A DNA stretch of 64,000 nt from Oscillospiraceae bacterium (GTDB lineage Bacteria; Bacillota; Clostridia; Oscillospirales; Acutalibacteraceae), in NCBI GenBank assembly GCA_022487055.1, contig JAKVJJ010000002.1, positions 1 to 64,000 of the forward strand. Reading direction: 5' to 3'. Of the stretch, positions 1 through 64,000 are shown piece by piece. Below the pieces are notes generated by a model. That model had not been told where the DNA came from and did no database searches. It was given only the letters and a program-made list of their open reading frames with translations. Within the stretch, counting starts at the first letter, position 1. Each line of letters opens with the position of its first letter. A program made the translations under genes and the position numbers.

Positions 1-380
<380 letters not shown>

Positions 381-456
381 TAGTTCATGGTCTCGTCCAT
401 ATCACTTCTTTGCAATTCTTAATCTTTATTCAGTTTTCAGTGCACAGAAACTTTTG

Positions 457-482
457 GCCGACTCTTTTGAGTCGGCTTTTTT
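457..482 (+). terminator. Intrinsic terminator after 23S rRNA
   Basis: A perfect 8-bp stem GCCGACTC / GAGTCGGC with a TTTT loop is followed by six T residues. It lies about 77 bases after the 23S end and separates 23S from 5S. Confidence 0.9.
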
Positions 483-872
483 GTTGTTCCAGAGATAATG
501 ATATGTGATATTTATGGAACCCAACCCTGCGAGAGATGTGCCTTTACAATGAGCAGACTGCAACAGGAAATGGATGCTCAAGCGGCATGGGGCACACGCG
601 CTGATGATTCCGTAGTGTTGCCTGCCGAAGGAAAATGAACCCTTAGCAGCAATCGGCTATTTAGGCAGCCGGTTTTGCCCAGCGCAAAAGAAACAGTTTT
701 CTGAACTTAGTGTTGTCACTGCGGCTATGACTTTCCTTTTGTATTATTGTGATATTGGATTTTCTCGCTTTAATGTTGGGGAAGGGCATTTCCAAGATTT
801 TACCTTTGTATAAAGCTATGCCAGGCATATAAATGTGCGCAAAAATTATTTTAAAAAAAATTGAAAAAAAGC
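483..872. other. Non-coding spacer between 23S and 5S
   Basis: This stretch of about 390 bases contains no convincing protein gene or tRNA. Its middle (about 515-680) is richer in GC and has short complementary arms such as TGTGCC (538-543) with GGCACA (591-596), enclosing ATGC/GCAT. The flanks are AT-rich. An unrecognised small RNA is possible but no known family was identified. Confidence 0.5.
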
Positions 873-901
873 TTGCATTTTAAAAGTTAATGTGATATTA
901 T
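873..901 (+). promoter_or_regulatory. Promoter of the 5S rRNA gene
   Basis: TTGCAT (873-878), a 17-base spacer and TATTAT (896-901), with an extended -10 TG at 893-894 and an A-rich upstream element. The position, about 40 bases before the 5S gene, supports independent transcription of 5S. Confidence 0.8.
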
Positions 902-940
902 ATATAAGTCGTCAGGAATGACGGCAAACAAAGACAAATA

Positions 941-1057
<117 letters not shown>

Positions 1058-1065
1058 TCGAAGCT

Positions 1066-1092
1066 GCCACCCAATAGGGTGGTTGTTTTTTT
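1066..1092 (+). terminator. Intrinsic terminator after 5S rRNA
   Basis: The stem CCACCC / GGGTGG with an AATA loop (1067-1082) is followed by TTG and seven T residues, directly after the 5S gene. Confidence 0.88.
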
Positions 1093-1151
1093 ACACACTT
1101 CACTTTCATAAGTAAAAGCTTTAAATAGCAAAAGCAGAGGAGAGGCTTTCA

Positions 1152-2165
1152 ATGATTATTTTAATGAAAACCGGATGTACCAAAGATCAGGTTAACCATG
1201 TCATTGCCTTATTAAAGGAAAAGGGACTGGGTGCCAATCTCTCTGTGGGCAGTGAAGCCACAGTTATCGGTGTACTGGGTGACAAATCTAAGCTGAACAC
1301 AGAAAATATTGAAGTGATGGACGGTGTAGAAAAATGCGTGCCCATCATGCATTCCTACAAACTGGCAAGCAGGGAAATGGTGCCGGAAGGCCGGAAAGTA
1401 ACGGTGAAAGATGTCACTTTTGGCGGAGAACAACTGGTGATGATTGCCGGGCCATGTGCTGTGGAAAATGAGGAGCAGATCACAAAGGCAGCATTCGGCG
1501 TCAAAGCAGCTGGCGCACAGATGCTTCGCGGTGGTGCTTATAAACCCCGCACCAGCCCTTATGCTTTTCAGGGGCTGGAAGATGAAGGATACCGTCTGTT
1601 GCGCCAAGCTGCCGATGCTGCTGGACTGCTGTGTGTGAGTGAAGTGGTGGATGCCCAGGATTTGAATGCGGCAGGGAAATACTGCGATATGATTCAAGTC
1701 GGCGCACGTAATATGCAAAACTTTCGCCTGCTTCGAGAGATTGGCCGTTCCGGTTTGCCGGTTCTGCTGAAAAACGGCATTGCCTGCACGATTGAGGAAT
1801 GGCTGGATGCGGCGGAATATATTTTAAGTGAAGGCAATCAGAATGTTGTATTGTGTGAGCGTGGAATCCGTACCTTTGAAACTGCAACCCGCAATACGCT
1901 GGATGTTTCTGCCGTGCCAGTTGTAAAGGAGCGCAGCAGCTTGCCAATTATTGTAGACCCCTCTCATGCGGCAGGAAAGCGCAGCTTGGTTACACCGCTG
2001 GCACTGGCAGGTGTGGCAGCAGGTGCAGACGGTATTATTGTAGAAGTTCATCCGAATCCGCAGGTTGCCATGAGTGATGCCGCTCAGCAACTCACTCTCC
2101 CTGATTTTCAGGAATTCACGAAAAAAGTTGGCAAGGTAGCACAAGCAGTTGGCCGCAGTCTGTAA
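1152..2165 (+). CDS. aroF: 3-deoxy-7-phosphoheptulonate (DAHP) synthase
   Basis: Catalyses condensation of phosphoenolpyruvate and erythrose 4-phosphate, the first step of the shikimate pathway, in the cytoplasm. The 337-residue protein is the short AroF/AroA(Q)-beta type. An N-terminal ferredoxin-like regulatory domain (about 1-70) precedes the catalytic barrel (about 85-335). Visible motifs are GPCAVE (100-105, with the metal-binding Cys), [16 protein letters not shown] (126-141), [10 protein letters not shown] and EVHPNP near the C-terminus. The start at 1152 has the site AGAGGAGAGG about eight bases upstream; a second ATG lies four codons in. The N-terminal domain in this family usually mediates feedback control by an aromatic amino acid. 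The gene stands alone, with no other aro gene in the window. Confidence 0.96.
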
Positions 2166-2236
2166 ATTCTACTTGCATTTTTCTTCTATATCCTATATCT
2201 TTATAGAAAAGAAAGATTTTGAAAGGAGGAAGAATA

Positions 2237-2449
2237 ATGCAGAGGAAACAATATATCTGCCCCAAGTGTGGCTGTATGCAGTATGAGACAGACCAGTTTC
2301 AGGCTACCGGCGGAAATTTTGCCAAAATATTTGATGTGCAGAATAAAAAATTCATTACCATCACCTGTGTGCAGTGCGGCTATACCGAGCTTTATAAGGC
2401 GCAGACGGATGCTGGCATGAATATCCTCGATTTCCTGATTGGAAACTGA
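2237..2449 (+). CDS. Small zinc-ribbon protein (YpzJ/COG3478-like)
   Basis: A 70-residue protein with two cysteine pairs, CPKCGC near the start and CVQCGY around residue 52, as expected for a one-domain zinc ribbon. It resembles the predicted nucleic-acid-binding zinc-ribbon family COG3478, whose function is unknown. ATG 2237 was chosen because GGAGGAAG lies just upstream; the in-frame ATG at 2219 precedes this site. It is 52 bases upstream of bioY and may share its transcript. Confidence 0.8.
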   Translation: MQRKQYICPKCGCMQYETDQFQATGGNFAKIFDVQNKKFITITCVQCGYTELYKAQTDAGMNILDFLIGN

Positions 2450-2501
2450 CAGAAGAAAATATTTTTCATACATAAAATTACCGGATGCGGAAGGAAAAAA
2501 G

Positions 2502-3074
2502 ATGAAGCAATCCACGAAAAATCTGGTTCTTTGTGCAATGTGTGCGGCACTTACCTGTGTGCTTGCACCTATTTCTATTCCCATCGGTACAGTACCGATT
2601 AGTTTGGCAACCTTTGCTGTGATGCTGAGTGCCGCTGTCCTTGGCCCAAAACTGGGTGTTATCAGTCAGGTGGTCTATCTGCTGCTTGGCTGCATTGGCG
2701 TACCGGTGTTCGCTGGATTCAGCGCAGGTGTTAACTGCATCGTAGGGCCGACTGGCGGCTATCTGATGGGGTATCTGGTTCTGGCATTGGTGGAGGGCGC
2801 TGTGTATCGTGCCTTCAGCCGCCATCCACAGAAGCTCCTGAAAAAGTCCGGTGCGCTGATCGTTTCCATGGTTGCTGGCACAGCAGCACTGTATACGATG
2901 GGAACGGCATGGTTTGTGGCAGTAACACATACGCCGCTGCTTGCCGCTCTGATGGCTTGTGTGGTGCCATTCCTGCTTGGGGACGCTGTAAAGATTGCAG
3001 TCGTCACTGTGCTGGTGCCGCAGCTTGAACGTGTTTTCAGCCGCATTAATCAGAAATGGCAGACCGCAGCTTGA
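2502..3074 (+). CDS. bioY: BioY, substrate-binding S component of a biotin ECF transporter
   Basis: A 190-residue membrane protein with about six hydrophobic segments. The N-terminal pattern LCAMCAALTCVLAPISIPIG and the motif GPTGGYLMGY are typical of BioY. It would capture biotin and work with an energy-coupling module (EcfA/EcfA'/EcfT) encoded elsewhere; some BioY proteins can act alone. ATG 2502 is preceded by GGAAGGAAAAA; an earlier in-frame ATG (2439) lies inside the upstream gene. Its end overlaps the next gene by 19 bases, suggesting translational coupling. No biotin synthesis gene is nearby, so the cell may depend on uptake, but that is inference. Confidence 0.93.
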   Translation: MKQSTKNLVLCAMCAALTCVLAPISIPIGTVPISLATFAVMLSAAVLGPKLGVISQVVYLLLGCIGVPVFAGFSAGVNCIVGPTGGYLMGYLVLALVEGAVYRAFSRHPQKLLKKSGALIVSMVAGTAALYTMGTAWFVAVTHTPLLAALMACVVPFLLGDAVKIAVVTVLVPQLERVFSRINQKWQTAA

Positions 3075-3460
3075 ACACTCCGCTGTTGCTGCGCCCACAC
3101 CATGGACTGTGCTTGCTGCATTTTGTCGGGAAAGGCTACAGTGACGCTTTCACGGCAAATCTGGCGGAGAAAGCCGCTCATCTGCGTGAAAATCCAGACA
3201 CGAAAGTGAAAATCTGCACCGGAGCAGACAGTATTTGCGCACACTGTCCGCATCGGCGCGGTACGGCCTGTGAAAGCAGCAAACCGCCGCGCTATGACCG
3301 TGCGGTTCTGCAGCACAGCGGACTAAAAGAGGGACAGCAGCTCACATGGAGTGAACTGCAGCAGAAAATGCGGCTTGTGGCACATGCACATCTGCAGGAA
3401 ATCTGCGGGGACTGTGAGTGGTACGCTTTGTGTGCGGAACTGGAAACTAAAATGAATTAG
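3056..3460 (+). CDS. DUF1284 cysteine-rich protein
   Basis: A 134-residue protein with the family hallmark LRPHHGLCLL (about residues 12-21) and further cysteines in ICTGADSICAHCPHRRGTAC and CGDCEWYALC. Together these look like a metal or iron-sulfur site. DUF1284 proteins are described as possible iron-sulfur proteins with no assigned role. The start overlaps bioY by 19 bases and has no clear ribosome binding site, so it is probably translated by coupling. A link to biotin use is possible from context only. Confidence 0.85.
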   Translation: MADRSLNTPLLLRPHHGLCLLHFVGKGYSDAFTANLAEKAAHLRENPDTKVKICTGADSICAHCPHRRGTACESSKPPRYDRAVLQHSGLKEGQQLTWSELQQKMRLVAHAHLQEICGDCEWYALCAELETKMN

Positions 3461-3522
3461 ACAGACAGAGGCAGCTTCTTTTGCTACTACCTCTGTCTTT
3501 TTGTTGGTACAGGAGAAAAACA

Positions 3523-4275
3523 ATGCAGCAGAATCTTTATGATAACGAAACTTTTTTCAACCAATACAGAGAACTTCGAGAAAATCCCGCGAGCTATAAT
3601 GTACTATTGGAGCAGCCGGCACTGCACAGGATGTTACCGCCATTAGCCGGCAAACAAGTGCTTGACCTCGGCTGCGGCTTCGGGGATGGCTGTGTGGGGT
3701 ATCTTGCGCTAGGTGCGGCTCATGTCACGGGAATTGATTTATCTCAGAATATGATTGAAGCGGCACAGAAAAAGAACCCGCGCGCAGAAATAACATATAT
3801 ATGTATGGATATGACGAAAATTGAGGATTTGCAGGAAACATTTGATGTCATCATCAGTTCTCTTGCTATACATTATATTAGGGATTTCCAGGGACTGGCT
3901 GATTCGGTTTTCAGATGCCTGAAACCCGGCGGGAAATTCGTTTTTTCGCAGGAGCATCCGCTGACGACTGCCTGTTCTAGTTATGGCAACTGGCAGAGGG
4001 ATGAAACCGGAAAATGCATCTATTATAAACTGGATGGATACTGCCGTCCGGGAAAACGAACAGTCACATGGATGGATTGCACTGTGCAGAAATATCACCG
4101 CACGTTTTCACAAATTATCAGCCAGCTTTTGTGTGCCGGTTTTCAAGTGGAGGCAATGCAGGAACCCGTGCCGACACAGGAAAATATCCGTCAGGTGCCC
4201 AGAATGTACCGCGAATATGACAAGCCGAGCTTTTTGCTTTTGCGTGCGGGCAAACCGGCAGAAAATATGAAATGA
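3523..4275 (+). CDS. Class I SAM-dependent methyltransferase
   Basis: A 250-residue protein with the SAM-binding motif I VLDLGCGFGDG (about 47-57), an acidic residue after beta-2 in VTGIDLSQNM, and the later segments IISSLAIHYI and LKPGGKFVFS. This is the UbiE/Methyltransf_11-like fold that acts on small molecules; the substrate cannot be told from sequence. ATG 3523 follows CAGGAG with good spacing and is preferred over an upstream in-frame ATG at 3481. It stands alone, 63 bases after the DUF1284 gene. Confidence 0.88.
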   Translation: MQQNLYDNETFFNQYRELRENPASYNVLLEQPALHRMLPPLAGKQVLDLGCGFGDGCVGYLALGAAHVTGIDLSQNMIEAAQKKNPRAEITYICMDMTKIEDLQETFDVIISSLAIHYIRDFQGLADSVFRCLKPGGKFVFSQEHPLTTACSSYGNWQRDETGKCIYYKLDGYCRPGKRTVTWMDCTVQKYHRTFSQIISQLLCAGFQVEAMQEPVPTQENIRQVPRMYREYDKPSFLLLRAGKPAENMK

Positions 4276-4361
4276 ACCTTGCGTGCGGGCGAGTATGTGC
4301 CCATATGCAGGAGATAATGAAAGAAAAACGCAGTTAAATTTAAATTACAGCACTTTCACAC

Positions 4362-4390
4362 TTGACAGGGAACGGCACTTGTGGTAATAT
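4362..4390 (+). promoter_or_regulatory. Promoter of rplM-rpsI
   Basis: TTGACA (4362-4367), 17-base spacer and TAATAT (4385-4390), with TG at 4382-4383 giving an extended -10. Near consensus, as expected for a ribosomal protein operon. Confidence 0.88.
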
Positions 4391-4396
4391 CATAAA

Positions 4397-4492
4397 TGCA
4401 ATTCCTCTGTAGTGCAGGTTTTGTCTGTGCTGCACACGCTTCTTGTGAGAGCTGCCCCGCCTTGGGGTGGGGTGATTGTAATATTATTTTTG
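4397..4492 (+). promoter_or_regulatory. Structured 5' leader of rplM (L13 leader-like)
   Basis: Between the promoter and the ribosome binding site lie two hairpins: GTGCAG (4412-4417) with CTGCAC (4430-4435), and a GC-rich stem CCCCGCC / GGTGGGG at 4455-4472. A T-rich segment follows. Position and form match the autoregulatory L13 leader known from Firmicutes, where the ribosomal protein represses its own operon. Family assignment is from context and was not tested with a covariance model. Confidence 0.6.
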
Positions 4493-4504
4493 GAGGTTCC
4501 TTTC

Positions 4505-4933
4505 ATGTCCACTTATATGGCGAAGGCCCAGGAGGTCACGCGCAAGTGGTATGTCATTGACGCCGAAGGCAAGCCCCTCGGCCGTGTGGCTACCGAAGCT
4601 GCTGTCCTTCTCCGCGGCAAAGAAAAAACCACCTATACGCCTCATGTTGACTGTGGTGACAATGTCATCATTATCAACTGTGCCAAGGTCGTCCTCACCG
4701 GCAAAAAGCTGGAGAAGAAGCATTGGTATCATCATACTGGCTACATCGGTCACCTGAAGGATGTCCGTTATGACACCCTGATGCATGAGAATCCATGCGC
4801 TGCCATGAAGAAAGCCATTAAAGGTATGTTGCCCGCCAATACCCTTGGCCGCAATGCACTTACACGCTTGCGCACAGTCGAAGGCGCTGAGCATAACCAC
4901 GCCGCCCAGCAGCCGACTGCTTGGGAATTGTAA
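4505..4933 (+). CDS. rplM: 50S ribosomal protein L13
   Basis: A 142-residue protein of normal L13 length. It begins MSTYMAKAQEV and carries the conserved WYVIDAEGKPLGRVAT and HTGYIGHLK segments. L13 binds 23S rRNA early in large-subunit assembly. TTTGGAGG lies about eight bases before ATG 4505. It is co-transcribed with rpsI, 18 bases downstream, the conserved pair order in bacteria, behind a structured leader. Confidence 0.98.
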   Translation: MSTYMAKAQEVTRKWYVIDAEGKPLGRVATEAAVLLRGKEKTTYTPHVDCGDNVIIINCAKVVLTGKKLEKKHWYHHTGYIGHLKDVRYDTLMHENPCAAMKKAIKGMLPANTLGRNALTRLRTVEGAEHNHAAQQPTAWEL

Positions 4934-4951
4934 GGGAGGAGGACAAGCATT

Positions 4952-5353
4952 ATGTATGATAAAACACCTTTTTACTATGGTACAGGCAGAAGGAAAAGTT
5001 CTGTAGCTCGTGTGCGTTTGTATCAGGGTACTGGAAAAATCACCATCAATGACCGCAGCATCGATGACTACTTCGGCCTGGAAACACTGAAATTCATCGT
5101 TCGTCAGCCTTTGGAGCTGACAGGTTTTGCCGGCAAGTTTGACATTGTCTGCCGCGTTTCCGGCGGCGGTGTCACTGGCCAGGCTGGTGCAATTCGTCAC
5201 GGCGTTGCCCGTGCGCTGCTCCAGTATGACAGCGATGGCCTTCGTTCCACTTTGAAGAAGGCAGGATTCCTGACTCGTGACCCGAGAATGAAGGAACGCA
5301 AGAAGTACGGCCTCAAAGCTGCACGTCGCGCACCGCAGTTCTCAAAGCGTTAA
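4952..5353 (+). CDS. rpsI: 30S ribosomal protein S9
   Basis: A 133-residue protein with the S9 hallmarks [16 protein letters not shown] at the N-terminus and the basic tail ending in QFSKR, which reaches the P-site tRNA. The ribosome binding site GGGAGGAGG precedes the ATG. It is the second gene of the rplM-rpsI operon, closed by a terminator at 5375. Confidence 0.98.
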
Positions 5354-5374
5354 AAAAGTTATTCACATTTATCA

Positions 5375-5409
5375 ACAGCCGACGGTGGAAAACCGTGGGC
5401 TGTTTTTTT
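5375..5409 (+). terminator. Terminator of rplM-rpsI
   Basis: A long hairpin (ACAGCC..ACGGT / ACCGT..GGCTGT, 5375-5403) is followed by seven T residues. Confidence 0.9.
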
Positions 5410-5930
5410 ATTATTACAACGAAAACTGAGAGATTATATGACAATTCGTTGTGCAAATACACAACGATTCGCAAAAAGAGACTACTTTTTCATGTGATTT
5501 TTTAATCAGATGGTAAAGCAAAAAAGACGAGCTCACAAGACAAAGTGAAAATCAGACGGAAATAATCCCGCCAGATAAAAAGGAAAAACATTCATAATTA
5601 GTGGAAAATAATGAATATTTATAGATTGAAAAAAGAATCGAAAGCTGGATTTTTCTGCTGAATCTTTCCACCATCCACTTCCATATAAAAAGAGAATAGA
5701 ATTTTTAAAGTAACATCAAAAATGCAGCCAAAACAGGGTAAAAAATGGGACGAAACGATTATGTAATCTTTGTAACAGGTTTGTAATAGTTAAAGTTCAT
5801 ACATAATGCACAGAAAAATCTGTGTTCGGTGTTGTAGGCACCCCGCAAAATTGCGTGTTTGGACATGGTTTCTACATTTTCAAGCGGAGCTTTATTATGC
5901 AAAATACACAAAAAATGTGTTTCTAAAAAC
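5410..5930. other. AT-rich intergenic region with inverted repeat
   Basis: About 520 bases, clearly richer in A and T than the surroundings, without a convincing gene on either strand. It contains a perfect 8-bp inverted repeat TCGTTGTG / CACAACGA (5446-5467, loop CAAATA), with a third copy of ACAACGA at 5416-5422. The rest shows only poly-A and poly-T tracts. It could hold an unrecognised small RNA or an upstream control region for the 3D-domain gene. Confidence 0.5.
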
Positions 5931-5959
5931 TTGACATGGTCAGTTTGAACAGGTATGAT
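5931..5959 (+). promoter_or_regulatory. Promoter of the G5/3D-domain gene
   Basis: TTGACA (5931-5936), a 17-base spacer and TATGAT (5954-5959). The transcript would have a leader of about 85 bases containing a GC-rich hairpin (CCGGCCGGGAC.. near 5991-6005). Confidence 0.85.
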
Positions 5960-6049
5960 GCTGACTATTGATACCGAACGTCTCCGGCCGGGACTTTTCC
6001 GGCGGGCTTTCGCATCAAAAAATGCACAGAGGGAGTCAGGTGAACCAAG

Positions 6050-7258
6050 ATGCATAAGGCAGGCAAAACATTGATTGTGCTGGGAACTGTATTCACAGTC
6101 GGTCTGGGAACCGCCGGAACCGTAATGGCCAGCACGCAGAATGCGGTCGTCACCAAAAACGGTGAAACCAAAAAAGTTTATATGCTAACGAGCAGTGATA
6201 CAAACAATATCTTGAAAACAGCTGGAGTTCACACCAACTGTGGGGATATGATTCTCCGCTCCACCAATGCACAGGGGAACATTGAAGTCAGTGTGCGTAC
6301 CGCGTATCCGGTGAAGGTGAAAGTGGACGGAACCACCAAAACGGTGACCGCACATTATGGAGACACCGCACGCGATATTTTGGCGGAGGGCGGCGTTACG
6401 CTCGGCCCGGTGGACACAGTGAATGTTCCGCTTAATCGTCCGGTCGAGGAAAATGCGGTCATGCGTGTCATGCGCAACCATATTGTCACAGTAGCAGCGG
6501 ACGGTATGTCCAGACAGGTGGTCACTGCCCAGGATACCCCGGCACAGCAGGTTGTGCAGCTGGCTGGTGTCAAGGTTGGCGGCGATGACGAGCTGAGCAC
6601 GGATGCTGCCAGCCCGGTCACGGAGAACCAGACGATTGCGGTAAACCGTGTTACTTACAAGGATGAAGTTATCAGCCAAGCAATTCCATTCCAGACGGTT
6701 ACACAGGATGATGATACTTTACTGACAGGTACCACCAAGGTTAAAACCGAGGGCAGTGATGGGCAGAAGAAGATTGTCCGTCGCACCAAGTACATAAATG
6801 GCAAAGCCAGCGGCACCAATGTGGTTTCCACCAGTGTTGTAAAAAATTCAGTGAATAAAATTGTGCTGCAGGGGACAAAAGAGCCACCGAAACAGCAGCC
6901 TGCACAGGATACGGCTGTTGATGAACAGTCCGGCAGCAGCCAGCAGACCACGGCGGGAGGAATTTCTTACAGCAGTGTGTTGACTGGACAATGCACAGCG
7001 TATACCGGCGGCGGAATCACAGCGTCCGGTATGCCTGCGGCAGTCGGACGTGTGGCTGTGAACCCGAATGTCATTCCTTACGGAACACGGCTGTATATTG
7101 CGTCACCAGATGGAAGCTATGTTTATGGTTATGCGATTGCGGCAGATACCGGCGGTTTTGTGAACAGCAGTTCCACCATGGTGGACTTGTACATGAATTC
7201 CGAGGCAGAATGCGAGAATTTCGGCCGCCGTGCAATGAATATTTATATTTTGAACTGA
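6050..7258 (+). CDS. Secreted G5 and 3D domain cell-wall protein (YabE-like)
   Basis: A 402-residue protein with an N-terminal membrane-targeting segment (about 7-28). Two DUF348 ubiquitin-like repeats follow (about 35-150, around VRTAYPVKVKVDG and RNHIVTVAADG). Next come a G5-like domain (about 205-275), a Pro/Gln/Ser-rich linker and a C-terminal 3D domain (about 310-402). The 3D domain shows the aspartates of AADTGG and MVDLYM and ends near the family boundary. Proteins of this design (YabE, Rpf-like) are peptidoglycan-acting enzymes linked to growth resumption and wall turnover. The ATG follows GGGAGTCAGGTG. It is a single-gene unit with its own promoter and terminator. Confidence 0.9.
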   Translation: MHKAGKTLIVLGTVFTVGLGTAGTVMASTQNAVVTKNGETKKVYMLTSSDTNNILKTAGVHTNCGDMILRSTNAQGNIEVSVRTAYPVKVKVDGTTKTVTAHYGDTARDILAEGGVTLGPVDTVNVPLNRPVEENAVMRVMRNHIVTVAADGMSRQVVTAQDTPAQQVVQLAGVKVGGDDELSTDAASPVTENQTIAVNRVTYKDEVISQAIPFQTVTQDDDTLLTGTTKVKTEGSDGQKKIVRRTKYINGKASGTNVVSTSVVKNSVNKIVLQGTKEPPKQQPAQDTAVDEQSGSSQQTTAGGISYSSVLTGQCTAYTGGGITASGMPAAVGRVAVNPNVIPYGTRLYIASPDGSYVYGYAIAADTGGFVNSSSTMVDLYMNSEAECENFGRRAMNIYILN

Positions 7259-7278
7259 TGCTGGCAGCAGCATAAAAG

Positions 7279-7325
7279 GCCGCACCCGGTATGGCTTCCT
7301 AAGCTGTACCGGGTGCGGCTTTTTT
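7279..7325 (+). terminator. Terminator after the 3D-domain gene
   Basis: A 13-bp perfect stem GCCGCACCCGGTA / TACCGGGTGCGGC, followed by six T residues. Confidence 0.93.
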
Positions 7326-7387
7326 GGATTTCTCTAACATTTTGATGACATTTTTGCCTAAAAGATTAAAAAAATGTTACAAACCTC

Positions 7388-7416
7388 TTGCAAAAATGAA
7401 ATAAATATGCTATTCT
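7388..7416 (+). promoter_or_regulatory. Promoter of the small membrane-protein pair
   Basis: TTGCAA (7388-7393), 17-base spacer, TATTCT (7411-7416), with an extended -10 TG at 7408-7409. Confidence 0.7.
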
Positions 7417-7480
7417 ATAACAATAAATTCAAAGCGTAAGACCGGAATCTGGACATTATTTATTTTTGGGAGGGATACGA

Positions 7481-7843
7481 ATGAACGGCAGTATATATGT
7501 TGGGTTGATGCTTGTTTGTGCGGCGTGTATTCTGACAGCGCTTTTCCGCCCAAAGGCAGATAGAAGCAGGTTTATGTGCCTGCTGCTGCTGGCAATGGGT
7601 GGGCTTTCCGTTGTTCTGCAGTCAGATGGTGCTTTTTTAATCGCGGCACAGGCAGTGCTCGGTGCTGTGATGGTAAATGTCTCGGTGCTGGTTTTGGCGC
7701 AGGAGGTACATGAGCGCCGTGCCAGCCGCCGCCGGAAACATATGAGCCGCCGCGCAGAGGTCAACCGCCGTCGGGCATTGCAAATGCAGGCACAGACGGC
7801 TGCTTATCAGGAAACTCTCAGCCATGGCAAAAGCGCTGCCTGA
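7481..7843 (+). CDS. Small membrane protein of unknown function
   Basis: A 120-residue protein with three hydrophobic segments (about 5-22, 31-46, 50-74) and a strongly basic cytoplasmic tail (ERRASRRRKHMSRRAEVNRRR). No family was recognised. ATG 7481 is set by GGGAGGG just upstream; an in-frame ATG at 7466 precedes this site. It is probably co-transcribed with the next membrane gene, 44 bases away. Confidence 0.7.
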   Translation: MNGSIYVGLMLVCAACILTALFRPKADRSRFMCLLLLAMGGLSVVLQSDGAFLIAAQAVLGAVMVNVSVLVLAQEVHERRASRRRKHMSRRAEVNRRRALQMQAQTAAYQETLSHGKSAA

Positions 7844-7887
7844 CCGATGATTGCCGGTAAGACAACATCGAAAGAGGGAAATGTTCA

Positions 7888-8223
7888 TTGCAGTATCTGT
7901 ATACGGTTATGTGGCTGGCGGCGGGACTGCTGCTGATTTTTCGCTATGGCCGCAAAGAGGGCAAAATCTTTTATGCTGCGGGTGGATTCTTCCTCATTCT
8001 GGCGGCATGGTGGGGTACGGCGGCCGTAACCGGCATGGATTTGTTCCATGGGACATGGGGCTGGGTACTACGTATTATCTGTGCGGTGTTTCTAATTGTA
8101 CTGGTTCCGCCATTTCTCAAAAGATACCAGCAGGAGCGGAGTGATGCAAAGCAAAGTTCTGCTGCCGAAATGGAAGACCGCAAGACACAGAAAGACAACC
8201 AAAACACAAGAAAACAAAACTGA
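7888..8223 (+). CDS. Small membrane protein of unknown function
   Basis: A 111-residue protein with three hydrophobic segments (about 3-18, 27-45, 57-75) and a charged, Lys/Gln-rich tail. The start is the TTG at 7888, the only good candidate after GAGGGA (about eight bases upstream). It resembles its upstream neighbour in layout (helices, then a polar tail) but not in sequence. Function unknown. Confidence 0.65.
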   Translation: MQYLYTVMWLAAGLLLIFRYGRKEGKIFYAAGGFFLILAAWWGTAAVTGMDLFHGTWGWVLRIICAVFLIVLVPPFLKRYQQERSDAKQSSAAEMEDRKTQKDNQNTRKQN

Positions 8224-8451
8224 AGCGCTGAAAGTGTTTCTATCCTCACACATGACAGATTGTTGCATAGACTGTTAATGCGGAGGCAAAGCTTTCCGAC
8301 CGCTTAATATAGATGGGGTGTTTGACAGAAATATCTGTCAGATGCCCTTTAGTTTTTTCTTTTCCTGAACGATTATCTGTGCTAAAATAAAATTGATTGA
8401 AAAGGGAAAAACAGCGAAAAGAACGAACGGGCGGAGCATAGGAGGAAAACC

Positions 8452-9102
8452 ATGCGAATATCGGTTTCAATTCTTGGGGCGGATTTTTCAAGACTGGGGC
8501 AGGAAATTGCGGATGTGGAGCGTGCCGGCGCGGATTGGATACATGTGGATGTCATGGATGGACATTTTGTGCCGAATATCACATTCGGGCCGAATATGGT
8601 ATCTTCACTGAAAAAGTGCACCAAGGTGCCGTTGGATGTGCACCTGATGATTTCAGAACCGCAGAAGTATATTCCGGCTTTTGTAAAGGCCGGCGCGAAC
8701 TGGATTACTTTTCATATGGAATCAGAAGGCAATCCGGTCCAAACGATTGCGATGATTCATGGGCTTGGCGCAAAGGCGGGGATTGCCATCAATCCGGGTA
8801 CACCCGCAGAAGCAGTGTTCCCGTATCTTTCCATGGCGGATATGGTACTTGCTATGACGGTGCAGCCGGGATTTGGCGGGCAGAAATTCAATGCTGCTGT
8901 GTTGGATAAGGTGCGGCTGCTGAAAGCGAAAGCGCCGAGTGTACCGATACAGATTGACGGAGGCGTGAATCCGGAAACCATTTCGCAGGCGGGCGCGGCA
9001 GGTGTGGACATCTGTGTGGCGGGCAGCGCGGTGGTAGGCAAGCCGGACTATGCCGCGGCGGTGACTGCCCTGCGGAAAGCGGCGGAAAGTGTCGCAGACT
9101 GA
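8452..9102 (+). CDS. rpe: Ribulose-phosphate 3-epimerase
   Basis: Interconverts ribulose 5-phosphate and xylulose 5-phosphate in the pentose phosphate pathway. The 216-residue TIM-barrel shows HVDVMDGHFVPN (about 31-42), DVHLMI, and the phosphate-binding loops VQPGFGGQ and IDGGVN. Small departures from the usual motifs are SILGADF instead of SILSADF and VQPGFGGQ instead of VNPGFGGQ. The start follows GGAGGAAAACC. It is monocistronic in appearance; in many Firmicutes rpe follows rsgA and prkC, which are absent here. Confidence 0.96.
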   Translation: MRISVSILGADFSRLGQEIADVERAGADWIHVDVMDGHFVPNITFGPNMVSSLKKCTKVPLDVHLMISEPQKYIPAFVKAGANWITFHMESEGNPVQTIAMIHGLGAKAGIAINPGTPAEAVFPYLSMADMVLAMTVQPGFGGQKFNAAVLDKVRLLKAKAPSVPIQIDGGVNPETISQAGAAGVDICVAGSAVVGKPDYAAAVTALRKAAESVAD

Positions 9103-9162
9103 AAATTTCTGAAATAAATTTCATATATTTTAATAATTTTCTTACAGAAGCGTTCCCAGCAG

Positions 9163-9191
9163 GCGTATTTTTAGAAATGCTGCAAATACTA
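9163..9191 (+). promoter_or_regulatory. Possible sigma-G-type promoter of spoVT
   Basis: GCGTA (9163-9167) and AATACTA (9185-9191), 17 bases apart, partly match the sigma-G pattern GHATR / CATACTA known from Bacillus, where spoVT is sigma-G controlled. Matches are incomplete. Confidence 0.35.
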
Positions 9192-9246
9192 TCCATTACC
9201 TGACAAAAAGTGCAAAGAATGATTTTTGATAAGGGGATGTTTGGTA

Positions 9247-9777
9247 TTGAAAGCAACTGGAATTGTAAGAAGAATTGACGATCTTGGACGAGTCGTCATA
9301 CCGAAGGAAATACGCCGTACGCTGCGAATCCGTGAAGGTGACGCGCTGGAAATTTTCACAGATAATCAGGGGGGAGTTATTTTTAAGAAATACTCTCCTG
9401 TTGGGGAAATGGCTCTGTTTACATCGCAGATGGCAGAGTCCCTGAGTACTGCCTCCGGTGTGCCGGTGCTGGTCTGTGACCGGGACCATGTTGTGGCGGC
9501 GGCAGGTGTTTCCAAGCGGGAATATTTGGAACGTCGGGTAAGTCAGGAGCTGGAGGAATGCATTGCTTCCCGCCAGCCATATATGCAGAATGCAGGCAGA
9601 GAACTGCATCCGGTTGAGGGGGTGGACTGCACAGCAGTGATTGTTTATCCTATTCTGGCCCAGAGTGAGGTGACAGGCGCGGTGGTTTTGTTGACGACTG
9701 ACGGCGGGTGCCCACAGGGAAGCGATAAGCTGGCAGAGGTGGCCGCGAGTTTTCTGGCAAAACAGCTTGAGGACTGA
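9247..9777 (+). CDS. spoVT: Stage V sporulation protein T
   Basis: A forespore transcription regulator. The N-terminal AbrB-type swapped-hairpin DNA-binding domain is visible as KATGIVRRIDDLGRVVIPKE and RRTLRIREGDALEIF (about 2-45). A GAF-like C-terminal domain (about 55-176) follows. The start is most likely the TTG at 9247, giving the family N-terminus M-K-A-T-G with AAGGGG about ten bases upstream; TTG codons at 9226 and 9241 are in frame but badly placed. Its presence is good evidence for an endospore former. Confidence 0.94.
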   Translation: MKATGIVRRIDDLGRVVIPKEIRRTLRIREGDALEIFTDNQGGVIFKKYSPVGEMALFTSQMAESLSTASGVPVLVCDRDHVVAAAGVSKREYLERRVSQELEECIASRQPYMQNAGRELHPVEGVDCTAVIVYPILAQSEVTGAVVLLTTDGGCPQGSDKLAEVAASFLAKQLED

Positions 9778-9810
9778 AATGCCTTCACAGCGGCTTTTTT
9801 GCGAAATGCC

Positions 9811-9839
9811 TTGCATTTGCTTTCCATATGTGTTAAAAT
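9811..9839 (+). promoter_or_regulatory. Promoter of the rimP-nusA-infB operon
   Basis: TTGCAT (9811-9816), 17-base spacer, TAAAAT (9834-9839), with an extended -10 TG at 9831-9832. Confidence 0.8.
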
Positions 9840-9864
9840 TACAAAAGAATAGATTAGTATGATG

Positions 9865-9888
9865 AAAGAGTGGGGCAACCCACTCTTT
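9865..9888 (+). promoter_or_regulatory. GCAA-tetraloop hairpin in the rimP-nusA leader
   Basis: A perfect 10-bp stem AAAGAGTGGG / CCCACTCTTT closed by a GCAA loop, in the 5' leader 33 bases before rimP and followed by TTGTTTG. It could be an attenuator or protein-binding site; NusA is known to regulate its own operon in other bacteria. Confidence 0.6.
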
Positions 9889-9920
9889 TGTTTGCATTAT
9901 ATACTTTATGAGGTGAAGCA

Positions 9921-10421
9921 ATGGCGGCAAAAAAGAAGGGGAAAAATACTGTGGATGCCGTGCGGGAAATCGCACAGCCTCTGGCGGAGCAGCTGGGCCT
10001 GTCCCTGTGGGATGTCCGTTTTGTGAAAGAAGGCGCGGACTGGTTCCTGCGCATCTATATCGACAAGGAAGGCGGCGTATCCATTGATGACTGTGTGGAT
10101 ATGACGCACGCAGTAAATACGCCGCTGGATGAACAGGATGTGGTGCCGGGCACCTATACGCTGGAAGTCAGTTCTCCCGGTATTAACCGGCAGCTCACCC
10201 GGCCGGAACATTTTGCCGCCATGATGGGCAAGCAGGTGTGGGTGCGGTTTATCCGTCCCTTTGCAGACGGCAGCAGGGAAGCAGTCGGCACCCTCTGCGC
10301 TTTTGAGGAGAATACGGCATCTCTGCAGAATCCGGAGGGGGAAATCATGCGTGTCCCCCTTTCCGACACCGCATGGGTGAAGATGTATGATGATAACGAC
10401 TTGGGAGGAAACGAAGAATGA
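9921..10421 (+). CDS. rimP: Ribosome maturation factor RimP
   Basis: A 166-residue protein needed for assembly of the 30S subunit. The conserved DUF150 elements are visible as GLSLWDVRFVKEGADWFLRIYID, the segment DDC in the middle, and YTLEVSSPGINRQLTRPEHF. The start is set by TGAGGTG. It is the first gene of the conserved rimP-nusA-rnpM-L7Ae-infB order and overlaps nusA by four bases. Confidence 0.95.
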   Translation: MAAKKKGKNTVDAVREIAQPLAEQLGLSLWDVRFVKEGADWFLRIYIDKEGGVSIDDCVDMTHAVNTPLDEQDVVPGTYTLEVSSPGINRQLTRPEHFAAMMGKQVWVRFIRPFADGSREAVGTLCAFEENTASLQNPEGEIMRVPLSDTAWVKMYDDNDLGGNEE

Positions 10422-11527
10422 GCGAGGAAGACATCAGCATCATTGATGCCCTGGACCAACTGGAAAAAGAGCGCGGTATCCCGAAGGATTATATGATAGA
10501 CCAGATTTGCAAAGCGATTACCACCGCTTGCAAAAACAGTTACGGCAATGATGAAGCATCCGTGCATTTGAATCCGGATAAAAATGAGTTTGAAGTGTTC
10601 CTGCGCAAGCAAGTCGTTGACGATGTCTTGGACCCAAACTGTGAAATTCTGTTGGAAAAAGCACGCAATATTGACCCGACTTGTGTGGTGGGCGATTCCG
10701 TAAGCGTGCAGCTCCATACCCGCGAGTTTGGGCGCATTGCTGCTCATCAGGCGCGGGGTGTCATCCGCCAGGGCATTCGTGCGGGGGAGCGCGGCCTGAT
10801 GATGAAGGAATTTGAAACGAAACAGCAAGAGTTGGTCAGCGCAATGGTCGAGCGGATAGACCCGCGCTCCGGTGCTGCCACGCTGAAAATCGGCAAGAGC
10901 GAGGCCATTCTGCCGCGCAATGAAATGGTGGGCGATGAAACCTTCCATGAAGGCGACCATATTAAAGTTTATGTGGTGGATGTGCATGACAGCGACAAAG
11001 GCCCGCACGCCATTATCAGCCGCACACATCCGGATTTAGTGAAGCGCCTGTTTGAAACGGAAGTGCCGGAAATTTACGAGGGCACCGTTGAAATCAAGGC
11101 AGTTTCCCGTGAAGCCGGTTCCCGCACAAAACTTGCGGTGCTTTCCCATGACCCGGCGGTGGACGCTGTGGGCGCCTGCATTGGTTCCCGCGGTAGTCGT
11201 GTCGGTACCATTGTGGATGAACTGGGCGGAGAGAAAATCGATATTGTGGAATACAGCGATGACCCGCAGAAGTTTATTGCCAGTGCGCTGTCCCCGGCCA
11301 ATGTCGTTTCAGTTGGCCTTGCGGAGGATGGTTCTCATTCCTGCCGTGTCACCGTGCCGGACAGCCAGCTTTCTTTGGCAATCGGAAACAAGGGACAGAA
11401 TGCTCGGTTGGCGGCGAAACTGACCGGCTGGAAGATCGATATTAAGCCGGAGAGCGGCTTTTATGGCGAAGGCGCCACAGGGGAAAGGGAGAATGCCCCG
11501 GAAGAAAAAACTCTCGCTGAAGAATAA
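10418..11527 (+). CDS. nusA: Transcription termination/antitermination factor NusA
   Basis: Binds RNA polymerase and nascent RNA to control pausing, termination and rRNA antitermination. The 369-residue protein has the N-terminal RNAP-binding domain (about 1-130), the S1 domain (about 135-200), KH1 with CIGSRGSRV and KH2 with [22 protein letters not shown]. It ends soon after KH2 with an acidic tail, the short form usual in Firmicutes, without the acidic repeats of enterobacterial NusA. It overlaps rimP by the ATGA junction. Confidence 0.97.
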
Positions 11528-11587
11528 ACCACGCCTGATGCTTCTCCTGCAGCATATGGGGACATTCGTCAGATAACATAAAACCGG

Positions 11588-11607
11588 GAAGCCCGCACCA
11601 GGGCTTC
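11588..11607 (+). promoter_or_regulatory. Hairpin between nusA and rnpM
   Basis: A 7-bp stem GAAGCCC / GGGCTTC with loop GCACCA in the 99-base nusA-rnpM gap. There is no T tract, so it is not an obvious terminator; it may be a processing or stability element. Confidence 0.45.
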
Positions 11608-11626
11608 TCCCACAGGAGGCCTGTAA

Positions 11627-11899
11627 GTGCACCAGAAGAAAGTTCCGCTGCGGATGTGTACCGGCTGCGGTGAAATGAAACCAAAAAAAGAACTAGTCCG
11701 TGTGGTCCGCTCACCGGAGGGTGAGATTTCACTGGATATGACCGGCCGAAAACCCGGGCGGGGTGCTTATGTCTGCCGCAGCATAGAGTGTCTGCGCCAA
11801 GCAAGAAAGGCCCGCCGCTTTGAAAAGGCTTTTTCCTGCCAAATCCCGGAGGAAGTTTACGACCGTATGGAAAAGGAGATGGAACAGGATGCCAAATGA
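11627..11899 (+). CDS. rnpM: RNase P modulator RnpM (YlxR)
   Basis: A 90-residue basic protein with the YlxR signature RMCTGCGEMKPKKELVRVVRSP and GRKPGRGAYVCRS. The two cysteine-bearing motifs bracket an RNA-binding fold. YlxR has been described as RnpM, a modulator of RNase P, in Bacillus; older work calls it a nucleoid-associated regulator. The start is GTG 11627 with AGGAGG seven bases upstream. It overlaps the next gene by 11 bases. Confidence 0.92.
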   Translation: MHQKKVPLRMCTGCGEMKPKKELVRVVRSPEGEISLDMTGRKPGRGAYVCRSIECLRQARKARRFEKAFSCQIPEEVYDRMEKEMEQDAK

Positions 11900-12197
11900 C
11901 AAACTGCTCTCTTTTCTGGGGCTTGCTCGCCGTGCCGGTAAGGTGCAGATGGGACATGACCCGGTCTTGGAGAGCCTTCGCAGCGGACACGCAAGGCTGG
12001 TGCTGCTGGCCAGTGATCTCTCTTCACATACCTCCGGTGGGCTGATTCGTACCGCAGAGGAGGAAGGTGTGCCTGTGCTGACACTGCCGTATACCTTGGA
12101 TGAAATGGGCGCAGCACTGGGCAAACGCACCGGCGCTGTTGCTGTGGAAGATGCCGGCTTCGCAAAGAAACTCAAGACGCTCTGTGCGGACACATGA
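11889..12197 (+). CDS. L7Ae/L30e-family RNA-binding protein (YlxQ-like)
   Basis: A 102-residue protein of the L7Ae/L30e/S12e/Gadd45 fold, recognised by [23 protein letters not shown] at the start and the alternating hydrophobic segments [10 protein letters not shown] and VPVLTLPYT. Family members bind kink-turn RNA. Its place between rnpM and infB is conserved in Firmicutes (ylxQ). The start at 11889 overlaps rnpM, with GGAG motifs just upstream. Confidence 0.85.
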
Positions 12198-12213
12198 GGA
12201 GGAATGTTCTAAT

Positions 12214-14637
12214 ATGATGATTAAATACCGTGTACATGAAGTTGCAAAGGATCTCAATGTACCAAACAAGGACGTCATTGACGTTCTTGAAAAATATACT
12301 GGTGAAACTAAGAAGCATATGACCGCTCTGACCGAGAATGAGCTGGACATTGTGTTTGAGTCTTTTACACAGAAAAATACAGCAAAAGACTTGAATGCCT
12401 ATTACGCACAGCGGGAGGAAAAAGCAGTGACTGTCAGCACCGAGGACTCTACGGAAGAGGTCCCATTGAAAGAAGCCGCTGCCAAAAAAACAGAGCAGCC
12501 TGTAGCAGCAAAGAAGCCGATGCAGAAGCATCCGCAGAACAACCGTCCGCAGCAGAAAAATAATAACCACACAGTGGCAAGGCCTGCTCAGCAGCGCAAA
12601 GAGCCGCAGGATGCAAAGGTAATTGGTCATATTGAAGTGACCAGCACTGACAACGGCGGACGTCGCTCCCATGAGCGTATTGTGGATACCCGTTCCCATG
12701 ATGTGGAACTGGATAAATATAATGAGAAATATGATAGACTTGCCAATGAAAAAATCAAGACGGATAATGTTATCCATAAGCAGAAACTGACGCAGAAAAG
12801 CACCCAGTACCGCGGCCGCCGCCGCCCGAAGCGTGAAACGGAATCGGAGCGCCTGCGCCGTATTGCCGCCGAGCGTAAGGCAAAGCCAATTACTGTGCAG
12901 ATTCCGGAATCCATCACGGTGGGTGAGCTGGCAACCCGTTTGAAAGCGACCGCTGCCGAAGTCATTAAAAAACTGATGGCGAACGGCGCGTTTGCTTCCA
13001 TTAACGATGAAATCGATTTTGATACTGCTTCTCTGGTGGCGCTGGAATTCCATGCGAAAGTGGAAAAAGAAGTCGAAGTCACCATCGAAGAACAGATTAT
13101 TGATGACAGCGAGGATAAAGAAGAAGACCGGCAGCAGCGTGCACCGGTTGTGGTGGTCATGGGCCATGTTGACCACGGCAAGACCAGCCTGCTGGATGCC
13201 ATCCGTCACACCAATGTGACTGAAAGCGAAGCCGGCGGTATCACACAGCATATCGGTGCTTATCAGGTGGATCTGAACGGCCGCATGGTCACGTTCCTGG
13301 ATACACCGGGCCATGAGGCATTTACGACCATGCGTGCCCGTGGCGCCATGGCTACGGATATTGCGGTGCTGGTTGTGGCTGCGGATGATGGTGTAATGCC
13401 GCAGACCGTCGAGGCCATCCATCACGCAAAGGCGGCAAAAGTGAGCATTATTGTTGCCATTAACAAAATGGATAAGCCCGGCGCAAATCCGCAGCACGTT
13501 ATGGAAGAACTGACAAAGTATGAAGTCGTTCCGGAAGAATGGGGTGGCGACGTACCGTGCATCCGTGTTTCTGCAAAGGAAAAGACAGGCATTAAAGAAT
13601 TGCTGGAAATGATTTTGCTTGTAGCAGACATGAAGGAACTGAAAGCAAATCCGAACCGCGCAGCAAAAGGTGTGGTCATTGAGGCACGTCTGGACAAAGG
13701 CCGCGGCCCGATTGCGACAATGCTGGTGCAGAATGGTACTCTGCATACCGGTGATATTGTGGTGGCAGGCACCAGTGTCGGCCGTGTGCGTGCTATGGCG
13801 AATGCAAACGGAAAGGAAATTTCCAGTGCGGAGCCAAGTGTTCCTGTGGAGATTACAGGATTGGACAGTGTGCCAACCGGCGGCGATACCTTCAATGCTG
13901 TTTCAGATGAGAAACTGGCACGGCAGTTGGTTGAGCAGCGCCGCACAGCGGAAAAAGAAGAAAAGTTCAATTCCCGCACAAAAGTTACACTGGATAACCT
14001 GTTTGAGCAGATGCAGATTGGCGATATGAAAGAACTGCAGATTATTGTCAAGGCAGATGTGCAGGGCTCTGTGGAGGCAGTTACACAGTCACTGGAGAAA
14101 CTCTCCAATGAAGAAGTGCGTGTCAATGTCATTCACGGCGGCGTTGGTGCCATCAGCGAAAGCGATGTAATGCTGGCGGCGGCAAGCAATGCGATTATCG
14201 TTGGCTTTAATGTACGTCCGGATCCGGTGGCAGAGGAGAATGCAAAGCGTGATGGCGTGGATATGCGCTTATATCGTGTGATTTATGACTGCATTCAAGA
14301 AATTGAGTCTGCTATGAAAGGTATGTTGGCGCCGAAGTACCGTGAAGTACAGCTTGGCCGTCTGGATTGCCGTGAAACTTACAAAATCAGCAGTGTCGGG
14401 TTGGTCATTGGTGCGCACGTTATTTCCGGCAAAGTTACCCGCGGCTCCGATGTGCGTGTGGTGCGTGACGGCATTGTGGTGGCAGACGATAAGATTGCCT
14501 CTCTGCGCCGCTTTAAGGATGACGTGAAAGAAGTGCAGGAAGGCTTTGACTGTGGTATCTGCCTCGAAAAGTTCGGCGACATTAAAATCGGCGATATTCT
14601 CGAAAGTTACATGATGGAAGCCTATCAGCCAGACTGA
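12214..14637 (+). CDS. infB: Translation initiation factor IF-2
   Basis: A GTPase that places initiator tRNA on the 30S subunit and promotes subunit joining. The 807-residue protein has an IF2_N segment ([20 protein letters not shown]) and a charged Gln/Lys-rich linker. A second IF2_N domain (around [18 protein letters not shown]) and the G domain follow: GHVDHGKTS near residue 316, [13 protein letters not shown] near 417, SAKEKTG. The beta-barrel and C-terminal domains complete it. ATG 12214 follows GAGGAGG; ATG 12217 is an equal alternative. It closes the first half of the operon. Confidence 0.98.
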
Positions 14638-14652
14638 CCAAGCTAAGCTTGG
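14638..14652 (+). repeat. Perfect palindrome after infB stop
   Basis: CCAAGCT-A-AGCTTGG starts at the base after the infB stop codon. A second stem, TTTCAGC / GCTGAAA, lies at about 14686-14710. Both are in the 216-base infB-rbfA gap and have no T tract. Confidence 0.6.
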
Positions 14653-14803
14653 ATGTAATCCACGAGCCCTTGTGTTTTGCAAGAGTTTCAGCGAAGGACT
14701 CACGGCTGAAAGCAGGTATCAACCAAATGTGCTTTGCAGACAATCCGAAATTTTTATCCATGGTATTTATGTAGGCTTTGTAAGTAAAATATAAGTGAAG
14801 ACT

Positions 14804-14837
14804 AAAAATGCAGGGTGCAGTGCGCTCTGCATTTTTA
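14804..14837 (+). terminator. Terminator between infB and rbfA
   Basis: A 10-bp perfect stem AAAAATGCAG / CTGCATTTTT ending in a T run (14804-14836), only 17 bases before the rbfA start. Because it follows infB and precedes rbfA, it may partly separate the two halves of the operon or act as a leader attenuator. Confidence 0.8.
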
Positions 14838-14853
14838 GACAGGAGGGTTTTCT

Positions 14854-15222
14854 ATGCCAAGTCATAAGCTGGACCGCACAACAGAGGACATTCGGCGGGA
14901 ACTGACCGCGATTTTTCGGGAACTGAAAGACCCGCGCGTGACAGGTACCCTGCTGAGTATCGTGCGGGTGGAGGTCAGCCGTGACCTTTCTTACTGCACC
15001 GTCTATGTCAGCGATATGGAGGGCATGGACCGGGCCAAACGCGCGGTGGAGGGACTGAAATCCGCCGCCGGATATATTCGCAGGGAACTGGGGCAGCGGC
15101 TTCCCCTGCGCCATGTGCCAGCGCTTATTTTTAAGGCAACGGATTCCATTGAATACAGCGCCAACATTAACCGGATCCTGCAAGACCTAAAGGAGGAAAA
15201 CCATGGAAGTAAGCCTGAGTGA
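14854..15222 (+). CDS. rbfA: Ribosome-binding factor A
   Basis: A 122-residue KH-type factor for late 30S maturation and cold adaptation. Typical segments are RTTEDIRRELTAIFRELKDPRV near the N-terminus, VEVSRDLSYCTVYVS in the middle and RHVPALIFKATDSIEYSANI near the end. The start follows AGGAGGG. It overlaps nrnA by 20 bases, so the two are translationally coupled. Confidence 0.95.
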   Translation: MPSHKLDRTTEDIRRELTAIFRELKDPRVTGTLLSIVRVEVSRDLSYCTVYVSDMEGMDRAKRAVEGLKSAAGYIRRELGQRLPLRHVPALIFKATDSIEYSANINRILQDLKEENHGSKPE

Positions 15223-16156
15223 GGCTGCACAGTGGCTGAAGCAGCAGGAAGATATTGCTATCCTGTGCCACCAGTCACCCGATGGGGACACCTTTGGCAG
15301 TGGAAGCGCCCTGTGCCGTGCTTTGCGGCGGATGGGCAAGCGGGCACAGGTGCTGTGCAGTGATTCAGTCGGCAAACGCTTTCAGTTCTTATTTGAAGGA
15401 CTGGAGGAACAGCAGTTTACGCCTAGGGCCGTTGTGTCGGTTGATGTGGCGGATGAACAGCTCCTTGGCACGCTGCAGCCCATCTATGGCGGAAAAATTC
15501 AGCTCTGCATTGACCACCACCCCAGCAATACGCATTATGCACAGCGGTGGTATGTCAATCCGCAGGCAAGCGCAGTGTGTGAAATCCTGTGTGAACTGAT
15601 TCCAATGCTCGGGGTGGAGCTTGACAAAACGATTGCATCCGAACTTTATACCGGCATTGCCACGGATACCGGGTGCTTTCAGTATATCAATGTCACCCCT
15701 CATACACACCGGGTAGCGGCCGACCTGCTGGAAAAGGGGGTACCGGCGCCGACGATCAATCATGCGATGTTCTCCACCAAAAGCCGTGAGCGTCTGCAGC
15801 TTGAGCGAGACGCACTGAATACTGTCGAGTTTTACAGAAACGGTGACATTGCGGTTATTTCTGTTACACGAAAAATGGTGAAGGAAACCGGCGCGACTGA
15901 TGATGACACAGACGGCATTGCGTCGATTCCGCGTTCTATTGAAGGGGTAAAAATCGGGGCAACAATTAAAGAAAAATCTGATGACCTTGTTAAGGTTTCA
16001 CTGCGTGCGCCTCAGCCGTACAATGCCTCTGAAATCTGTGCAAAGTTTGGTGGCGGCGGACATCCCGGAGCGGCAGGATGCGCCATTCACTGTGGCCTTG
16101 CAGAAGCGAAAAAGCAGCTGGTTGCGGCTATCAGCGGCTATCTGGACACTCTATGA
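15203..16156 (+). CDS. nrnA: DHH-family nanoRNase / pAp phosphatase NrnA
   Basis: Degrades short RNA oligonucleotides and dephosphorylates 3',5'-adenosine bisphosphate. The 317-residue protein has the DHH domain motifs HQSPDGDTFGSG (about 27-38), VSVDVAD and IDHHPSN, and the DHHA1 domain with FGGGGHPGAAGC near residue 287. All metal-binding residues of the family appear present. AGGAGG precedes the ATG inside the end of rbfA. The last bases overlap truB (ATGA). Confidence 0.94.
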   Translation: MEVSLSEAAQWLKQQEDIAILCHQSPDGDTFGSGSALCRALRRMGKRAQVLCSDSVGKRFQFLFEGLEEQQFTPRAVVSVDVADEQLLGTLQPIYGGKIQLCIDHHPSNTHYAQRWYVNPQASAVCEILCELIPMLGVELDKTIASELYTGIATDTGCFQYINVTPHTHRVAADLLEKGVPAPTINHAMFSTKSRERLQLERDALNTVEFYRNGDIAVISVTRKMVKETGATDDDTDGIASIPRSIEGVKIGATIKEKSDDLVKVSLRAPQPYNASEICAKFGGGGHPGAAGCAIHCGLAEAKKQLVAAISGYLDTL

Positions 16157-17058
16157 CGGGTGTATTGGTATTGGACAAGCCCGCCGGATTCACTTCCTTT
16201 GACGCGGTGGCAGTGCTGCGCCGCCTGACCGGAGAACGGAAAATCGGGCATACCGGCACGCTGGACCCGATGGCAACAGGGGTTCTGCCAATGCTGCTGG
16301 GAAAAGCCACGCGGGCTCTGCCGTTTCTTGCGGACAGACACAAAACCTATGAGGCTGGTTTTGCTTTCGGTACGGCGACAGACACACTGGACTGCACCGG
16401 AAAAATTCTGATGCAGGATGCTGTGCCTGTCACACGGGAAAAACTCATGGCACTTCTGCCGCGGTTTACCGGGGAGGTAAGTCAGGTGCCGCCTATGTAC
16501 AGTGCGCTGCGGAAAGATGGCGTGCGGCTGTATGACCTTGCGCGGCAGGGGAAGACAGTGGAGCGGCAGGCACGCACCGTCCAGATTGATTCCCTGGAAC
16601 TGCTGGGATATGATGAACAGAAGCGAACGGGGCAGCTGCGGCTCACCTGTTCCGGCGGCACTTATGTGCGAACCCTCTGCGATGACCTCGGCCGCGCGGC
16701 AGGTTCCTGCGGAATAATGACTTCTCTGCGGCGGACAGCGGCGGCAGGCTTTACGCTTTCTGACGCGATTGCCTTAGAAGACGCGCGTCAAATGGAGCGG
16801 AAAACCCTGTTGAAACATGTGCTGCCGGTCGAATACCTGTTTCAGGATTTGCCGGAAATCGTGGTTACTCTGCCGCAGGCAAAACGTTTCAGCAACGGCG
16901 GCGGACTGGCACTGGAGCGGCTGCATCCGATAGAACATATGACTGGAAATTGCCGGGTGAAAACTCCGCAGGGACGTTTTATCGGGCTGGGGGCACTCAA
17001 TTCCGAAAAAGGCGAGCTGGAAGTGGCACGCCTTTTTGCACAGGAGGACGGAACATAG
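16153..17058 (+). CDS. truB: tRNA pseudouridine(55) synthase
   Basis: Makes the universal pseudouridine at position 55 of the tRNA T-loop. The 301-residue protein shows LVLDKPAGFTSFDAV (5-19) and the catalytic motif GHTGTLDPMATGVLP with its nucleophilic Asp (around residue 41). SGGTYVRTLCDDLG and a C-terminal PUA-like extension follow. ATG 16153 overlaps the nrnA stop by four bases and gives the normal N-terminus. Confidence 0.97.
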   Translation: MTGVLVLDKPAGFTSFDAVAVLRRLTGERKIGHTGTLDPMATGVLPMLLGKATRALPFLADRHKTYEAGFAFGTATDTLDCTGKILMQDAVPVTREKLMALLPRFTGEVSQVPPMYSALRKDGVRLYDLARQGKTVERQARTVQIDSLELLGYDEQKRTGQLRLTCSGGTYVRTLCDDLGRAAGSCGIMTSLRRTAAAGFTLSDAIALEDARQMERKTLLKHVLPVEYLFQDLPEIVVTLPQAKRFSNGGGLALERLHPIEHMTGNCRVKTPQGRFIGLGALNSEKGELEVARLFAQEDGT

Positions 17059-17059
17059 A

Positions 17060-17971
17060 ATGAAAATCTATACAGAATTGACACCAAGTGCGGGCAGCAC
17101 AGCGGTGGCACTCGGCTCTTTTGACGGACTGCATCTGGGGCACCGTGCAGTCATTGCACAGGCCGTGGATGAGTCCGGGTTGATTCCCACTGTGCTGACG
17201 TTTACGCACAATCCACTGGAAGACCTCGGCGGCAGCACCGGCGGAGAACTGATGACACAGCAGCAGAAAACGGAAGTGCTGGAATCTTTCGGAGTAAAGC
17301 AGCTGTATTTGATTCAGTTTGCGAGTATCATGCACTTCAGCGCGGAACAATTTGTGACAGAAGTCCTCGAAAATGTCTGCCATGCGAAAAAAGTCTGCTG
17401 TGGTTTCAATTTCACCTTTGGGGACGGCGGCAGGGCAGACAGCAGTGATCTCAGCCGGCTGTGTGACGCATGCGGTATTCGCACAGCCGTGATGGATGCC
17501 GTGCTGCAGGGTGGAGAACCGATTAGCAGCACGCGTATTCGCACTTTGGTTGCACAAGGCAATATGGATGCAGCAAGGGAACTGCTCGGCAGACCGTACA
17601 GCCTGCTTGGCCCGGTCAGGCATGGGCAGAAATTAGGGCGGCGGCTGGGCACACCGACGCTCAATCAGGAAATCCCCAAAACGTTTGTGATGCCACGCTT
17701 TGGCGTTTATGTCAGCCGGGTGTCTTTGTCCGGCGGTGTTTACTGCGGTGTCACCAATGTCGGCGTGCGCCCGACAGTGGACGGGCACCATATCACTGCG
17801 GAAACGTGGCTGCCGGATTATGACGGGCCGGAATTTTACGGAGCCGATGTCCGTACAGAGCTGCTGCATTTCCTGCGCCCGGAGCAAAAGTTCGCCAGTG
17901 TGGAGGCGCTGGGCGAACAGATACGCTGTGACGGCGGAAAAGCAAAGGATTTCTGGCGCAAAGGGAAATAA
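17060..17971 (+). CDS. ribF: Bifunctional riboflavin kinase / FAD synthetase
   Basis: Converts riboflavin to FMN and then FAD. The 303-residue protein has the N-terminal adenylyltransferase domain with VALGSFDGLHLGHRAVI (about 16-32) and the ISSTRIR motif. The C-terminal flavokinase domain starts around residue 178 with HGQKLGRRLGTPTLN and contains YCGVTNVGVRPTV. The ATG lies one base after the truB stop, with AGGAGG about 12 bases upstream. It ends the rbfA-nrnA-truB-ribF run. Confidence 0.96.
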   Translation: MKIYTELTPSAGSTAVALGSFDGLHLGHRAVIAQAVDESGLIPTVLTFTHNPLEDLGGSTGGELMTQQQKTEVLESFGVKQLYLIQFASIMHFSAEQFVTEVLENVCHAKKVCCGFNFTFGDGGRADSSDLSRLCDACGIRTAVMDAVLQGGEPISSTRIRTLVAQGNMDAARELLGRPYSLLGPVRHGQKLGRRLGTPTLNQEIPKTFVMPRFGVYVSRVSLSGGVYCGVTNVGVRPTVDGHHITAETWLPDYDGPEFYGADVRTELLHFLRPEQKFASVEALGEQIRCDGGKAKDFWRKGK

Positions 17972-17975
17972 GAAA

Positions 17976-18004
17976 TTGCTTATCTGCTGCAAATGTGTTA
18001 TACT
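17976..18004 (+). promoter_or_regulatory. Promoter of rpsO
   Basis: TTGCTT (17976-17981), 17-base spacer, TATACT (17999-18004), with an extended -10 TG at 17996-17997. It starts four bases after the ribF stop and gives rpsO its own transcript. Confidence 0.82.
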
Positions 18005-18009
18005 AGCCA

Positions 18010-18109
18010 ATGTACCCGTTTCACGGAAAATGGCGACTGCCCGATAATCGGGATGCCACAAGACCTTTTTCTGTGTGCGTGGCAAATTTTAAAAAGGTGG
18101 TTCTTATCC
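18010..18109 (+). promoter_or_regulatory. 5' leader of rpsO
   Basis: About 100 untranslated bases with a hairpin core CCCGAT / ATCGGG near 18041-18054 and a T-rich run before the ribosome binding site. Autoregulatory S15 leaders are known in several phyla, but this one was not matched to a specific family. Confidence 0.4.
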
Positions 18110-18373
18110 ATGACAAAGACAGAAAAAACCGAAATTATGAAGCAGTATGCCCGCCATGAGGGCGACACCGGTTCTCCGGAAGTCCAGATTGCTGTTCTGA
18201 CAAAGCGTATCAATGACCTCACCGAGCATCTGCGCACACATAAGAAAGACCATCACAGCCGTCACGGCCTGCTCAAAATGGTTGGTACACGCCGCCGCCT
18301 GCTGAACTATCTGACAAAGGTTGACATCGAGCGTTACCGTTCCATCATTGCCAAGCTGAACATCCGTAAGTAA
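18110..18373 (+). CDS. rpsO: 30S ribosomal protein S15
   Basis: An 87-residue protein of standard S15 length, with the conserved [29 protein letters not shown] and RRRLLNYL segments. It binds the central domain of 16S rRNA early in 30S assembly. The start at 18110 follows AAAGGTGG. It is flanked by its own promoter and a strong terminator. Confidence 0.98.
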
Positions 18374-18389
18374 TCACACAAAAAAATTT

Positions 18390-18434
18390 GCCGCCGCAGA
18401 GTGCATTTATGCATTGCTCTGCGGCGGCTTTTTC
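18390..18434. terminator. Bidirectional terminator between rpsO and the DUF378 gene
   Basis: A 12-bp stem GCCGCCGCAGAG / CTCTGCGGCGGC flanked by A7/T3 on one side and T5 on the other. It can end both the plus-strand rpsO transcript and the convergent DUF378 transcript. Confidence 0.92.
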
Positions 18435-18444
18435 TTGAAATTTG

Positions 18445-18663
18445 TCAGACAGCGCTGTGAATTCCTTCATCCTTCGGAACAATTCGCTTTGCAAGGATAG
18501 AAATGCACCACAAGGCAGCCAGTCCGATGATGATATAAATAATACGGGCGAACCATGTTCCGGCCCCACCACAGAGCCATGCAACCAAGTCGAAACGGAA
18601 AAGTCCCACCAATCCCCAGTTAATGCCGCCGATGATGGCGAGAACCAATGCAGTTTTATCCAA
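18445..18663 (-). CDS. DUF378 (YuzA-like) small membrane protein
   Basis: A 72-residue protein of two hydrophobic helices with the family motif IGGINWGLVGLFRFDLVA. Function unknown; such proteins are common in Firmicutes. TTG 18663 is preferred because GGAG lies nine bases upstream and it gives the usual D-K-x-A-L start. The ATG at 18672 directly abuts the ribosome binding site and would leave no spacing. Confidence 0.8.
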   Translation of the reverse strand: MDKTALVLAIIGGINWGLVGLFRFDLVAWLCGGAGTWFARIIYIIIGLAALWCISILAKRIVPKDEGIHSAV

Positions 18664-18755
18664 CACACACATCTCCTTTTGCCTGTAGTATTTGTCCTTT
18701 CATGTGAAATTATCATACATTTTTGAAAAATTATTTTTTGTTCATCGAAATATGC

Positions 18756-18761
18756 TATAAT
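18756..18761 (+). promoter_or_regulatory. Extended -10 promoter of proBA
   Basis: TGCTATAAT (TG at 18753-18754, TATAAT 18756-18761). No good -35 is seen at the proper distance. Confidence 0.6.
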
Positions 18762-18809
18762 AAATCAAACTGCAGCTATCGTGCAGCAAATGCGGACGGA
18801 GGGAAATGT

Positions 18810-19616
18810 ATGTCACATATTACACAGGCAAAGCGTGTTGTCGTTAAGGTGGGCACCAGCACGCTGACCTATGAAACCGGGAGATTGAATCTGCGTCGCA
18901 TGGAGGAGCTGTGCAAGGTACTGTGCGGTCTACAGAATGCGGGCCGGGAGGTTATCTTGGTAACCAGCGGCGCGGTTGGCGTCGGCATGGGCAAGCTGGG
19001 GCTGTACACACATCCGGAAGAAATTGAGCAGCGGCAGGCAGTGGCAGCGGTAGGCCAATGCGAATTGATGTTTATGTATGATAAATTTTTTGGCGAGTAT
19101 AATCACACCGTGGCGCAGGTGCTGCTGACCAAGGATGTGGTGCAGGACACCGTCACGAAACGGAATGTGGAGAACACGTTTCTTACTCTGCTGCAGCTTG
19201 GAATCATTCCGGTAGTGAACGAGAATGACTCTGTCGCAACGGACGAACTTGCCGGCAAAAATTTTGGCGATAATGATACACTTTCGGCTACGGTGGCGGT
19301 TTTGACACAGGCTGATCTGCTGGTGATTCTCACGGATATTGATGGTCTTTATGACGGTGACCCGCACCAGAACCCGGGTGCAAAGAGGATTCCATGTGTT
19401 CACAGTATTACAGAGGAAGTCCGAGCGCTGGCGGGTGGGGCAGGCAGCGAGCGGGGAACCGGCGGCATGGCAACGAAAGTTGCCGCAGCGGATATTTCCA
19501 CACAGGCAAAGATTCCGTGTGTGGTGATGTCCGGCGCCAATCCGCGTGACCTTTATGACCTGTTTGACGGCGTAGTGGTTGGAACAACTTTTCTGCCCGC
19601 GGAAAATGAGAAATAA
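18810..19616 (+). CDS. proB: Glutamate 5-kinase
   Basis: Phosphorylates glutamate in the first step of proline synthesis. The 268-residue amino-acid-kinase domain starts AKRVVVKVGTSTLTYETG and contains LVTSGAVGVGMGKLG, PVVNENDSV and SERGTGGMATKVAAA. The C-terminal PUA domain found in enterobacterial ProB is absent, as in many clostridia. GGAGGG precedes ATG 18810. It is followed 19 bases later by proA. Confidence 0.96.
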   Translation: MSHITQAKRVVVKVGTSTLTYETGRLNLRRMEELCKVLCGLQNAGREVILVTSGAVGVGMGKLGLYTHPEEIEQRQAVAAVGQCELMFMYDKFFGEYNHTVAQVLLTKDVVQDTVTKRNVENTFLTLLQLGIIPVVNENDSVATDELAGKNFGDNDTLSATVAVLTQADLLVILTDIDGLYDGDPHQNPGAKRIPCVHSITEEVRALAGGAGSERGTGGMATKVAAADISTQAKIPCVVMSGANPRDLYDLFDGVVVGTTFLPAENEK

Positions 19617-19635
19617 ATTTAAGGAGGCAGCGGCA

Positions 19636-20877
19636 ATGACGCTCACAGAAATGGGACAGGCGGCCAAGCAGGCGGCGGCAGAGCTTGCTTTGGCAGGAGC
19701 AAAAAAGGACGCGGCACTGCGGGCAATCGCAAATGCACTGGAAAATCAGGAGCGGAAACTGTTGGATGCCAATGAGCTGGATTTGAAGTTGGCGCGGCAG
19801 AGCGGAATGCGTCCGGCAATGCTGGACCGGCTGACTTTGACGCATGAGCGCATTGCGGGTATGGCAAAAGGTGTGCGTGATGTGGCTGCACAGGAAGACC
19901 CTATCGGTCAGGTTGTGGAGGGCAGTGTTCGCCCTAATGGGCTGGAAATTCGGCGGGTGCGGGTGCCGCTTGGTGTCATCGGCATTATTTTTGAGGCACG
20001 GCCGAATGTTGCGGCGGATGCTTCCGCTTTGTGTCTGAAAGCCGGTAACGCCGTCATTTTGCGCGGCGGAAAAGAAGCCATCCACAGCAATACGGCCTGT
20101 GCGGAAATTATGCGTGCGGCGGTGGAGTCGGCCGGACTGCCAGAGGACTGTATTCAGCTGGTGCAGGACACCACGCATGCTTCAGCGGATGCCATGATGA
20201 ATCTGACCGGTTATTTGGATGTGCTGATTCCGCGCGGTGGCCGTGGCCTTATCCGGCATGTTACGGAGAACGCTCACGTTCCGGTGATACAGACCGGCGC
20301 GGGGAATTGTCATGTCTATGTGGATGACAGCGCAGATATTGATATGGCTGCGAATATCATTTATAACGCCAAGACAAGCCGCCCAAGTGTCTGCAATGCC
20401 ATTGAGACAATCCTTGTCCATCAAGCGATTGCAAAACAAGCCCTGCCGGTGATTGCGGCAAGGCTTGCAGAGAAAAATGTGGAACTGCGCGGCTGTCCTC
20501 GAACCCGCCGAATTTTGGGCGAAAGTGTCGTCCCTGCAGCCGAGGAGGATTGGGAAACCGAATACGATGACTACATTCTCGCGGTGCGTGTAGTGGACAG
20601 TATGGAGCAGGCACTGGCACATATTGCAAAATACAGCACAGGCCACAGCGAATGTATTGTAACAAACAGTTATGACCATGCGCGGTTGTTTCAGCAGAGA
20701 GTGGACAGCGCCGCCGTTTACGTCAATGCTTCCACACGCTTCACGGACGGCGGAGAATTTGGGCTGGGGGCGGAAATCGGAATCAGCACCCAAAAACTGC
20801 ACGCACGCGGGCCGATGGGCGTGCGCCAGCTCACCAGTACGAAATTCCTTATCATGGGCAATGGGCAGGTGCGGTGA
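19636..20877 (+). CDS. proA: Glutamate-5-semialdehyde dehydrogenase (gamma-glutamyl phosphate reductase)
   Basis: Reduces gamma-glutamyl phosphate with NADPH, the second step of proline synthesis. The 413-residue protein belongs to the aldehyde dehydrogenase superfamily. It shows VPLGVIGIIFEARPNV, LIPRGGRGLI and the catalytic cysteine in SRPSVCNAIET (around residue 253). AAGGAGG precedes the ATG. The proBA pair gives the cell a complete route from glutamate to the semialdehyde; proC is not in the window. Confidence 0.97.
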   Translation: MTLTEMGQAAKQAAAELALAGAKKDAALRAIANALENQERKLLDANELDLKLARQSGMRPAMLDRLTLTHERIAGMAKGVRDVAAQEDPIGQVVEGSVRPNGLEIRRVRVPLGVIGIIFEARPNVAADASALCLKAGNAVILRGGKEAIHSNTACAEIMRAAVESAGLPEDCIQLVQDTTHASADAMMNLTGYLDVLIPRGGRGLIRHVTENAHVPVIQTGAGNCHVYVDDSADIDMAANIIYNAKTSRPSVCNAIETILVHQAIAKQALPVIAARLAEKNVELRGCPRTRRILGESVVPAAEEDWETEYDDYILAVRVVDSMEQALAHIAKYSTGHSECIVTNSYDHARLFQQRVDSAAVYVNASTRFTDGGEFGLGAEIGISTQKLHARGPMGVRQLTSTKFLIMGNGQVR

Positions 20878-20885
20878 CTGTCGAT

Positions 20886-21248
20886 TTAAAGCAAAAGATA
20901 AAGCATGGCAAACAGCAGAGCCGGGTCTGTCGTCTTCTCTTCCATGAGCAGCAGCAGAATACTCAACACCAGATTGCGCTCTTTGTCGGCAAAAAGCACT
21001 TTCCAGAAGTCCGCCGGTTTCTTTTCGGACGGCTTCTGTTCTTTACGAATAGATTTGGATTCGTCGGAAGGTGCCGGCTCGCTTTTCTGATTTTTCTTCA
21101 ATGCGGATTTTGCTGAGGTATCCTCTGAGAAGGCACTGCCGGAATAACCGGGCGGTGTGGGCTGCTGTGCACGCTGATACATTTCCTGCGCACGCCGGAT
21201 TGCATCCTGCCGCATTTGTTGCATATCATTGGATTCCAGACAGACCAC
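20886..21248 (-). CDS. Unknown protein with hydrophobic C-terminal helix
   Basis: About 120 residues. A helical N-terminus (QQMRQDAIRRAQEMYQRAQ) leads into a polar Lys/Ser/Pro-rich middle. The C-terminus is hydrophobic (RNLVLSILLLLMEEK and ALLFAMLYLLL), resembling an amphipathic or membrane-associated hairpin. No known family recognised. The start is uncertain: GTG 21248 follows AGGAAAGG closely, and ATG 21224 is an alternative. It is the last of three minus-strand genes. Confidence 0.6.
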   Translation of the reverse strand: MVCLESNDMQQMRQDAIRRAQEMYQRAQQPTPPGYSGSAFSEDTSAKSALKKNQKSEPAPSDESKSIRKEQKPSEKKPADFWKVLFADKERNLVLSILLLLMEEKTTDPALLFAMLYLLL

Positions 21249-21277
21249 CGCCTTTCCTAATTCCTGCTTTCAAGGGG

Positions 21278-21688
21278 CTATCCCAGTAGGCCGGATTGCC
21301 GCAGCATTGGCAGAGCGCGCATAAGCTGCATGAGCCGGACTGCTTCATCTATCTTTTTTTGGCGCGGTTCACTGAGCAGCGGGCGCAGTGCGTGCAGCAG
21401 GCGGGTGCTGTCATCCTCCTGCTGCACGGTGGCAAGCATGGGGGCAATTTTAGCAACCATTCCCAGAGTCTCTGCATTCAGTCCGGAACTGCCCAGTCCT
21501 GCCAAGGCACTCAGCGGGTTATTGGATGCCGCCGGTTGCTGCTTTGGTGCGGGTGGGTTGGTTGGTGCAGGAGCCGCCTGCGATTGGGAACCGCTGTTTC
21601 CTCCCAGTGCACCGATGATGGACTGTACCTGTGCCATTGTTGCTGGGTCATTCAGCATGGCAGAAATTTTCTGGGTGAGGTCCTCCAT
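21278..21688 (-). CDS. Unknown protein of a three-gene cluster
   Basis: A 136-residue protein. The N-terminal helix MEDLTQKISAMLNDPATM is followed by a low-complexity Gln/Pro/Ala linker (about 31-60) and a helical C-terminal half with SEPRQKKIDEAVRLMQLMRA. No signal peptide or cysteine is present. It lies three bases downstream of the 74-residue gene, so they are clearly co-transcribed. Function not recognised. Confidence 0.65.
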   Translation of the reverse strand: MEDLTQKISAMLNDPATMAQVQSIIGALGGNSGSQSQAAPAPTNPPAPKQQPAASNNPLSALAGLGSSGLNAETLGMVAKIAPMLATVQQEDDSTRLLHALRPLLSEPRQKKIDEAVRLMQLMRALPMLRQSGLLG

Positions 21689-21691
21689 AGA

Positions 21692-21916
21692 TTATTTTCC
21701 TCCGCCAAATTTTTTCATCAGCGCCTGTGCTTGCGGGGTGGAGAGCAGCTTCTGCATGGCATTTTTGTCATGCAGAACATTTTCAACCCGCTCTCTGTCA
21801 GCGGGAGAAAGCTGATTCATCAGTTGCTGCACCTGTGCGGGTGTAACGTGCTGGCCATCCTGTGGCATCTGAAACGGGACGTGGCCTGAAGATGAGCTTG
21901 AATTGCGGTTTTGCAA
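21692..21916 (-). CDS. Unknown 74-residue protein, first of the cluster
   Basis: A Ser-rich N-terminus is followed by two predicted helices around TPAQVQQLMNQLSPADRERV and QALMKKFGGGK. The start is TTG 21916, placed by AAAGGAGTG upstream on the minus strand. It heads the cluster of three small genes lying between proA and yfcE in opposite orientation. Function not recognised. Confidence 0.65.
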   Translation of the reverse strand: MQNRNSSSSSGHVPFQMPQDGQHVTPAQVQQLMNQLSPADRERVENVLHDKNAMQKLLSTPQAQALMKKFGGGK

Positions 21917-21991
21917 TGAAAATCACTCCTTTTGTATACCTATGCGTGCTCTTATTACGATATGACTTGATGAGGTCGGAGGTTCACAAAT

Positions 21992-22459
21992 ATGAGAATT
22001 TTAGCAGTGTCAGATACACATGGGGACAGCTGGGCTCTGCAGCGGGCGCTCCTTGCACAGCCAAAGGCAGAAGTGGTGCTTTATTTGGGTGACGGCGAGC
22101 AGGAAGCAGAGGAAGTGCGGAACAGCTTTCCGGAGAAACAATTTCATATGGTGCGTGGCAACTGCGACTGGGGCAGCAACCTGCCAGCACATTTGCTGTT
22201 GGAGTTTGGCGGCAGGAAAATCTATATGACGCATGGTTATGCAGAAAATGTGAAATACGGCATGGACAAGGCGATATATGCAGCACAGGAGCAAAAGGCG
22301 GACATCCTGCTTTTTGGGCATACACATGAACCGCTGACAGACTATGTAAATGGACTCTATATTATGAATCCCGGTTCCCTGCACGGCAGCATGGGAACTT
22401 ACGGCTATATTGATATTACTTCAGCGGGCATTGTTACCAATGTGCTGCGAGTGAGATAA
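21992..22459 (+). CDS. YfcE/MJ0936-family phosphodiesterase
   Basis: A 155-residue metallophosphoesterase. Metal-binding motifs in order are SDTHGD (7-12), YLGDGEQE, VRGNCDWG, MTHGY and FGHTHEP, all intact. Relatives hydrolyse model phosphodiesters; the cellular substrate is unknown. GGAGG precedes the ATG. It is divergent from the unknown three-gene cluster. Confidence 0.92.
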   Translation: MRILAVSDTHGDSWALQRALLAQPKAEVVLYLGDGEQEAEEVRNSFPEKQFHMVRGNCDWGSNLPAHLLLEFGGRKIYMTHGYAENVKYGMDKAIYAAQEQKADILLFGHTHEPLTDYVNGLYIMNPGSLHGSMGTYGYIDITSAGIVTNVLRVR

Positions 22460-22536
22460 CGAAAGGGTACACAGAAAATAATAAAGTATAAATTGTAAAA
22501 AATTTATTAAATAAACATAAAAATAAGGGAAAATGC

Positions 22537-22564
22537 TTGACATTTTAAGCATTATGTGTATAAT
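22537..22564 (+). promoter_or_regulatory. Promoter of the structured leader and GNAT gene
   Basis: TTGACA (22537-22542), 16-base spacer, TATAAT (22559-22564): both boxes are consensus. Transcription would start near 22571, exactly at the 5' arm of the leader helix. Confidence 0.88.
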
Positions 22565-22571
22565 TTGGTTT

Positions 22572-22668
22572 ACAGGTTCGGGCAATCGAAGCCCGCGTGA
22601 TATATTTGAATTAGCGCCATGCGGATGACCGCATATCGTCTTACTAAGTTAAGGCGAGTAGGAACTGT
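22572..22668 (+). promoter_or_regulatory. Riboswitch-like multi-branched leader RNA (unassigned)
   Basis: A closing helix pairs ACAG and TTC (22572-22579) with GAA and CTGT (22662-22668) and encloses three hairpins: GGGC/GCCC (22580-22594), ATGCGG/CCGCAT with loop ATGA (22619-22634), and CGTCTT/AAGGCG (22637-22656). It begins at the predicted transcription start and is followed by an intrinsic terminator before the coding region, the layout of a ligand- or protein-controlled attenuator. I could not match it to a known riboswitch class. A free-standing small RNA is the main alternative. Confidence 0.65.
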
Positions 22669-22677
22669 TAATTATAA

Positions 22678-22709
22678 GGGCGGCTGCTTGTGTGCAGTTG
22701 TCCTTTTTT
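22678..22709 (+). terminator. Leader terminator upstream of the GNAT gene
   Basis: A 10-bp stem GGGCGGCTGC / GCAGTTGTCC (with G-T pairs) and loop TTGTGT, followed by six T residues. Its 3' arm can instead pair with GGAACTG of the leader closing helix (22661-22667), a possible antiterminator. Confidence 0.8.
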
Positions 22710-22737
22710 ATATCTGCGGAAGGAAAGGAGAAAATTT

Positions 22738-23277
22738 ATGTCGAATTTCTTAATTCGTCCGGCACGGGCAGAGGATAGCGTCCGTATAGCGGAGATCTAT
22801 GCCCCCTATGTGCGGGACACCGTTATCACTTTTGAGGACAAGGTTCCGCACGCAGCCGAAATGGAGCGTCGCCTGCAGGACGTCAGCCGGAGGTTTCCAT
22901 GGCTGGTCTGGGAGGAAAACGGAATTGTGCGCGGCTATGCCTATGCCCATCAGATTCAGAGTCGGGCGGCATTTCAGTGGTCAGCTGAAACCAGTATCTA
23001 TCTGGACTGGAATCATCGCAGGCACGGAGCGGGACGAGCACTTTATCAGGAATTGGAGAAGCAACTCAGAGAGATAGGGGTAGCCCAGCTCTATGCACAG
23101 ATTTCTGTGCCAAATCCTGAGAGTATTGGTTTTCACCATGCGTGTGGTTTTCAGGATTTGTGTTTGTACCCTCATATCGGCTATAAACTTGGCAAGTGGT
23201 GTGACTTGGCGGTACTTTATAAGGAATTATCCCTACCGGAGCATCCACAGCCTTTGCGTGTGCCAAATAAAAATTAA
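22738..23277 (+). CDS. GNAT N-acetyltransferase, phosphinothricin/methionine sulfone acetyltransferase-like
   Basis: A 179-residue protein starting FLIRPARAEDSVRIAEIYAP. It has the PAT/MnaT-type segments TVITFEDKVP and GYAYAHQIQSRAAFQWSAE, the acetyl-CoA loop HRRHGAGRALYQEL and HHACGFQD near the end. Relatives acetylate the amino group of amino-acid analogues such as phosphinothricin, methionine sulfone or sulfoximine; the native substrate here is unknown. ATG 22738 follows AAAGGAG. The gene sits behind a strong promoter, a structured leader and a terminator, so expression is probably conditional. Confidence 0.88.
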   Translation: MSNFLIRPARAEDSVRIAEIYAPYVRDTVITFEDKVPHAAEMERRLQDVSRRFPWLVWEENGIVRGYAYAHQIQSRAAFQWSAETSIYLDWNHRRHGAGRALYQELEKQLREIGVAQLYAQISVPNPESIGFHHACGFQDLCLYPHIGYKLGKWCDLAVLYKELSLPEHPQPLRVPNKN

Positions 23278-23296
23278 AGAAAAAATCTTTCAACAA

Positions 23297-23334
23297 AAAG
23301 CGGGAACAGTGTGGAAAACTGTTCCCGCTTTTTT
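23297..23334. terminator. Bidirectional terminator, GNAT / CLC gene
   Basis: Stem AAAAGCGGGAACAGT / ACTGTTCCCGCTTTT with T runs on both strands, between two convergent genes. Confidence 0.92.
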
Positions 23335-23348
23335 AGTTGTCATAGCAG

Positions 23349-24629
23349 TTATTCTGTTTTTTTATTGATAAACTGCGGACGGAATTTGCTGTATAAAATG
23401 GTCTGTTCCGAATACAGCCCACTGTAGCCGGAAAGGGCATAGGACAATGCACAGGCGAGGAAAAAATAGGGTGCGCCGCTGTAACCAAACAGTGAACAGC
23501 CCAGCAGCAGGGCAGTCAGCGGGCAGTTGACCACACCGCAGAAAACAGCCAGCAGACCAACTGCCGCACCCAGACATGGGTCAAGCCCAAGCAGACTGCC
23601 CATCCAGCAGCCGAAAGTCGCGCCGATGTAAAAGCTCGGGACAATTTCTCCGCCCTTGAATCCGGCACCCAGAGTCAGTGCGGTAAGCAGGATTTTGAGC
23701 AGAAAAGCCTCCGGGCGTGTCTGCCCGCGAATGGCACGGTCAATGATTTCTCCACCTGCACCTTCATAATCTGTGGTATGTAACAATAGTGTCAGACAAA
23801 TCACCAGCGCACTGCCGACTAGAATGCGAAGGTAGGGATTGGGCAGGAAGCGGCGGTAAAGCCGTCCGGAGGCTTGCAGACACCGGCAGAAGAGCACCGC
23901 AATGATGGCACACATGGCAGAAAGCAATGCAACCTGCAGGGCAGGCACAAGCTGAATACCACCTTTGACAGCGACTAAGGTGAAGTGCGTGGGGATTGCA
24001 CCCAACCAGCCAGAAATGCCGGCTGCCAGCAGACAGGAAATTGCCACGGGAACCAATGCAGAATAAAGCATCTGCCCGACACTGATGACCTCCAGCGCGA
24101 AAACTGAGGCAACCACGGGCATTCCAAACAGCGCCGAAAAAACAGCGCCCATGCCGCACATGGTCATCACATGGAGCGATTTCTCATCCAGCTTAAAAAG
24201 CCGGCCGGCACCATAGCCAAGACTGCCGCCGATTTGCAGCGCTGCACCTTCTCGTCCGGCAGAACCGCCGAAAAGATGCGTGATGGCTGTGGAAATGAAA
24301 ATCAGCGGTGCCATGCGCGCGGGCAGCGGCTGAGAGGAACGGATGGACAGCAGAACAAGGTCTGTACCGCGGCTTTTCTGCACACCGCACAGCTGATAAA
24401 GCCAGACAATGAGCAGACCGCCTGCCGGCAGCAAAAACAGCAGCCACGGGTTATTTATGCGTGTTTGTGTACTCCACTTCAGAGCATAATAAAATAAAGT
24501 ACCGACTCCACCACCGATGGCAATACCGATGAAAATACTAAGTAGCACCCAGCGAAGGAAAGTTCGCAGGCGCTGCTTCCAGTGGTCAGCTTTTTGTTTC
24601 AATTCTTCTTTTTGCACAGTGGCGGTCAT
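23349..24629 (-). CDS. CLC-family chloride/fluoride channel or antiporter
   Basis: A membrane protein of about 426 residues with the CLC motif GGSAGREGAALQ (about 121-132), whose Glu is the usual gating residue, and GAGFKGGEIVPSFYIGATFG near residue 345. The selectivity motif GSGIP is not present; the equivalent place reads KSRGTDLVLLS (about 85-95). That, and the short length, would fit a non-canonical anion specificity such as the fluoride-exporting CLC-F branch, but this is inference. No CBS domains. ATG 24629 directly abuts AAAGG, so the start is uncertain; an upstream AAGGA is about 13 bases away. Confidence 0.85.
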   Translation of the reverse strand: MTATVQKEELKQKADHWKQRLRTFLRWVLLSIFIGIAIGGGVGTLFYYALKWSTQTRINNPWLLFLLPAGGLLIVWLYQLCGVQKSRGTDLVLLSIRSSQPLPARMAPLIFISTAITHLFGGSAGREGAALQIGGSLGYGAGRLFKLDEKSLHVMTMCGMGAVFSALFGMPVVASVFALEVISVGQMLYSALVPVAISCLLAAGISGWLGAIPTHFTLVAVKGGIQLVPALQVALLSAMCAIIAVLFCRCLQASGRLYRRFLPNPYLRILVGSALVICLTLLLHTTDYEGAGGEIIDRAIRGQTRPEAFLLKILLTALTLGAGFKGGEIVPSFYIGATFGCWMGSLLGLDPCLGAAVGLLAVFCGVVNCPLTALLLGCSLFGYSGAPYFFLACALSYALSGYSGLYSEQTILYSKFRPQFINKKTE

Positions 24630-24837
24630 CCTTTCTCTTGTATCCTTACAAAAAAACACGGGGTATATTGTTATTTTAACATGGCAAACTGCTGCTGGCA
24701 AGGAGCAAAGGGCCAAAAATGGCCCACTGCAAAATTTTCCGAACATATATTCTGAATTCCTATTGAAACAGACGTTCGATTGAGGTATGATAAAAGTTAA
24801 GGAATTCCGCTGCACACAGAAAGTGAGTGGTGAATAC

Positions 24838-25041
24838 ATGGACTACCAGAAATGGGGACAGGAATATTTGCAGGAAGCAGCGCTGCTTTTGCGGCATCTG
24901 CAGCCGGTCCGGCAGAAGTTGAGGAAGGGGAACCTCAGTGTGGAGGAGAGCCGGGACCTGACTGCGCGGGAGAGGATACTTAGCCAAATGTATCTGGAAT
25001 GCCGCGTTACCGGAAATCATCTGAGGGGGTGCTGCCAGTGA
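24838..25041 (+). CDS. Small helical protein paired with a sigma-4-like gene
   Basis: A 67-residue protein, mostly helical and charged (EEAALLLRHL-like and LTARERILSQMYLECRVTG segments). No family recognised. The start is the ATG at 24838, which has only a weak GTGAGTGGTG site. Its stop overlaps the GTG start of the next gene by four bases, so the two proteins are made together and may interact. Confidence 0.6.
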   Translation: MDYQKWGQEYLQEAALLLRHLQPVRQKLRKGNLSVEESRDLTARERILSQMYLECRVTGNHLRGCCQ

Positions 25042-25331
25042 AACACCGCATTTTAAGCTATGATATGCTGCCGCAGGAGTTGAGCGGTCCGGAGCCGGAC
25101 AAGCCGGACTACCGCTATGCTGCCATGCGCCGTGCATTGCACCGTGCCATGCAGCAGGAACTGACACCTAAGCAGCGCATTTGTCTGGAAAAACGGATGG
25201 CGGGCGAAAAGGTCAAGGACATCGCCGATGAACTCGGGGTTTCTTCACCGACAGTCACACAGCACTTGCACCGCGGCGCCGATAGGCTGAAGCATGCCCT
25301 GCAATACAGTTGTTTTTATCCTGAATCATAA
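25038..25331 (+). CDS. Sigma-70 region 4-like helix-turn-helix protein
   Basis: A 97-residue protein whose second half (LTPKQRICLEKRMAGEKVKD, then IADELGVSSPTVTQHLHRG) is a region-4-type helix-turn-helix, as in sigma factors and phage late activators. There is no region 2, so it is not a full sigma factor; it may modify promoter use. The start is GTG 25038, with GAGGGGGT upstream. It forms a coupled pair with the preceding small gene. Confidence 0.8.
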   Translation: MKHRILSYDMLPQELSGPEPDKPDYRYAAMRRALHRAMQQELTPKQRICLEKRMAGEKVKDIADELGVSSPTVTQHLHRGADRLKHALQYSCFYPES

Positions 25332-25337
25332 TAGTAC

Positions 25338-25382
25338 AAAATGGCACAGCATGTTCCGGGGAAAACATACTGTGCCATTTTT
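25338..25382. terminator. Bidirectional terminator, sigma-4-like gene / mnmA
   Basis: Stem AAAATGGCACAG / CTGTGCCATTTT with T runs on both strands between convergent genes. Confidence 0.9.
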
Positions 25383-25389
25383 CTATATA

Positions 25390-26469
25390 TTATGGCATTC
25401 CTTTCAGAATAACACCGCCGCCCAGCAGAAGGTCGCCGTCATACAGTACGACTGCCTGCCCGGGAGCAACGGCACGCTGCGGTTCCTCAAAGCGAAGAAG
25501 TAGGTTGCCGTCCGGCTGAACCACCGCCAGCGCCGGAGCCGGCTTTGCCTGATAGCGGATTTTGGCCTGTACCTGAAGCGGTGTTTCCGGCGCGGGAATG
25601 GACACCCAGTTCAGCTCCCCCGCAAGGAGGCTGGTGCTATACTGGCTGCCCTCCGACCCAAGCACAATCTGATTTTTCTCCGCGTTCAGATGAGTGACAT
25701 ACATTGGTTGGCCGAAAGCAATGCCAAGGCCTTTTCGCTGCCCGACGGTGTAGTGCGTCAGACCATGATGATGACCCAGCAGATGTCCCTGTGCGTCCAC
25801 AAAATCACCGGGTGTGCTGTCGTGCCCGGTGTGGCGGCAAAGAAATCCGGCATAGTCGTTATCCGGCACAAAGCATATTTCCTGACTGTCTGGCTTGTGT
25901 GCGACCGGAAGTCCTGCTTCCTCCGCCAACCGCCGCACTTCCGGCTTCGGCAGCGACGCCAGAGGAAACAGCGTATGTGCCAGTTGCTCCTGTGTCAGGC
26001 TGTAAAGAACATAGCTCTGGTCTTTGCCAAAGGGGGTGGAATGGAGCTGCCAGCGGCCGTTTTCTCCCTGCCGCAAAGCCGCATAGTGTCCGGTGGCAAT
26101 TTTGTCGCACCCCAGTTCCTGCGCGCGCCGGAGCATGGCACCGAATTTGAGCCAGCGATTGCAGCGGATGCAGGGATTGGGTGTATGTCCGGCGGCATAC
26201 TCTGCCGTAAAGTTATCAATTACTTTATCTTCAAATAATTCTGTAAAATTAAATACAAGATGGTCGATACCGAGGGTGTAGCAAACCCGCCGAGCATCCT
26301 GCACATCCTGATAGGAACAGCAGCCGCCCTCCCGTACAGGAAAGGCGGGGTCATCCAAATGAAGCCGCAGAGTGCAGCCGATGACATCCCAGCCCTCACG
26401 CTGCAGTAAAAGAGCGGCAGCGCTGCTGTCGACGCCGCCGCTCATTCCGACTAAAACTTTTCCCTTCAC
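25390..26469 (-). CDS. mnmA: tRNA-specific 2-thiouridylase MnmA
   Basis: Adds sulfur to U34 of Glu, Gln and Lys tRNAs. The 359-residue protein has the PP-loop GMSGGVDSS (8-16), the catalytic cysteine C100 in NPCIRCN and the second cysteine C199 in SQEICFVP. It also has THYTVGQRKGLGI and a C-terminal beta-barrel. The start is GTG 26469 with GAGGAG upstream. It overlaps the preceding minus-strand gene by four bases (GTGA), so the two are translationally coupled. Confidence 0.97.
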   Translation of the reverse strand: MKGKVLVGMSGGVDSSAAALLLQREGWDVIGCTLRLHLDDPAFPVREGGCCSYQDVQDARRVCYTLGIDHLVFNFTELFEDKVIDNFTAEYAAGHTPNPCIRCNRWLKFGAMLRRAQELGCDKIATGHYAALRQGENGRWQLHSTPFGKDQSYVLYSLTQEQLAHTLFPLASLPKPEVRRLAEEAGLPVAHKPDSQEICFVPDNDYAGFLCRHTGHDSTPGDFVDAQGHLLGHHHGLTHYTVGQRKGLGIAFGQPMYVTHLNAEKNQIVLGSEGSQYSTSLLAGELNWVSIPAPETPLQVQAKIRYQAKPAPALAVVQPDGNLLLRFEEPQRAVAPGQAVVLYDGDLLLGGGVILKGMP

Positions 26470-27011
26470 GCTTCCGGCTCCTCTGGCGCAGCTTCTTCGT
26501 CAGCAGGCGTAACGGCAGGCGCGGGCTGTTCCGGTTCTGCAGAATTTTCCGGCGGAGTGGACGGGGCAGAAGCGGTATCCGGATTTTCTTTGTCTTTTGG
26601 CTGTTCCATATCTTCCTCACTGGATTTGACATATTCCAGGTCCGTATCGCTGATTTCGTCGCCTTCATGGAATTTGCAGGCGCTGCAATCATCACTGCAG
26701 TCGGCACATTCGGATTCATCCACATCAGCGTAACTGGATTCACGAATTTCATCCATTCGCTCAAAGGCACGTTTCATGCGGTGGTCACTGTCATCAATGC
26801 AGGCACACAATGCATCGGTTTCGGCGTTTCCTTGTCCGCGCAGATGCTCATAAAAATATTTACCCAGTGCAACATAAGCGCGGGCACTGTTTTCCCGTTC
26901 GTTTTTAATGACAATATGCAGACGGCTGATTACAGCAGCGCGGTGGTTCTTTTCGCGCAGGCTGTCCAGCGAGCTGGCAATCTGACCGCCGATAGAATCG
27001 AAAAATCCCAT
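26466..27011 (-). CDS. Unknown acidic protein coupled to mnmA
   Basis: A 181-residue protein. The helical N-terminal part (SIGGQIASSLDSLREKNHRA and ENSARAYVALGKYFYEHLRG) is followed by a cysteine cluster CADCSDDCSAC (about 110-120). A long disordered Glu/Pro/Ala tail ends it. The cysteine spacing could bind a metal. GGAGGG precedes the ATG. The stop overlaps the mnmA start, so it may support sulfur transfer or tRNA modification, a guess from context only. Confidence 0.7.
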   Translation of the reverse strand: MGFFDSIGGQIASSLDSLREKNHRAAVISRLHIVIKNERENSARAYVALGKYFYEHLRGQGNAETDALCACIDDSDHRMKRAFERMDEIRESSYADVDESECADCSDDCSACKFHEGDEISDTDLEYVKSSEEDMEQPKDKENPDTASAPSTPPENSAEPEQPAPAVTPADEEAAPEEPEA

Positions 27012-27204
27012 ATTGTTCCCTCCGTGCCGCAGCCGGGTTTGCCGGTGCGGAAAGATTTTGCTGTTGGCTGATTTTTACTTATTATACCGCATCTGACCTT
27101 TAATTAACAGCCATAATTCGTCTGTTAAAAATTGTTTACAATTTGCAGGATAAAATTTTATGGCAGAAAAGCTTTCATCAGTAGGCATCGGGCGATACTT
27201 GTGC

Positions 27205-27210
27205 TATAAT
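27205..27210 (+). promoter_or_regulatory. Extended -10 promoter of the CpXC gene
   Basis: TGCTATAAT with the TG at 27202-27203; no clear -35. Confidence 0.55.
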
Positions 27211-27259
27211 AAAGAATATTGCTCAGATGAGTAAAAAGACACGGGGGTGTTTTGACTTT

Positions 27260-27913
27260 ATGTCTACTCAGGTAAATAAAGATGTCTGCTGCCCGCAGTG
27301 CGGCAAGCCGGTGCGCACAAAAATGTGGACCGGCATCAGCGCGGACACAGAGCCTGCCCTGCGGCAGAAAGTGCTGGATGAAACGCTGTTTGACTGGCAG
27401 TGTCCGCACTGTGGCTATCAGGCAGAGCTGGTTTATCCATGCCTTTATCATGACAAAGCAAGAAAATTCATGATTTATCTGGTGCCGGAGGGAAACAATC
27501 AGATGCTGCGCAAAGTGGAAGTTGACACACGCTTCCCACAGCTGGCCGGTGTGCGGAAACGCGCGGTGGTTTCTCCAATGGAGCTGAAGGAAAAGGTGCT
27601 GATTTTTGAGGCCGGCCTGGATGACATCAGTGTGGAACTGGTTAAAACCGGTTTGGCGGCGATTGTCGAGGATAAGCAAAAAGAAACGGTCGATGCCGGC
27701 TGTTTCTGCTTTGCCAACCAGCAGACAGACCGCATCGGTTTTCTTTTCTTTGTGGATGGGGAGGAAACCCCGCTGAAAAAGGCAACTCGTTTTGCTACTT
27801 ATCAGAAAGCAATGGAAATTAGCAAGCAGTGCGGCGAGAAACCAAGCGACGACTTCATTCATGTGGACAGTCGGATGGCGGCACGTTTGCTGGAAAAATA
27901 TCAGAGAATATAG
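27260..27913 (+). CDS. CpXC zinc-ribbon domain protein
   Basis: A 217-residue protein beginning with a split zinc ribbon, CCPQCGKP and WQCPHCGYQAEL (about residues 9-55), the CpXC domain layout. The rest is an alpha/beta region without recognised motifs. CpXC proteins are common in Clostridia and have no assigned function. ATG 27260 follows GGGGGTG; the in-frame ATG at 27227 lies before this site. Confidence 0.78.
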   Translation: MSTQVNKDVCCPQCGKPVRTKMWTGISADTEPALRQKVLDETLFDWQCPHCGYQAELVYPCLYHDKARKFMIYLVPEGNNQMLRKVEVDTRFPQLAGVRKRAVVSPMELKEKVLIFEAGLDDISVELVKTGLAAIVEDKQKETVDAGCFCFANQQTDRIGFLFFVDGEETPLKKATRFATYQKAMEISKQCGEKPSDDFIHVDSRMAARLLEKYQRI

Positions 27914-27921
27914 CAAATTGT

Positions 27922-27950
27922 AAAATCCGCAGAATCACTGCGGATTTTTT
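27922..27950 (+). terminator. Terminator after the CpXC gene
   Basis: Stem AAAATCCGCAG / CTGCGGATTTT with loop AATCA, then a T run. Confidence 0.9.
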
Positions 27951-27999
27951 AATAACTGCTTCGTTTGCACAGCAGAATGGATTCTGTCGGATTTTGTGT

Positions 28000-28005
28000 T
28001 ATAAT
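28000..28005 (+). promoter_or_regulatory. Extended -10 promoter of the aminotransferase gene
   Basis: TGTTATAAT (TG at 27997-27998, TATAAT 28000-28005); the -35 is weak. Confidence 0.55.
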
Positions 28006-28039
28006 GATGTAAAGTGATAAAGGGAAGGAAGGATAGAGC

Positions 28040-29209
28040 GTGCGGTTTGCAAAGAGAATGGAGCAGTTTGAGGAGGGAGTCTTCTCAGAACTGCTGGCCA
28101 TGAAAAAAGGGAAAGAGGAGGCTGGCACAACGGTCATTGACCTGAGTGTCGGTACGCCCAATATTCCGCCGGCCGAATGTATCCGGCGTACGCTGGCGGA
28201 TGCGGCACGGGATCCACGGCAATATGTTTATGCCATTAGCGACACTCCGGAACTGCAGCAGGCGGTGGTTCAGTGGTATGCTCGCCGCTATGGTGTCACA
28301 CTGAATCCGGAGACGCAGGTGGCCTCTCTGCTTGGCTCGCAGGAGGGACTGACACACATTGCGCTGTCTATTGTTGACTCAGGAGATACAGTGCTGGTGC
28401 CGGACCCCTGCTACCCTGCCTTTAGCTGCGGCCCGATGATTGCCGGCGCGCGTTTGTGCCGGATGCCGCTCAAAAAGGAAAACGATTATCTGATTGATTT
28501 TGACGCGATTCCCGAAAAAGACGCAAAAGCGGCAAAAATGATGGTCGTATCTTATCCGAACAACCCCACTGCATCGGTCGCGCCAGACTGGTTTTATGAG
28601 AAATTGATTGCCTTCGCAAAGAAGTACGATATTATTGTGGTGCATGACAATGCCTACAGCGAACTGGTCTTTGACGGAAAAAGCTGCGGCAGTTTTCTGA
28701 AGTTCCCTGGTGCCATGGATGTCGGGGTTGAATTTAATTCCCTTAGCAAAACCTATGGTATGGCGGGTGCGCGTGTCGGTTTCTGTCTTGGCAACGCGGA
28801 AATAGTTGGAATGCTCAAGAAGCTGAAGTCCAACATGGATTACGGAATGTTCCTGCCCATCCAGAACGCTGCGGCAGAGGCGATTACCGGGGAACAGTCC
28901 TGTGTTGCACGGACGTGTGCGGCATATGAAAAACGCCGGAATCTGCTGTGCGAGCTTTTTGACAAACTGGGATGGCACTTTGAAAAGCCGGCGGCCACCA
29001 TGTTTGTCTGGGCAGCGGTTCCGGCATCCTATGGGACGGATGACCGGCGCTTTGCCCGTGATTTGCTGAATCAGGCAGGGGTGCTGGTCACCCCCGGCAG
29101 CGCTTTTGGCCCGGCGGGGTGTGGTCATGTGCGCATGGCGCTGGTGCAGGACGAAAAGGCACTGCAGGAAGCAGCCGAGCGTATGAGTAAAACCGAGATT
29201 TTTAACTAA
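28040..29209 (+). CDS. Class I/II pyridoxal-phosphate aminotransferase
   Basis: A 389-residue fold-type I aminotransferase. Visible are IDLSVGTPNIPP, the cofactor-contact segment SYPNNPT (171-177), HDNAYSEL, the Schiff-base lysine K237 in NSLSKTYGMAGARVGF and the C-terminal Arg region HVRMALV. It is related to the LL-diaminopimelate and aspartate/aromatic aminotransferases; the substrate cannot be fixed from sequence. The start is GTG 28040 with GGAAGGA upstream. It is a single-gene unit. Confidence 0.9.
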   Translation: MRFAKRMEQFEEGVFSELLAMKKGKEEAGTTVIDLSVGTPNIPPAECIRRTLADAARDPRQYVYAISDTPELQQAVVQWYARRYGVTLNPETQVASLLGSQEGLTHIALSIVDSGDTVLVPDPCYPAFSCGPMIAGARLCRMPLKKENDYLIDFDAIPEKDAKAAKMMVVSYPNNPTASVAPDWFYEKLIAFAKKYDIIVVHDNAYSELVFDGKSCGSFLKFPGAMDVGVEFNSLSKTYGMAGARVGFCLGNAEIVGMLKKLKSNMDYGMFLPIQNAAAEAITGEQSCVARTCAAYEKRRNLLCELFDKLGWHFEKPAATMFVWAAVPASYGTDDRRFARDLLNQAGVLVTPGSAFGPAGCGHVRMALVQDEKALQEAAERMSKTEIFN

Positions 29210-29240
29210 AAATGAAGAAGCTGTGGAAAACCTGCCGCAC

Positions 29241-29777
29241 TTATTCGGTATCAGAGTCGTCGCAGTAAAGAATGCCAAACTGCCGAAGCTGCTCCGTTAC
29301 CCGCCGGAAGGCATCCTCATCCGGGCACAGCAGGGTATGCAGATGAATGCCGTCTGTTAAAATGGAAAGCGGTGCGGAATTGCTTTCTGTTACTTTGCGG
29401 ATGAATGCGTCGGCGTCATAGCGGGAAAAAATGTGAAGTTTGCCGCTGAGCTGTCCGTAAACACGGTGGGAGACAATCACATCCAGTACGGCACAGCCAT
29501 TGTCGGTAATGGTGTAAAGCTCCTGCCGCAGCGGTTCCAGCCCGGTGTGACAGCAGGCGATGGTGCGCCGAATGCCGGTTTGCTGTGCCGAATGTTCCAG
29601 AATATATCCGCGCGGTGTGGCCGTGATGTGCGTTTGTGCCGCCCGCAGCAGAGCGATGTCGCCCACAATGATTTGGCGGCTCACTTGATATTTTTTGGCG
29701 AGAGCAGAGGCGCTCAGCGGAACTTGGCTGCTTGCCAACTGCTGCAGGATTGCGTTTCTGCGTTCTACCGGTGTCAA
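29241..29777 (-). CDS. niaR: NiaR-type transcription repressor (HTH + 3H domain)
   Basis: A 178-residue protein. The N-terminal winged helix (ERRNAILQQLASSQVPLSAS, then ALAKKYQVSRQIIVGDI) is followed by a 3H domain with its three histidines in CCHTG, VSHRVYGQL and DGIHLHTL. In Firmicutes NiaR (YrxA) represses niacin uptake and NAD synthesis genes in response to nicotinate. No such gene is nearby. The start appears to be TTG 29777 with AGGAAAG about 14 bases upstream. The gene has a promoter of its own and a leader hairpin. Confidence 0.85.
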   Translation of the reverse strand: MTPVERRNAILQQLASSQVPLSASALAKKYQVSRQIIVGDIALLRAAQTHITATPRGYILEHSAQQTGIRRTIACCHTGLEPLRQELYTITDNGCAVLDVIVSHRVYGQLSGKLHIFSRYDADAFIRKVTESNSAPLSILTDGIHLHTLLCPDEDAFRRVTEQLRQFGILYCDDSDTE

Positions 29778-29810
29778 TAAAAAAACCAGCTTTCCTGTGA
29801 AAAATCACAA

Positions 29811-29830
29811 GGCGGTAAAAAATTACCGCC
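29811..29830 (-). promoter_or_regulatory. Hairpin in the niaR 5' leader
   Basis: A perfect stem GGCGGTAA / TTACCGCC with a short A/T loop at 29811-29830, 34 bases upstream of the niaR start. On the plus strand it is followed by TTTTTATTTTT, a terminator-like arrangement. It lies just downstream of a minus-strand promoter (TTGATG-17-TATACT). Confidence 0.55.
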
Positions 29831-30007
29831 TTTTTATTTTTAGTATACCAAAATGCAGGGAAGGCATCAAGCACTGCCCTGTTAATTCTTGGTTTAGACT
29901 TTTTATTTTTAATCCTTTGTAGTACAATAAGCATTACGGTTGTCTTGCTGCGGCTTTGCGGCAAGCCCGAATTTTTAGAACAGTGGCAAAGATGGAGTTA
30001 ACCTGAT

Positions 30008-31225
30008 ATGAAACGAAAAATTTATCTGATTGGTGCCGGTGCCGGCGGAGAAAAAGGACCGACATTGGCGGCAAAAGAAGCATTGGCCGGCTGCACCTGT
30101 GTTTTTGGCAGCACAACTCTGCTGGAGAGTCTCCATCTCTCTTGTGCAAGTACAGCACTGACTAGCTCGAAAAAGATAAAAGAATATCTGGAGGAGCATC
30201 CCGATGTGCACACAGCGGCGGTGATTCTGCCGGGTGACCCCGGTTTTGGCAAAGAAGGGGAAGAACTGCGTGCTGGGCTGAAGGATTTCTGCACAGTGGA
30301 GACGCTGGCGGGTGTGGGCCTGATTTCCTATTTCTGCGCACGCATTGGGTGCGGTTGGCAGGGAGCTGCACTTCTGTCGGATGGTGCGGACGCACAGGCG
30401 GTTGTGAGCGCTGTGCGCACAAATGAACGCACTTTCTTAATTGCCGGAAACGGTCACTGCAGTGCGCAGGAAGTGTGCGGTCTGCTGTGCGGCGGCGGAT
30501 TGGGTACACTGCAGGTCGTTGTGGGGGAAGCGCTGGGCACAGACCGTGAGAGCATCAGTTTTGGCAGTGCAGCGGAACTTTCTCTGCGGAAATTCATGCC
30601 GGTGAGTGTGCTGTGTGTGGAGAATCCGGAACCGGTGCGGGCGCAAATGCGCATCTGCATTCCGGATGACGAATTTTTCCACAGCGGAATGTCGATGACC
30701 AGAAGCGAAGTCCGTGCCGCCAGTGTGGGCAAACTTTGTCTGAAACCGAACAGTGTGGTTTATGACATTGGCTGTGGTACCGGTTCCGTCAGTGTGGAAT
30801 GTGCTTTGCAGGCGCGTGCGGGCATTGTGTATGCGATTGATAAAAACCGAAACGCACTGGAGTTGACGGAAAAAAACCGCATAAAATTTGGTGCTTATAA
30901 CATCAAAATCGTTGAAGGAGAAGCGCCTGATGTGCTCAGGGGACTGCCGATGCCGGACTGCGTATTTATCGGCGGCAGCACAGGAAGTCTGCCGGAAATT
31001 ATGGAAGCGGTGCTGGACAAGAATCCGCGGGTGCGCATTGTGCTGAATGCCATTTCATTGGAAACAGTGCTGCAAGCAGTGCAGTGTCTGGAACATCTGG
31101 CGCTGGCGGATGTGGATATTGTGCAGCTCAGTGCTGCCAAGTGCCGTCCGGCAGGCGGACACAAGCTGATGCAGGCGCAGAATCCGGTGTATATTATCAG
31201 CGGCACCGGTGCCGGAGAAAAATAA
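30008..31225 (+). CDS. CbiE-CbiT fusion (CobL-like precorrin-6Y methyltransferase)
   Basis: A 405-residue protein with two enzymes in one chain. The N-terminal CbiE tetrapyrrole C5-methyltransferase domain (about 1-200) shows KRKIYLIGAGAGGEKGPTL and VILPGDPGFG. The C-terminal CbiT C15-methyltransferase/decarboxylase domain (about 210-400) shows the SAM motif VVYDIGCGTGSVSVE and IGGSTGSLPEIM. It would act late in corrin ring synthesis. GGAG lies about ten bases before the ATG. No other cobalamin gene lies within the window, so the gene is an orphan here. Confidence 0.92.
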   Translation: MKRKIYLIGAGAGGEKGPTLAAKEALAGCTCVFGSTTLLESLHLSCASTALTSSKKIKEYLEEHPDVHTAAVILPGDPGFGKEGEELRAGLKDFCTVETLAGVGLISYFCARIGCGWQGAALLSDGADAQAVVSAVRTNERTFLIAGNGHCSAQEVCGLLCGGGLGTLQVVVGEALGTDRESISFGSAAELSLRKFMPVSVLCVENPEPVRAQMRICIPDDEFFHSGMSMTRSEVRAASVGKLCLKPNSVVYDIGCGTGSVSVECALQARAGIVYAIDKNRNALELTEKNRIKFGAYNIKIVEGEAPDVLRGLPMPDCVFIGGSTGSLPEIMEAVLDKNPRVRIVLNAISLETVLQAVQCLEHLALADVDIVQLSAAKCRPAGGHKLMQAQNPVYIISGTGAGEK

Positions 31226-31309
31226 AATCTTTTCCAGCAATGCAAGCAATAAGCCTTTTGCAGTCAGAAGTCACTGGGAATAAAACACAGGCAGTATCCT
31301 AAAAAATAA

Positions 31310-31363
31310 AAAAAGCATCCCGAACACGGCAGAAAACCTGCCCAGTGTCCGGGATGCTTTTTA
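31310..31363. terminator. Bidirectional terminator after the CbiET gene
   Basis: Stem AAAAAGCATCCCG / CGGGATGCTTTTT with T runs on both strands; its right arm overlaps the stop codon of the convergent small gene. Confidence 0.9.
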
Positions 31364-31579
31364 TAGCTTAAATTCCTGTGGATTCGGTTTTGGCAACGGC
31401 GGCTGAACCAGCGGCACCCGGCGAAGCGGATTATACCGGAAATGGGTACAGGCACCGGATGCAGAAGCCTTTTTGCCAAGCAGACAGGTGGTGCAGCCAC
31501 TTTCCCCCGCCGCATGGGCGCAGTAATCACACCGAGGCTGAACGGCGCTGCCGAAAAGACGTTTTTTCTGACCTTTCAT
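31361..31579 (-). CDS. Small cysteine-containing protein of unknown function
   Basis: A 72-residue protein with CDYCAH, CTTC and a later Cys (about residues 17-43), a possible metal site, and a Pro-rich tail ending PPLPKPNPQEF. GGGGGAG precedes the ATG. It resembles small uncharacterised clostridial proteins, but no named family was recognised. It lies 54 bases downstream of ylbJ. Confidence 0.65.
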   Translation of the reverse strand: MKGQKKRLFGSAVQPRCDYCAHAAGESGCTTCLLGKKASASGACTHFRYNPLRRVPLVQPPLPKPNPQEFKL

Positions 31580-31633
31580 GGGGCTCCCCCTTGCAAGTGA
31601 AATGATTCATTAGGGTTGGAAATCTGCTGTATA

Positions 31634-32686
31634 TTATACCACAGAATCATGCTGACCGCCACTGTCAATCAGCAACGCTACACAAAGAATGACCAGTGCG
31701 ATGCCGGCAGCGGTTCCGCCGGAAAATTCGGGATGGCTTTGCGCAAAGCTGCCAAATACGTCAATCACAGGCGGCAGAGGCGGTTTCGAGGCGAATTGTG
31801 CCTGGAACGGAAGGGTAATCAGAGCGGCAATCCCGCCTTGCAGGGCACGGCACAGGAAAAATTTACCGATTCGTATAGGAAAGGAAAGCCCTTGCAGCAC
31901 CTGAAGATGAACACACAGTCCGCCCCAACCAAGTACCAAGGAAAAGCACCACAGCGGTGCATGAACCGAGGCCAGTGTCCGGCAACCAAGCGTTACTTCA
32001 CAGACACTGGCGGTGGCAGCCAGCGCCGTACCGGAGAAAAACCGCTGCAGGATGCACAGAAATGTGCTGAAAAGAATGACGAAGCAGCACATCAGCAGCA
32101 TGGAGGAGGCGCCGTCACGGGCGGAAATGAGCAGAGATTTGGCAGCGGACGGCCATTTTGTGCGGCATGGCGGAGGAGCGGCATCCCGGTGGTGCGGCAG
32201 GCCGATCAGTACGCCGACGGCCAGACCGGAAAGCAGGTGTACCAGCAGCAGAAAGCGCCCTGCCTGCACGCTGCCGATAAACCCAAGGCCTACGGCGGTG
32301 CAAATAAAAGCCGGGCCGCCGTTGACCGAAAACAGCACCAACCGCTCAGCCTGCTCTTTGGTTAATTCTCCGCTCTCATACAGTGCCTCGGCACCGCGGG
32401 AACCGGTTGGATATCCGCCAATCATACCCATAAGAATGGCGGGTGCGGCGGTGGGCGGCAACGCGAAAAGCCGGGCGAACGGCCTGCCGATACGTCGGCC
32501 GATTGCAGAGGAGATGCCGCTTTTAATTAGAAAGACTGTGATAACCAGAAATGGATACAGGGATGGAATCAGCACACCCAGGCAGGTGGCAATGCCGGCG
32601 CTGGCTCCCTCCGATGCCTGACGCGGAAAGATAAGCAGGGCTGCCGCCAGAAGAATTGCGGCAGTGCCTGCTATTTTTTTAGACAT
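31634..32686 (-). CDS. ylbJ: Sporulation integral membrane protein YlbJ
   Basis: A 350-residue multi-spanning protein (about eight hydrophobic segments) with the nucleoside-recognition/gate-type motifs PSLYPFLVITVFLIKSG and GMIGGYPTGSRGAEALYE. In Bacillus YlbJ is a mother-cell protein needed for spore cortex formation. GAGGAGGAG lies before the ATG. It is divergent from yqfC with a possible sigma-E promoter upstream. Confidence 0.92.
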   Translation of the reverse strand: MSKKIAGTAAILLAAALLIFPRQASEGASAGIATCLGVLIPSLYPFLVITVFLIKSGISSAIGRRIGRPFARLFALPPTAAPAILMGMIGGYPTGSRGAEALYESGELTKEQAERLVLFSVNGGPAFICTAVGLGFIGSVQAGRFLLLVHLLSGLAVGVLIGLPHHRDAAPPPCRTKWPSAAKSLLISARDGASSMLLMCCFVILFSTFLCILQRFFSGTALAATASVCEVTLGCRTLASVHAPLWCFSLVLGWGGLCVHLQVLQGLSFPIRIGKFFLCRALQGGIAALITLPFQAQFASKPPLPPVIDVFGSFAQSHPEFSGGTAAGIALVILCVALLIDSGGQHDSVV

Positions 32687-32710
32687 ACATTCTCCTCCTC
32701 TCGTCCACTA

Positions 32711-32739
32711 TGCATATGCGCAGCGATGCGGGAATATTT
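32711..32739 (-). promoter_or_regulatory. Possible sigma-E promoter of ylbJ
   Basis: On the minus strand, AAATATT (-35) and CATATGCA (-10), 14 bases apart, partly match the Bacillus sigma-E pattern KMATATT-N14-CATACAMT. The position, about 25 bases before the ylbJ start, fits a mother-cell sporulation gene. Confidence 0.45.
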
Positions 32740-32819
32740 TTGAAAGGGAGTAAAACAGATTTTTGCTTCAGTTTTCAACAGATTTTCAGGAAACGGTTGA
32801 AAAGAAGGAGATGCCGATT

Positions 32820-33116
32820 ATGAAATTCCCGGAAAAGCCGTCCCTGCTGACACAGTCCGGAGAGAAAATAGAAATTGCCGGAAATCGGGAAGCCACAGTG
32901 GATGGGTGCGGCGGGGTGCTGGAATATACGCAGGAAGTTATCAGTATTCGATATGGCAAAGGGATTGCCCGGTTTGCAGGGCGCGGGCTTGCTCTGCACA
33001 GTCTGGCGGCACATTCCCTTGTCATATCGGGTTATATTACGGATATTGCCTATGCCTCACGCAGCGAAATGCTGCCGGAGCTGCCCAAGCCGGAGCAGAA
33101 GGAGGAGCAGAAATGA
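32820..33116 (+). CDS. yqfC: Sporulation protein YqfC
   Basis: A 98-residue protein with the YqfC pattern: a beta-rich domain with REATVDGCGGVLEYTQEVIS and LVISGYITDIAY. It is a small sigma-E-regulon protein in Bacillus and is almost always next to yqfD. ATG 32820 is chosen because GAAGGAG lies nine bases upstream; ATG 32811 abuts that site. It overlaps yqfD by the ATGA junction. Confidence 0.9.
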   Translation: MKFPEKPSLLTQSGEKIEIAGNREATVDGCGGVLEYTQEVISIRYGKGIARFAGRGLALHSLAAHSLVISGYITDIAYASRSEMLPELPKPEQKEEQK

Positions 33117-34285
33117 GCGTTATGCATTGGCTTACTGGCTGGGTGCGCTTTCAGGTGGTGACGCCGCGGGGAGGAGAGCGTTTTCTGAACTACTGTACGC
33201 GTACCGGTTTGATTCTCTGGCAGGTGCGGCCAGGGAAAAAAGGGATAACTGCCTGTGTCAGGGCAAATCAGTATCATCTGCTGCGCGTTCCGGCAAGACG
33301 GGCGAAAGTACGCCTGCATATTCTGCGCCGAGGAGGCCTGCCGCTGAAGCTGAATCATCTGCGCAACCGGCCGGGGCTGGCGGCAGGATTCTGCCTTTTC
33401 TGGGCGGTGCTGATTGGGCTGGGGCAGTGCTTCTGGACGGTGGAAGTCGGCGGCTGTCAAACAGTGCCGGAAACAGCACTGCGGGCATCCCTGGCAGCAC
33501 AGGGAGTGGCACCCGGAAAATTGAAAAAAGGATTTTGCGCCAAGGAAATTCAGCTAAAAATCATGGAGCAATTTCCCCAGATAAGCTGGATAAGTATTAA
33601 CAACCACGGCGGGGACATTGATGTGCATCTTACGGAAAAGGACACCGCACCGCCGGTTGCCGACCAGACCGGATGGTATCAGCTTCGTGCTTCACAGAGA
33701 GGCCGAATTGTGGAGGTGCACGTTACAGCCGGCACAGCAGTGGTGCACTCCGGGGACGGCGTGGTCAAGGGGCAGCTTCTGGCTTCGGCTGTGGTGGAAA
33801 ATAAAGATGAGAAATTCATGCGGCTTTATCATGCCGCCGGTACGGTGACAGCAGAAACAAAGCATACCCTGCAGGTCACCGTACCCTTGGACTTTGCACA
33901 ATGGGAGGTTTGCGGCGACTCTGTTGAGAGAAGTTTCCTGCAGATTTTTGGAATGCAGATTCCGCTTTCCATCAAGCTTCCTCCGCAGGGACAGCTCCGG
34001 CGAAGCGGTGAAGTGACGGCGGTGCGCCTGTGCGGAAAGGAACTGCCGGTTTCTTTGATGCGGGAAAAATTGACACCGGTGCGGTCAGCCATTCACCATC
34101 GCAGCAGACAGCAGGCAGAGCAGCAGGCAAAGCAGCTGATGGCGGCACGCGAAAAAAGCGAATTAGCAAAGGCCCAGATTACACAGCGGCATGACACAGT
34201 GAAGGTTTCCTCTGCAGGGGTAACCATTACCCGCCAGTTCGTCTGCCGGGAGAACATTGCAGAGGAAGTTAAAATCTCGCAGTGA
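33113..34285 (+). CDS. yqfD: Sporulation protein YqfD
   Basis: A 390-residue protein with a basic N-terminal region, a single membrane segment (about 86-108, GLAAGFCLFWAVLIGLGQCF) and a large extracytoplasmic part. That part has the POTRA-like segment QLKIMEQFPQISWISINNHG and the tail VKVSSAGVTITRQFVCRENI. YqfD belongs to the sporulation-specific set in Firmicutes and probably acts in the mother cell or spore envelope. GGAGGAG overlaps the end of yqfC. Coupled translation with yqfC is evident. Confidence 0.92.
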   Translation: MSVMHWLTGWVRFQVVTPRGGERFLNYCTRTGLILWQVRPGKKGITACVRANQYHLLRVPARRAKVRLHILRRGGLPLKLNHLRNRPGLAAGFCLFWAVLIGLGQCFWTVEVGGCQTVPETALRASLAAQGVAPGKLKKGFCAKEIQLKIMEQFPQISWISINNHGGDIDVHLTEKDTAPPVADQTGWYQLRASQRGRIVEVHVTAGTAVVHSGDGVVKGQLLASAVVENKDEKFMRLYHAAGTVTAETKHTLQVTVPLDFAQWEVCGDSVERSFLQIFGMQIPLSIKLPPQGQLRRSGEVTAVRLCGKELPVSLMREKLTPVRSAIHHRSRQQAEQQAKQLMAAREKSELAKAQITQRHDTVKVSSAGVTITRQFVCRENIAEEVKISQ

Positions 34286-34404
34286 AACGGCGGAAGGGAG
34301 CAGTCCGCTTCCTAAAACGGTTTAGAATTCCCCCAAAAAGCGAAATGCCGGAAAAAAGGATTGATTTTCTGTAAAAATGAACACAATAAGTTAGGGAAAA
34401 CATA

Positions 34405-34433
34405 GTGACTATGGATGATTTCTGTGGTATGAT
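34405..34433 (+). promoter_or_regulatory. Promoter upstream of phoH-ybeY
   Basis: GTGACT (34405-34410), 17-base spacer, TATGAT (34428-34433) with an extended -10 TG at 34425-34427. The leader is about 105 bases. Confidence 0.6.
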
Positions 34434-34547
34434 AAAAAGGAGTCCATATACCTGCATCACGGAACTGTTGCTTGTTACTAACTTGTATGCCGTACAGTCT
34501 CCGCCACGCAGATTTTCAGATAAAAAAGCGAGTGTAAGGTGAAATGT

Positions 34548-35540
34548 TTGTTTGAGCAGAGAATCAGCATCGACCGCATGGAACAGGCTGCGGCGCTCTT
34601 TGGTAGCTTTGATGAAAACATCAAGCTGATTGAAAAAGAATACAGTGTGACAGTGGTGGCACGCGATGGCGAAGTGAAAGTTTCCGGGGAACCGGAGAGC
34701 GTGGAGCGAGCGGTGCGTGTCGTTAACAGTCTGCTGGCTTTGCTGGAGCGCGGGGAAGCACTGACAGAGCAGAATGTGCGTTACTGCATCGGCTTGGTAA
34801 ATGAGGGCGCAGAGGAAAAAGTGCAGACGCTTGCCGGTGACTGCATCTGCATTACCAGCAAGGGCAAACCCATCAAGCCAAAAACATTAGGGCAGAAACG
34901 TTACTGCAGTGCTATCCGTGCAAATACTATTACCATCGGAGTAGGCCCGGCAGGCACCGGCAAAACCTACCTTGCTGTGGCAATGGCGGTCACTGCTTTT
35001 CGGGAGCAGCAGGTAAACCGTATTATCCTGACGCGCCCGGCAGTTGAGGCCGGTGAGAAACTGGGTTTTCTGCCCGGTGATCTGCAGCAGAAAGTGGACC
35101 CTTATCTGCGTCCGTTGTATGATGCGCTCTTTGATATGCTGGGCGCCGAAACGTATCAGCGCTATGTGGAGCGGGGCAGCATTGAAGTAGCACCGCTTGC
35201 CTATATGCGCGGCAGGACGCTGGATGACAGCTTCATTATTTTGGACGAGGCACAGAATACAACACAGGAGCAGATGAAGATGTTCCTGACACGGTTAGGC
35301 TTCAACAGCCGCATGGTGATTAACGGCGACATCACGCAGATTGATCTGCCCGATGGCGGACACAGCGGCCTAAAACAAGTTATGCGCATTTTACATGGTG
35401 TGGACGATATTGCCGAGGTGGAATTCACGTCCCACGATGTTGTTCGGCACAGATTAGTGCAGGAAATTATTAAAGCATACGAAAAATATGAGGAGGCAAA
35501 GACGAATCATGGAAAAGATTCGAGTCATGATAGAAAATAA
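34548..35540 (+). CDS. phoH: PhoH-family ATPase (YbeZ-like)
   Basis: A 330-residue protein with an N-terminal KH-like region, then a P-loop domain with VGPAGTGKTYLAVAMAV, LTRPAVEAGEKLGFLPGDL and the Walker B FIILDEAQNTT. PhoH/YbeZ is thought to act as an RNA helicase-like partner of YbeY in rRNA processing. TTG 34548 is preferred because AAGGTG lies six bases upstream; GTG 34539 overlaps that site. It overlaps ybeY by 32 bases, the standard phoH-ybeY order. Confidence 0.93.
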   Translation: MFEQRISIDRMEQAAALFGSFDENIKLIEKEYSVTVVARDGEVKVSGEPESVERAVRVVNSLLALLERGEALTEQNVRYCIGLVNEGAEEKVQTLAGDCICITSKGKPIKPKTLGQKRYCSAIRANTITIGVGPAGTGKTYLAVAMAVTAFREQQVNRIILTRPAVEAGEKLGFLPGDLQQKVDPYLRPLYDALFDMLGAETYQRYVERGSIEVAPLAYMRGRTLDDSFIILDEAQNTTQEQMKMFLTRLGFNSRMVINGDITQIDLPDGGHSGLKQVMRILHGVDDIAEVEFTSHDVVRHRLVQEIIKAYEKYEEAKTNHGKDSSHDRK

Positions 35541-36015
35541 GCAAAAAGCGGTGAAGATTCCAACAGGTCTGCGGATGCTGGTGCGCCGCTGCTGCAATGC
35601 TGTGCTGCGCATGGAGAACTTTGACGGTTCCGCTGAAATCAGCGTGACCTTTGTGGACAATGACCAGATTCATCAGCTGAATAAACAATACCGGGACAAA
35701 GATATGCCGACGGATGTGCTCAGCTTTCCAATGGGTGAAAACGGTGTGTATGACATTGACCACAGCACCGGCGCAAAGATTCTTGGGGATATTGTTATCT
35801 CCATGGAAAAGGCAACCGAGCAGGCAGACCGCTATGGTCACAGCCTTGAACGTGAGGTCGGCTATTTGACCGCACACAGTATGCTGCATCTGTTGGGCTA
35901 TGACCATGAGGAAGGCGGCATTCAGCGTGTGCGGATGCGCGAAAAAGAGGAGCAGGTCATGGCGGAGTTGGGCCTGCCGAGCAGCAGCAGCTATGTGATG
36001 GAGGACGATGAGTAA
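35509..36015 (+). CDS. ybeY: Endoribonuclease YbeY
   Basis: A 168-residue zinc-dependent endoribonuclease for 16S rRNA 3' maturation and ribosome quality control. The metal-binding motif HSMLHLLGYDHEE carries H123, H127 and H133, and the segment YRDKDMPTDVLSFPM is typical. AGGAGG lies about 13 bases before ATG 35509, inside the end of phoH. It is followed by dgkA, GNAT, era and recO in the usual Firmicute neighbourhood. Confidence 0.96.
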   Translation: MEKIRVMIENKQKAVKIPTGLRMLVRRCCNAVLRMENFDGSAEISVTFVDNDQIHQLNKQYRDKDMPTDVLSFPMGENGVYDIDHSTGAKILGDIVISMEKATEQADRYGHSLEREVGYLTAHSMLHLLGYDHEEGGIQRVRMREKEEQVMAELGLPSSSSYVMEDDE

Positions 36016-36064
36016 TCACCGCCGACGGGAAGTTGAAAATTCAGAAAACGAAGGATAGCCTTTT

Positions 36065-36556
36065 ATGCGTTTTATGAAAAGCTTAAAATACGCTTTGCGC
36101 GGAATTTTGTACTGCATCAATACAGAGCGGAATATGCGCTTTCATACTGTGGCGGCTTTTTATACCCTGCTGTTTTCACCGTTCTTTCACTTGGGACGGC
36201 TGGGTTATGCGGTTTTGCTGCTGACATTGGGCGCGGTGATTGCGGCTGAGGTCTTTAACACGGTTGTGGAAACACAGTGTGACTTAACCAGCACGACCTT
36301 CAGCGGCGGTATCCGCAGTATTAAGGACATGGCTGCCGGCGGAGTGCTCATCAACGCTTTTTTTGCAGTGGGGATAGGCCTGTGTCTGTTTGCCCAGCCG
36401 GGGTATATCCAATCCGGCTGGCTGTGGCTGACCGCACGCCCGTGGACTCTGGTGCTGCTGGCACTTTCTGGGGTGGCAGCGTGTGTTTATGTTGCGCTTG
36501 GTCCGGTAGGAGTGCGCGACCGCTTTCGTGCCCGTCACAGCGGCCGTGCTGCATAA
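36065..36556 (+). CDS. dgkA: DgkA-type diacylglycerol/undecaprenol kinase
   Basis: A 163-residue membrane protein with DgkA motifs: NTERNMRFHTVAAFY at the N-terminus, AAEVFNTVVETQCDL (catalytic Glu region) and GIRSIKDMAAGGVLINA. In Firmicutes this family phosphorylates undecaprenol, recycling the lipid carrier for cell-wall synthesis. It is longer than the usual 120-130 residues by a further hydrophobic segment (about 120-145) and a basic tail. AAGGA is about ten bases before the ATG. Confidence 0.9.
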   Translation: MRFMKSLKYALRGILYCINTERNMRFHTVAAFYTLLFSPFFHLGRLGYAVLLLTLGAVIAAEVFNTVVETQCDLTSTTFSGGIRSIKDMAAGGVLINAFFAVGIGLCLFAQPGYIQSGWLWLTARPWTLVLLALSGVAACVYVALGPVGVRDRFRARHSGRAA

Positions 36557-36638
36557 AGCATAAAATTCATATATCATACAAGGATAAGAAAATGAAGCCG
36601 GGAAACCACTTGGGAAAACCGGCGGGAGGATAACACAT

Positions 36639-37076
36639 ATGGTTAGGGAAGCCAAACGAACGGATTTGAAAGGCCTTTTGCTGCTGTATTCGCAGCTGCA
36701 CGAAAACTCATTTTTGCAGTACAACGCGCATGCAGAAACAGTATGGGACCAAATTCTTTCCAGCAAAATCTGTCATATCATCGTTAATGAAGTATGCGGC
36801 CGGATTGTTTCAACCTGCAGCCTGATGATTATACCCAATCTCACACATGGGCAGCGGCCTTATGCGCTGATTGAAAATGTGGTGACAGACGCGTCTTTCC
36901 GTCGGCGGGGTTTTGCCTTGGCCTGCCTGCGCAAAGCAAAAGAAATGGCTGTGCAGCAAAATTGTTACCAGATGATGCTGATGGCCAGCTCCAAAAAAGA
37001 AGAAGCCCTGCACCTTTATGAGCGTGCGGGCTACAGCCAAAATGAAAAGGCTGCGCTTGTGCAGCGGCTATTTTGA
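36639..37076 (+). CDS. GNAT-family N-acetyltransferase
   Basis: A 145-residue acetyltransferase with the acetyl-CoA loop VTDASFRRRGFALACLRKA and C-terminal LYERAGYSQNEKAA. The acceptor is unknown. GGGAGG lies before the ATG. It sits between dgkA and era, 23 bases ahead of the era start. Confidence 0.88.
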   Translation: MVREAKRTDLKGLLLLYSQLHENSFLQYNAHAETVWDQILSSKICHIIVNEVCGRIVSTCSLMIIPNLTHGQRPYALIENVVTDASFRRRGFALACLRKAKEMAVQQNCYQMMLMASSKKEEALHLYERAGYSQNEKAALVQRLF

Positions 37077-37099
37077 ATAACGGAAATACGGGGGTACAT

Positions 37100-38026
37100 A
37101 TGCCGACAAACATCAATGCTAAGGACAAGTCCGCTTTTCTTGCCATCGTGGGCAGACCGAATGTGGGCAAAAGCTCGCTGATGAACCGTCTGCTCGGGCA
37201 GAAAATAGCGATTGTGAGCAGCAAACCGCAAACCACCCGCACCCGCATTATGGGGGTGCTGACAGAGGACGCGGATCAGCTTGTCTTTTTGGACACGCCC
37301 GGTTTGCTGAAACCGCATGACCGTTTGGACGAGTATATGGTCAGAAGTGTGACTTCGTCCGTGGCAGGGGTGGATGCAGCACTGTTGGTGACGGAAGCGG
37401 GTGCGGAGATTTCTCCGGCTGATCATGATCTGATTGCAAAATTTCAGGAGATGAAGTTGCCGGCTGTGCTGTGCATCAATAAAATTGACTTGCTGCAGAA
37501 TAAAACCCGACTTGCACCGCAAATTTCGGCTTTGAGTGCGGAGTATAATTTTTCGGCGGTCGTCCCGACAAGCGCCCGCACGGATGCCGGAATTGATGAA
37601 CTGAAAGCAGAACTGAAAAAGCTTGCGCAGCCGGGGGGACATATGTTTCCGGATGACACGCTGACTGACCAGCCGGAACGCGTGCTGGCGGGAGAATTTG
37701 TGCGTGAAAAAATGCTTCGCCTGCTGGACAAAGAAGTGCCGCATGGTGTGGCAGTGGTCGTGCGCAGCCTGAAAGAGCGGACGGACAATTCCTGCATTGA
37801 CATTGAGGCGGAGATTTACTGTGAGCGGAACAGCCATAAGGGTATTATTATCGGTAAAGGCGGCGCTATGCTGAAGAAAATTGGGACACAGGCGCGCAAA
37901 GATTTGGAACGCTTTTATGACATGAAAGTAAATCTGCAGCTTCAGGTTATGGTGAAGCCGAACTGGCGGAATAAGGAAGCGGCTCTGCGCAGTTTTGGTT
38001 TTGATACAAAAGACCTGATGAATTAA
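37100..38026 (+). CDS. era: GTPase Era
   Basis: An essential GTPase that binds the 3' end of 16S rRNA during 30S assembly. The 308-residue protein has G1 GRPNVGKSS (18-26), G3 DTPGL, G4 NKID and G5 TSAR. A C-terminal KH domain has IIIGKGGAMLKKIGTQARKD. ATG 37100 follows GGGGG; the region upstream in frame lacks a better site. It is followed by a YqzL-like gene and recO, the conserved order. Confidence 0.97.
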   Translation: MPTNINAKDKSAFLAIVGRPNVGKSSLMNRLLGQKIAIVSSKPQTTRTRIMGVLTEDADQLVFLDTPGLLKPHDRLDEYMVRSVTSSVAGVDAALLVTEAGAEISPADHDLIAKFQEMKLPAVLCINKIDLLQNKTRLAPQISALSAEYNFSAVVPTSARTDAGIDELKAELKKLAQPGGHMFPDDTLTDQPERVLAGEFVREKMLRLLDKEVPHGVAVVVRSLKERTDNSCIDIEAEIYCERNSHKGIIIGKGGAMLKKIGTQARKDLERFYDMKVNLQLQVMVKPNWRNKEAALRSFGFDTKDLMN

Positions 38027-38221
38027 GCATAAAAATTTTGTCCGCTTTTTTAAAGGCAGGACAGGATCAGGACGTCTCCCTTATCACAAAATCAAAGAAA
38101 AGCAAGCGGAAAAAAGTCGAAAATTCATTTATTTGCCACTCATAGAGGCGGCGCGCGTTGTGCATACTGATAATGTGCCTCAGTAACAGAGGCCAGAATG
38201 CGTCAAAGGAGCGTTGCCGAT

Positions 38222-38386
38222 ATGGATGAAAAAACAGCATGGTCATGCTTTGTACAGTCCGGCAGTGTGCAGGATTACCTGCAGTATGCTCAATATAAGT
38301 CCGAAGGCGGCAGACAGGAGGAAACACCGGATGCAGATACAGACAGAGGGAATTGTCATCCGGGTGACCAATGCAGGGGAGAGTGA
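38222..38386 (+). CDS. YqzL-like small protein
   Basis: A 54-residue protein whose first 25 residues (WSCFVQSGSVQDYLQYAQYK) resemble the YqzL family, which is found between era and recO in Firmicutes. AAGGAG lies ten bases before ATG 38222. The second half is polar and overlaps the first 56 bases of recO in another frame. Function unknown; the conserved position is the main support. Confidence 0.7.
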   Translation: MDEKTAWSCFVQSGSVQDYLQYAQYKSEGGRQEETPDADTDRGNCHPGDQCRGE

Positions 38387-39098
38387 CCGTTTAGTCACCG
38401 TGCTCACACGCGACCGCGGTGTGGTACATGCTTTCGCCCGCCGGAGTCGCGCTGCAAAAAGCCGACTGGTGTCTGCCACACAACTTTTCTGTTACAGCCG
38501 CATTCAACTTTTCTGCGGAAAAGAAAAATACATGATTGATGATGCCCAACCGCTGCGGGTCTTTTTTGAGCTGCGGCAAGACATTGGTCGGCTGGCGCTG
38601 GCACAGTATTTCTGTGAACTGGCTGGAGTGCTGGCACCGCGCGAAAATGAGGAGAACTCAACGGACTTTCTGCGTCTGCTGCTCAGCGCCTTTGGCAGGT
38701 TGTGCAAGGGTGACCGGCCCCTGCCAGTTATTAAGGCGGCCGGAGAAATGCGGATGCTCAGTTTTGCCGGTTATATGCCGGATTTGATTGGTTGCGAGCA
38801 ATGTCGGAAGTATGAGGATGCTGTAATGTATTTTTATCCCGTGAGAGGGAATCTGCTGTGCGGCGACTGTATGCGCGCGCAAAGACAGAATGGTGGAATT
38901 CCCCTGCATAAGGGGGCACTGACGGCATTGCGACACACAATTTATGCGGATTTGCCAAAACTTTTTTCGTTTACCCTTGGTGGTGACGGACAAAAGGAAC
39001 TGGCCCACGCGAGTGAGGCGTACTTGCTGGCACAGGTTGACCGCGGATTTAAAACATTGGACTTTTACCATATGGTAGAGGATACACAAAAAACATAA
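38331..39098 (+). CDS. recO: DNA repair protein RecO
   Basis: Loads RecA with RecF/RecR in gap repair. The 255-residue protein has the N-terminal OB fold (TEGIVIRVTNAGESDRLVTV, about 4-75), a helical domain and a zinc finger with CEQCRKYE and LLCGDCMRA (cysteines near 151, 154 and 174). AGGAGG is about ten bases before ATG 38331. The overlap with the YqzL-like gene implies coupled translation. Confidence 0.94.
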   Translation: MQIQTEGIVIRVTNAGESDRLVTVLTRDRGVVHAFARRSRAAKSRLVSATQLFCYSRIQLFCGKEKYMIDDAQPLRVFFELRQDIGRLALAQYFCELAGVLAPRENEENSTDFLRLLLSAFGRLCKGDRPLPVIKAAGEMRMLSFAGYMPDLIGCEQCRKYEDAVMYFYPVRGNLLCGDCMRAQRQNGGIPLHKGALTALRHTIYADLPKLFSFTLGGDGQKELAHASEAYLLAQVDRGFKTLDFYHMVEDTQKT

Positions 39099-39128
39099 AA
39101 CTCTATTTGATATTTTACAAATGAAGTA

Positions 39129-39159
39129 AAGAAGAACCCTCAAAATGAGGGCATTCTTC
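39129..39159 (+). promoter_or_regulatory. Hairpin in the mutS2 leader
   Basis: A stem GAAGAA.CCCTCA / TGAGGG.ATTCTTC in the recO-mutS2 gap, followed by GGAAGGAAG rather than a T run. Possibly a stability or control element. Confidence 0.4.
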
Positions 39160-39204
39160 GGAAGGAAGTCAATACATATCCGAATTTGAGAAACAGAGGG
39201 AACT

Positions 39205-41586
39205 ATGAACGTAAGAACCGAACACCATCTCCATGCACTGGAGTTGGATAAAATTTTACATTTACTTGCACAGCAGACCGCAAGCGACGCCGCTGCCGAA
39301 ATGGCAGAGGAACTCCGGCCGGCAAATGATTTGCAAGACGTGCAGCGCCTGTTGACGGAAACATGGGATGCCTACCGCTTAATGGCAAAATTCGGCGCCC
39401 CGTCTTTCGGCGACCTGCACGACATTTCCAACCCGTTGCGCCGGGCGGCATCCGGCGGTACCCTGAATATGGGTGAGCTGTTGCGGATTGCAGTTGTACT
39501 GCGCTGCCTGCGTGCGGTGACCGATTGGAGAAATAAGAGCGCCGGTATCAAAACAGTGCTGGATGATCGCTTTAATTGTATCGTAACCAATAAATACTTG
39601 GAAGAAAAGATTTTCAGCTGCATTGATTCGGAAGAAGAAATGAACGATAACGCTTCTCCGGCTCTGGCAAATATCCGTCGCAAAATTCGGGCGGCGTCTA
39701 TGCGTGCCAAGGAAAAGCTGGATAATATGGTGCATTCCCCATATTATCAGAAGTCTTTGCAGGAGCCAATCGTTACACAACGTGACGGGCGCTATGTGGT
39801 GCCGGTCAAGTCGGAATGCCGTGGGGAAGTGCCCGGACTGGTGCACGATTCCTCCGGCAGCGGCGCGACGGTTTTTATTGAACCAATGGCGGTGGTGGAA
39901 GCAAACAACGAAGTCCGTGTCCTGCAGAACAGTGAAAAAGATGAGATTGACCGAATCCTGCAGGAACTGTCGGCAGAAGCGGGAACTTTTGCAGACAGCG
40001 TCATTGCAAGCTGCAATATGGCGGCAGAACTTGACCTGATTTTTGCAAAAGCAAGCCTCGGCTATCAAATGAAGGCGACACTGCCGCAGATGAATGACCG
40101 TGGTGAAATTGACCTGAAGCGTGCTCGCCATCCGCTTATTGACAAAAATAAAGTGGTGGCAATCGATGTGCGGCTGGGCACGGATTTTGATACACTGGTC
40201 ATTACCGGCCCGAATACCGGCGGTAAGACCGTCACGCTGAAAACAATCGGCCTGCTTACGCTCATGGCGGAGTGTGGCTTATTGGTGCCGGTTTCGGATA
40301 ACAGCAGCCTGTCAGTTTTTCACCATGTGTTGGCGGACATCGGCGATGAACAGTCCATTGAACAGAGCCTGTCTACTTTTTCCGCGCATATGACGAATAT
40401 TATCCGCATTATGCAGGAAGCGGACGAACACAGCTTAGTGCTGCTGGATGAACTGGGCGCCGGCACAGACCCGGTTGAAGGTGCGGCGCTGGCAACTGCT
40501 ATTTTGGAGCAGCTTCGCCGTCAGAATGCGCGCATTGCCGCGACTACCCACTATGCGGAACTGAAAGCCTATGCACTGGACACATCCGGTGTGGAAAATG
40601 GCTCCTGCGAATTTGATGTGGCAACGCTGCAGCCGACATACCGCTTGCTGATTGGCGTGCCCGGCAGAAGCAACGCGTTTGCCATTTCCCGCAGGTTGGG
40701 CATGGATGAAGCAGTTGTCGAATATGCAAAAACGCTGGTTTCCAATGAAAATTCACGCTTTGAAAATGTTGTCGGACAGCTTGAGGAAAGCCGCCGCGCA
40801 TTGGAGGATGACCGGGAAACCACCCGCAGGGAGCGGGAAGAAGCACGGCTTGCTTTGGAAGACGCCCGCAAAAAGCAGGAGGAAATCCAGCGGAATGCCC
40901 AGAAAGAAATGGACAAAGCGCGGGAACAGGCGAGCTTGTTGGTTTCCCGCACAAGGGGGCAGGCAGACCTGCTGCTGAATGAGTTGGAAGACCTGAAGAA
41001 GCAGAAAAATAAGCAGCTGACAGCAGAGCAGAAAGCAAAGCTCAATGCCGGGCTGCGCCAGATAGAAGAAACCGCCGACCCGGTCAGCAAGCGCCGCAGA
41101 AATTCCGGTTATCATTTGCCGCGTGCCCTGCGTGTCGGGGATACCGTCGATATAATGGATTTGGACAAACAGGCGGTCATTTTGGAGCTGGATGCGGACC
41201 AAAAGCACGCACTGGTGCAGGCAGGGGTCATTAAGACACGCACCGAGATTTCCAACCTGCAGCTTGTGACTGCGGCGGAAAAGCACAAAGAGGAACGGCG
41301 CCGTTCCCGCACGGTCAGCAAGCAGTTCGCCGCCAGTGCACCTGCCCGTGCCGAATTGGATTTACGCGGACAGACGGCAAGTGAAGCGATTGCAAATGTC
41401 GATTTGTTCCTTGACCATGCCGCACGCAGCAATCTGACACAGGTAACGATTATTCACGGCAAGGGCACCGGTGTCCTGCGCAAAGCGGTGCAGGACCACC
41501 TGAAACATCACGCAAATGTAAAAAGCTATCGTCTTGGTACCTATGGCGAAGGAGAAAGCGGCGTGACGATTGCCGAACTGAAATAA
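39205..41586 (+). CDS. mutS2: MutS2 (RqcU-type) ATPase with Smr domain
   Basis: A 793-residue protein with the MutS2 lever and clamp regions and an ATPase with Walker A GPNTGGKTVTLK (335-346) and Walker B LVLLDELGAGTDP. It also has a long charged coiled coil (about 515-640) and a C-terminal Smr nuclease domain (ELDLRGQTASEA, IIHGKGTGVLRKAV). MutS2 rescues collided ribosomes in Bacillus and was earlier linked to recombination control; it lacks the mismatch-recognition domain of MutS. Followed by a terminator. Confidence 0.96.
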   Translation: MNVRTEHHLHALELDKILHLLAQQTASDAAAEMAEELRPANDLQDVQRLLTETWDAYRLMAKFGAPSFGDLHDISNPLRRAASGGTLNMGELLRIAVVLRCLRAVTDWRNKSAGIKTVLDDRFNCIVTNKYLEEKIFSCIDSEEEMNDNASPALANIRRKIRAASMRAKEKLDNMVHSPYYQKSLQEPIVTQRDGRYVVPVKSECRGEVPGLVHDSSGSGATVFIEPMAVVEANNEVRVLQNSEKDEIDRILQELSAEAGTFADSVIASCNMAAELDLIFAKASLGYQMKATLPQMNDRGEIDLKRARHPLIDKNKVVAIDVRLGTDFDTLVITGPNTGGKTVTLKTIGLLTLMAECGLLVPVSDNSSLSVFHHVLADIGDEQSIEQSLSTFSAHMTNIIRIMQEADEHSLVLLDELGAGTDPVEGAALATAILEQLRRQNARIAATTHYAELKAYALDTSGVENGSCEFDVATLQPTYRLLIGVPGRSNAFAISRRLGMDEAVVEYAKTLVSNENSRFENVVGQLEESRRALEDDRETTRREREEARLALEDARKKQEEIQRNAQKEMDKAREQASLLVSRTRGQADLLLNELEDLKKQKNKQLTAEQKAKLNAGLRQIEETADPVSKRRRNSGYHLPRALRVGDTVDIMDLDKQAVILELDADQKHALVQAGVIKTRTEISNLQLVTAAEKHKEERRRSRTVSKQFAASAPARAELDLRGQTASEAIANVDLFLDHAARSNLTQVTIIHGKGTGVLRKAVQDHLKHHANVKSYRLGTYGEGESGVTIAELK

Positions 41587-41590
41587 GCAT

Positions 41591-41636
41591 AAAAAAGACT
41601 GCTCCATAGTGAAAACTGTGGGCAGCCATTTTTTTA
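41591..41636 (+). terminator. Terminator after mutS2
   Basis: Imperfect stem around GACTGC / GCAGCC with loop GAAA, flanked by an A run and followed by seven T residues. Confidence 0.75.
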
Positions 41637-41911
41637 TACTGCCCTTTTTGCTTTTATATGGCCGGTATCCATGCGGCCCACAACATGAGGAAGCATATTT
41701 CCAACCTGAGCTGTGCTGGCGGTACAGTTCCCACAAACATCGGAAAGAAGAACTGCGAAATTGCTTGTTTTCTGATGCGGAAAAATATATTATATATAAT
41801 AGAATCGTGTAAGATACTCCGGTACTGGATGCAAACTGAATCCATGAGACCGTGATTTTGGTAAAAGTGCTGTCTGCACAGGTGGCCGGCAGAACAGAAA
41901 GAAGGCAGACA
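41637..41911. other. Intergenic region upstream of the CPBP protease gene
   Basis: About 275 bases without a gene. The middle holds an AT-rich block (TATATTATATATAATAG near 41786-41802) that probably contains the promoter of the next gene, with TTGCTT at 41761 as a possible -35 at non-ideal spacing. Nothing else is recognised. Confidence 0.45.
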
Positions 41912-42928
41912 ATGATTCCCTTTCCTAAAAAGTTACAAAGAAGCCCACAGCTTTTGTTGCAGGCGGCAGAAGAAAAACGCGGCGCCCGCCATTTAGTCAA
42001 TATTGCCGGATGGCTGGTAGTCGGTTCGGTTGCAGTCATGTTTGCGGTCAAAACCATTTTGTTTTCTCTGGTGTCTATGACCAGAGAGGGGAACCAGACG
42101 CCGGATATGCAGACGCTGTATCTGATTTACTGCATTTCCTATCTGTCCCTTGCACTGCTGCCAATCCTTTATGCGCTGGGAAGTTCCTATTCTCCTGAGA
42201 AACTTCTGCCGTTTCAAAAGCGAAAAGATACGGGTTTAAGCAGGATGGATATGCTGTTTTTGTGTGCGGTGAGCATGGCGCTGATATTGTTGGCAAATGT
42301 TCCTGTGCAGCTTGTGGCGATGCTGCAGCAGGCACTGGGGATGTCCGGCAAGATACCGGATATGCCGCTTGACCGCACTACCACAACACAGATTTTATAT
42401 TTTGGCTATAGTGTCATTCTTGCTCCGTTGGTGGAGGAAGTGCTTTTTCGCGGGGCAGTGCTTGGCTGTCTGCGCAAGTATGGCGATTGGTTTGCCATTA
42501 TTATGTCTGCGCTGATGTTTGGACTTTACCATGGCAATGTCGGACAATTTGTTTTTGCTTCGTTAATCGGTGTGATTCTTGGCTATCTGCGGGTGCGCAC
42601 CGGCAGCCTTCTACCTGGAATGCTGCTGCATCTGCTTAATAATCTTCTGCCAACGGCGGAGGCGATTTTGCTGCAGAACTATGGCGGAAACTTTTCGGAA
42701 CAGTTTACAAATGGGTATATGGTGGTGTTCCTGATTGCCGGGGCAGTCGCTTTTTTGCTTCGCCTCATTGTAAAGGGCCCACATTCCTTTGCAAAACTGG
42801 CAGTCCCGCGTGACCGGACAGCGGCGACTCTTTCCGAGCGTCTGCGCGGATTGTTTACTTCAGCCGGCGGGGTGGCGGTCTTGATTTACGGAGTGGCTTT
42901 CAGCATTTTCGTCATGGTGCAGGTATGA
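41912..42928 (+). CDS. CPBP-family intramembrane metalloprotease
   Basis: A 338-residue multi-spanning protein with the CAAX protease/Abi motifs in membrane segments: the EE-R motif VEEVLFRG (E175, E176, R180), FGLYHGN (H207) and HLLNN around residue 242. Family members include Rce1-like peptidases and bacteriocin self-immunity proteins; the substrate is unknown. GAAGG lies before ATG 41912. It overlaps tadA by four bases. Confidence 0.9.
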   Translation: MIPFPKKLQRSPQLLLQAAEEKRGARHLVNIAGWLVVGSVAVMFAVKTILFSLVSMTREGNQTPDMQTLYLIYCISYLSLALLPILYALGSSYSPEKLLPFQKRKDTGLSRMDMLFLCAVSMALILLANVPVQLVAMLQQALGMSGKIPDMPLDRTTTTQILYFGYSVILAPLVEEVLFRGAVLGCLRKYGDWFAIIMSALMFGLYHGNVGQFVFASLIGVILGYLRVRTGSLLPGMLLHLLNNLLPTAEAILLQNYGGNFSEQFTNGYMVVFLIAGAVAFLLRLIVKGPHSFAKLAVPRDRTAATLSERLRGLFTSAGGVAVLIYGVAFSIFVMVQV

Positions 42929-43434
42929 CAGACGAACAGTGTATGCGCCGGGCACTGGAACTGGCAGCGCAGGCGGCGGATGAAGGAGAAGTACCGGTTG
43001 GAGCAGTGCTGACCAAAGATGGAGAAATCCTTGCAGAGGGGCGCAATCGGCGGGAAACCGGCAAGAATGCACTTTGTCATGCGGAGCTGGAAGCTATCAA
43101 TGGCGGCTGCCGGATTTTAGGCGGCTGGCGGCTCTGGCAGTGTACGCTGTATGTGACATTGGAACCGTGTCCCATGTGTGCGGGTGCTGTCATCAATGCA
43201 CGTATTCCGCGGGTAGTTTTTGGTGCAAAAGATGCCAAGGCCGGTTCTTGTGGTTCGGTTGTTGATTTATTCAGCCTGCCTTATAATCATCATCCGCAGG
43301 TGGAACAGGGGCTGCTGGAAGACGAATGTGCGGTACTGCTGCAGAACTTTTTCCGGAGCTTGCGGGAAAAACGGAAACGGGAAAAATTGGAAGCCGCTGC
43401 ACCGGACAGTCAGTTTGACCAATCGGCCCAATAG
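42925..43434 (+). CDS. tadA: tRNA-specific adenosine deaminase
   Basis: Deaminates A34 of tRNA-Arg(ACG) to inosine. The 169-residue protein has the zinc and catalytic motif HAE (52-54) and PCPMCAG (C82, C85), plus RIPRVVFGAKDAKAG, all typical of TadA. It is longer than E. coli TadA's core by a Lys/Arg-rich tail. The start overlaps the CPBP gene (ATGA), with no separate strong ribosome binding site. Confidence 0.95.
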   Translation: MTDEQCMRRALELAAQAADEGEVPVGAVLTKDGEILAEGRNRRETGKNALCHAELEAINGGCRILGGWRLWQCTLYVTLEPCPMCAGAVINARIPRVVFGAKDAKAGSCGSVVDLFSLPYNHHPQVEQGLLEDECAVLLQNFFRSLREKRKREKLEAAAPDSQFDQSAQ

Positions 43435-43530
43435 ATTTATAATAAAAAAATATGCAGGAAGCTAGATAAATAAAAAATACAGGATGAAACAAGCCGGCAG
43501 AACCTGCCGGAGAAAAAGGAGCAAAGCAGC

Positions 43531-45723
43531 ATGAAGCATTTTCGCAGCGGAGCAGCCATATTGACAGCATTGGCGGTACTGCTTGCCGCCGGACTTCCGG
43601 CAAAAGCCGCAGACACAGATGTTTCCTGTGTGCAGCAGGGCACTCTGCAGGAACACAACGGCTTTTTGTCCATGGCACAAGACCATGCCGAAACGGCACA
43701 GCCTAATGGAAGGCTTCGCACGGCAGGTTTGCTGCCGGCAAGTTATGACTTGCGCACGGAAAATCGGATTACGCCGGTAAAAGACCAGCTCAGCAACGGT
43801 ACTTGCTGGGCTTTCGGGGCGCTCGGTTCCGCTGAGAGCTGCCTGCTTACGGGGATGCGGGCGGCGGGGAAGGCATTTTCCTCTGTGCAGGATGCAGGGA
43901 ATGCGGTCAACCTTTCGGAAAAGCATTTGGTCTGGTTTGCTTTTCACGGCAGGAATACGCAGGAAGTCAGCCGCTATGCGGGGGGAGATACGTTTTATAC
44001 CACCTACCCGTTTTCTGTCGGTGGCTCCCGCATTATGTCTGTGCCCACGCTGGCCCGCTGGTATGGTGCTGCGGATGAAAAAGACCTGCCCTATTCTGTC
44101 AACAGCGATGAAGTCCTGACCAATGTGACAGACAGCGCTTTGCAGACCGTGTCGCGGGTGCATTTGCAGGATGCCGATTTTCTGCCGGAACCGGTGCTGT
44201 ATCATTTGGTGAACGGCTATCCGGATAATATTACATACAGTTCTTCGGCACGAAATTCCATAAAACAGTGCATCCTTGGTCGGGGTGCTGTGAGCGGCAG
44301 CTATCATTCGCCCACAGACGAGTCTGAGCAGAACCGCTTTTATAAAGGGGACACCTGCGGCTATTATTGCAACGACAAAAACGTTTATTTTGCCAACCAT
44401 GAGGTAACGATTGTAGGGTGGGACGATAATTATTCCCGCAATAATTTCATTACAGAACCGCAGGGCAACGGTGCATGGCTGGTGCGAAACAGTTGGGGTG
44501 ACAGCGATACATGGAAATCCGACGAACATCACGAAAATACAGTGGGGAAGGATGGGTATTTTTACCTTTCCTATTATGATGTATCTTTCAGTGAGCCAAC
44601 CTTTTTTCAGATGGAGAATACGTCTTATGCCGGAGCATCCACGAAACACACCTATCAGGATATTTATCAGTATGATGGCACCGGTGTGGGGGTTTCCGCA
44701 TGGAGCATGAACGTCCCTGCCCGTTTTGCCAACTTGTTTACTGCCCGCCAGGATATGAAGCTGCAGGCTGTTTCTGTGCAGGCACCAGATGCCGGAGCAA
44801 CGGTTACCGCATCCGTTTATGTGAATCCAAAGGAAGCGGGCAATCCCACGAGCGGCGCCCGCATGGCGTCCTTCAGCAAAACTTATCGGGATGCCGGCTA
44901 TTATACGGAAGACCTTGGCAGCCAGAGTACCCTGCTGAAAAAGGGTGATACTTTTGCGGTTGTGGAGCAAGTGAGCTATCCCGCCGACGGAAAAACACAG
45001 TATGGTGTGCTGTTGGAATCTTCTTATGACGGCATGGGCACCAGTGGATTTGGTGTCAATGTGGACTGCTCCGCTGGACAAAGCTATTACAGCATTGACG
45101 GAGCCGCATGGAAAGAGCAAGGAAGCAGCAGATTGAATGTGGAGCGCGGCATTACCACCGGCAACGCGACGATTAAGGCTTTTTCCAATCCGGCGTCTGT
45201 GCAGTCAACCCTGACCGGCGGAATTGACCTGCCGCTTGGTACAGAGCGCGTCTTTACGGTGAAATCTGCTTCCCGGCCAAACATGGTTTGCGGCAGCGGC
45301 TCCACAGCACAGCTCCGTGTGTTGAAAAACTGGGACTCCACCAGCAAAAACATGGTGCTGGCGGTTTATGGGTGTGGCAGTGCCGGCAGGGAAACCGGTA
45401 TTTATGATACTGGCAGCAAACAGCGTCTGTTTACGGTTGCGCTGCAGAAACGTCCATTTTCCAGTGACACAACAGTCAACATGACACGCGGTGTTGGGCA
45501 GAATTATACTTTCAGCATTGTGCCGGATAATTCCGTGGCAGTGCCTTCTTTTACCGTTGGTAATGGCCGGGTGCTTGCCGCCTATTATACCGGAAAAGCG
45601 AAGCAGGCAAATGGAAAAACCGCCTATTATTTTCGGTTCCGCTGCCTGAAGCCGGGCTGCACCGGCATTTATATCAAGCTCAATGGAATGACCTATCAGA
45701 TTTTTAACTGCACCGTCAAATAA
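43531..45723 (+). CDS. Secreted papain-like (C1A) cysteine protease with C-terminal beta domains
   Basis: A 730-residue exported protease. The signal peptide spans about 1-26 (hydrophobic core, then PAKA-AD). The C1A domain contains the oxyanion Gln86 (VKDQ), nucleophile C92 (GTCWAF), H290 (NHEVTIVGW) and N320 (VRNSWG), so it should be active. A region around 380-555 looks like the lectin-like domain often attached to bacterial C1 peptidases. A last beta-rich domain lies at about 570-730. There is no LPXTG or S-layer anchor. AAAGGAG precedes the ATG. It is a single-gene unit and may digest external proteins. Confidence 0.9.
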   Translation: MKHFRSGAAILTALAVLLAAGLPAKAADTDVSCVQQGTLQEHNGFLSMAQDHAETAQPNGRLRTAGLLPASYDLRTENRITPVKDQLSNGTCWAFGALGSAESCLLTGMRAAGKAFSSVQDAGNAVNLSEKHLVWFAFHGRNTQEVSRYAGGDTFYTTYPFSVGGSRIMSVPTLARWYGAADEKDLPYSVNSDEVLTNVTDSALQTVSRVHLQDADFLPEPVLYHLVNGYPDNITYSSSARNSIKQCILGRGAVSGSYHSPTDESEQNRFYKGDTCGYYCNDKNVYFANHEVTIVGWDDNYSRNNFITEPQGNGAWLVRNSWGDSDTWKSDEHHENTVGKDGYFYLSYYDVSFSEPTFFQMENTSYAGASTKHTYQDIYQYDGTGVGVSAWSMNVPARFANLFTARQDMKLQAVSVQAPDAGATVTASVYVNPKEAGNPTSGARMASFSKTYRDAGYYTEDLGSQSTLLKKGDTFAVVEQVSYPADGKTQYGVLLESSYDGMGTSGFGVNVDCSAGQSYYSIDGAAWKEQGSSRLNVERGITTGNATIKAFSNPASVQSTLTGGIDLPLGTERVFTVKSASRPNMVCGSGSTAQLRVLKNWDSTSKNMVLAVYGCGSAGRETGIYDTGSKQRLFTVALQKRPFSSDTTVNMTRGVGQNYTFSIVPDNSVAVPSFTVGNGRVLAAYYTGKAKQANGKTAYYFRFRCLKPGCTGIYIKLNGMTYQIFNCTVK

Positions 45724-45725
45724 AA

Positions 45726-45767
45726 GAATGCCGCCTGTGTGTTTCACTGCACATCAGGCGGCATTTC
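45726..45767. terminator. Bidirectional terminator, protease / thioesterase genes
   Basis: A 12-bp stem GAATGCCGCCTG / CAGGCGGCATTT between convergent genes; moderate T content on both strands. Confidence 0.82.
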
Positions 45768-45788
45768 TGTGTCTTTACGTTTTTTAGC

Positions 45789-46169
45789 TCATTTCTGCAG
45801 CTTGGCGTCCGCTTTTTGCTGAAAACGCTCACTGCCAACGGCGACGCGTGTGTGTGTGCCCGACGCACAGACACCTTGCTCATCCTGTGCCATCAGTTCA
45901 AAGGAAAAGGTGCGGCCCTCATGCGCGGTCAGGTCCGCGGTGACAGTAATGGTCATGCCGAGTGGGGTGGGTGCGGCGTGTTCCACACTGATGGCGCTGC
46001 CCACAGTGGTTTGGTCTGCCGGCAGAAATTTCTGCGCAAGCTGTGCGGACGCTTTTTCAAATAATGTACAGATTACCGGTGTTGCCAGTACCCGCAGACT
46101 GCCGCTGCCCACATTCACGGCCAACATATCTTCGGTTACCTTTTGCTTTAAAACAACTTTTTCTATCAT
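45789..46169 (-). CDS. Hot-dog fold thioesterase (FlK-like)
   Basis: A 126-residue protein similar in layout to fluoroacetyl-CoA thioesterase FlK and related thioesterases. It shows VLATPVICTLFEKASAQLA (central helix), TTVGSAISVEHAAPTPLG and a C-terminal strand rich in Thr and His. Such enzymes hydrolyse acyl-CoA esters; the substrate here is unknown. Divergent from the HAD gene. Confidence 0.83.
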   Translation of the reverse strand: MIEKVVLKQKVTEDMLAVNVGSGSLRVLATPVICTLFEKASAQLAQKFLPADQTTVGSAISVEHAAPTPLGMTITVTADLTAHEGRTFSFELMAQDEQGVCASGTHTRVAVGSERFQQKADAKLQK

Positions 46170-46312
46170 TTGAAATCCCTCCGTAAAAATGTTATGATAA
46201 AACTGATTTTAGCTTCATTTTTCCTTATTTTACATTATAACAAAAATTGTATGAAAATCCAAGAGAAAATTTAATTCCCGTTTTTTACTATGGAAAATGC
46301 AGGAGGCATAGA

Positions 46313-47038
46313 ATGCAGCAACCAAAGGCAGTATTGTTCGATTATGGCATGACTTTATGTTTGGAGCCGCCCGCTGAATCTCAAAAAGGCTATGCGGCAG
46401 TCCTGCAGCATGCGGTCTGCAATCCGCACGGTGTGACCGCCCGCCAAATGGAAGACTTCGCGCATCAGGCAAAGAAAGACCTTGGTTGGTTTCAGGAGGA
46501 AGCGGCAGAGGCTCCACTGGAAACTTGGTATCTTTCCCTGCAGCGTTTTCTGCTGGAATCCCTTGACTTGAAACTGGACATCAATGAGCTGCAGGCGGAA
46601 CAGCTTTACTGGGACGTTTGCTCTCCGGCGGTGCCGGCTCCGCATATTGGGGAAGTGCTGACGGAACTGCAGGCGCGGCATATTCCCTTTGGTGTGGTCA
46701 GCAATATGTGTTTTACATGGGCAACACTGGAACGCCGCTTGCATGCTTGCTTCCCGGATGATCCGTTTCAGTTCATCCTTGCCAGCAGCGAATATGCCTT
46801 CCGCAAACCGAGCCGCCGCTTGTTTGAGCTTGCCCTGCATAAAATCGGCGCAGAGGCACAGGAAACATGGTTCTGCGGGGATAACCCGATTTGTGACATC
46901 GACGGTCCTGCCAAAGCTGGAATACGGCCCTTTTGGTATCGGGTGAATGGGGACTTTGACCAGTGCGGGCAGCCGAAATTTCCCTGCACGAAACTGCGTG
47001 ACTGGAGGGAATTCCTTCATTATCTGCCGAAAAATTAG
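46313..47038 (+). CDS. HAD-superfamily hydrolase with atypical motif I
   Basis: A 241-residue haloacid-dehalogenase-type protein. Motif I is LFDYGMTL, which keeps the nucleophilic Asp but has Gly where phosphatases carry the second Asp. Motif II is FGVVSNM, motif III is AFRKPSRRLFELAL, and motif IV is CGDNPICDIDGPAKAG. A helical cap lies at about residues 20-110. The missing second Asp suggests a reaction other than simple phosphatase chemistry, or reduced activity. GGAGG precedes ATG 46313. Confidence 0.87.
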   Translation: MQQPKAVLFDYGMTLCLEPPAESQKGYAAVLQHAVCNPHGVTARQMEDFAHQAKKDLGWFQEEAAEAPLETWYLSLQRFLLESLDLKLDINELQAEQLYWDVCSPAVPAPHIGEVLTELQARHIPFGVVSNMCFTWATLERRLHACFPDDPFQFILASSEYAFRKPSRRLFELALHKIGAEAQETWFCGDNPICDIDGPAKAGIRPFWYRVNGDFDQCGQPKFPCTKLRDWREFLHYLPKN

Positions 47039-47120
47039 AAACTGCCCAAAATATCTGTACGAGCACATCCGTATATGTTAAACTGTAGGTAACAGAAACT
47101 GCCCGAAAGGAGTTAGAAAG

Positions 47121-47894
47121 ATGGAGAACAGAAAAACTTGTCCAAACTGTGGGGCTTCCAACATGGAAAATGCCTCTTACTGTGAGCAGTGCGGTACATT
47201 GCTGCTGCAGCCGAAACAGCCAAAAGAAGAATCTGTGACCACTTCGGCACAGAATGCTGCCGGGCAGACAGCGGAAAGCCTGCCGCAGGAAAACAGTGTC
47301 CCCGCCGCAGAAGAACCGCAGCAGACGGAAAGTCCGCAGCAGCCAGCAGAGCAGACTTTTGAAAAAAGCCAGCCGGAGAATACTGCACCGGAGGATAATC
47401 GGCCGCCGCAGTCCTATACTTACGGAAGCCCGGCAGGAAATGGTGCACCGCAGAATGCCCGCCCGCCGTACCAGCCGAATCATTCCTATGGACAGGATGC
47501 AAGCAGGGGAGAGCAGCCGTATCAGCCAAACTACGCTTATGGAAGTCAGCCGCATTATAGACGGCCATTTCCGAATGTGCCGCGCTATCCGTTTGGCCAG
47601 GTAGGCCGTATGTTCGGCTGGTTTGATGGAATTTTTGAGCCGGGCAGCATGACACCGATACGCAGCCGCACGGCAGATGCTGTGCTGTGCCTGCTGCTGG
47701 GGCCATTCGGTGTGCATAAATTTTACACCGGTCAGTGGGGATGGGGTATTGTGTCACTGTTCCTGCTCATCACGCTTGGCTGGACAGGGTGGATTTGGGG
47801 GATTGCTTATGCCGCTGCTATCGCGGAGGCAATTTTGCTGTTCACCATGTCTGACAGTGAGTTTCAGGACCGGTATCATGTTCGTCCCATGTAG
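47121..47894 (+). CDS. TM2-domain protein with N-terminal zinc ribbon
   Basis: A 257-residue protein. The zinc ribbon CPNCGA / CEQCGT (about 7-26) is followed by a long disordered Gln/Pro/Glu-rich linker (about 30-165). A C-terminal TM2 domain has two membrane helices (LLLGPFGVHKFYTGQWGWGI and ITLGWTGWIWGI). TM2 proteins are widespread and unassigned. AAAGGAG precedes the ATG. Followed by a terminator. Confidence 0.85.
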   Translation: MENRKTCPNCGASNMENASYCEQCGTLLLQPKQPKEESVTTSAQNAAGQTAESLPQENSVPAAEEPQQTESPQQPAEQTFEKSQPENTAPEDNRPPQSYTYGSPAGNGAPQNARPPYQPNHSYGQDASRGEQPYQPNYAYGSQPHYRRPFPNVPRYPFGQVGRMFGWFDGIFEPGSMTPIRSRTADAVLCLLLGPFGVHKFYTGQWGWGIVSLFLLITLGWTGWIWGIAYAAAIAEAILLFTMSDSEFQDRYHVRPM

Positions 47895-47907
47895 CTGAAA
47901 ACAAAAA

Positions 47908-47943
47908 GCCGCTGCCCGGAATTTTTGTGGGCGGTGGTTTTTT
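47908..47943 (+). terminator. Terminator after the TM2 gene
   Basis: Stem GCCGCTGCCC / GGGCGGTGGT (G-T pairs included), followed by a T run. Confidence 0.8.
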
Positions 47944-48104
47944 ATGCGGAAAGTTTGTTCACATTATACATTTTTTGGAGAAGTTTTTGCCGCCTGCCTT
48001 GCGTTTTTCGGCAGGAAATGGTATACTTTCAAGTAGAAAATAGACTTTGGGACCGGCACCTTTTTCACCGGTGCGGCCCTCCCTGAAAAGAAGGATAATA
48101 CGGA

Positions 48105-49199
48105 ATGAAATTAGGCATTGTGGGGCTGCCGAATGTTGGCAAAAGCACCCTTTTCAACGCAATTACAAATGCGGGCGCACAGAGCGCAAACTACCCATTC
48201 TGCACCATCGAGCCGAATATCGGCGTGGTGGATGTGCCGGACAAGCGTTTGGACAAACTGGCGGAAATGTATCATCCGGTAAAATATACACCGGCATCCA
48301 TTGAGTTTGTGGATATTGCAGGCTTGGTGAAAGGCGCCAGCAAGGGTGAGGGACTGGGCAACAAGTTCCTTGCCAATATCCGCGAGGTGGACGCCATTGT
48401 TCATGTGGTGCGCTGCTTCGTAAATGATGATATTGTCCATGTGGACGGCAGCATTGATCCTGCCCGCGACATCGACACCATCAATGTGGAACTGATTTTG
48501 TCAGACCTTGAGGTGCTGGAGCGCCGGATTGATAAAACTAAAAAGGCAATTAAAGCAGACAAGAAGTATCAGGAAGAGTTGGACTTTTTCCTGCGTGTGA
48601 AAGAAGTACTGGACAATGGGCAGCCCGCCCGCAGTGTGCAGTGCACAGAGGATGAGGCGGCGCTGCTGGCTTCCGTTAATCTGCTGACCAATAAGCCTAT
48701 TCTCTATGCCGCAAACATGAGTGACGACGACTTTAAGAACGGCATTAATGATAATCCGTATCTCAAAGTGGTGAAGGACATTGCGGCAAAGGAACACGCC
48801 GGTGTGCTGCCCATCTGTGCGGAAACCGAAGCGGAAATCGCCGGCATGGACGCAGAGGAAAAGGAACTGTTCCTGTCTGACATGGGTTTGGTGGAATCCG
48901 GACTGGATCGCCTGATTCAGGCTTCCTATTCCCTGCTGGGGCTGATTAGCTTCCTGACAGCGGGTGAGCCGGAAGTGCGCGCATGGACGATCAATAAGGG
49001 CACCAAGGCACCGCAGGCCGCAGGGAAAATTCACTCTGACTTTGAGCGTGGCTTTATCCGCGCGGAAGTGGTCGCTTATGATGACTTGATAGCGTGCGGC
49101 AACATGAACACAGCCAAAGAAAAGGGACTTGTCCGCAGTGAGGGCAAGGACTATGTGATGCAGGACGGCGATGTGGTGCTGTTCCGTTTCAATGTATAA
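48105..49199 (+). CDS. ychF: Redox-regulated ATPase YchF
   Basis: A 364-residue Obg-family P-loop protein that prefers ATP. It has [20 protein letters not shown] at the N-terminus, [20 protein letters not shown] and a TGS-like C-terminal domain (about 280-364, ending VVLFRFNV). YchF binds ribosomes and affects stress responses. GAAAAGAAGGA lies about ten bases before the ATG. Monocistronic. Confidence 0.97.
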
Positions 49200-49204
49200 A
49201 AAGA

Positions 49205-49244
49205 TTCCATTTGAATTGGAATAAATTTCATTTTTCTTCCAATT
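49205..49244 (+). promoter_or_regulatory. Operator-like inverted repeats upstream of rubrerythrin
   Basis: TTCCA (49205-49209), AATTGGAA (49214-49221) and TTCCAATT (49237-49244) form nested inverted repeats 33 bases before the rubrerythrin start. They could bind a repressor such as a PerR-like regulator, or the left pair may be a weak ychF terminator hairpin. Confidence 0.45.
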
Positions 49245-49276
49245 ATATAAATGAACACTTAAAGGAGGTCGGCGTT

Positions 49277-49817
49277 ATGGAACTTAAGGGAAGTAAAACA
49301 GAAGCGAACCTTGCTGCTGCATTTGCAGGTGAGAGTCAGGCACGAAATTAAATATACTTACTATGCAAGCAAAGCAAAAAAGGAAGGCTATGAGCAGATT
49401 GCGGCTATTTTCGAAGAGACCGCAGACAATGAAAAAGAACATGCAAAGCTCTGGTTTAAGCTGCTGCATGACGACGACGTCCCGGACACTGTTACAAACC
49501 TGACGGATGCTGCGGCAGGGGAACACTATGAGTGGACAGAGATGTATAAAGAGTTTGCTGACACCGCCGAGTTGGAAGGGTTTTCTTCCATTGCTGCAAC
49601 GATGCGCCTCATTGCCAGTGTGGAAAAAGCACATGAGGAGCGTTACCGCAAATTGCTGGACAACTTGAAAGAGGATGCTGTCTTTAAGTGTGACGGCGAA
49701 ACCGTGTGGGTGTGCCGTAACTGCGGATACATCTATGTTGGTAAAGAAGCACCGAAAGTATGCCCTGCCTGCAAACACCCGCAGGCATACTTCGAGCGTC
49801 GTGCCAACAATTACTAA
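49277..49817 (+). pseudogene. rbr: Rubrerythrin with a one-base frameshift
   Basis: Rubrerythrin is a diiron and rubredoxin-type peroxidase protecting anaerobes from peroxide. ATG 49277, behind the strong site AAAGGAGG, reads a normal N-terminus ending GESQARN and then meets TAA at 49349-49351. One extra T in AAATTAAA (49348/49349) causes this. In the next frame the protein continues normally: [18 protein letters not shown], the helices with EEXXH-type metal ligands, and the C-terminal rubredoxin domain CRNCGYIY / CPACKHP. Without the extra base the product is about 180 residues. It could be a real mutation or a sequencing error. Confidence 0.88.
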
Positions 49818-49846
49818 TGCCTTTTTCCCCCTTAATTATAATAGAA

Positions 49847-49890
49847 GAAAAAGAGCCAGTTGCAGGAGTTCCCTGTGCTGGCTCTTTTTC
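49847..49890. terminator. Bidirectional terminator, rubrerythrin / DUF4230 gene
   Basis: A 13-bp stem GAAAAAGAGCCAG / CTGGCTCTTTTTC between convergent genes. Confidence 0.92.
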
Positions 49891-49901
49891 TGTGCTTTAT
49901 T

Positions 49902-50585
49902 TTAATTACTGCTGTCCGTATCGGATGCAGTTCCTACCGAATTGGTGGCGGAAGAAGACACTGCTGCTTCCTTGATAATGATTTTTCGTTCTCCCGCTGT
50001 GCCCTGAAGCAGCTCTGTAAGGTTGCTTTTTGCTTTCTGCGCTGCTTCTTTCAGCAGCCCCTCACTCGTTGCTTTCTGTTCCATTTTTATTTTTTCATTG
50101 GCGGCAAAATCCGTGTAGTCCTTAACACTGATGGGATTAAAAATATTCTTAGTCTCATTGTATACTTCTATGCTTTTTTCATCGATTTCATGTGAAAGGA
50201 CTTTTGCGGCGGGTAGGGTGAGCGTAATGGCATGGTCATTCACTTGCACCTGTGCACGGCTCATATCCACACCGGCCTTAATGGTGCCGTCATAAGTAAT
50301 CAGAAAGCTTTTGGTCGTGAAAGGAATCTCATAGCCATAGAAATCATTTGCTTTCGAAAATTTACCGACGTTGGTGTACATATATTTTACGGTGGAAAGC
50401 TCATTGATATGCAGGATACGTTCTTTTACGACTGTACTGGTCACCTGCGGAGAGCCGCCGCTGCGTGTAACTCTGCCGGAAAAGAAAAAAATGAGTGAAA
50501 CTGCCGCGGCTGTTGCTGCGATAGTGATGATTGTTCTTTTTAAGGCCCGGCTGATATACAGCGGGCGCTTGATTCTGGTGTTCAT
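49902..50585 (-). CDS. DUF4230 membrane-anchored protein
   Basis: A 227-residue protein with a short basic N-terminus, one membrane helix (about 17-36) and an extracytoplasmic DUF4230 domain. That domain has INELSTVKYMYTNVGKFSKA, FLITYDGTIKAGVDMS and ITLPAAKV-like segments. The tail is Ser/Thr/Ala-rich. Function unknown. AAGGGGG lies before the ATG. It has its own unit between two terminators. Confidence 0.85.
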   Translation of the reverse strand: MNTRIKRPLYISRALKRTIITIAATAAAVSLIFFFSGRVTRSGGSPQVTSTVVKERILHINELSTVKYMYTNVGKFSKANDFYGYEIPFTTKSFLITYDGTIKAGVDMSRAQVQVNDHAITLTLPAAKVLSHEIDEKSIEVYNETKNIFNPISVKDYTDFAANEKIKMEQKATSEGLLKEAAQKAKSNLTELLQGTAGERKIIIKEAAVSSSATNSVGTASDTDSSN

Positions 50586-50666
50586 GGCGGCCCCCTTGGC
50601 TTTGTCAATGCGGGAATGGTGGTGCTGTGTGTCTTATTATAAAGGATTTCAGAGAAAAATGCCAGT

Positions 50667-50722
50667 AAAAAAAACAGCCGGCAGTTTTATCCGTGGCGGA
50701 TTTTAACTGCGGCTGTTTTTTA
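50667..50722 (-). terminator. Terminator of the glycosyltransferase gene
   Basis: A long imperfect stem CAGCCG.CAGTT / AACTG.GGCTG with an inner ATCCG/CGGAT, ending in eight T residues on the minus strand. T residues on the plus strand make it potentially bidirectional. Confidence 0.87.
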
Positions 50723-50726
50723 ATCG

Positions 50727-51917
50727 TTACGGTTGGCTGGAGAGTGGCGGAAATTCAAATCCGGAAAATATTAGAAAATCATGCAGGATAGCTGTCCAGT
50801 CATAAGTTTCCTCAGCAAATTCCCGCTCCTCAATGACAATGCGCGGGTCACGACGACAGGTCTGCACAAATTGAGCAAGCTGTTCCATATTCACCGGTGT
50901 GTCATCATTTGGCACACGCAGTGCCCATGCCGCGTCACCACGCAGAGATTCGTCATCATAGGCATACAGGAACGGCAGTCCTACTGCTGCATATTCCCGC
51001 GCTTTTAAAGAGGAACAGCGGGTGATACCGCGCCGAAAACAGCCAAGCGAGGAGATGCCAACATCCGAGCGGTCATAGAAACGCTGCAGCTCATCACCGG
51101 TCTGAAAGCCGGGCAGATCCACCCGGTTCTGCAGGCCAAGTTCCGCAATCGTTTTGCGAAAATCTGGCATTTCTTTGGCATCTCCACCCACCAAAGTGAA
51201 GTGGAAGTCGAATTCCGGCTGCGGATGTGTCTGATAATACTGCTGCATCCCATGAAGCACACGGTCATAAGCTTGCCACCAGAGCGTTCCGGCCACACCG
51301 ATAATCTGTATGACGGAACCGCTTTTTGGCCAAGGCACAGCTGACAGCGCAGCACAGTCAATGCCATTGGTAGCATTCATGGCTTTTACTCCATAGAAAG
51401 AGCTGGCATTATCTCCAAAGAGAATAACAGCGTCACATAATCCCTGTAGCTTTGGTCCGGCAAGTTCGTCCTGCATGGCGCGCAGGTTAACTTTTGCGGT
51501 GGAAATCAGACGCTTTGCTTTGTTTTCAATGAAACGGCTGGAATTCCGATAGGTGTCCAGATAGGGATAATTTGGTATTTCCACGATGATTTTTTGAACA
51601 CCGGATGCATGTGCAGTACGAAACAGGCGGATCACGCCAAAATCTATCATATCCAACCGAACATACAGCACATTATAAGCATGGTGGCGGAGATGTTCGG
51701 CCGCTATTTCATAAAAGCGCTTCATCCTGCCATGCTCTGCACTGATGGGAATCGTACTGGGATTGCTGCCGTAAAAGCGGAAATCATTTCCGTTCCACAG
51801 GGAGTAAGTCACATGGAAGCCAAGCTTTGAAAATGCCGCGGACTGCCCTCGGATTTTCTTCACAACACCTGCATAAAGTACAGAATCTTCTTGAAAAGTC
51901 AGATACAGCAGTTTCAA
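50727..51917 (-). CDS. GT4-type glycosyltransferase
   Basis: About 396 residues with a GT-B fold. The N-terminal acceptor domain begins KLLYLTFQEDSVLYAGVVKK. The C-terminal Rossmann half shows GVAGTLWWQAYDRVLHGM, FTLVGGDAKEM, VDLPGFQTGDELQRFYDRSD and the donor-binding region SSLKAREYAAVGLPFL. It probably transfers a sugar during surface polysaccharide synthesis, though no other such gene is adjacent. TTG 51917 has GGGAGG eight bases upstream and gives a standard N-terminus; ATG 51938 with a weaker GGAAG site is the alternative. Confidence 0.85.
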   Translation of the reverse strand: MKLLYLTFQEDSVLYAGVVKKIRGQSAAFSKLGFHVTYSLWNGNDFRFYGSNPSTIPISAEHGRMKRFYEIAAEHLRHHAYNVLYVRLDMIDFGVIRLFRTAHASGVQKIIVEIPNYPYLDTYRNSSRFIENKAKRLISTAKVNLRAMQDELAGPKLQGLCDAVILFGDNASSFYGVKAMNATNGIDCAALSAVPWPKSGSVIQIIGVAGTLWWQAYDRVLHGMQQYYQTHPQPEFDFHFTLVGGDAKEMPDFRKTIAELGLQNRVDLPGFQTGDELQRFYDRSDVGISSLGCFRRGITRCSSLKAREYAAVGLPFLYAYDDESLRGDAAWALRVPNDDTPVNMEQLAQFVQTCRRDPRIVIEEREFAEETYDWTAILHDFLIFSGFEFPPLSSQP

Positions 51918-51964
51918 ATTGCCTGCCTCCCGGTTCATAGTAAATTCTTCCGTGCAGAAAACTT

Positions 51965-51991
51965 CTCAGCAGACGGGTGGTGTCTGCTGAG
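51965..51991 (-). terminator. Hairpin spanning the stop codon of the DUF975 gene
   Basis: A 10-bp perfect stem CTCAGCAGAC / GTCTGCTGAG whose minus-strand 3' arm contains the TGA stop; followed only by AAGTTTTC, so it is a weak terminator or a stability element. Confidence 0.55.
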
Positions 51992-52790
51992 GGAATAAGC
52001 CCAGTTCCGCAGCATCCAGCGCGCCGGAGTTGATGGCACGGTCACGCACAAAAATATATAATTCCGCACGGGAACTGGCCAGATACGGGGCAAGGAACGT
52101 GTAGCTTAGCCCCAGGGTGAGAGGAGAAGTAATGCCGACCAGAACGTACCACCAGAAGAAAGACAGGTCAAAAACAAAGAGCCGGCCCTTTTCTTGGTTA
52201 CTGAGCATCCGGCTGAGCTGCCGAGCGCGGGAGCCGGAAAGATTTGGGTTGTCTGCCAACAGAAAGTCGACATAATAATATTGATAGTGCTTTACAATGC
52301 CGGGAATGATGAACAGCAGCCCCCACAATACACAGAAAAGGTCAGTGACAAAGGTAACGCCGACGGTGTTTATCCAGTTTTGCTGAAAGCCGCTAAACAG
52401 ATTGCTGAAGCGGGTGTCATTAAAGCGCTTATGCACATAATAGCGGCAGGAACCGACACGCATGGCTGCTCCGATGAAAATGCTGAGCAGCGTAGTTAGC
52501 AGGAGAAGCCCAAACATTTGCCCCAACAGATTGATAAAATATGGGATTGAAAAATTAAAAAGTTCGGAATCATCGTAAGGGTTATAGCCATAGTTGCGGA
52601 AAAAAGCTAAAAAACGCTGATAATTAAACAGAGAATTGCCAAAGATGGAGATGGAATAAATGGAGTGAATGATAGAAATAATTCCTCCCGCAAGCATTGC
52701 GGCGACGAAAGATACTGCAAAACTGAGCCAGTAGCAGTTATTGAGGGAAACTTTGCCGTTTTCCTTCAGAATTGAGCGCTGCCAGTACAT
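51966..52790 (-). CDS. DUF975 integral membrane protein
   Basis: A 274-residue protein with about six membrane segments. It has the family patterns NCYWLSFAVSFVAAML, LFSGFQQNWIN, GLLFIIPGIVKHYQYYYVDF and LADNP. DUF975 proteins are widespread in Firmicutes and uncharacterised. AAAGGGG precedes the ATG. It is upstream of the glycosyltransferase gene on the same strand (48 bases) and may share its transcript. Confidence 0.87.
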   Translation of the reverse strand: MYWQRSILKENGKVSLNNCYWLSFAVSFVAAMLAGGIISIIHSIYSISIFGNSLFNYQRFLAFFRNYGYNPYDDSELFNFSIPYFINLLGQMFGLLLLTTLLSIFIGAAMRVGSCRYYVHKRFNDTRFSNLFSGFQQNWINTVGVTFVTDLFCVLWGLLFIIPGIVKHYQYYYVDFLLADNPNLSGSRARQLSRMLSNQEKGRLFVFDLSFFWWYVLVGITSPLTLGLSYTFLAPYLASSRAELYIFVRDRAINSGALDAAELGLFPQQTPPVC

Positions 52791-52880
52791 ATGATTTCCC
52801 CTTTCAAGTCAGTGAACACAAAGGACGCGAAGATATTCTCTAAATATTTTACACGAAAAGTGAAAAAGATGCAATGCCGC

Positions 52881-52921
52881 AAATAAAAAAGGGCTTGCCG
52901 TATTAGAAACGGCAAGCCCTG
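52881..52921 (-). terminator. Terminator of ilvC
   Basis: A 12-bp stem AGGGCTTGCCGT / ACGGCAAGCCCT followed by six T residues on the minus strand, 19 bases after the ilvC stop. Confidence 0.93.
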
Positions 52922-52939
52922 TCAGCATAACTGAAAAAA

Positions 52940-54148
<1,209 letters not shown>

Positions 54149-54180
54149 TTACACTTTTACAAAAAAGGTGCAATTTTTTG

Positions 54181-54693
54181 TCACTCGGAACTCTGACCGC
54201 GGCGGGAGGAAGCGATGTGGTTGCCTTTTTCAATGGCAATAGCACCGGCGCGGACAATCTCCTTGAAACCGAAAGGCCGCAGCAGCGCAATCAGCGTTTC
54301 TGTGCGTTCATCTGTGTCGCAAAACTCCAGTGTCAGGCAGGTGGTGGTGACATCCACAATGCGTGCCTGCATCAGCTCGGCAATTTTCATCACGTCACTG
54401 CGGTCCTGTGTGTGGCAGTTTACTTTGATGAGGGACAGCTCGCGGGAAATGAAGCTGTCCGGCTGCAGCACGCGGACTTTAATAACTTGAATGAGTTTGT
54501 TAAGCTGCTTTTCCACCTGCTCAACGGTGTGCTCATCGCCGTCCACCACAATAGTGATGCGGGAAACAGAAATATCCTCCGTCACACCGACAGCAAGGGA
54601 ATCAATGTTGAAACCGCGGCGGGAAAACAGACTGGCAACTTTGGAAAGAATGCCGGGCTGGTTTTCGACTAAGACCGATAATGTATGCTGCAT
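54181..54693 (-). CDS. ilvN: Acetolactate synthase small (regulatory) subunit
   Basis: A 170-residue protein with an N-terminal ACT domain (HTLSVLVENQPGILSKVASL, then FSRRGFNIDSLAVG) and the C-terminal IlvN domain (SLIKVNCHTQDRSDVMKIAE). It activates the catalytic subunit and mediates valine feedback in related systems. GGGGGCGG precedes ATG 54693, which lies 11 bases after the ilvB stop. Confidence 0.95.
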   Translation of the reverse strand: MQHTLSVLVENQPGILSKVASLFSRRGFNIDSLAVGVTEDISVSRITIVVDGDEHTVEQVEKQLNKLIQVIKVRVLQPDSFISRELSLIKVNCHTQDRSDVMKIAELMQARIVDVTTTCLTLEFCDTDERTETLIALLRPFGFKEIVRAGAIAIEKGNHIASSRRGQSSE

Positions 54694-54704
54694 ACTGCCG
54701 CCCC

Positions 54705-56327
54705 CTAAATGGTGGGAGTGGATGGGTCCACTCTGCAAACAAGAATATACGGACCTTTTTGGTGCAGCATTCGCTTTGCCTGCTCTTTTGCTTCTGCATT
54801 GGAGAGGGAAAGGGAAGCGGGAATGCCATAGCTGTCTGCCAACTTGACAAAGTCAGGTTCCCCGTTGTGCAGGGAAGTGCCGATATGGCGGCCGTCATAC
54901 AGCTTGTCCTGAAATTCCTTCACCATGCCAAGTGTGCCGTTTTGCATGATGATGATTTTTATATCCACGCCGGTTTGCACCAGCGTGCCAAGCTCGCACA
55001 TGGCCATCTGGAAGGAACCGTCTCCGCACACCGCCACTACCTGCCGCTTCGGTTTGGCCATTTTTGCGCCAATGGCAGCCGGTATGGAATAACCCATCGT
55101 GCCCAGACCGCCGCTGGTGAGGAAACGTCCTTCCTTCACGTTGAAATTGCGTGCCGCCCAGATTTGATTCTGACCGACATCGGCAACCAGAATAGCATCT
55201 TCCTCCATCATGGCGGAGAGGTCACGAATGAACACACGCGGTTCCACAAAGTCGTCACGGGGAGTGCCGCGCGGCGGAAACTGATTTTTATACTCCAGCA
55301 CTTTCTGCTTCCATGCGGCAGGGACGGTATCGGTGACCTGTTCCGTCAGGTTTTTCAGCACCAGACGCACATCGCCAACAATGGGAATATCCACCGGCAT
55401 ATTTTTGCCGATTTCCGCCGGATCAACATCGATGTGAATGATTTTCGCCTTTTCCGCAATCTGCTGCGGAGCGGAAACGGCTCGGTCACCCACACGCGCA
55501 CCACACAGCAAGACGAGGTCTGCTTGCTGCATGGTCAGATTCGCGCTGGTGCGGCCGTGCATTCCAATCATGCCCATATAATAATCGCTGTCCATCGGCA
55601 TGACGCCAATACCCATCATGGTGGCACAGACCGGGATTCCACTTTTCCGGGCGAACGCAATCATTTCGTCACGGGCATTTGCCAATACCACACCGCCGCC
55701 GCAGCAGATAATCGGTCGCTCGGCTTCTTCGATTGCCTTCAGTGCTTTTTTTATCTGCAGGGCGTGTCCCTGCGTGCGGGGCTTGTAGCCGCGTATCTCT
55801 GCTTTTTCCGGATATGTCCAGGATTGAACTTCCTGATTCTGAATATCCGTGGGCACGTCAATGAGCACAGGGCCGGGCCGACCGGTGGTGGCAATATGAA
55901 ACGCTTCTTTAAAAATTCGCGGCAGATCGGCGGCGTCTTTGACTAAATAACTGTGCTTTGTGAAACTTTCGCAGGCGCCGGTGATGTCGGCTTCCTGAAA
56001 AACGTCACGGCCCAGCAGCCACGAGTTGACCTGACCGGAAATAATCACCAGCGGCACGGAATCCATATAAGCGGTCGCAATGCCGGTAATCAAATTGGTT
56101 GCGCCGGGACCGGAAGTCACAACGCAGACACCCGCTTTTCCGCAGGAACGTGCATAGCCGCTTGCCATATGCGCGGCATTTTGCTCCTCCCGCACCAGAA
56201 TGTGGTGTACGCTGGATGTGGTCAAACAATCATAAAACGGACAGATGGCAGCGCCCGGATAGCCAAAAATGAGGCGGACATCCTCATTTTCCAGGCACTT
56301 TACCATGATTTCAGCGCCGCGTGCCAA
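54705..56327 (-). CDS. ilvB: Acetolactate synthase large (catalytic) subunit
   Basis: A thiamine-diphosphate and FAD enzyme condensing pyruvate into acetolactate. The 540-residue protein has the catalytic Glu in VREEQNAAHMASGYAR (about 45-60), GVCVVTSGPGATNLITGIAT, and the thiamine-diphosphate motif GDGSFQMAMCELGTLVQ ending in an Asn-containing stretch. The start is TTG 56327 with GGGGAGG eight bases upstream; the first in-frame ATG is seven codons later. First gene of ilvB-ilvN-ilvC. Confidence 0.97.
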   Translation of the reverse strand: MARGAEIMVKCLENEDVRLIFGYPGAAICPFYDCLTTSSVHHILVREEQNAAHMASGYARSCGKAGVCVVTSGPGATNLITGIATAYMDSVPLVIISGQVNSWLLGRDVFQEADITGACESFTKHSYLVKDAADLPRIFKEAFHIATTGRPGPVLIDVPTDIQNQEVQSWTYPEKAEIRGYKPRTQGHALQIKKALKAIEEAERPIICCGGGVVLANARDEMIAFARKSGIPVCATMMGIGVMPMDSDYYMGMIGMHGRTSANLTMQQADLVLLCGARVGDRAVSAPQQIAEKAKIIHIDVDPAEIGKNMPVDIPIVGDVRLVLKNLTEQVTDTVPAAWKQKVLEYKNQFPPRGTPRDDFVEPRVFIRDLSAMMEEDAILVADVGQNQIWAARNFNVKEGRFLTSGGLGTMGYSIPAAIGAKMAKPKRQVVAVCGDGSFQMAMCELGTLVQTGVDIKIIIMQNGTLGMVKEFQDKLYDGRHIGTSLHNGEPDFVKLADSYGIPASLSLSNAEAKEQAKRMLHQKGPYILVCRVDPSTPTI

Positions 56328-56532
56328 AGTAGACGCCTCCCCTTTTTTTCATTAAAAATGAATTTTCACACAGGCAGTTCCTGCATATTTCTAAACATTA
56401 TATTCTGAAATGGACAATCCGTCAATAGGATTTTATATTTTAATGATTTAAATCCAAAAACATTCCAATGTGTTGAAAAAAGATTATGCAGGGTGCATGA
56501 CAACTGTTAAAAAATATGTGGAATATACGGAA

Positions 56533-57810
56533 TTAACGGAGAATATTCATCTGGTTCATGGCGAGCCCGGTAATGAGCTTCGGATAAAAATAAGTAGATT
56601 TCTGCGGCATCTTTTCTCCGGCGGAGGCAACGTCACGAATTTCATGCACACGGGTTGGATTCATCAAAAATGCACACTGGCTGTTCCCATCCTGCACACT
56701 GGAGACTGCTTCGGTGAAAGCGCGGGTATAGGAGAGGTTTATCTGCTGCGCCATGTTTTCCTTGTCAATGCCAAGCACTTTTTCCAGCACCAGAGAATGC
56801 AAAACGGAAACATCCAGTCCCTGGCTGGCGGCAGATTTATCCGGCAGAACTTGTTTCATAACAGCGGGATTTTTCAGCACGAGCAAATCCCAGTCTGCTC
56901 CGCCGCAGTAGCAGGCAAATGCTTTCTCTCCGGCGGCATAGCATTTGTCGAGAACTGACTGAATGGTATCGGTGCCGGTCTGATGTGTGACGGTAAAATT
57001 GTCACGGCAACCGTCCAGCAGGGAATCACGGCTAAAGTTTTGCAGGCCATGCACCAGACGGTGTGTTGGGAAAACGACCAGTCCGGGGTCTTCCATATCC
57101 ACCAGCATCATCATGCAGTAATCCGGTTCACTGGAGATAATACCCTCATCCCGGCAGTGATTGCGGAAATTCAGTGCCGTTTCATAGCGGTGATGTCCGT
57201 CCGCGATATACAGTCGGCGCGCGGCAAAATCTTCACAGAAAGCCGCAATGGCGACGGGATCATTGACAATCCACATCCGGTGGGTGACAGCACCATCGGA
57301 AAATTCATAGCGCGGAGTATCTTTGCTCAGAGCGTCAATGCGGGAACGTGTGGTATGCTTTTCATCTATATATAACGAATAAATTTGGCTGAAATTACAG
57401 AAAGTTGTCTGCATCAGGCTGAAGCGGTCTTTCTTTGCCTTACTGAGGGTTTCCTCATGCGGCAAAATCACACCGTTTTCAAATGGTTCCAGCTTGACAC
57501 GGCAGATAATGCCCTTCAGCTTTTTGGTTTGGCCAAAGGCAGTAAATTCTTCTTCATAAATATAGATGCCGGGCTGGGTGTCCTGGCGAAGAATGTCCGT
57601 CTGCTCCCACTCTTTCAGGGTTTCACCGGCCTGTTCATAGGGGTTCTCACCGCGGGGAAGCTCCAGCCGGATAACATTATAAGGATTTTCGGCAAGGTAT
57701 GCGGCACGCTCACTTTCGCTTATGATATCATAAGGTGGGCAGGTGAGTTTTGCAATATCACCGGCTTTCTCAGTATAGCGCAGTGCACGGAATGGTTTAA
57801 TGACAGCCAT
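56533..57810 (-). CDS. DUF1015 family protein
   Basis: A 425-residue protein with the family start AVIKPFRALRYTEKAGDIAK and conserved segments CPPYDIIS, NVIRLELPRG, LPHEETLSKAKKDRF, LYIADGHHRYETAL and a C-terminal region ending near SAGEKMPQKSTYFYPKL. DUF1015 is broadly distributed, cytoplasmic and uncharacterised; in other anaerobes it is often found near amino-acid genes. TTTGGAGG precedes ATG 57810. Single gene on the minus strand. Confidence 0.9.
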   Translation of the reverse strand: MAVIKPFRALRYTEKAGDIAKLTCPPYDIISESERAAYLAENPYNVIRLELPRGENPYEQAGETLKEWEQTDILRQDTQPGIYIYEEEFTAFGQTKKLKGIICRVKLEPFENGVILPHEETLSKAKKDRFSLMQTTFCNFSQIYSLYIDEKHTTRSRIDALSKDTPRYEFSDGAVTHRMWIVNDPVAIAAFCEDFAARRLYIADGHHRYETALNFRNHCRDEGIISSEPDYCMMMLVDMEDPGLVVFPTHRLVHGLQNFSRDSLLDGCRDNFTVTHQTGTDTIQSVLDKCYAAGEKAFACYCGGADWDLLVLKNPAVMKQVLPDKSAASQGLDVSVLHSLVLEKVLGIDKENMAQQINLSYTRAFTEAVSSVQDGNSQCAFLMNPTRVHEIRDVASAGEKMPQKSTYFYPKLITGLAMNQMNILR

Positions 57811-58116
57811 GACAGATTCCTCCAAAGTAAAAATATCGGCCGGAAGATGGGCAGCAAACACCGGTGTCCGGCTGGATGCAGTATGAGATTTTATGTATTT
57901 CTATTATTCTATACGGAACCTCTGTTTCCGTCAAGTAAAGTGTGAAAATTTAAAGGAGAAAAATCTGCTGCGTCTGCGGCCGGCTTTTTTATCCGAAACT
58001 GCTCGGAACTTCACATAAAGTTCAGAAAGAGCCAGTATACTGAAACTCAGACTGTAGAAAACCCGCAGATTCCTTGTCTGCATAGGCGGGGAGAAAGAAT
58101 AAAGGAGTTGGAACAG
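57811..58116. other. Divergent intergenic region, DUF1015 / ABC operon
   Basis: About 300 bases carrying the two divergent promoters; a TATACT box is visible near 58036 for the plus-strand operon. A small hairpin GCAGA / TCTGC occurs in the ABC leader near 58063-58080. No gene is apparent. Confidence 0.45.
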
Positions 58117-59217
58117 ATGATTGAAGTCAGCCACCTCACAAAGCGTTACGGCCCGAACACGGCCTTAGTCGATGTGAGCTTCTCGGTGGAGGGCAGTGGC
58201 GTTGTCGGTTTCCTTGGGCCGAACGGCGCAGGCAAATCCACAACCATGAACATTATTACAGGCTACCTTTCTGCAACCAGCGGCACGGTGAACGTGGAGG
58301 GGCACGACATACTGGATGATGCCGATGCGGCCAAAAAGAGCATTGGCTATCTCCCGGAACTGCCCCCGCTTTATATGGACATGACAGTTGAGGAATATCT
58401 CGGCTTTATGTATGACCTGAAAAAAGTTAAGAAATCCAAGAAGGAACATATCGGGCAGATTTGCCGCAGAACAGGAATTGACCATGTCTACACCCGCCTG
58501 ATTGGCAACCTCTCCAAAGGTTACCGGCAGCGTGTTGGTCTGGCACAGGCACTGCTGGGCGACCCGCCGGTGCTCATTCTGGATGAACCGACAGTTGGTC
58601 TGGACCCCAAACAGATTATTGAGATACGCAATCTGATTAAAACGCTGGGCAAAACCCACACGGTCATTCTTTCCTCCCATATTCTGCAGGAGATCGAGGT
58701 CACCTGCGGACGTATCATTATTATTAATAACGGCAGAGTTGTGGCGGACGGCACCCAGGAAGAACTGGCGAAAACAGTGGAGCAGCCGCGCCTGCTGGTG
58801 GAGATTGAGGGGCCGAAGGAAAAAGTGGCCGGCACGCTGAAAGCACTGCCCCATGTGGGGAGCGGCGAGCTGATGGCAGAGGCAGAGCCGGGTGTCTGGG
58901 AATTTTCACTGGACGAGAAGGCGGATGCCCGCAGAGAAGTGTTCCAGATGTGCAAAGACAATGACTGGACGCTGCTGTCCATGTCCGGCAGACACAACAC
59001 GCTGGAGGACATCTTCCTGCGCCTGACCAGCGGCACTGTGGATGACCGCATGGCTTCTGACCAAGGGCATGACAAGAAAGACACGCGCAAGGTTATTGCC
59101 AGCGCGGTGGGGCTGACAAAGCCGCAGACGGACGATGAACTTTCCCGCGAGCCAAAGGCAGAAGCGGAAAAATCCCCGGAAACAGACGCACAGGCCAGTG
59201 TGAAGGAGGAAAACTGA
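58117..59217 (+). CDS. ABC transporter ATP-binding protein (GldA-like)
   Basis: A 366-residue protein with an ABC ATPase domain (1-235): Walker A GPNGAGKST (34-42), Q-loop region YLPELPPLY, signature LSKGYRQRVG and Walker B LILDEPTVGLDP. An accessory domain follows (about 236-310). The tail (about 310-366) is charged and probably disordered (DKKDTRK, AEKSPETDAQ). It energises the permease encoded next. AAGGAG precedes ATG 58117. First gene of a four-gene operon. Confidence 0.93.
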   Translation: MIEVSHLTKRYGPNTALVDVSFSVEGSGVVGFLGPNGAGKSTTMNIITGYLSATSGTVNVEGHDILDDADAAKKSIGYLPELPPLYMDMTVEEYLGFMYDLKKVKKSKKEHIGQICRRTGIDHVYTRLIGNLSKGYRQRVGLAQALLGDPPVLILDEPTVGLDPKQIIEIRNLIKTLGKTHTVILSSHILQEIEVTCGRIIIINNGRVVADGTQEELAKTVEQPRLLVEIEGPKEKVAGTLKALPHVGSGELMAEAEPGVWEFSLDEKADARREVFQMCKDNDWTLLSMSGRHNTLEDIFLRLTSGTVDDRMASDQGHDKKDTRKVIASAVGLTKPQTDDELSREPKAEAEKSPETDAQASVKEEN

Positions 59218-59218
59218 G

Positions 59219-59923
59219 ATGGGTGCAGTTGCAAAAAAAGAACTGAGACAGTATTTCCATTCACCGGTAGCCTATGTGTGCATCGGTGTGCTGATGGCGC
59301 TGTTTGGATTTTTCTATACACAGGTGTTCCTTTCCGGTAGCTCGTCTAATATTTCTTATGTTTACAGCAATATGTTCGTGTGGTGCATGCTGGTTATTCC
59401 GATTCTGACGATGCGTACCCTGAGCGAGGAGCGCCGCAGCAAAACCGACCAGGCACTGCTCACGGCACCAGTCAGCACCATCGGCATTGTGGGCGGAAAG
59501 TTTATCGGCTCTTTCTGTGTTTATGCTGTTGCCATGACACTTTCCCTGATACCATCTGTGGTGCTGACCTTTGTGGGAAAGCCAAACTGGGGCATGATTT
59601 TCGGCGACTATCTGGGTGCACTGTTCTTTGGCATGGCGATGACAGCAATCGGAATTTTCGTATCTTCTCTGACGGAAAATCCAATCGTTGCCGCCATTGG
59701 CAGCTTAGGTATTTCCATTTTCCTGATGGTGATTGATTCGATTGCCACGGCGGTCAACAACGCGGTGCTCTCCAAAATCGTGTCGTGGATTTCTTTTTCC
59801 ACCCGCTACAAGCAGTTCACTTCCGGAATTTTTGACATTCCCGCAGTGGTGTTCTTTGTATCTATCACAGCGGCAATGCTGTTTCTGACCAGCCGGCGGT
59901 TAGAGAGCCGCCGCTGGAACTGA
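59219..59923 (+). CDS. ABC-2 type permease (GldF-like)
   Basis: A 234-residue protein with six membrane segments, beginning AVAKKELRQYFHSPVAYVCI and containing LSEERRSKTDQALLTAPVS, the family loop on the cytoplasmic side. It resembles GldF/NosY-type permeases. It starts one base after the ATPase gene, so translation is coupled. The exported substrate is unknown. Confidence 0.9.
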   Translation: MGAVAKKELRQYFHSPVAYVCIGVLMALFGFFYTQVFLSGSSSNISYVYSNMFVWCMLVIPILTMRTLSEERRSKTDQALLTAPVSTIGIVGGKFIGSFCVYAVAMTLSLIPSVVLTFVGKPNWGMIFGDYLGALFFGMAMTAIGIFVSSLTENPIVAAIGSLGISIFLMVIDSIATAVNNAVLSKIVSWISFSTRYKQFTSGIFDIPAVVFFVSITAAMLFLTSRRLESRRWN

Positions 59924-59937
59924 GGAGGTGCTGCAGG

Positions 59938-61578
59938 ATGGAGGATAACAAGATGAATAAACGTCCCGACAAACCAACAGAACTGGGCAAATCCGAATAT
60001 GTGAAGGACAAAGAGAAGCAGGCGGCTGAGCAAGCGGAGCTAGAGCGCCAGCAGGCAAGAAAAACCGCCAAGAAGGAACAAAAAAACGATAAAAAGCCGC
60101 TCAAGGAACGGATACACTCTCAAAAATTCCGTCATGGCGCCGCCGCCAGAACCATTACGGTACTGGGTCTGGTGCTGCTGGTGCTGGTCAATGTGGTCTT
60201 TTCCATGCTCAGCTCCAAGTTTCCGAGTATGAATGCTGACCTGACCACCGGCGGAATGAACTCTTTGAGCGACAGTGTGAAAAAAGTAGTCGATGGGGTG
60301 AACAAGGACACCAACCTCATCATCATTGGTACGGAAGAGCAGGTGCGCAATAACCAGATCCTCTCCTCTTACAATATCAAGTACAGCCAGGTGGGCGTGA
60401 TTGCTGGAAAGATGGCGGAGCGCAACCACAAAATTACCGTATCCTATAAAGACCTCGACAAAGACCCGACTTTTGCAAGCAAATATTCCAAGGACGACTT
60501 GGTTTCCGGCGATGTGGTGGTCAAGACCAGCGCACGGGACTATGTTGTCAAATACACAGACCTGTTTAATGTGCAGCAGGACAGCCAGTCAGGTGCTCAG
60601 CAGGTTTACACACAGGTCGGTGATGCGCTGGCATCAGGCATCAGCAACGCGAACTCTGAAAACCGGCCGATTGTTGCTTTTGATACCGGCCATGAGTCAC
60701 AGCTTCCGTCAGAGCCGATTAAGAAGCTGTATTCCAGCAACAATTTTGAATCTAAGGACTTTAATCTGATGACCGATAAAGTTCCGGATAACACACAGCT
60801 TATTTTTATCGGTGCACCAAAGACCGACTATACAGACGCGGAAATTAAGAAACTTGACGAATATCTTTCTTCCACCAAAAACATGAAAGATCGCGGCCTA
60901 CTCGTTTCCACGCAGATTATTGACCCGGCTCAGATTCCCAAACTTTCCGCATTTCTGAAAGAATGGGGCATTACACTGGAGAATAAGGTTGCGCTGGAAT
61001 CTGACGCAAGCAAATATGCCATGCAGCAGCCGGCCTATCTGTTTGCGCAGGCAGGAACGGATGTCACTCTGAACAAAAATTCTTCCTATCAGACATTGCT
61101 GACACCAGTCGCACAGACGATGACCCTCTCCACTTCCGTTAGCGGTGTCACTGTGAATGCCCTGATAAAGACCAATAATTCTGCCTACACGGTCAGTCCA
61201 AAGGATAACAACACTGCTGCGGACGGCAAAGCCAAAGCGGCATCTGTCATTGCTGCTCTTAGCCGCAAGGCAGTTACTTCCGGCAGCAACCAGGCAAATG
61301 CAAGTGTGGTGGTCTGCGGAAGTTCCATGTTCTTTGCAGACGGCATTATCAATACCAATTCCTACAGCAACGGTTCTTGGAGCGCTGACCTTGCCAGGTA
61401 CATTACCGGCAATAACAGCACGGGTGTGACCATCACGCCGGTGCAGACCAACACGATGGATATTTCTCTTTCCAGTGCGTCCGGCATAATGCTTGGTTTG
61501 GGTGTGTTCACCATCATCCTGCCGCTTGTATGTTTCATTATCGGCATAGTCGTTTACAGACAGAGGAGGAAGCTCTGA
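59938..61578 (+). CDS. GldG-like ABC auxiliary protein
   Basis: A 546-residue protein. The long charged cytoplasmic N-terminus (Lys/Gln/Glu-rich, about 1-65) precedes a membrane helix (about 71-93, TVLGLVLLVLVNVVFSML), a large extracytoplasmic region and a C-terminal helix (about 517-540). The central part follows the ABC-type auxiliary (GldG) layout, with VAFDTGHESQLPSEPIKKL and IFIGAPKTDYTDAEIKKLDEY resembling the domain that sits beside GldF permeases. GAGGTG precedes the ATG. Its stop overlaps the next start (TGATG). Confidence 0.87.
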   Translation: MEDNKMNKRPDKPTELGKSEYVKDKEKQAAEQAELERQQARKTAKKEQKNDKKPLKERIHSQKFRHGAAARTITVLGLVLLVLVNVVFSMLSSKFPSMNADLTTGGMNSLSDSVKKVVDGVNKDTNLIIIGTEEQVRNNQILSSYNIKYSQVGVIAGKMAERNHKITVSYKDLDKDPTFASKYSKDDLVSGDVVVKTSARDYVVKYTDLFNVQQDSQSGAQQVYTQVGDALASGISNANSENRPIVAFDTGHESQLPSEPIKKLYSSNNFESKDFNLMTDKVPDNTQLIFIGAPKTDYTDAEIKKLDEYLSSTKNMKDRGLLVSTQIIDPAQIPKLSAFLKEWGITLENKVALESDASKYAMQQPAYLFAQAGTDVTLNKNSSYQTLLTPVAQTMTLSTSVSGVTVNALIKTNNSAYTVSPKDNNTAADGKAKAASVIAALSRKAVTSGSNQANASVVVCGSSMFFADGIINTNSYSNGSWSADLARYITGNNSTGVTITPVQTNTMDISLSSASGIMLGLGVFTIILPLVCFIIGIVVYRQRRKL

Positions 61579-63101
61579 TGAAAAATCCCAAAAGGACACT
61601 TATCATTCTGCTGGTATGCGTGGCAGGACTGACAGCCGTCCTGCTGGGCCTGCATTTTGCTCCTTCCAGCGGCGGCAGCAGTTCCTCCGGCTCCAGCCTG
61701 CAGACCACGGTGCTGTATAGTCACAAGGACAGCGACTTGGTCAGCATGACAGTTACAAATGCGGCAGGGACTTATACCATTGAACCGGACAAGGCGGCAA
61801 CCGCAAAAGCAGTGTCCGCTGCGGCGGCATCGAAAACATCGTCCGCGGCATCCGGTTCGACTTCCTCAGCGGCGGCAGCTAAGACGGTTTTTAAAGTGCG
61901 GGAACTGAACGGCATAGAAATTGACACGGCAACCGCAGGTACCGCAGCACAGGAAGGCTATAATTTATCAGCACTGAAAAATATCGGTGCGGCGGCGTCC
62001 CTGTCGGACTACGGCCTGCAGAAACCGGCGACGCAGTTTACCAGCACATTTACAGACGGCTCCAAAGTGACAGTGCTGATAGGGAACGTGACGGCGCTGG
62101 ATGCTTCTTCCCGTTACATTAAAATGAGCGGCAGCGACAATATTTACACAGCAACGGTCGCGGATGCTTTGCTGAAAGGTACCAATGCTTATGTGTCACC
62201 GCGGCTCATTAGCCTGTCTGGCACGGCAGACAACACATCTGCCTCCTCCAGCAGCACGGCCGCCGCGAATATGTTTACAAAAATTGACGTAAAGGATGCG
62301 GCTGGTACGATTGCACTTGCCCGTTCCGGTCAGGCGTGGACGGTGAACGGACGCGCGGCAGACAGCGAAAAGGTGAGCACACTGGCGGGAACGCTGACTT
62401 CTTTGAGTGGAACCAGTGTGGAAGCAGTACATCCGACGGAACAGCAGCTCAAGACTTTTGGGTTGGCATCACCGGCAGCCGAATTGACCTATACCGCCAA
62501 GAGCGGCACGGCAACACTATTGGTTGGTAGCCAGAAAACGGGCAGTGTTTCTTCCCAAAGCGAAAGTAGCAGTTCCTCAGACGTATCTTATTATGCAATG
62601 CTAAAGGGCGGCAACAAAGTCTGTTTGGTAGAGTCAACCGCTCTGCCGTGGCTGACAGAGAAAGCTTTTGACTTGCAGCAGCTTAGCCTGATTGCCAACA
62701 CGCAGACGGATATTTCCAATCTTATGTTGCAGGGAAACGGCATAAACTACAACATTTCTGTTTCCCGCACCAAGAATGAAAGTTCTTCCACAGAGGATGT
62801 GGCAGCTTATACCTATTCAACGGCAGTGAACGGAAAGAAAATTTCTAATGAGAGCAATTATGCACAGTTCTTTACAAAACTGCTGAATCTGAAAATTCTG
62901 GAAGACAGCAGTGAAACTCCCGCCGGAGAACCCGCGGCAACACTGACCATGACTGGATATGACACAAAAATCCGCCATGTGTATCAGTTCTATAAAGTCA
63001 GTGACAGAAGATATTTTGTAAAGGCGGACGGCATTGGCTGCGGCCTCATTAGCAGCACCGCTTATGACGATATGGTAACCGGCATCAAAGCTGTGAAATA
63101 A
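61578..63101 (+). CDS. DUF4340 membrane-anchored protein
   Basis: A 507-residue protein with an N-terminal membrane helix (about 7-26), Ser/Ala-rich low-complexity stretches (about 30-40 and 80-105) and repeated DUF4340-type beta units (for example NIGAAASLSDYGLQKPATQF and TFGLASPAAELTYTAKSG). DUF4340 proteins usually accompany GldG-like ABC proteins. AGAGGAGG precedes ATG 61578. The operon layout suggests an envelope complex. Confidence 0.87.
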   Translation: MKNPKRTLIILLVCVAGLTAVLLGLHFAPSSGGSSSSGSSLQTTVLYSHKDSDLVSMTVTNAAGTYTIEPDKAATAKAVSAAAASKTSSAASGSTSSAAAAKTVFKVRELNGIEIDTATAGTAAQEGYNLSALKNIGAAASLSDYGLQKPATQFTSTFTDGSKVTVLIGNVTALDASSRYIKMSGSDNIYTATVADALLKGTNAYVSPRLISLSGTADNTSASSSSTAAANMFTKIDVKDAAGTIALARSGQAWTVNGRAADSEKVSTLAGTLTSLSGTSVEAVHPTEQQLKTFGLASPAAELTYTAKSGTATLLVGSQKTGSVSSQSESSSSSDVSYYAMLKGGNKVCLVESTALPWLTEKAFDLQQLSLIANTQTDISNLMLQGNGINYNISVSRTKNESSSTEDVAAYTYSTAVNGKKISNESNYAQFFTKLLNLKILEDSSETPAGEPAATLTMTGYDTKIRHVYQFYKVSDRRYFVKADGIGCGLISSTAYDDMVTGIKAVK

Positions 63102-63130
63102 GAATCAATTTCGGTGAAAAACCGGGGAAA

Positions 63131-63172
63131 ATACTACTGTCGGCTTGAAATGCGGCGGCGGTATTTTTTTAT
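63131..63172 (+). terminator. Terminator of the ABC/DUF4340 operon
   Basis: Imperfect stem AATAC..CTGTCG / CGGCGG.TATT followed by seven T residues. Confidence 0.75.
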
Positions 63173-63192
63173 AGAAAAGCAGATACGCGCGA

Positions 63193-63221
63193 TTGCATTT
63201 TGCGTAGAATTATGTTACACT
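63193..63221 (+). promoter_or_regulatory. Promoter of argH
   Basis: TTGCAT (63193-63198), 17-base spacer, TACACT (63216-63221), with an extended -10 TG at 63213-63214. Confidence 0.7.
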
Positions 63222-63295
63222 GACAGTATAAAAATTCATTATATACTGATAAAATGAAAAATTATTCAATCTTAAATGGGAAAGCAGGGCAAATC

Positions 63296-64000
63296 ATGGC
63301 ACAATTATGGGGCGGCAGATTCACCAAACAGACGGACAAACTCGCGTATGCGTTTAATGCATCGATTTCCTTTGACCAGCGGCTGTTGACACAAGATATT
63401 GCAGGCAGCTGTGCGCACGCAAAGATGCTGGCAGCACAGGGAATCCTGACACCGCATGAGCGGGATGCCATCTTGCAGGGACTGAAAGAAATTCTGGCGG
63501 ATACACAGAGCGGAAAACTGAAAATCACAGAACAATATGAAGACGTACACAGCTTTGTGGAGGCCAACCTGATTGAACGCATTGGCGACATCGGTAAAAA
63601 GCTGCACACCGGACGCAGCAGAAATGACCAGGTGGCGCTGGACATGAAACTTTATGTGAGGGAAGAAATCGGGAACATTGATGAGGAATTAAAGGAACTG
63701 CTGCAGATACTGCTGGAAAAGATGAAGGAACACATCGATACGATTATGCCCGGATTTACGCATCTGCAGAAAGCGCAACCGACCACGTTAGCACATCATT
63801 TGGGGGCTTATTTTGAGATGTTTCGCCGTGATAGAAGCAGACTTGCAGATGTCAAGGCGCGGCTGAATTTGTGTCCGCTGGGCAGCGGCGCATTGGCAGG
63901 CACAACCTATCCGCTTGACCGTGCCAGCACAGCCAAGCAGCTTGGATTTCATGGGCCGACGCGCAACAGCATGGATTCGGTTTCTGACCGGGATTATGTG
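63296..64000 (+). CDS. argH: Argininosuccinate lyase, N-terminal part (cut by the window end)
   Basis: Cleaves argininosuccinate to arginine and fumarate, the last step of arginine synthesis. The 235 residues present start AQLWGGRFTKQTDKLAYAFN and include EDVHSFVEANLIERIG, KLHTGRSRNDQVALDMKLY and MPGFTHLQKAQPTTLAHHLG, with the catalytic His in that last motif. The SSAMPQKxNP signature and the rest lie past the window end. The ribosome binding site (CAGGGC) is weak. argG is not immediately upstream. Confidence 0.96.
   Translation, partial: MAQLWGGRFTKQTDKLAYAFNASISFDQRLLTQDIAGSCAHAKMLAAQGILTPHERDAILQGLKEILADTQSGKLKITEQYEDVHSFVEANLIERIGDIGKKLHTGRSRNDQVALDMKLYVREEIGNIDEELKELLQILLEKMKEHIDTIMPGFTHLQKAQPTTLAHHLGAYFEMFRRDRSRLADVKARLNLCPLGSGALAGTTYPLDRASTAKQLGFHGPTRNSMDSVSDRDYV

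Follow-up and report, generated by a model that had tools for sequence, protein, structure and literature searches.

In a draft genome of an Oscillospiraceae bacterium, what appears to be an ordinary, conserved rubrerythrin gene has its reading frame broken by a single base inserted into the consensus sequence. Three things are observed directly: the inserted base, the lack of it in the relatives examined, and the conservation kept on either side. We infer that the added base is a local error of consensus or assembly, and that the gene in the organism is intact (probability about 0.55). The phenomenon is ordinary, and its meaning is mainly cautionary: a conserved oxidative-stress gene seems lost through a single surplus base in a draft. 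Were the mutation real, the sequence would show an anaerobe caught at the first step towards losing canonical rubrerythrin, with its reverse rubrerythrin kept.

The source genome (G000) is a draft of 1.74 Mb in 48 contigs; it is 74.81% complete, leaving about a quarter of the genome unseen. Its genus may be Caproicibacterium. The window (the whole stretch of 64,000 nucleotides analysed) sits on contig C2, which is 119,740 bases long. The genome collection used for comparison holds one genome per species. For the gene alignment, G000 was set beside 10 congeners and G035 (Caproiciproducens faecalis, family Acutalibacteraceae).

One rubrerythrin in two frames

An earlier note on this DNA had read a 24-codon rubrerythrin start closed by a stop at 49349, and held that one extra T breaks an otherwise intact protein of about 180 residues. 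Both readings are borne out (Table 1): start and stop codon lie as described; the +1 frame stays open through 49817; both domains are matched; and the counterpart in congener G007 is an intact protein of 179 aa. The first fragment agrees with the start of this protein at all 24 residues, and the second fragment is 90% identical to it over query residues 25-179.

Table 1. Features of the rubrerythrin locus, with positions in the window
Feature	Position	Strand	Basis
ychF (YchF-type GTPase), upstream neighbour	48105-49199	+	Pfam PF06071 and PF01926
Shine-Dalgarno / ribosome-binding site AAAGGAGG, 8 nt before the ATG	49261-49268	+	Read from sequence
Rubrerythrin, first fragment: ATG 49277-49279, 24 sense codons, TAA 49349-49351	49277-49351	+	Read from sequence
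Codon 19 (Glu), before the break	49331-49333	+	phmmer alignment to PDB 1b71: position 20 of Desulfovibrio vulgaris rubrerythrin
Added T (either of two possible)	49348-49349	+	Alignment, column test, family pattern tests
Rubrerythrin, second fragment: remaining 155 codons and stop 49815-49817, +1 frame	49350-49817	+	Open frame, Pfam, congener match
Intrinsic terminator hairpin with U tract	49846-49891	+	Folding: -30.4 kcal/mol, z -6.12
Gene for a DUF4230 protein, convergent with rubrerythrin	49902-50585	-	Domain annotation

The second fragment carries the matched parts of the domain pair of a canonical rubrerythrin, diiron followed by a C-terminal rubredoxin-like domain: Pfam Rubrerythrin PF02915 at residues 25-127 (78.8 bits, cut-off 22.8) and the rubredoxin-like PF21349 at residues 144-173 (55 bits, cut-off 26.5). 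The same open frame scores 221.5 on NCBIfam NF045767 (cut-off 200). The congener copies resemble the canonical protein (NF045767; D. vulgaris Rbr, PDB 1b71/1ryt) in domain order, length and conserved residues; within the PDB, the congener protein matches 9fj2 best. The G000 sequence differs in that its frame is broken after codon 24.

As written, the sequence would yield a 24-residue peptide. Glu20 of the D. vulgaris protein is a di-iron ligand. No single ORF at the locus holds all of the di-iron ligands: Glu19 precedes the TAA, and the rest of the diiron domain lies in the second fragment. Neither fragment alone could therefore build the di-iron site, because this residue comes before the break and the remaining ligands come after it.

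The earlier note had also judged the surroundings functional, and this view held in part. The ribosome-binding site stood: AAAGGAGG is common in the alignment to G007, G002, G004, G008, G006 and G035. So did the terminator, by folding (0 of 200 shuffles were as stable), its hairpin being absent from the output of the consensus scan. The promoter side did not: ahead of the gene the consensus scan gave nothing resembling a sigma-70 site, and its sole match lies within the gene, at chance level (1 found vs 1.2 expected). The order ychF-rubrerythrin recurs in G007, in which ORF r2755 (58995-60266) matches ychF at 88% and rubrerythrin starts at 60345.

An internal start was considered and rejected. 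TTG at 49311 opens the second frame; it has no strong Shine-Dalgarno at the usual spacing, and its use would replace the conserved first helix with unrelated residues.

Relatives, constraint, and the rest of the assembly

Comparison with sister genomes, which the earlier note had proposed, places the added T in G000 only and in none of the 10 congeners. Just two alignment columns are unique to G000 against the congeners and G035: one lies before the gene, and the other is the added T itself. Among 398 family genomes, a degenerate motif containing one extra base has a single carrier, again G000; this pattern detects an insertion at that one place only. The uninterrupted motif occurs in 241 of the 398, a figure that is not a count of intact genes, as the patterns miss copies with other residues at the break. 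A search with the G007 protein gave matches at E up to 1e-20 in 58 of 60 genomes, G000 among them; the other two genomes are 69% and 72% complete. The listed matches begin at residue 1-6, with the exception of G000, which begins at 23.

Of the 104 positions past the break that do not vary in the 11 other sequences, G000 retains 102. Its changes there fall 11/4/41 at the three codon positions, a distribution like that of the intact controls G004 (8/5/31) and G009 (7/6/41). Its dN/dS values, computable for 2 of its 11 pairs, are 0.043 and 0.048, inside the range of 0.015-0.066 that intact copies show in the seven pairs allowing the calculation; most pairs have a saturated dS. Neither relaxed constraint nor any further lesion of the kind expected in a pseudogene is seen, and the downstream 155 codons contain no other stop. 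The gene was fully constrained up to the very recent past, or remains so today. The event, if real, must be very young, because there is no second lesion and no relaxation.

Frame changes elsewhere in the assembly were sought by an indel scan in which 21 contigs of G000, totalling 519,740 bases, were compared with 1.72 Mb of G007; the scan is blind to shifts near gene ends. Over 183 conserved genes and 156,921 aligned bases it flagged two: rubrerythrin, and one on contig C14. The latter was rejected, since it reflects an over-extended ORF in the G007 reference; the gene proper is NMT1-like. On contig C2, with only the best-scoring non-overlapping ORFs retained, no gene but rubrerythrin changes frame in the comparisons with G007 (78 genes), G002 (83) and G004 (52); congener-versus-congener controls of this filtered scan gave 0, 0, 0, 0, 0 and 2. 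Unfiltered, the C2 comparisons gave 6, 9 and 1 candidates, rubrerythrin in each, and the six congener-versus-congener controls gave 8, 1, 4, 0, 1 and 3. Ten of the 11 other unfiltered regions were discarded, as conserved genes of the opposite strand with better scores overlie more than half of their length. A same-strand 218-aa gene of G007 covers part of the eleventh (81849-82911), where the longer ORF of G002 was provisionally read as two genes run together. An indel-ridden assembly was thus rejected: rubrerythrin is the only frame change left standing among the 183 genes. This rarity argues against gross error, and leaves room for a single one.

The G000-G007 scan also returned 19 alignments with in-frame stops, including rubrerythrin and the C14 case. 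In 12 of these the first stop lies at most 17 residues from the alignment start or at most 23 from its end. The other five are C2 1-237, which is 23S rRNA gene, and C10 18074-18949, C10 19038-19268, C1 196-459 and C7 17894-18151. The longest of the last four, C10 18074-18949, is 64% identical to a 296-aa G007 ORF and has two in-frame stops, the first at alignment residue 105. It is possibly a further broken gene, or else the reference ORF is spurious.

The start of contig C2 falls within a 23S rRNA gene (window 1-381 and 941-1057 hold this gene and then 5S rRNA), presumably as often in short-read assemblies; the contig end is probably a break at a collapsed rRNA operon. ARAGORN listed no tRNA genes in the window, and phage records gave no match. 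Viral contigs gave one relative, at 52%, and relatives were found among genome contigs (the best 80 of 595).

Remaining peroxide defence

The earlier note had spoken of the loss of a key peroxide-defence enzyme. This overstates the case: G000 retains an intact reverse rubrerythrin of 181 aa, with PF21349 first and then PF02915, beside a PerR-like gene of the FUR family. The two genes adjoin on contig C19 (L002 1060-2075), and the best NCBIfam match of the FUR-family neighbour is the PerR model, below the model cut-off. Together they are likely a remaining peroxide-response unit of G000. The loss of rubrerythrin, if real, is partial.

A second canonical rubrerythrin was not found in G000, the reverse rubrerythrin being the only other match in a genome of which about a quarter is unseen. 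Desulfoferrodoxin is present in 8 of the 11 genus genomes and missing in G000, G006 and G004, the last of these 99% complete. An AhpC-TSA match over the cut-off occurs in 5 of the 11, G000 not among them. The lack of either protein is not peculiar to G000.

Error, loss, or recoding

Several features speak for a consensus error: the draft state of the genome (48 contigs, 74.81% complete, with contig C2 opening in a 23S rRNA gene); an insertion found in no examined relative; and the absence of decay. The assembly has few indels, and the break site is not a long homopolymer (its longest runs are AAA and TT), which both count against such an error. A GeneTack survey of 1106 genomes expected BLASTp-validated singleton frame transitions to be sequencing errors and not genuine indels (PMC3711429). 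G000 resembles these cases in its single-genome change, in the one-frame copies of the relatives examined, and in similarity on both sides, with no notable difference. Among the literature matches listed for rubrerythrin and frameshift, neither word stands in a title or abstract.

A real mutation of very recent date would be indistinguishable from a consensus error, and both fit the finding that each side of the break is as conserved as in intact relatives. The chance falls somewhat short of even that the frameshift is real, the strain (or the dominant strain of the sample) having lost canonical rubrerythrin and relying on reverse rubrerythrin and other enzymes. None of the other 182 conserved genes has a frame change that stood up, which favours such a loss, and C10 18074-18949, with its stops relative to the G007 ORF, suggests that other broken genes may exist. 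The reverse rubrerythrin beside its FUR-family, PerR-like neighbour is a possible back-up. The reverse rubrerythrins of C. difficile have H2O2 and O2 reductase activity in vitro, yet their deletion did not raise H2O2 sensitivity (PMC7482061), so that the value of this back-up is uncertain. The near-universal match to rubrerythrin (58 of 60 genomes, the two misses being 69% and 72% complete) tells further against the loss.

Of the three readings that the earlier note offered, sequence error and very recent loss both fit the data; the third, a ribosomal frameshift, is not supported, the interruption being confined to G000 among the genomes examined and without the elements of the prfB motif. Phase variation, in which slippage at a short repeat toggles the gene on and off within the population, is highly improbable. 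The one-base difference does lie in a T run (T to TT), but that run is only two bases long, and the off state appears in no relative examined. Known contingency repeats are far longer than two bases.

It is scarcely credible that programmed +1 frameshifting at AAT-TAA joins the two fragments in the manner of prfB. The rubrerythrin site shares with prfB an early in-frame stop (at codon 25, against codon 26 for the E. coli gene; PMC12421855), the +1 direction, and conservation on both sides of the break. In the prfB motif, CTTT is preceded at a distance of three nucleotides by an SD-like stretch close to AGGGGG, and TGA followed by C comes after it (PMC12421855). At the rubrerythrin site the slippery CTTT is absent before the stop, where 49346-49351 reads AAT TAA; CAGGCA stands at 49337-49342 in place of a spaced AGGGGG; and the stop is TAA followed by A. 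By our reasoning, the P-site codon AAT is also unfavourable, as tRNA re-pairing on ATT would mismatch in the middle. Nor is the interruption conserved: none of the 10 congeners has it, and G000 alone shows it among 398 family genomes. Just as little credence is due to a recoding site of recent origin, at which one base would be skipped at AAT-TAA and rubrerythrin output tied to termination efficiency or stress. A local error in the consensus remains the reading that we prefer.

A prfB-like pattern gave scattered matches in 10 of the 11 genus genomes; with the prfB gene itself not identified among them, these do not amount to a positive control. The match in the window, at 61564, was attributed to the ribosome-binding site of the downstream member of an overlapping gene pair. 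The ORFs at 59938-61578 and 61530-63101, both on the + strand, overlap as listed, with AGGAGG just before the probable later start of the second; the arrangement resembles that of ordinary translational coupling. The 15-base motif at this overlapping pair recurs in G002, G007 and G009.
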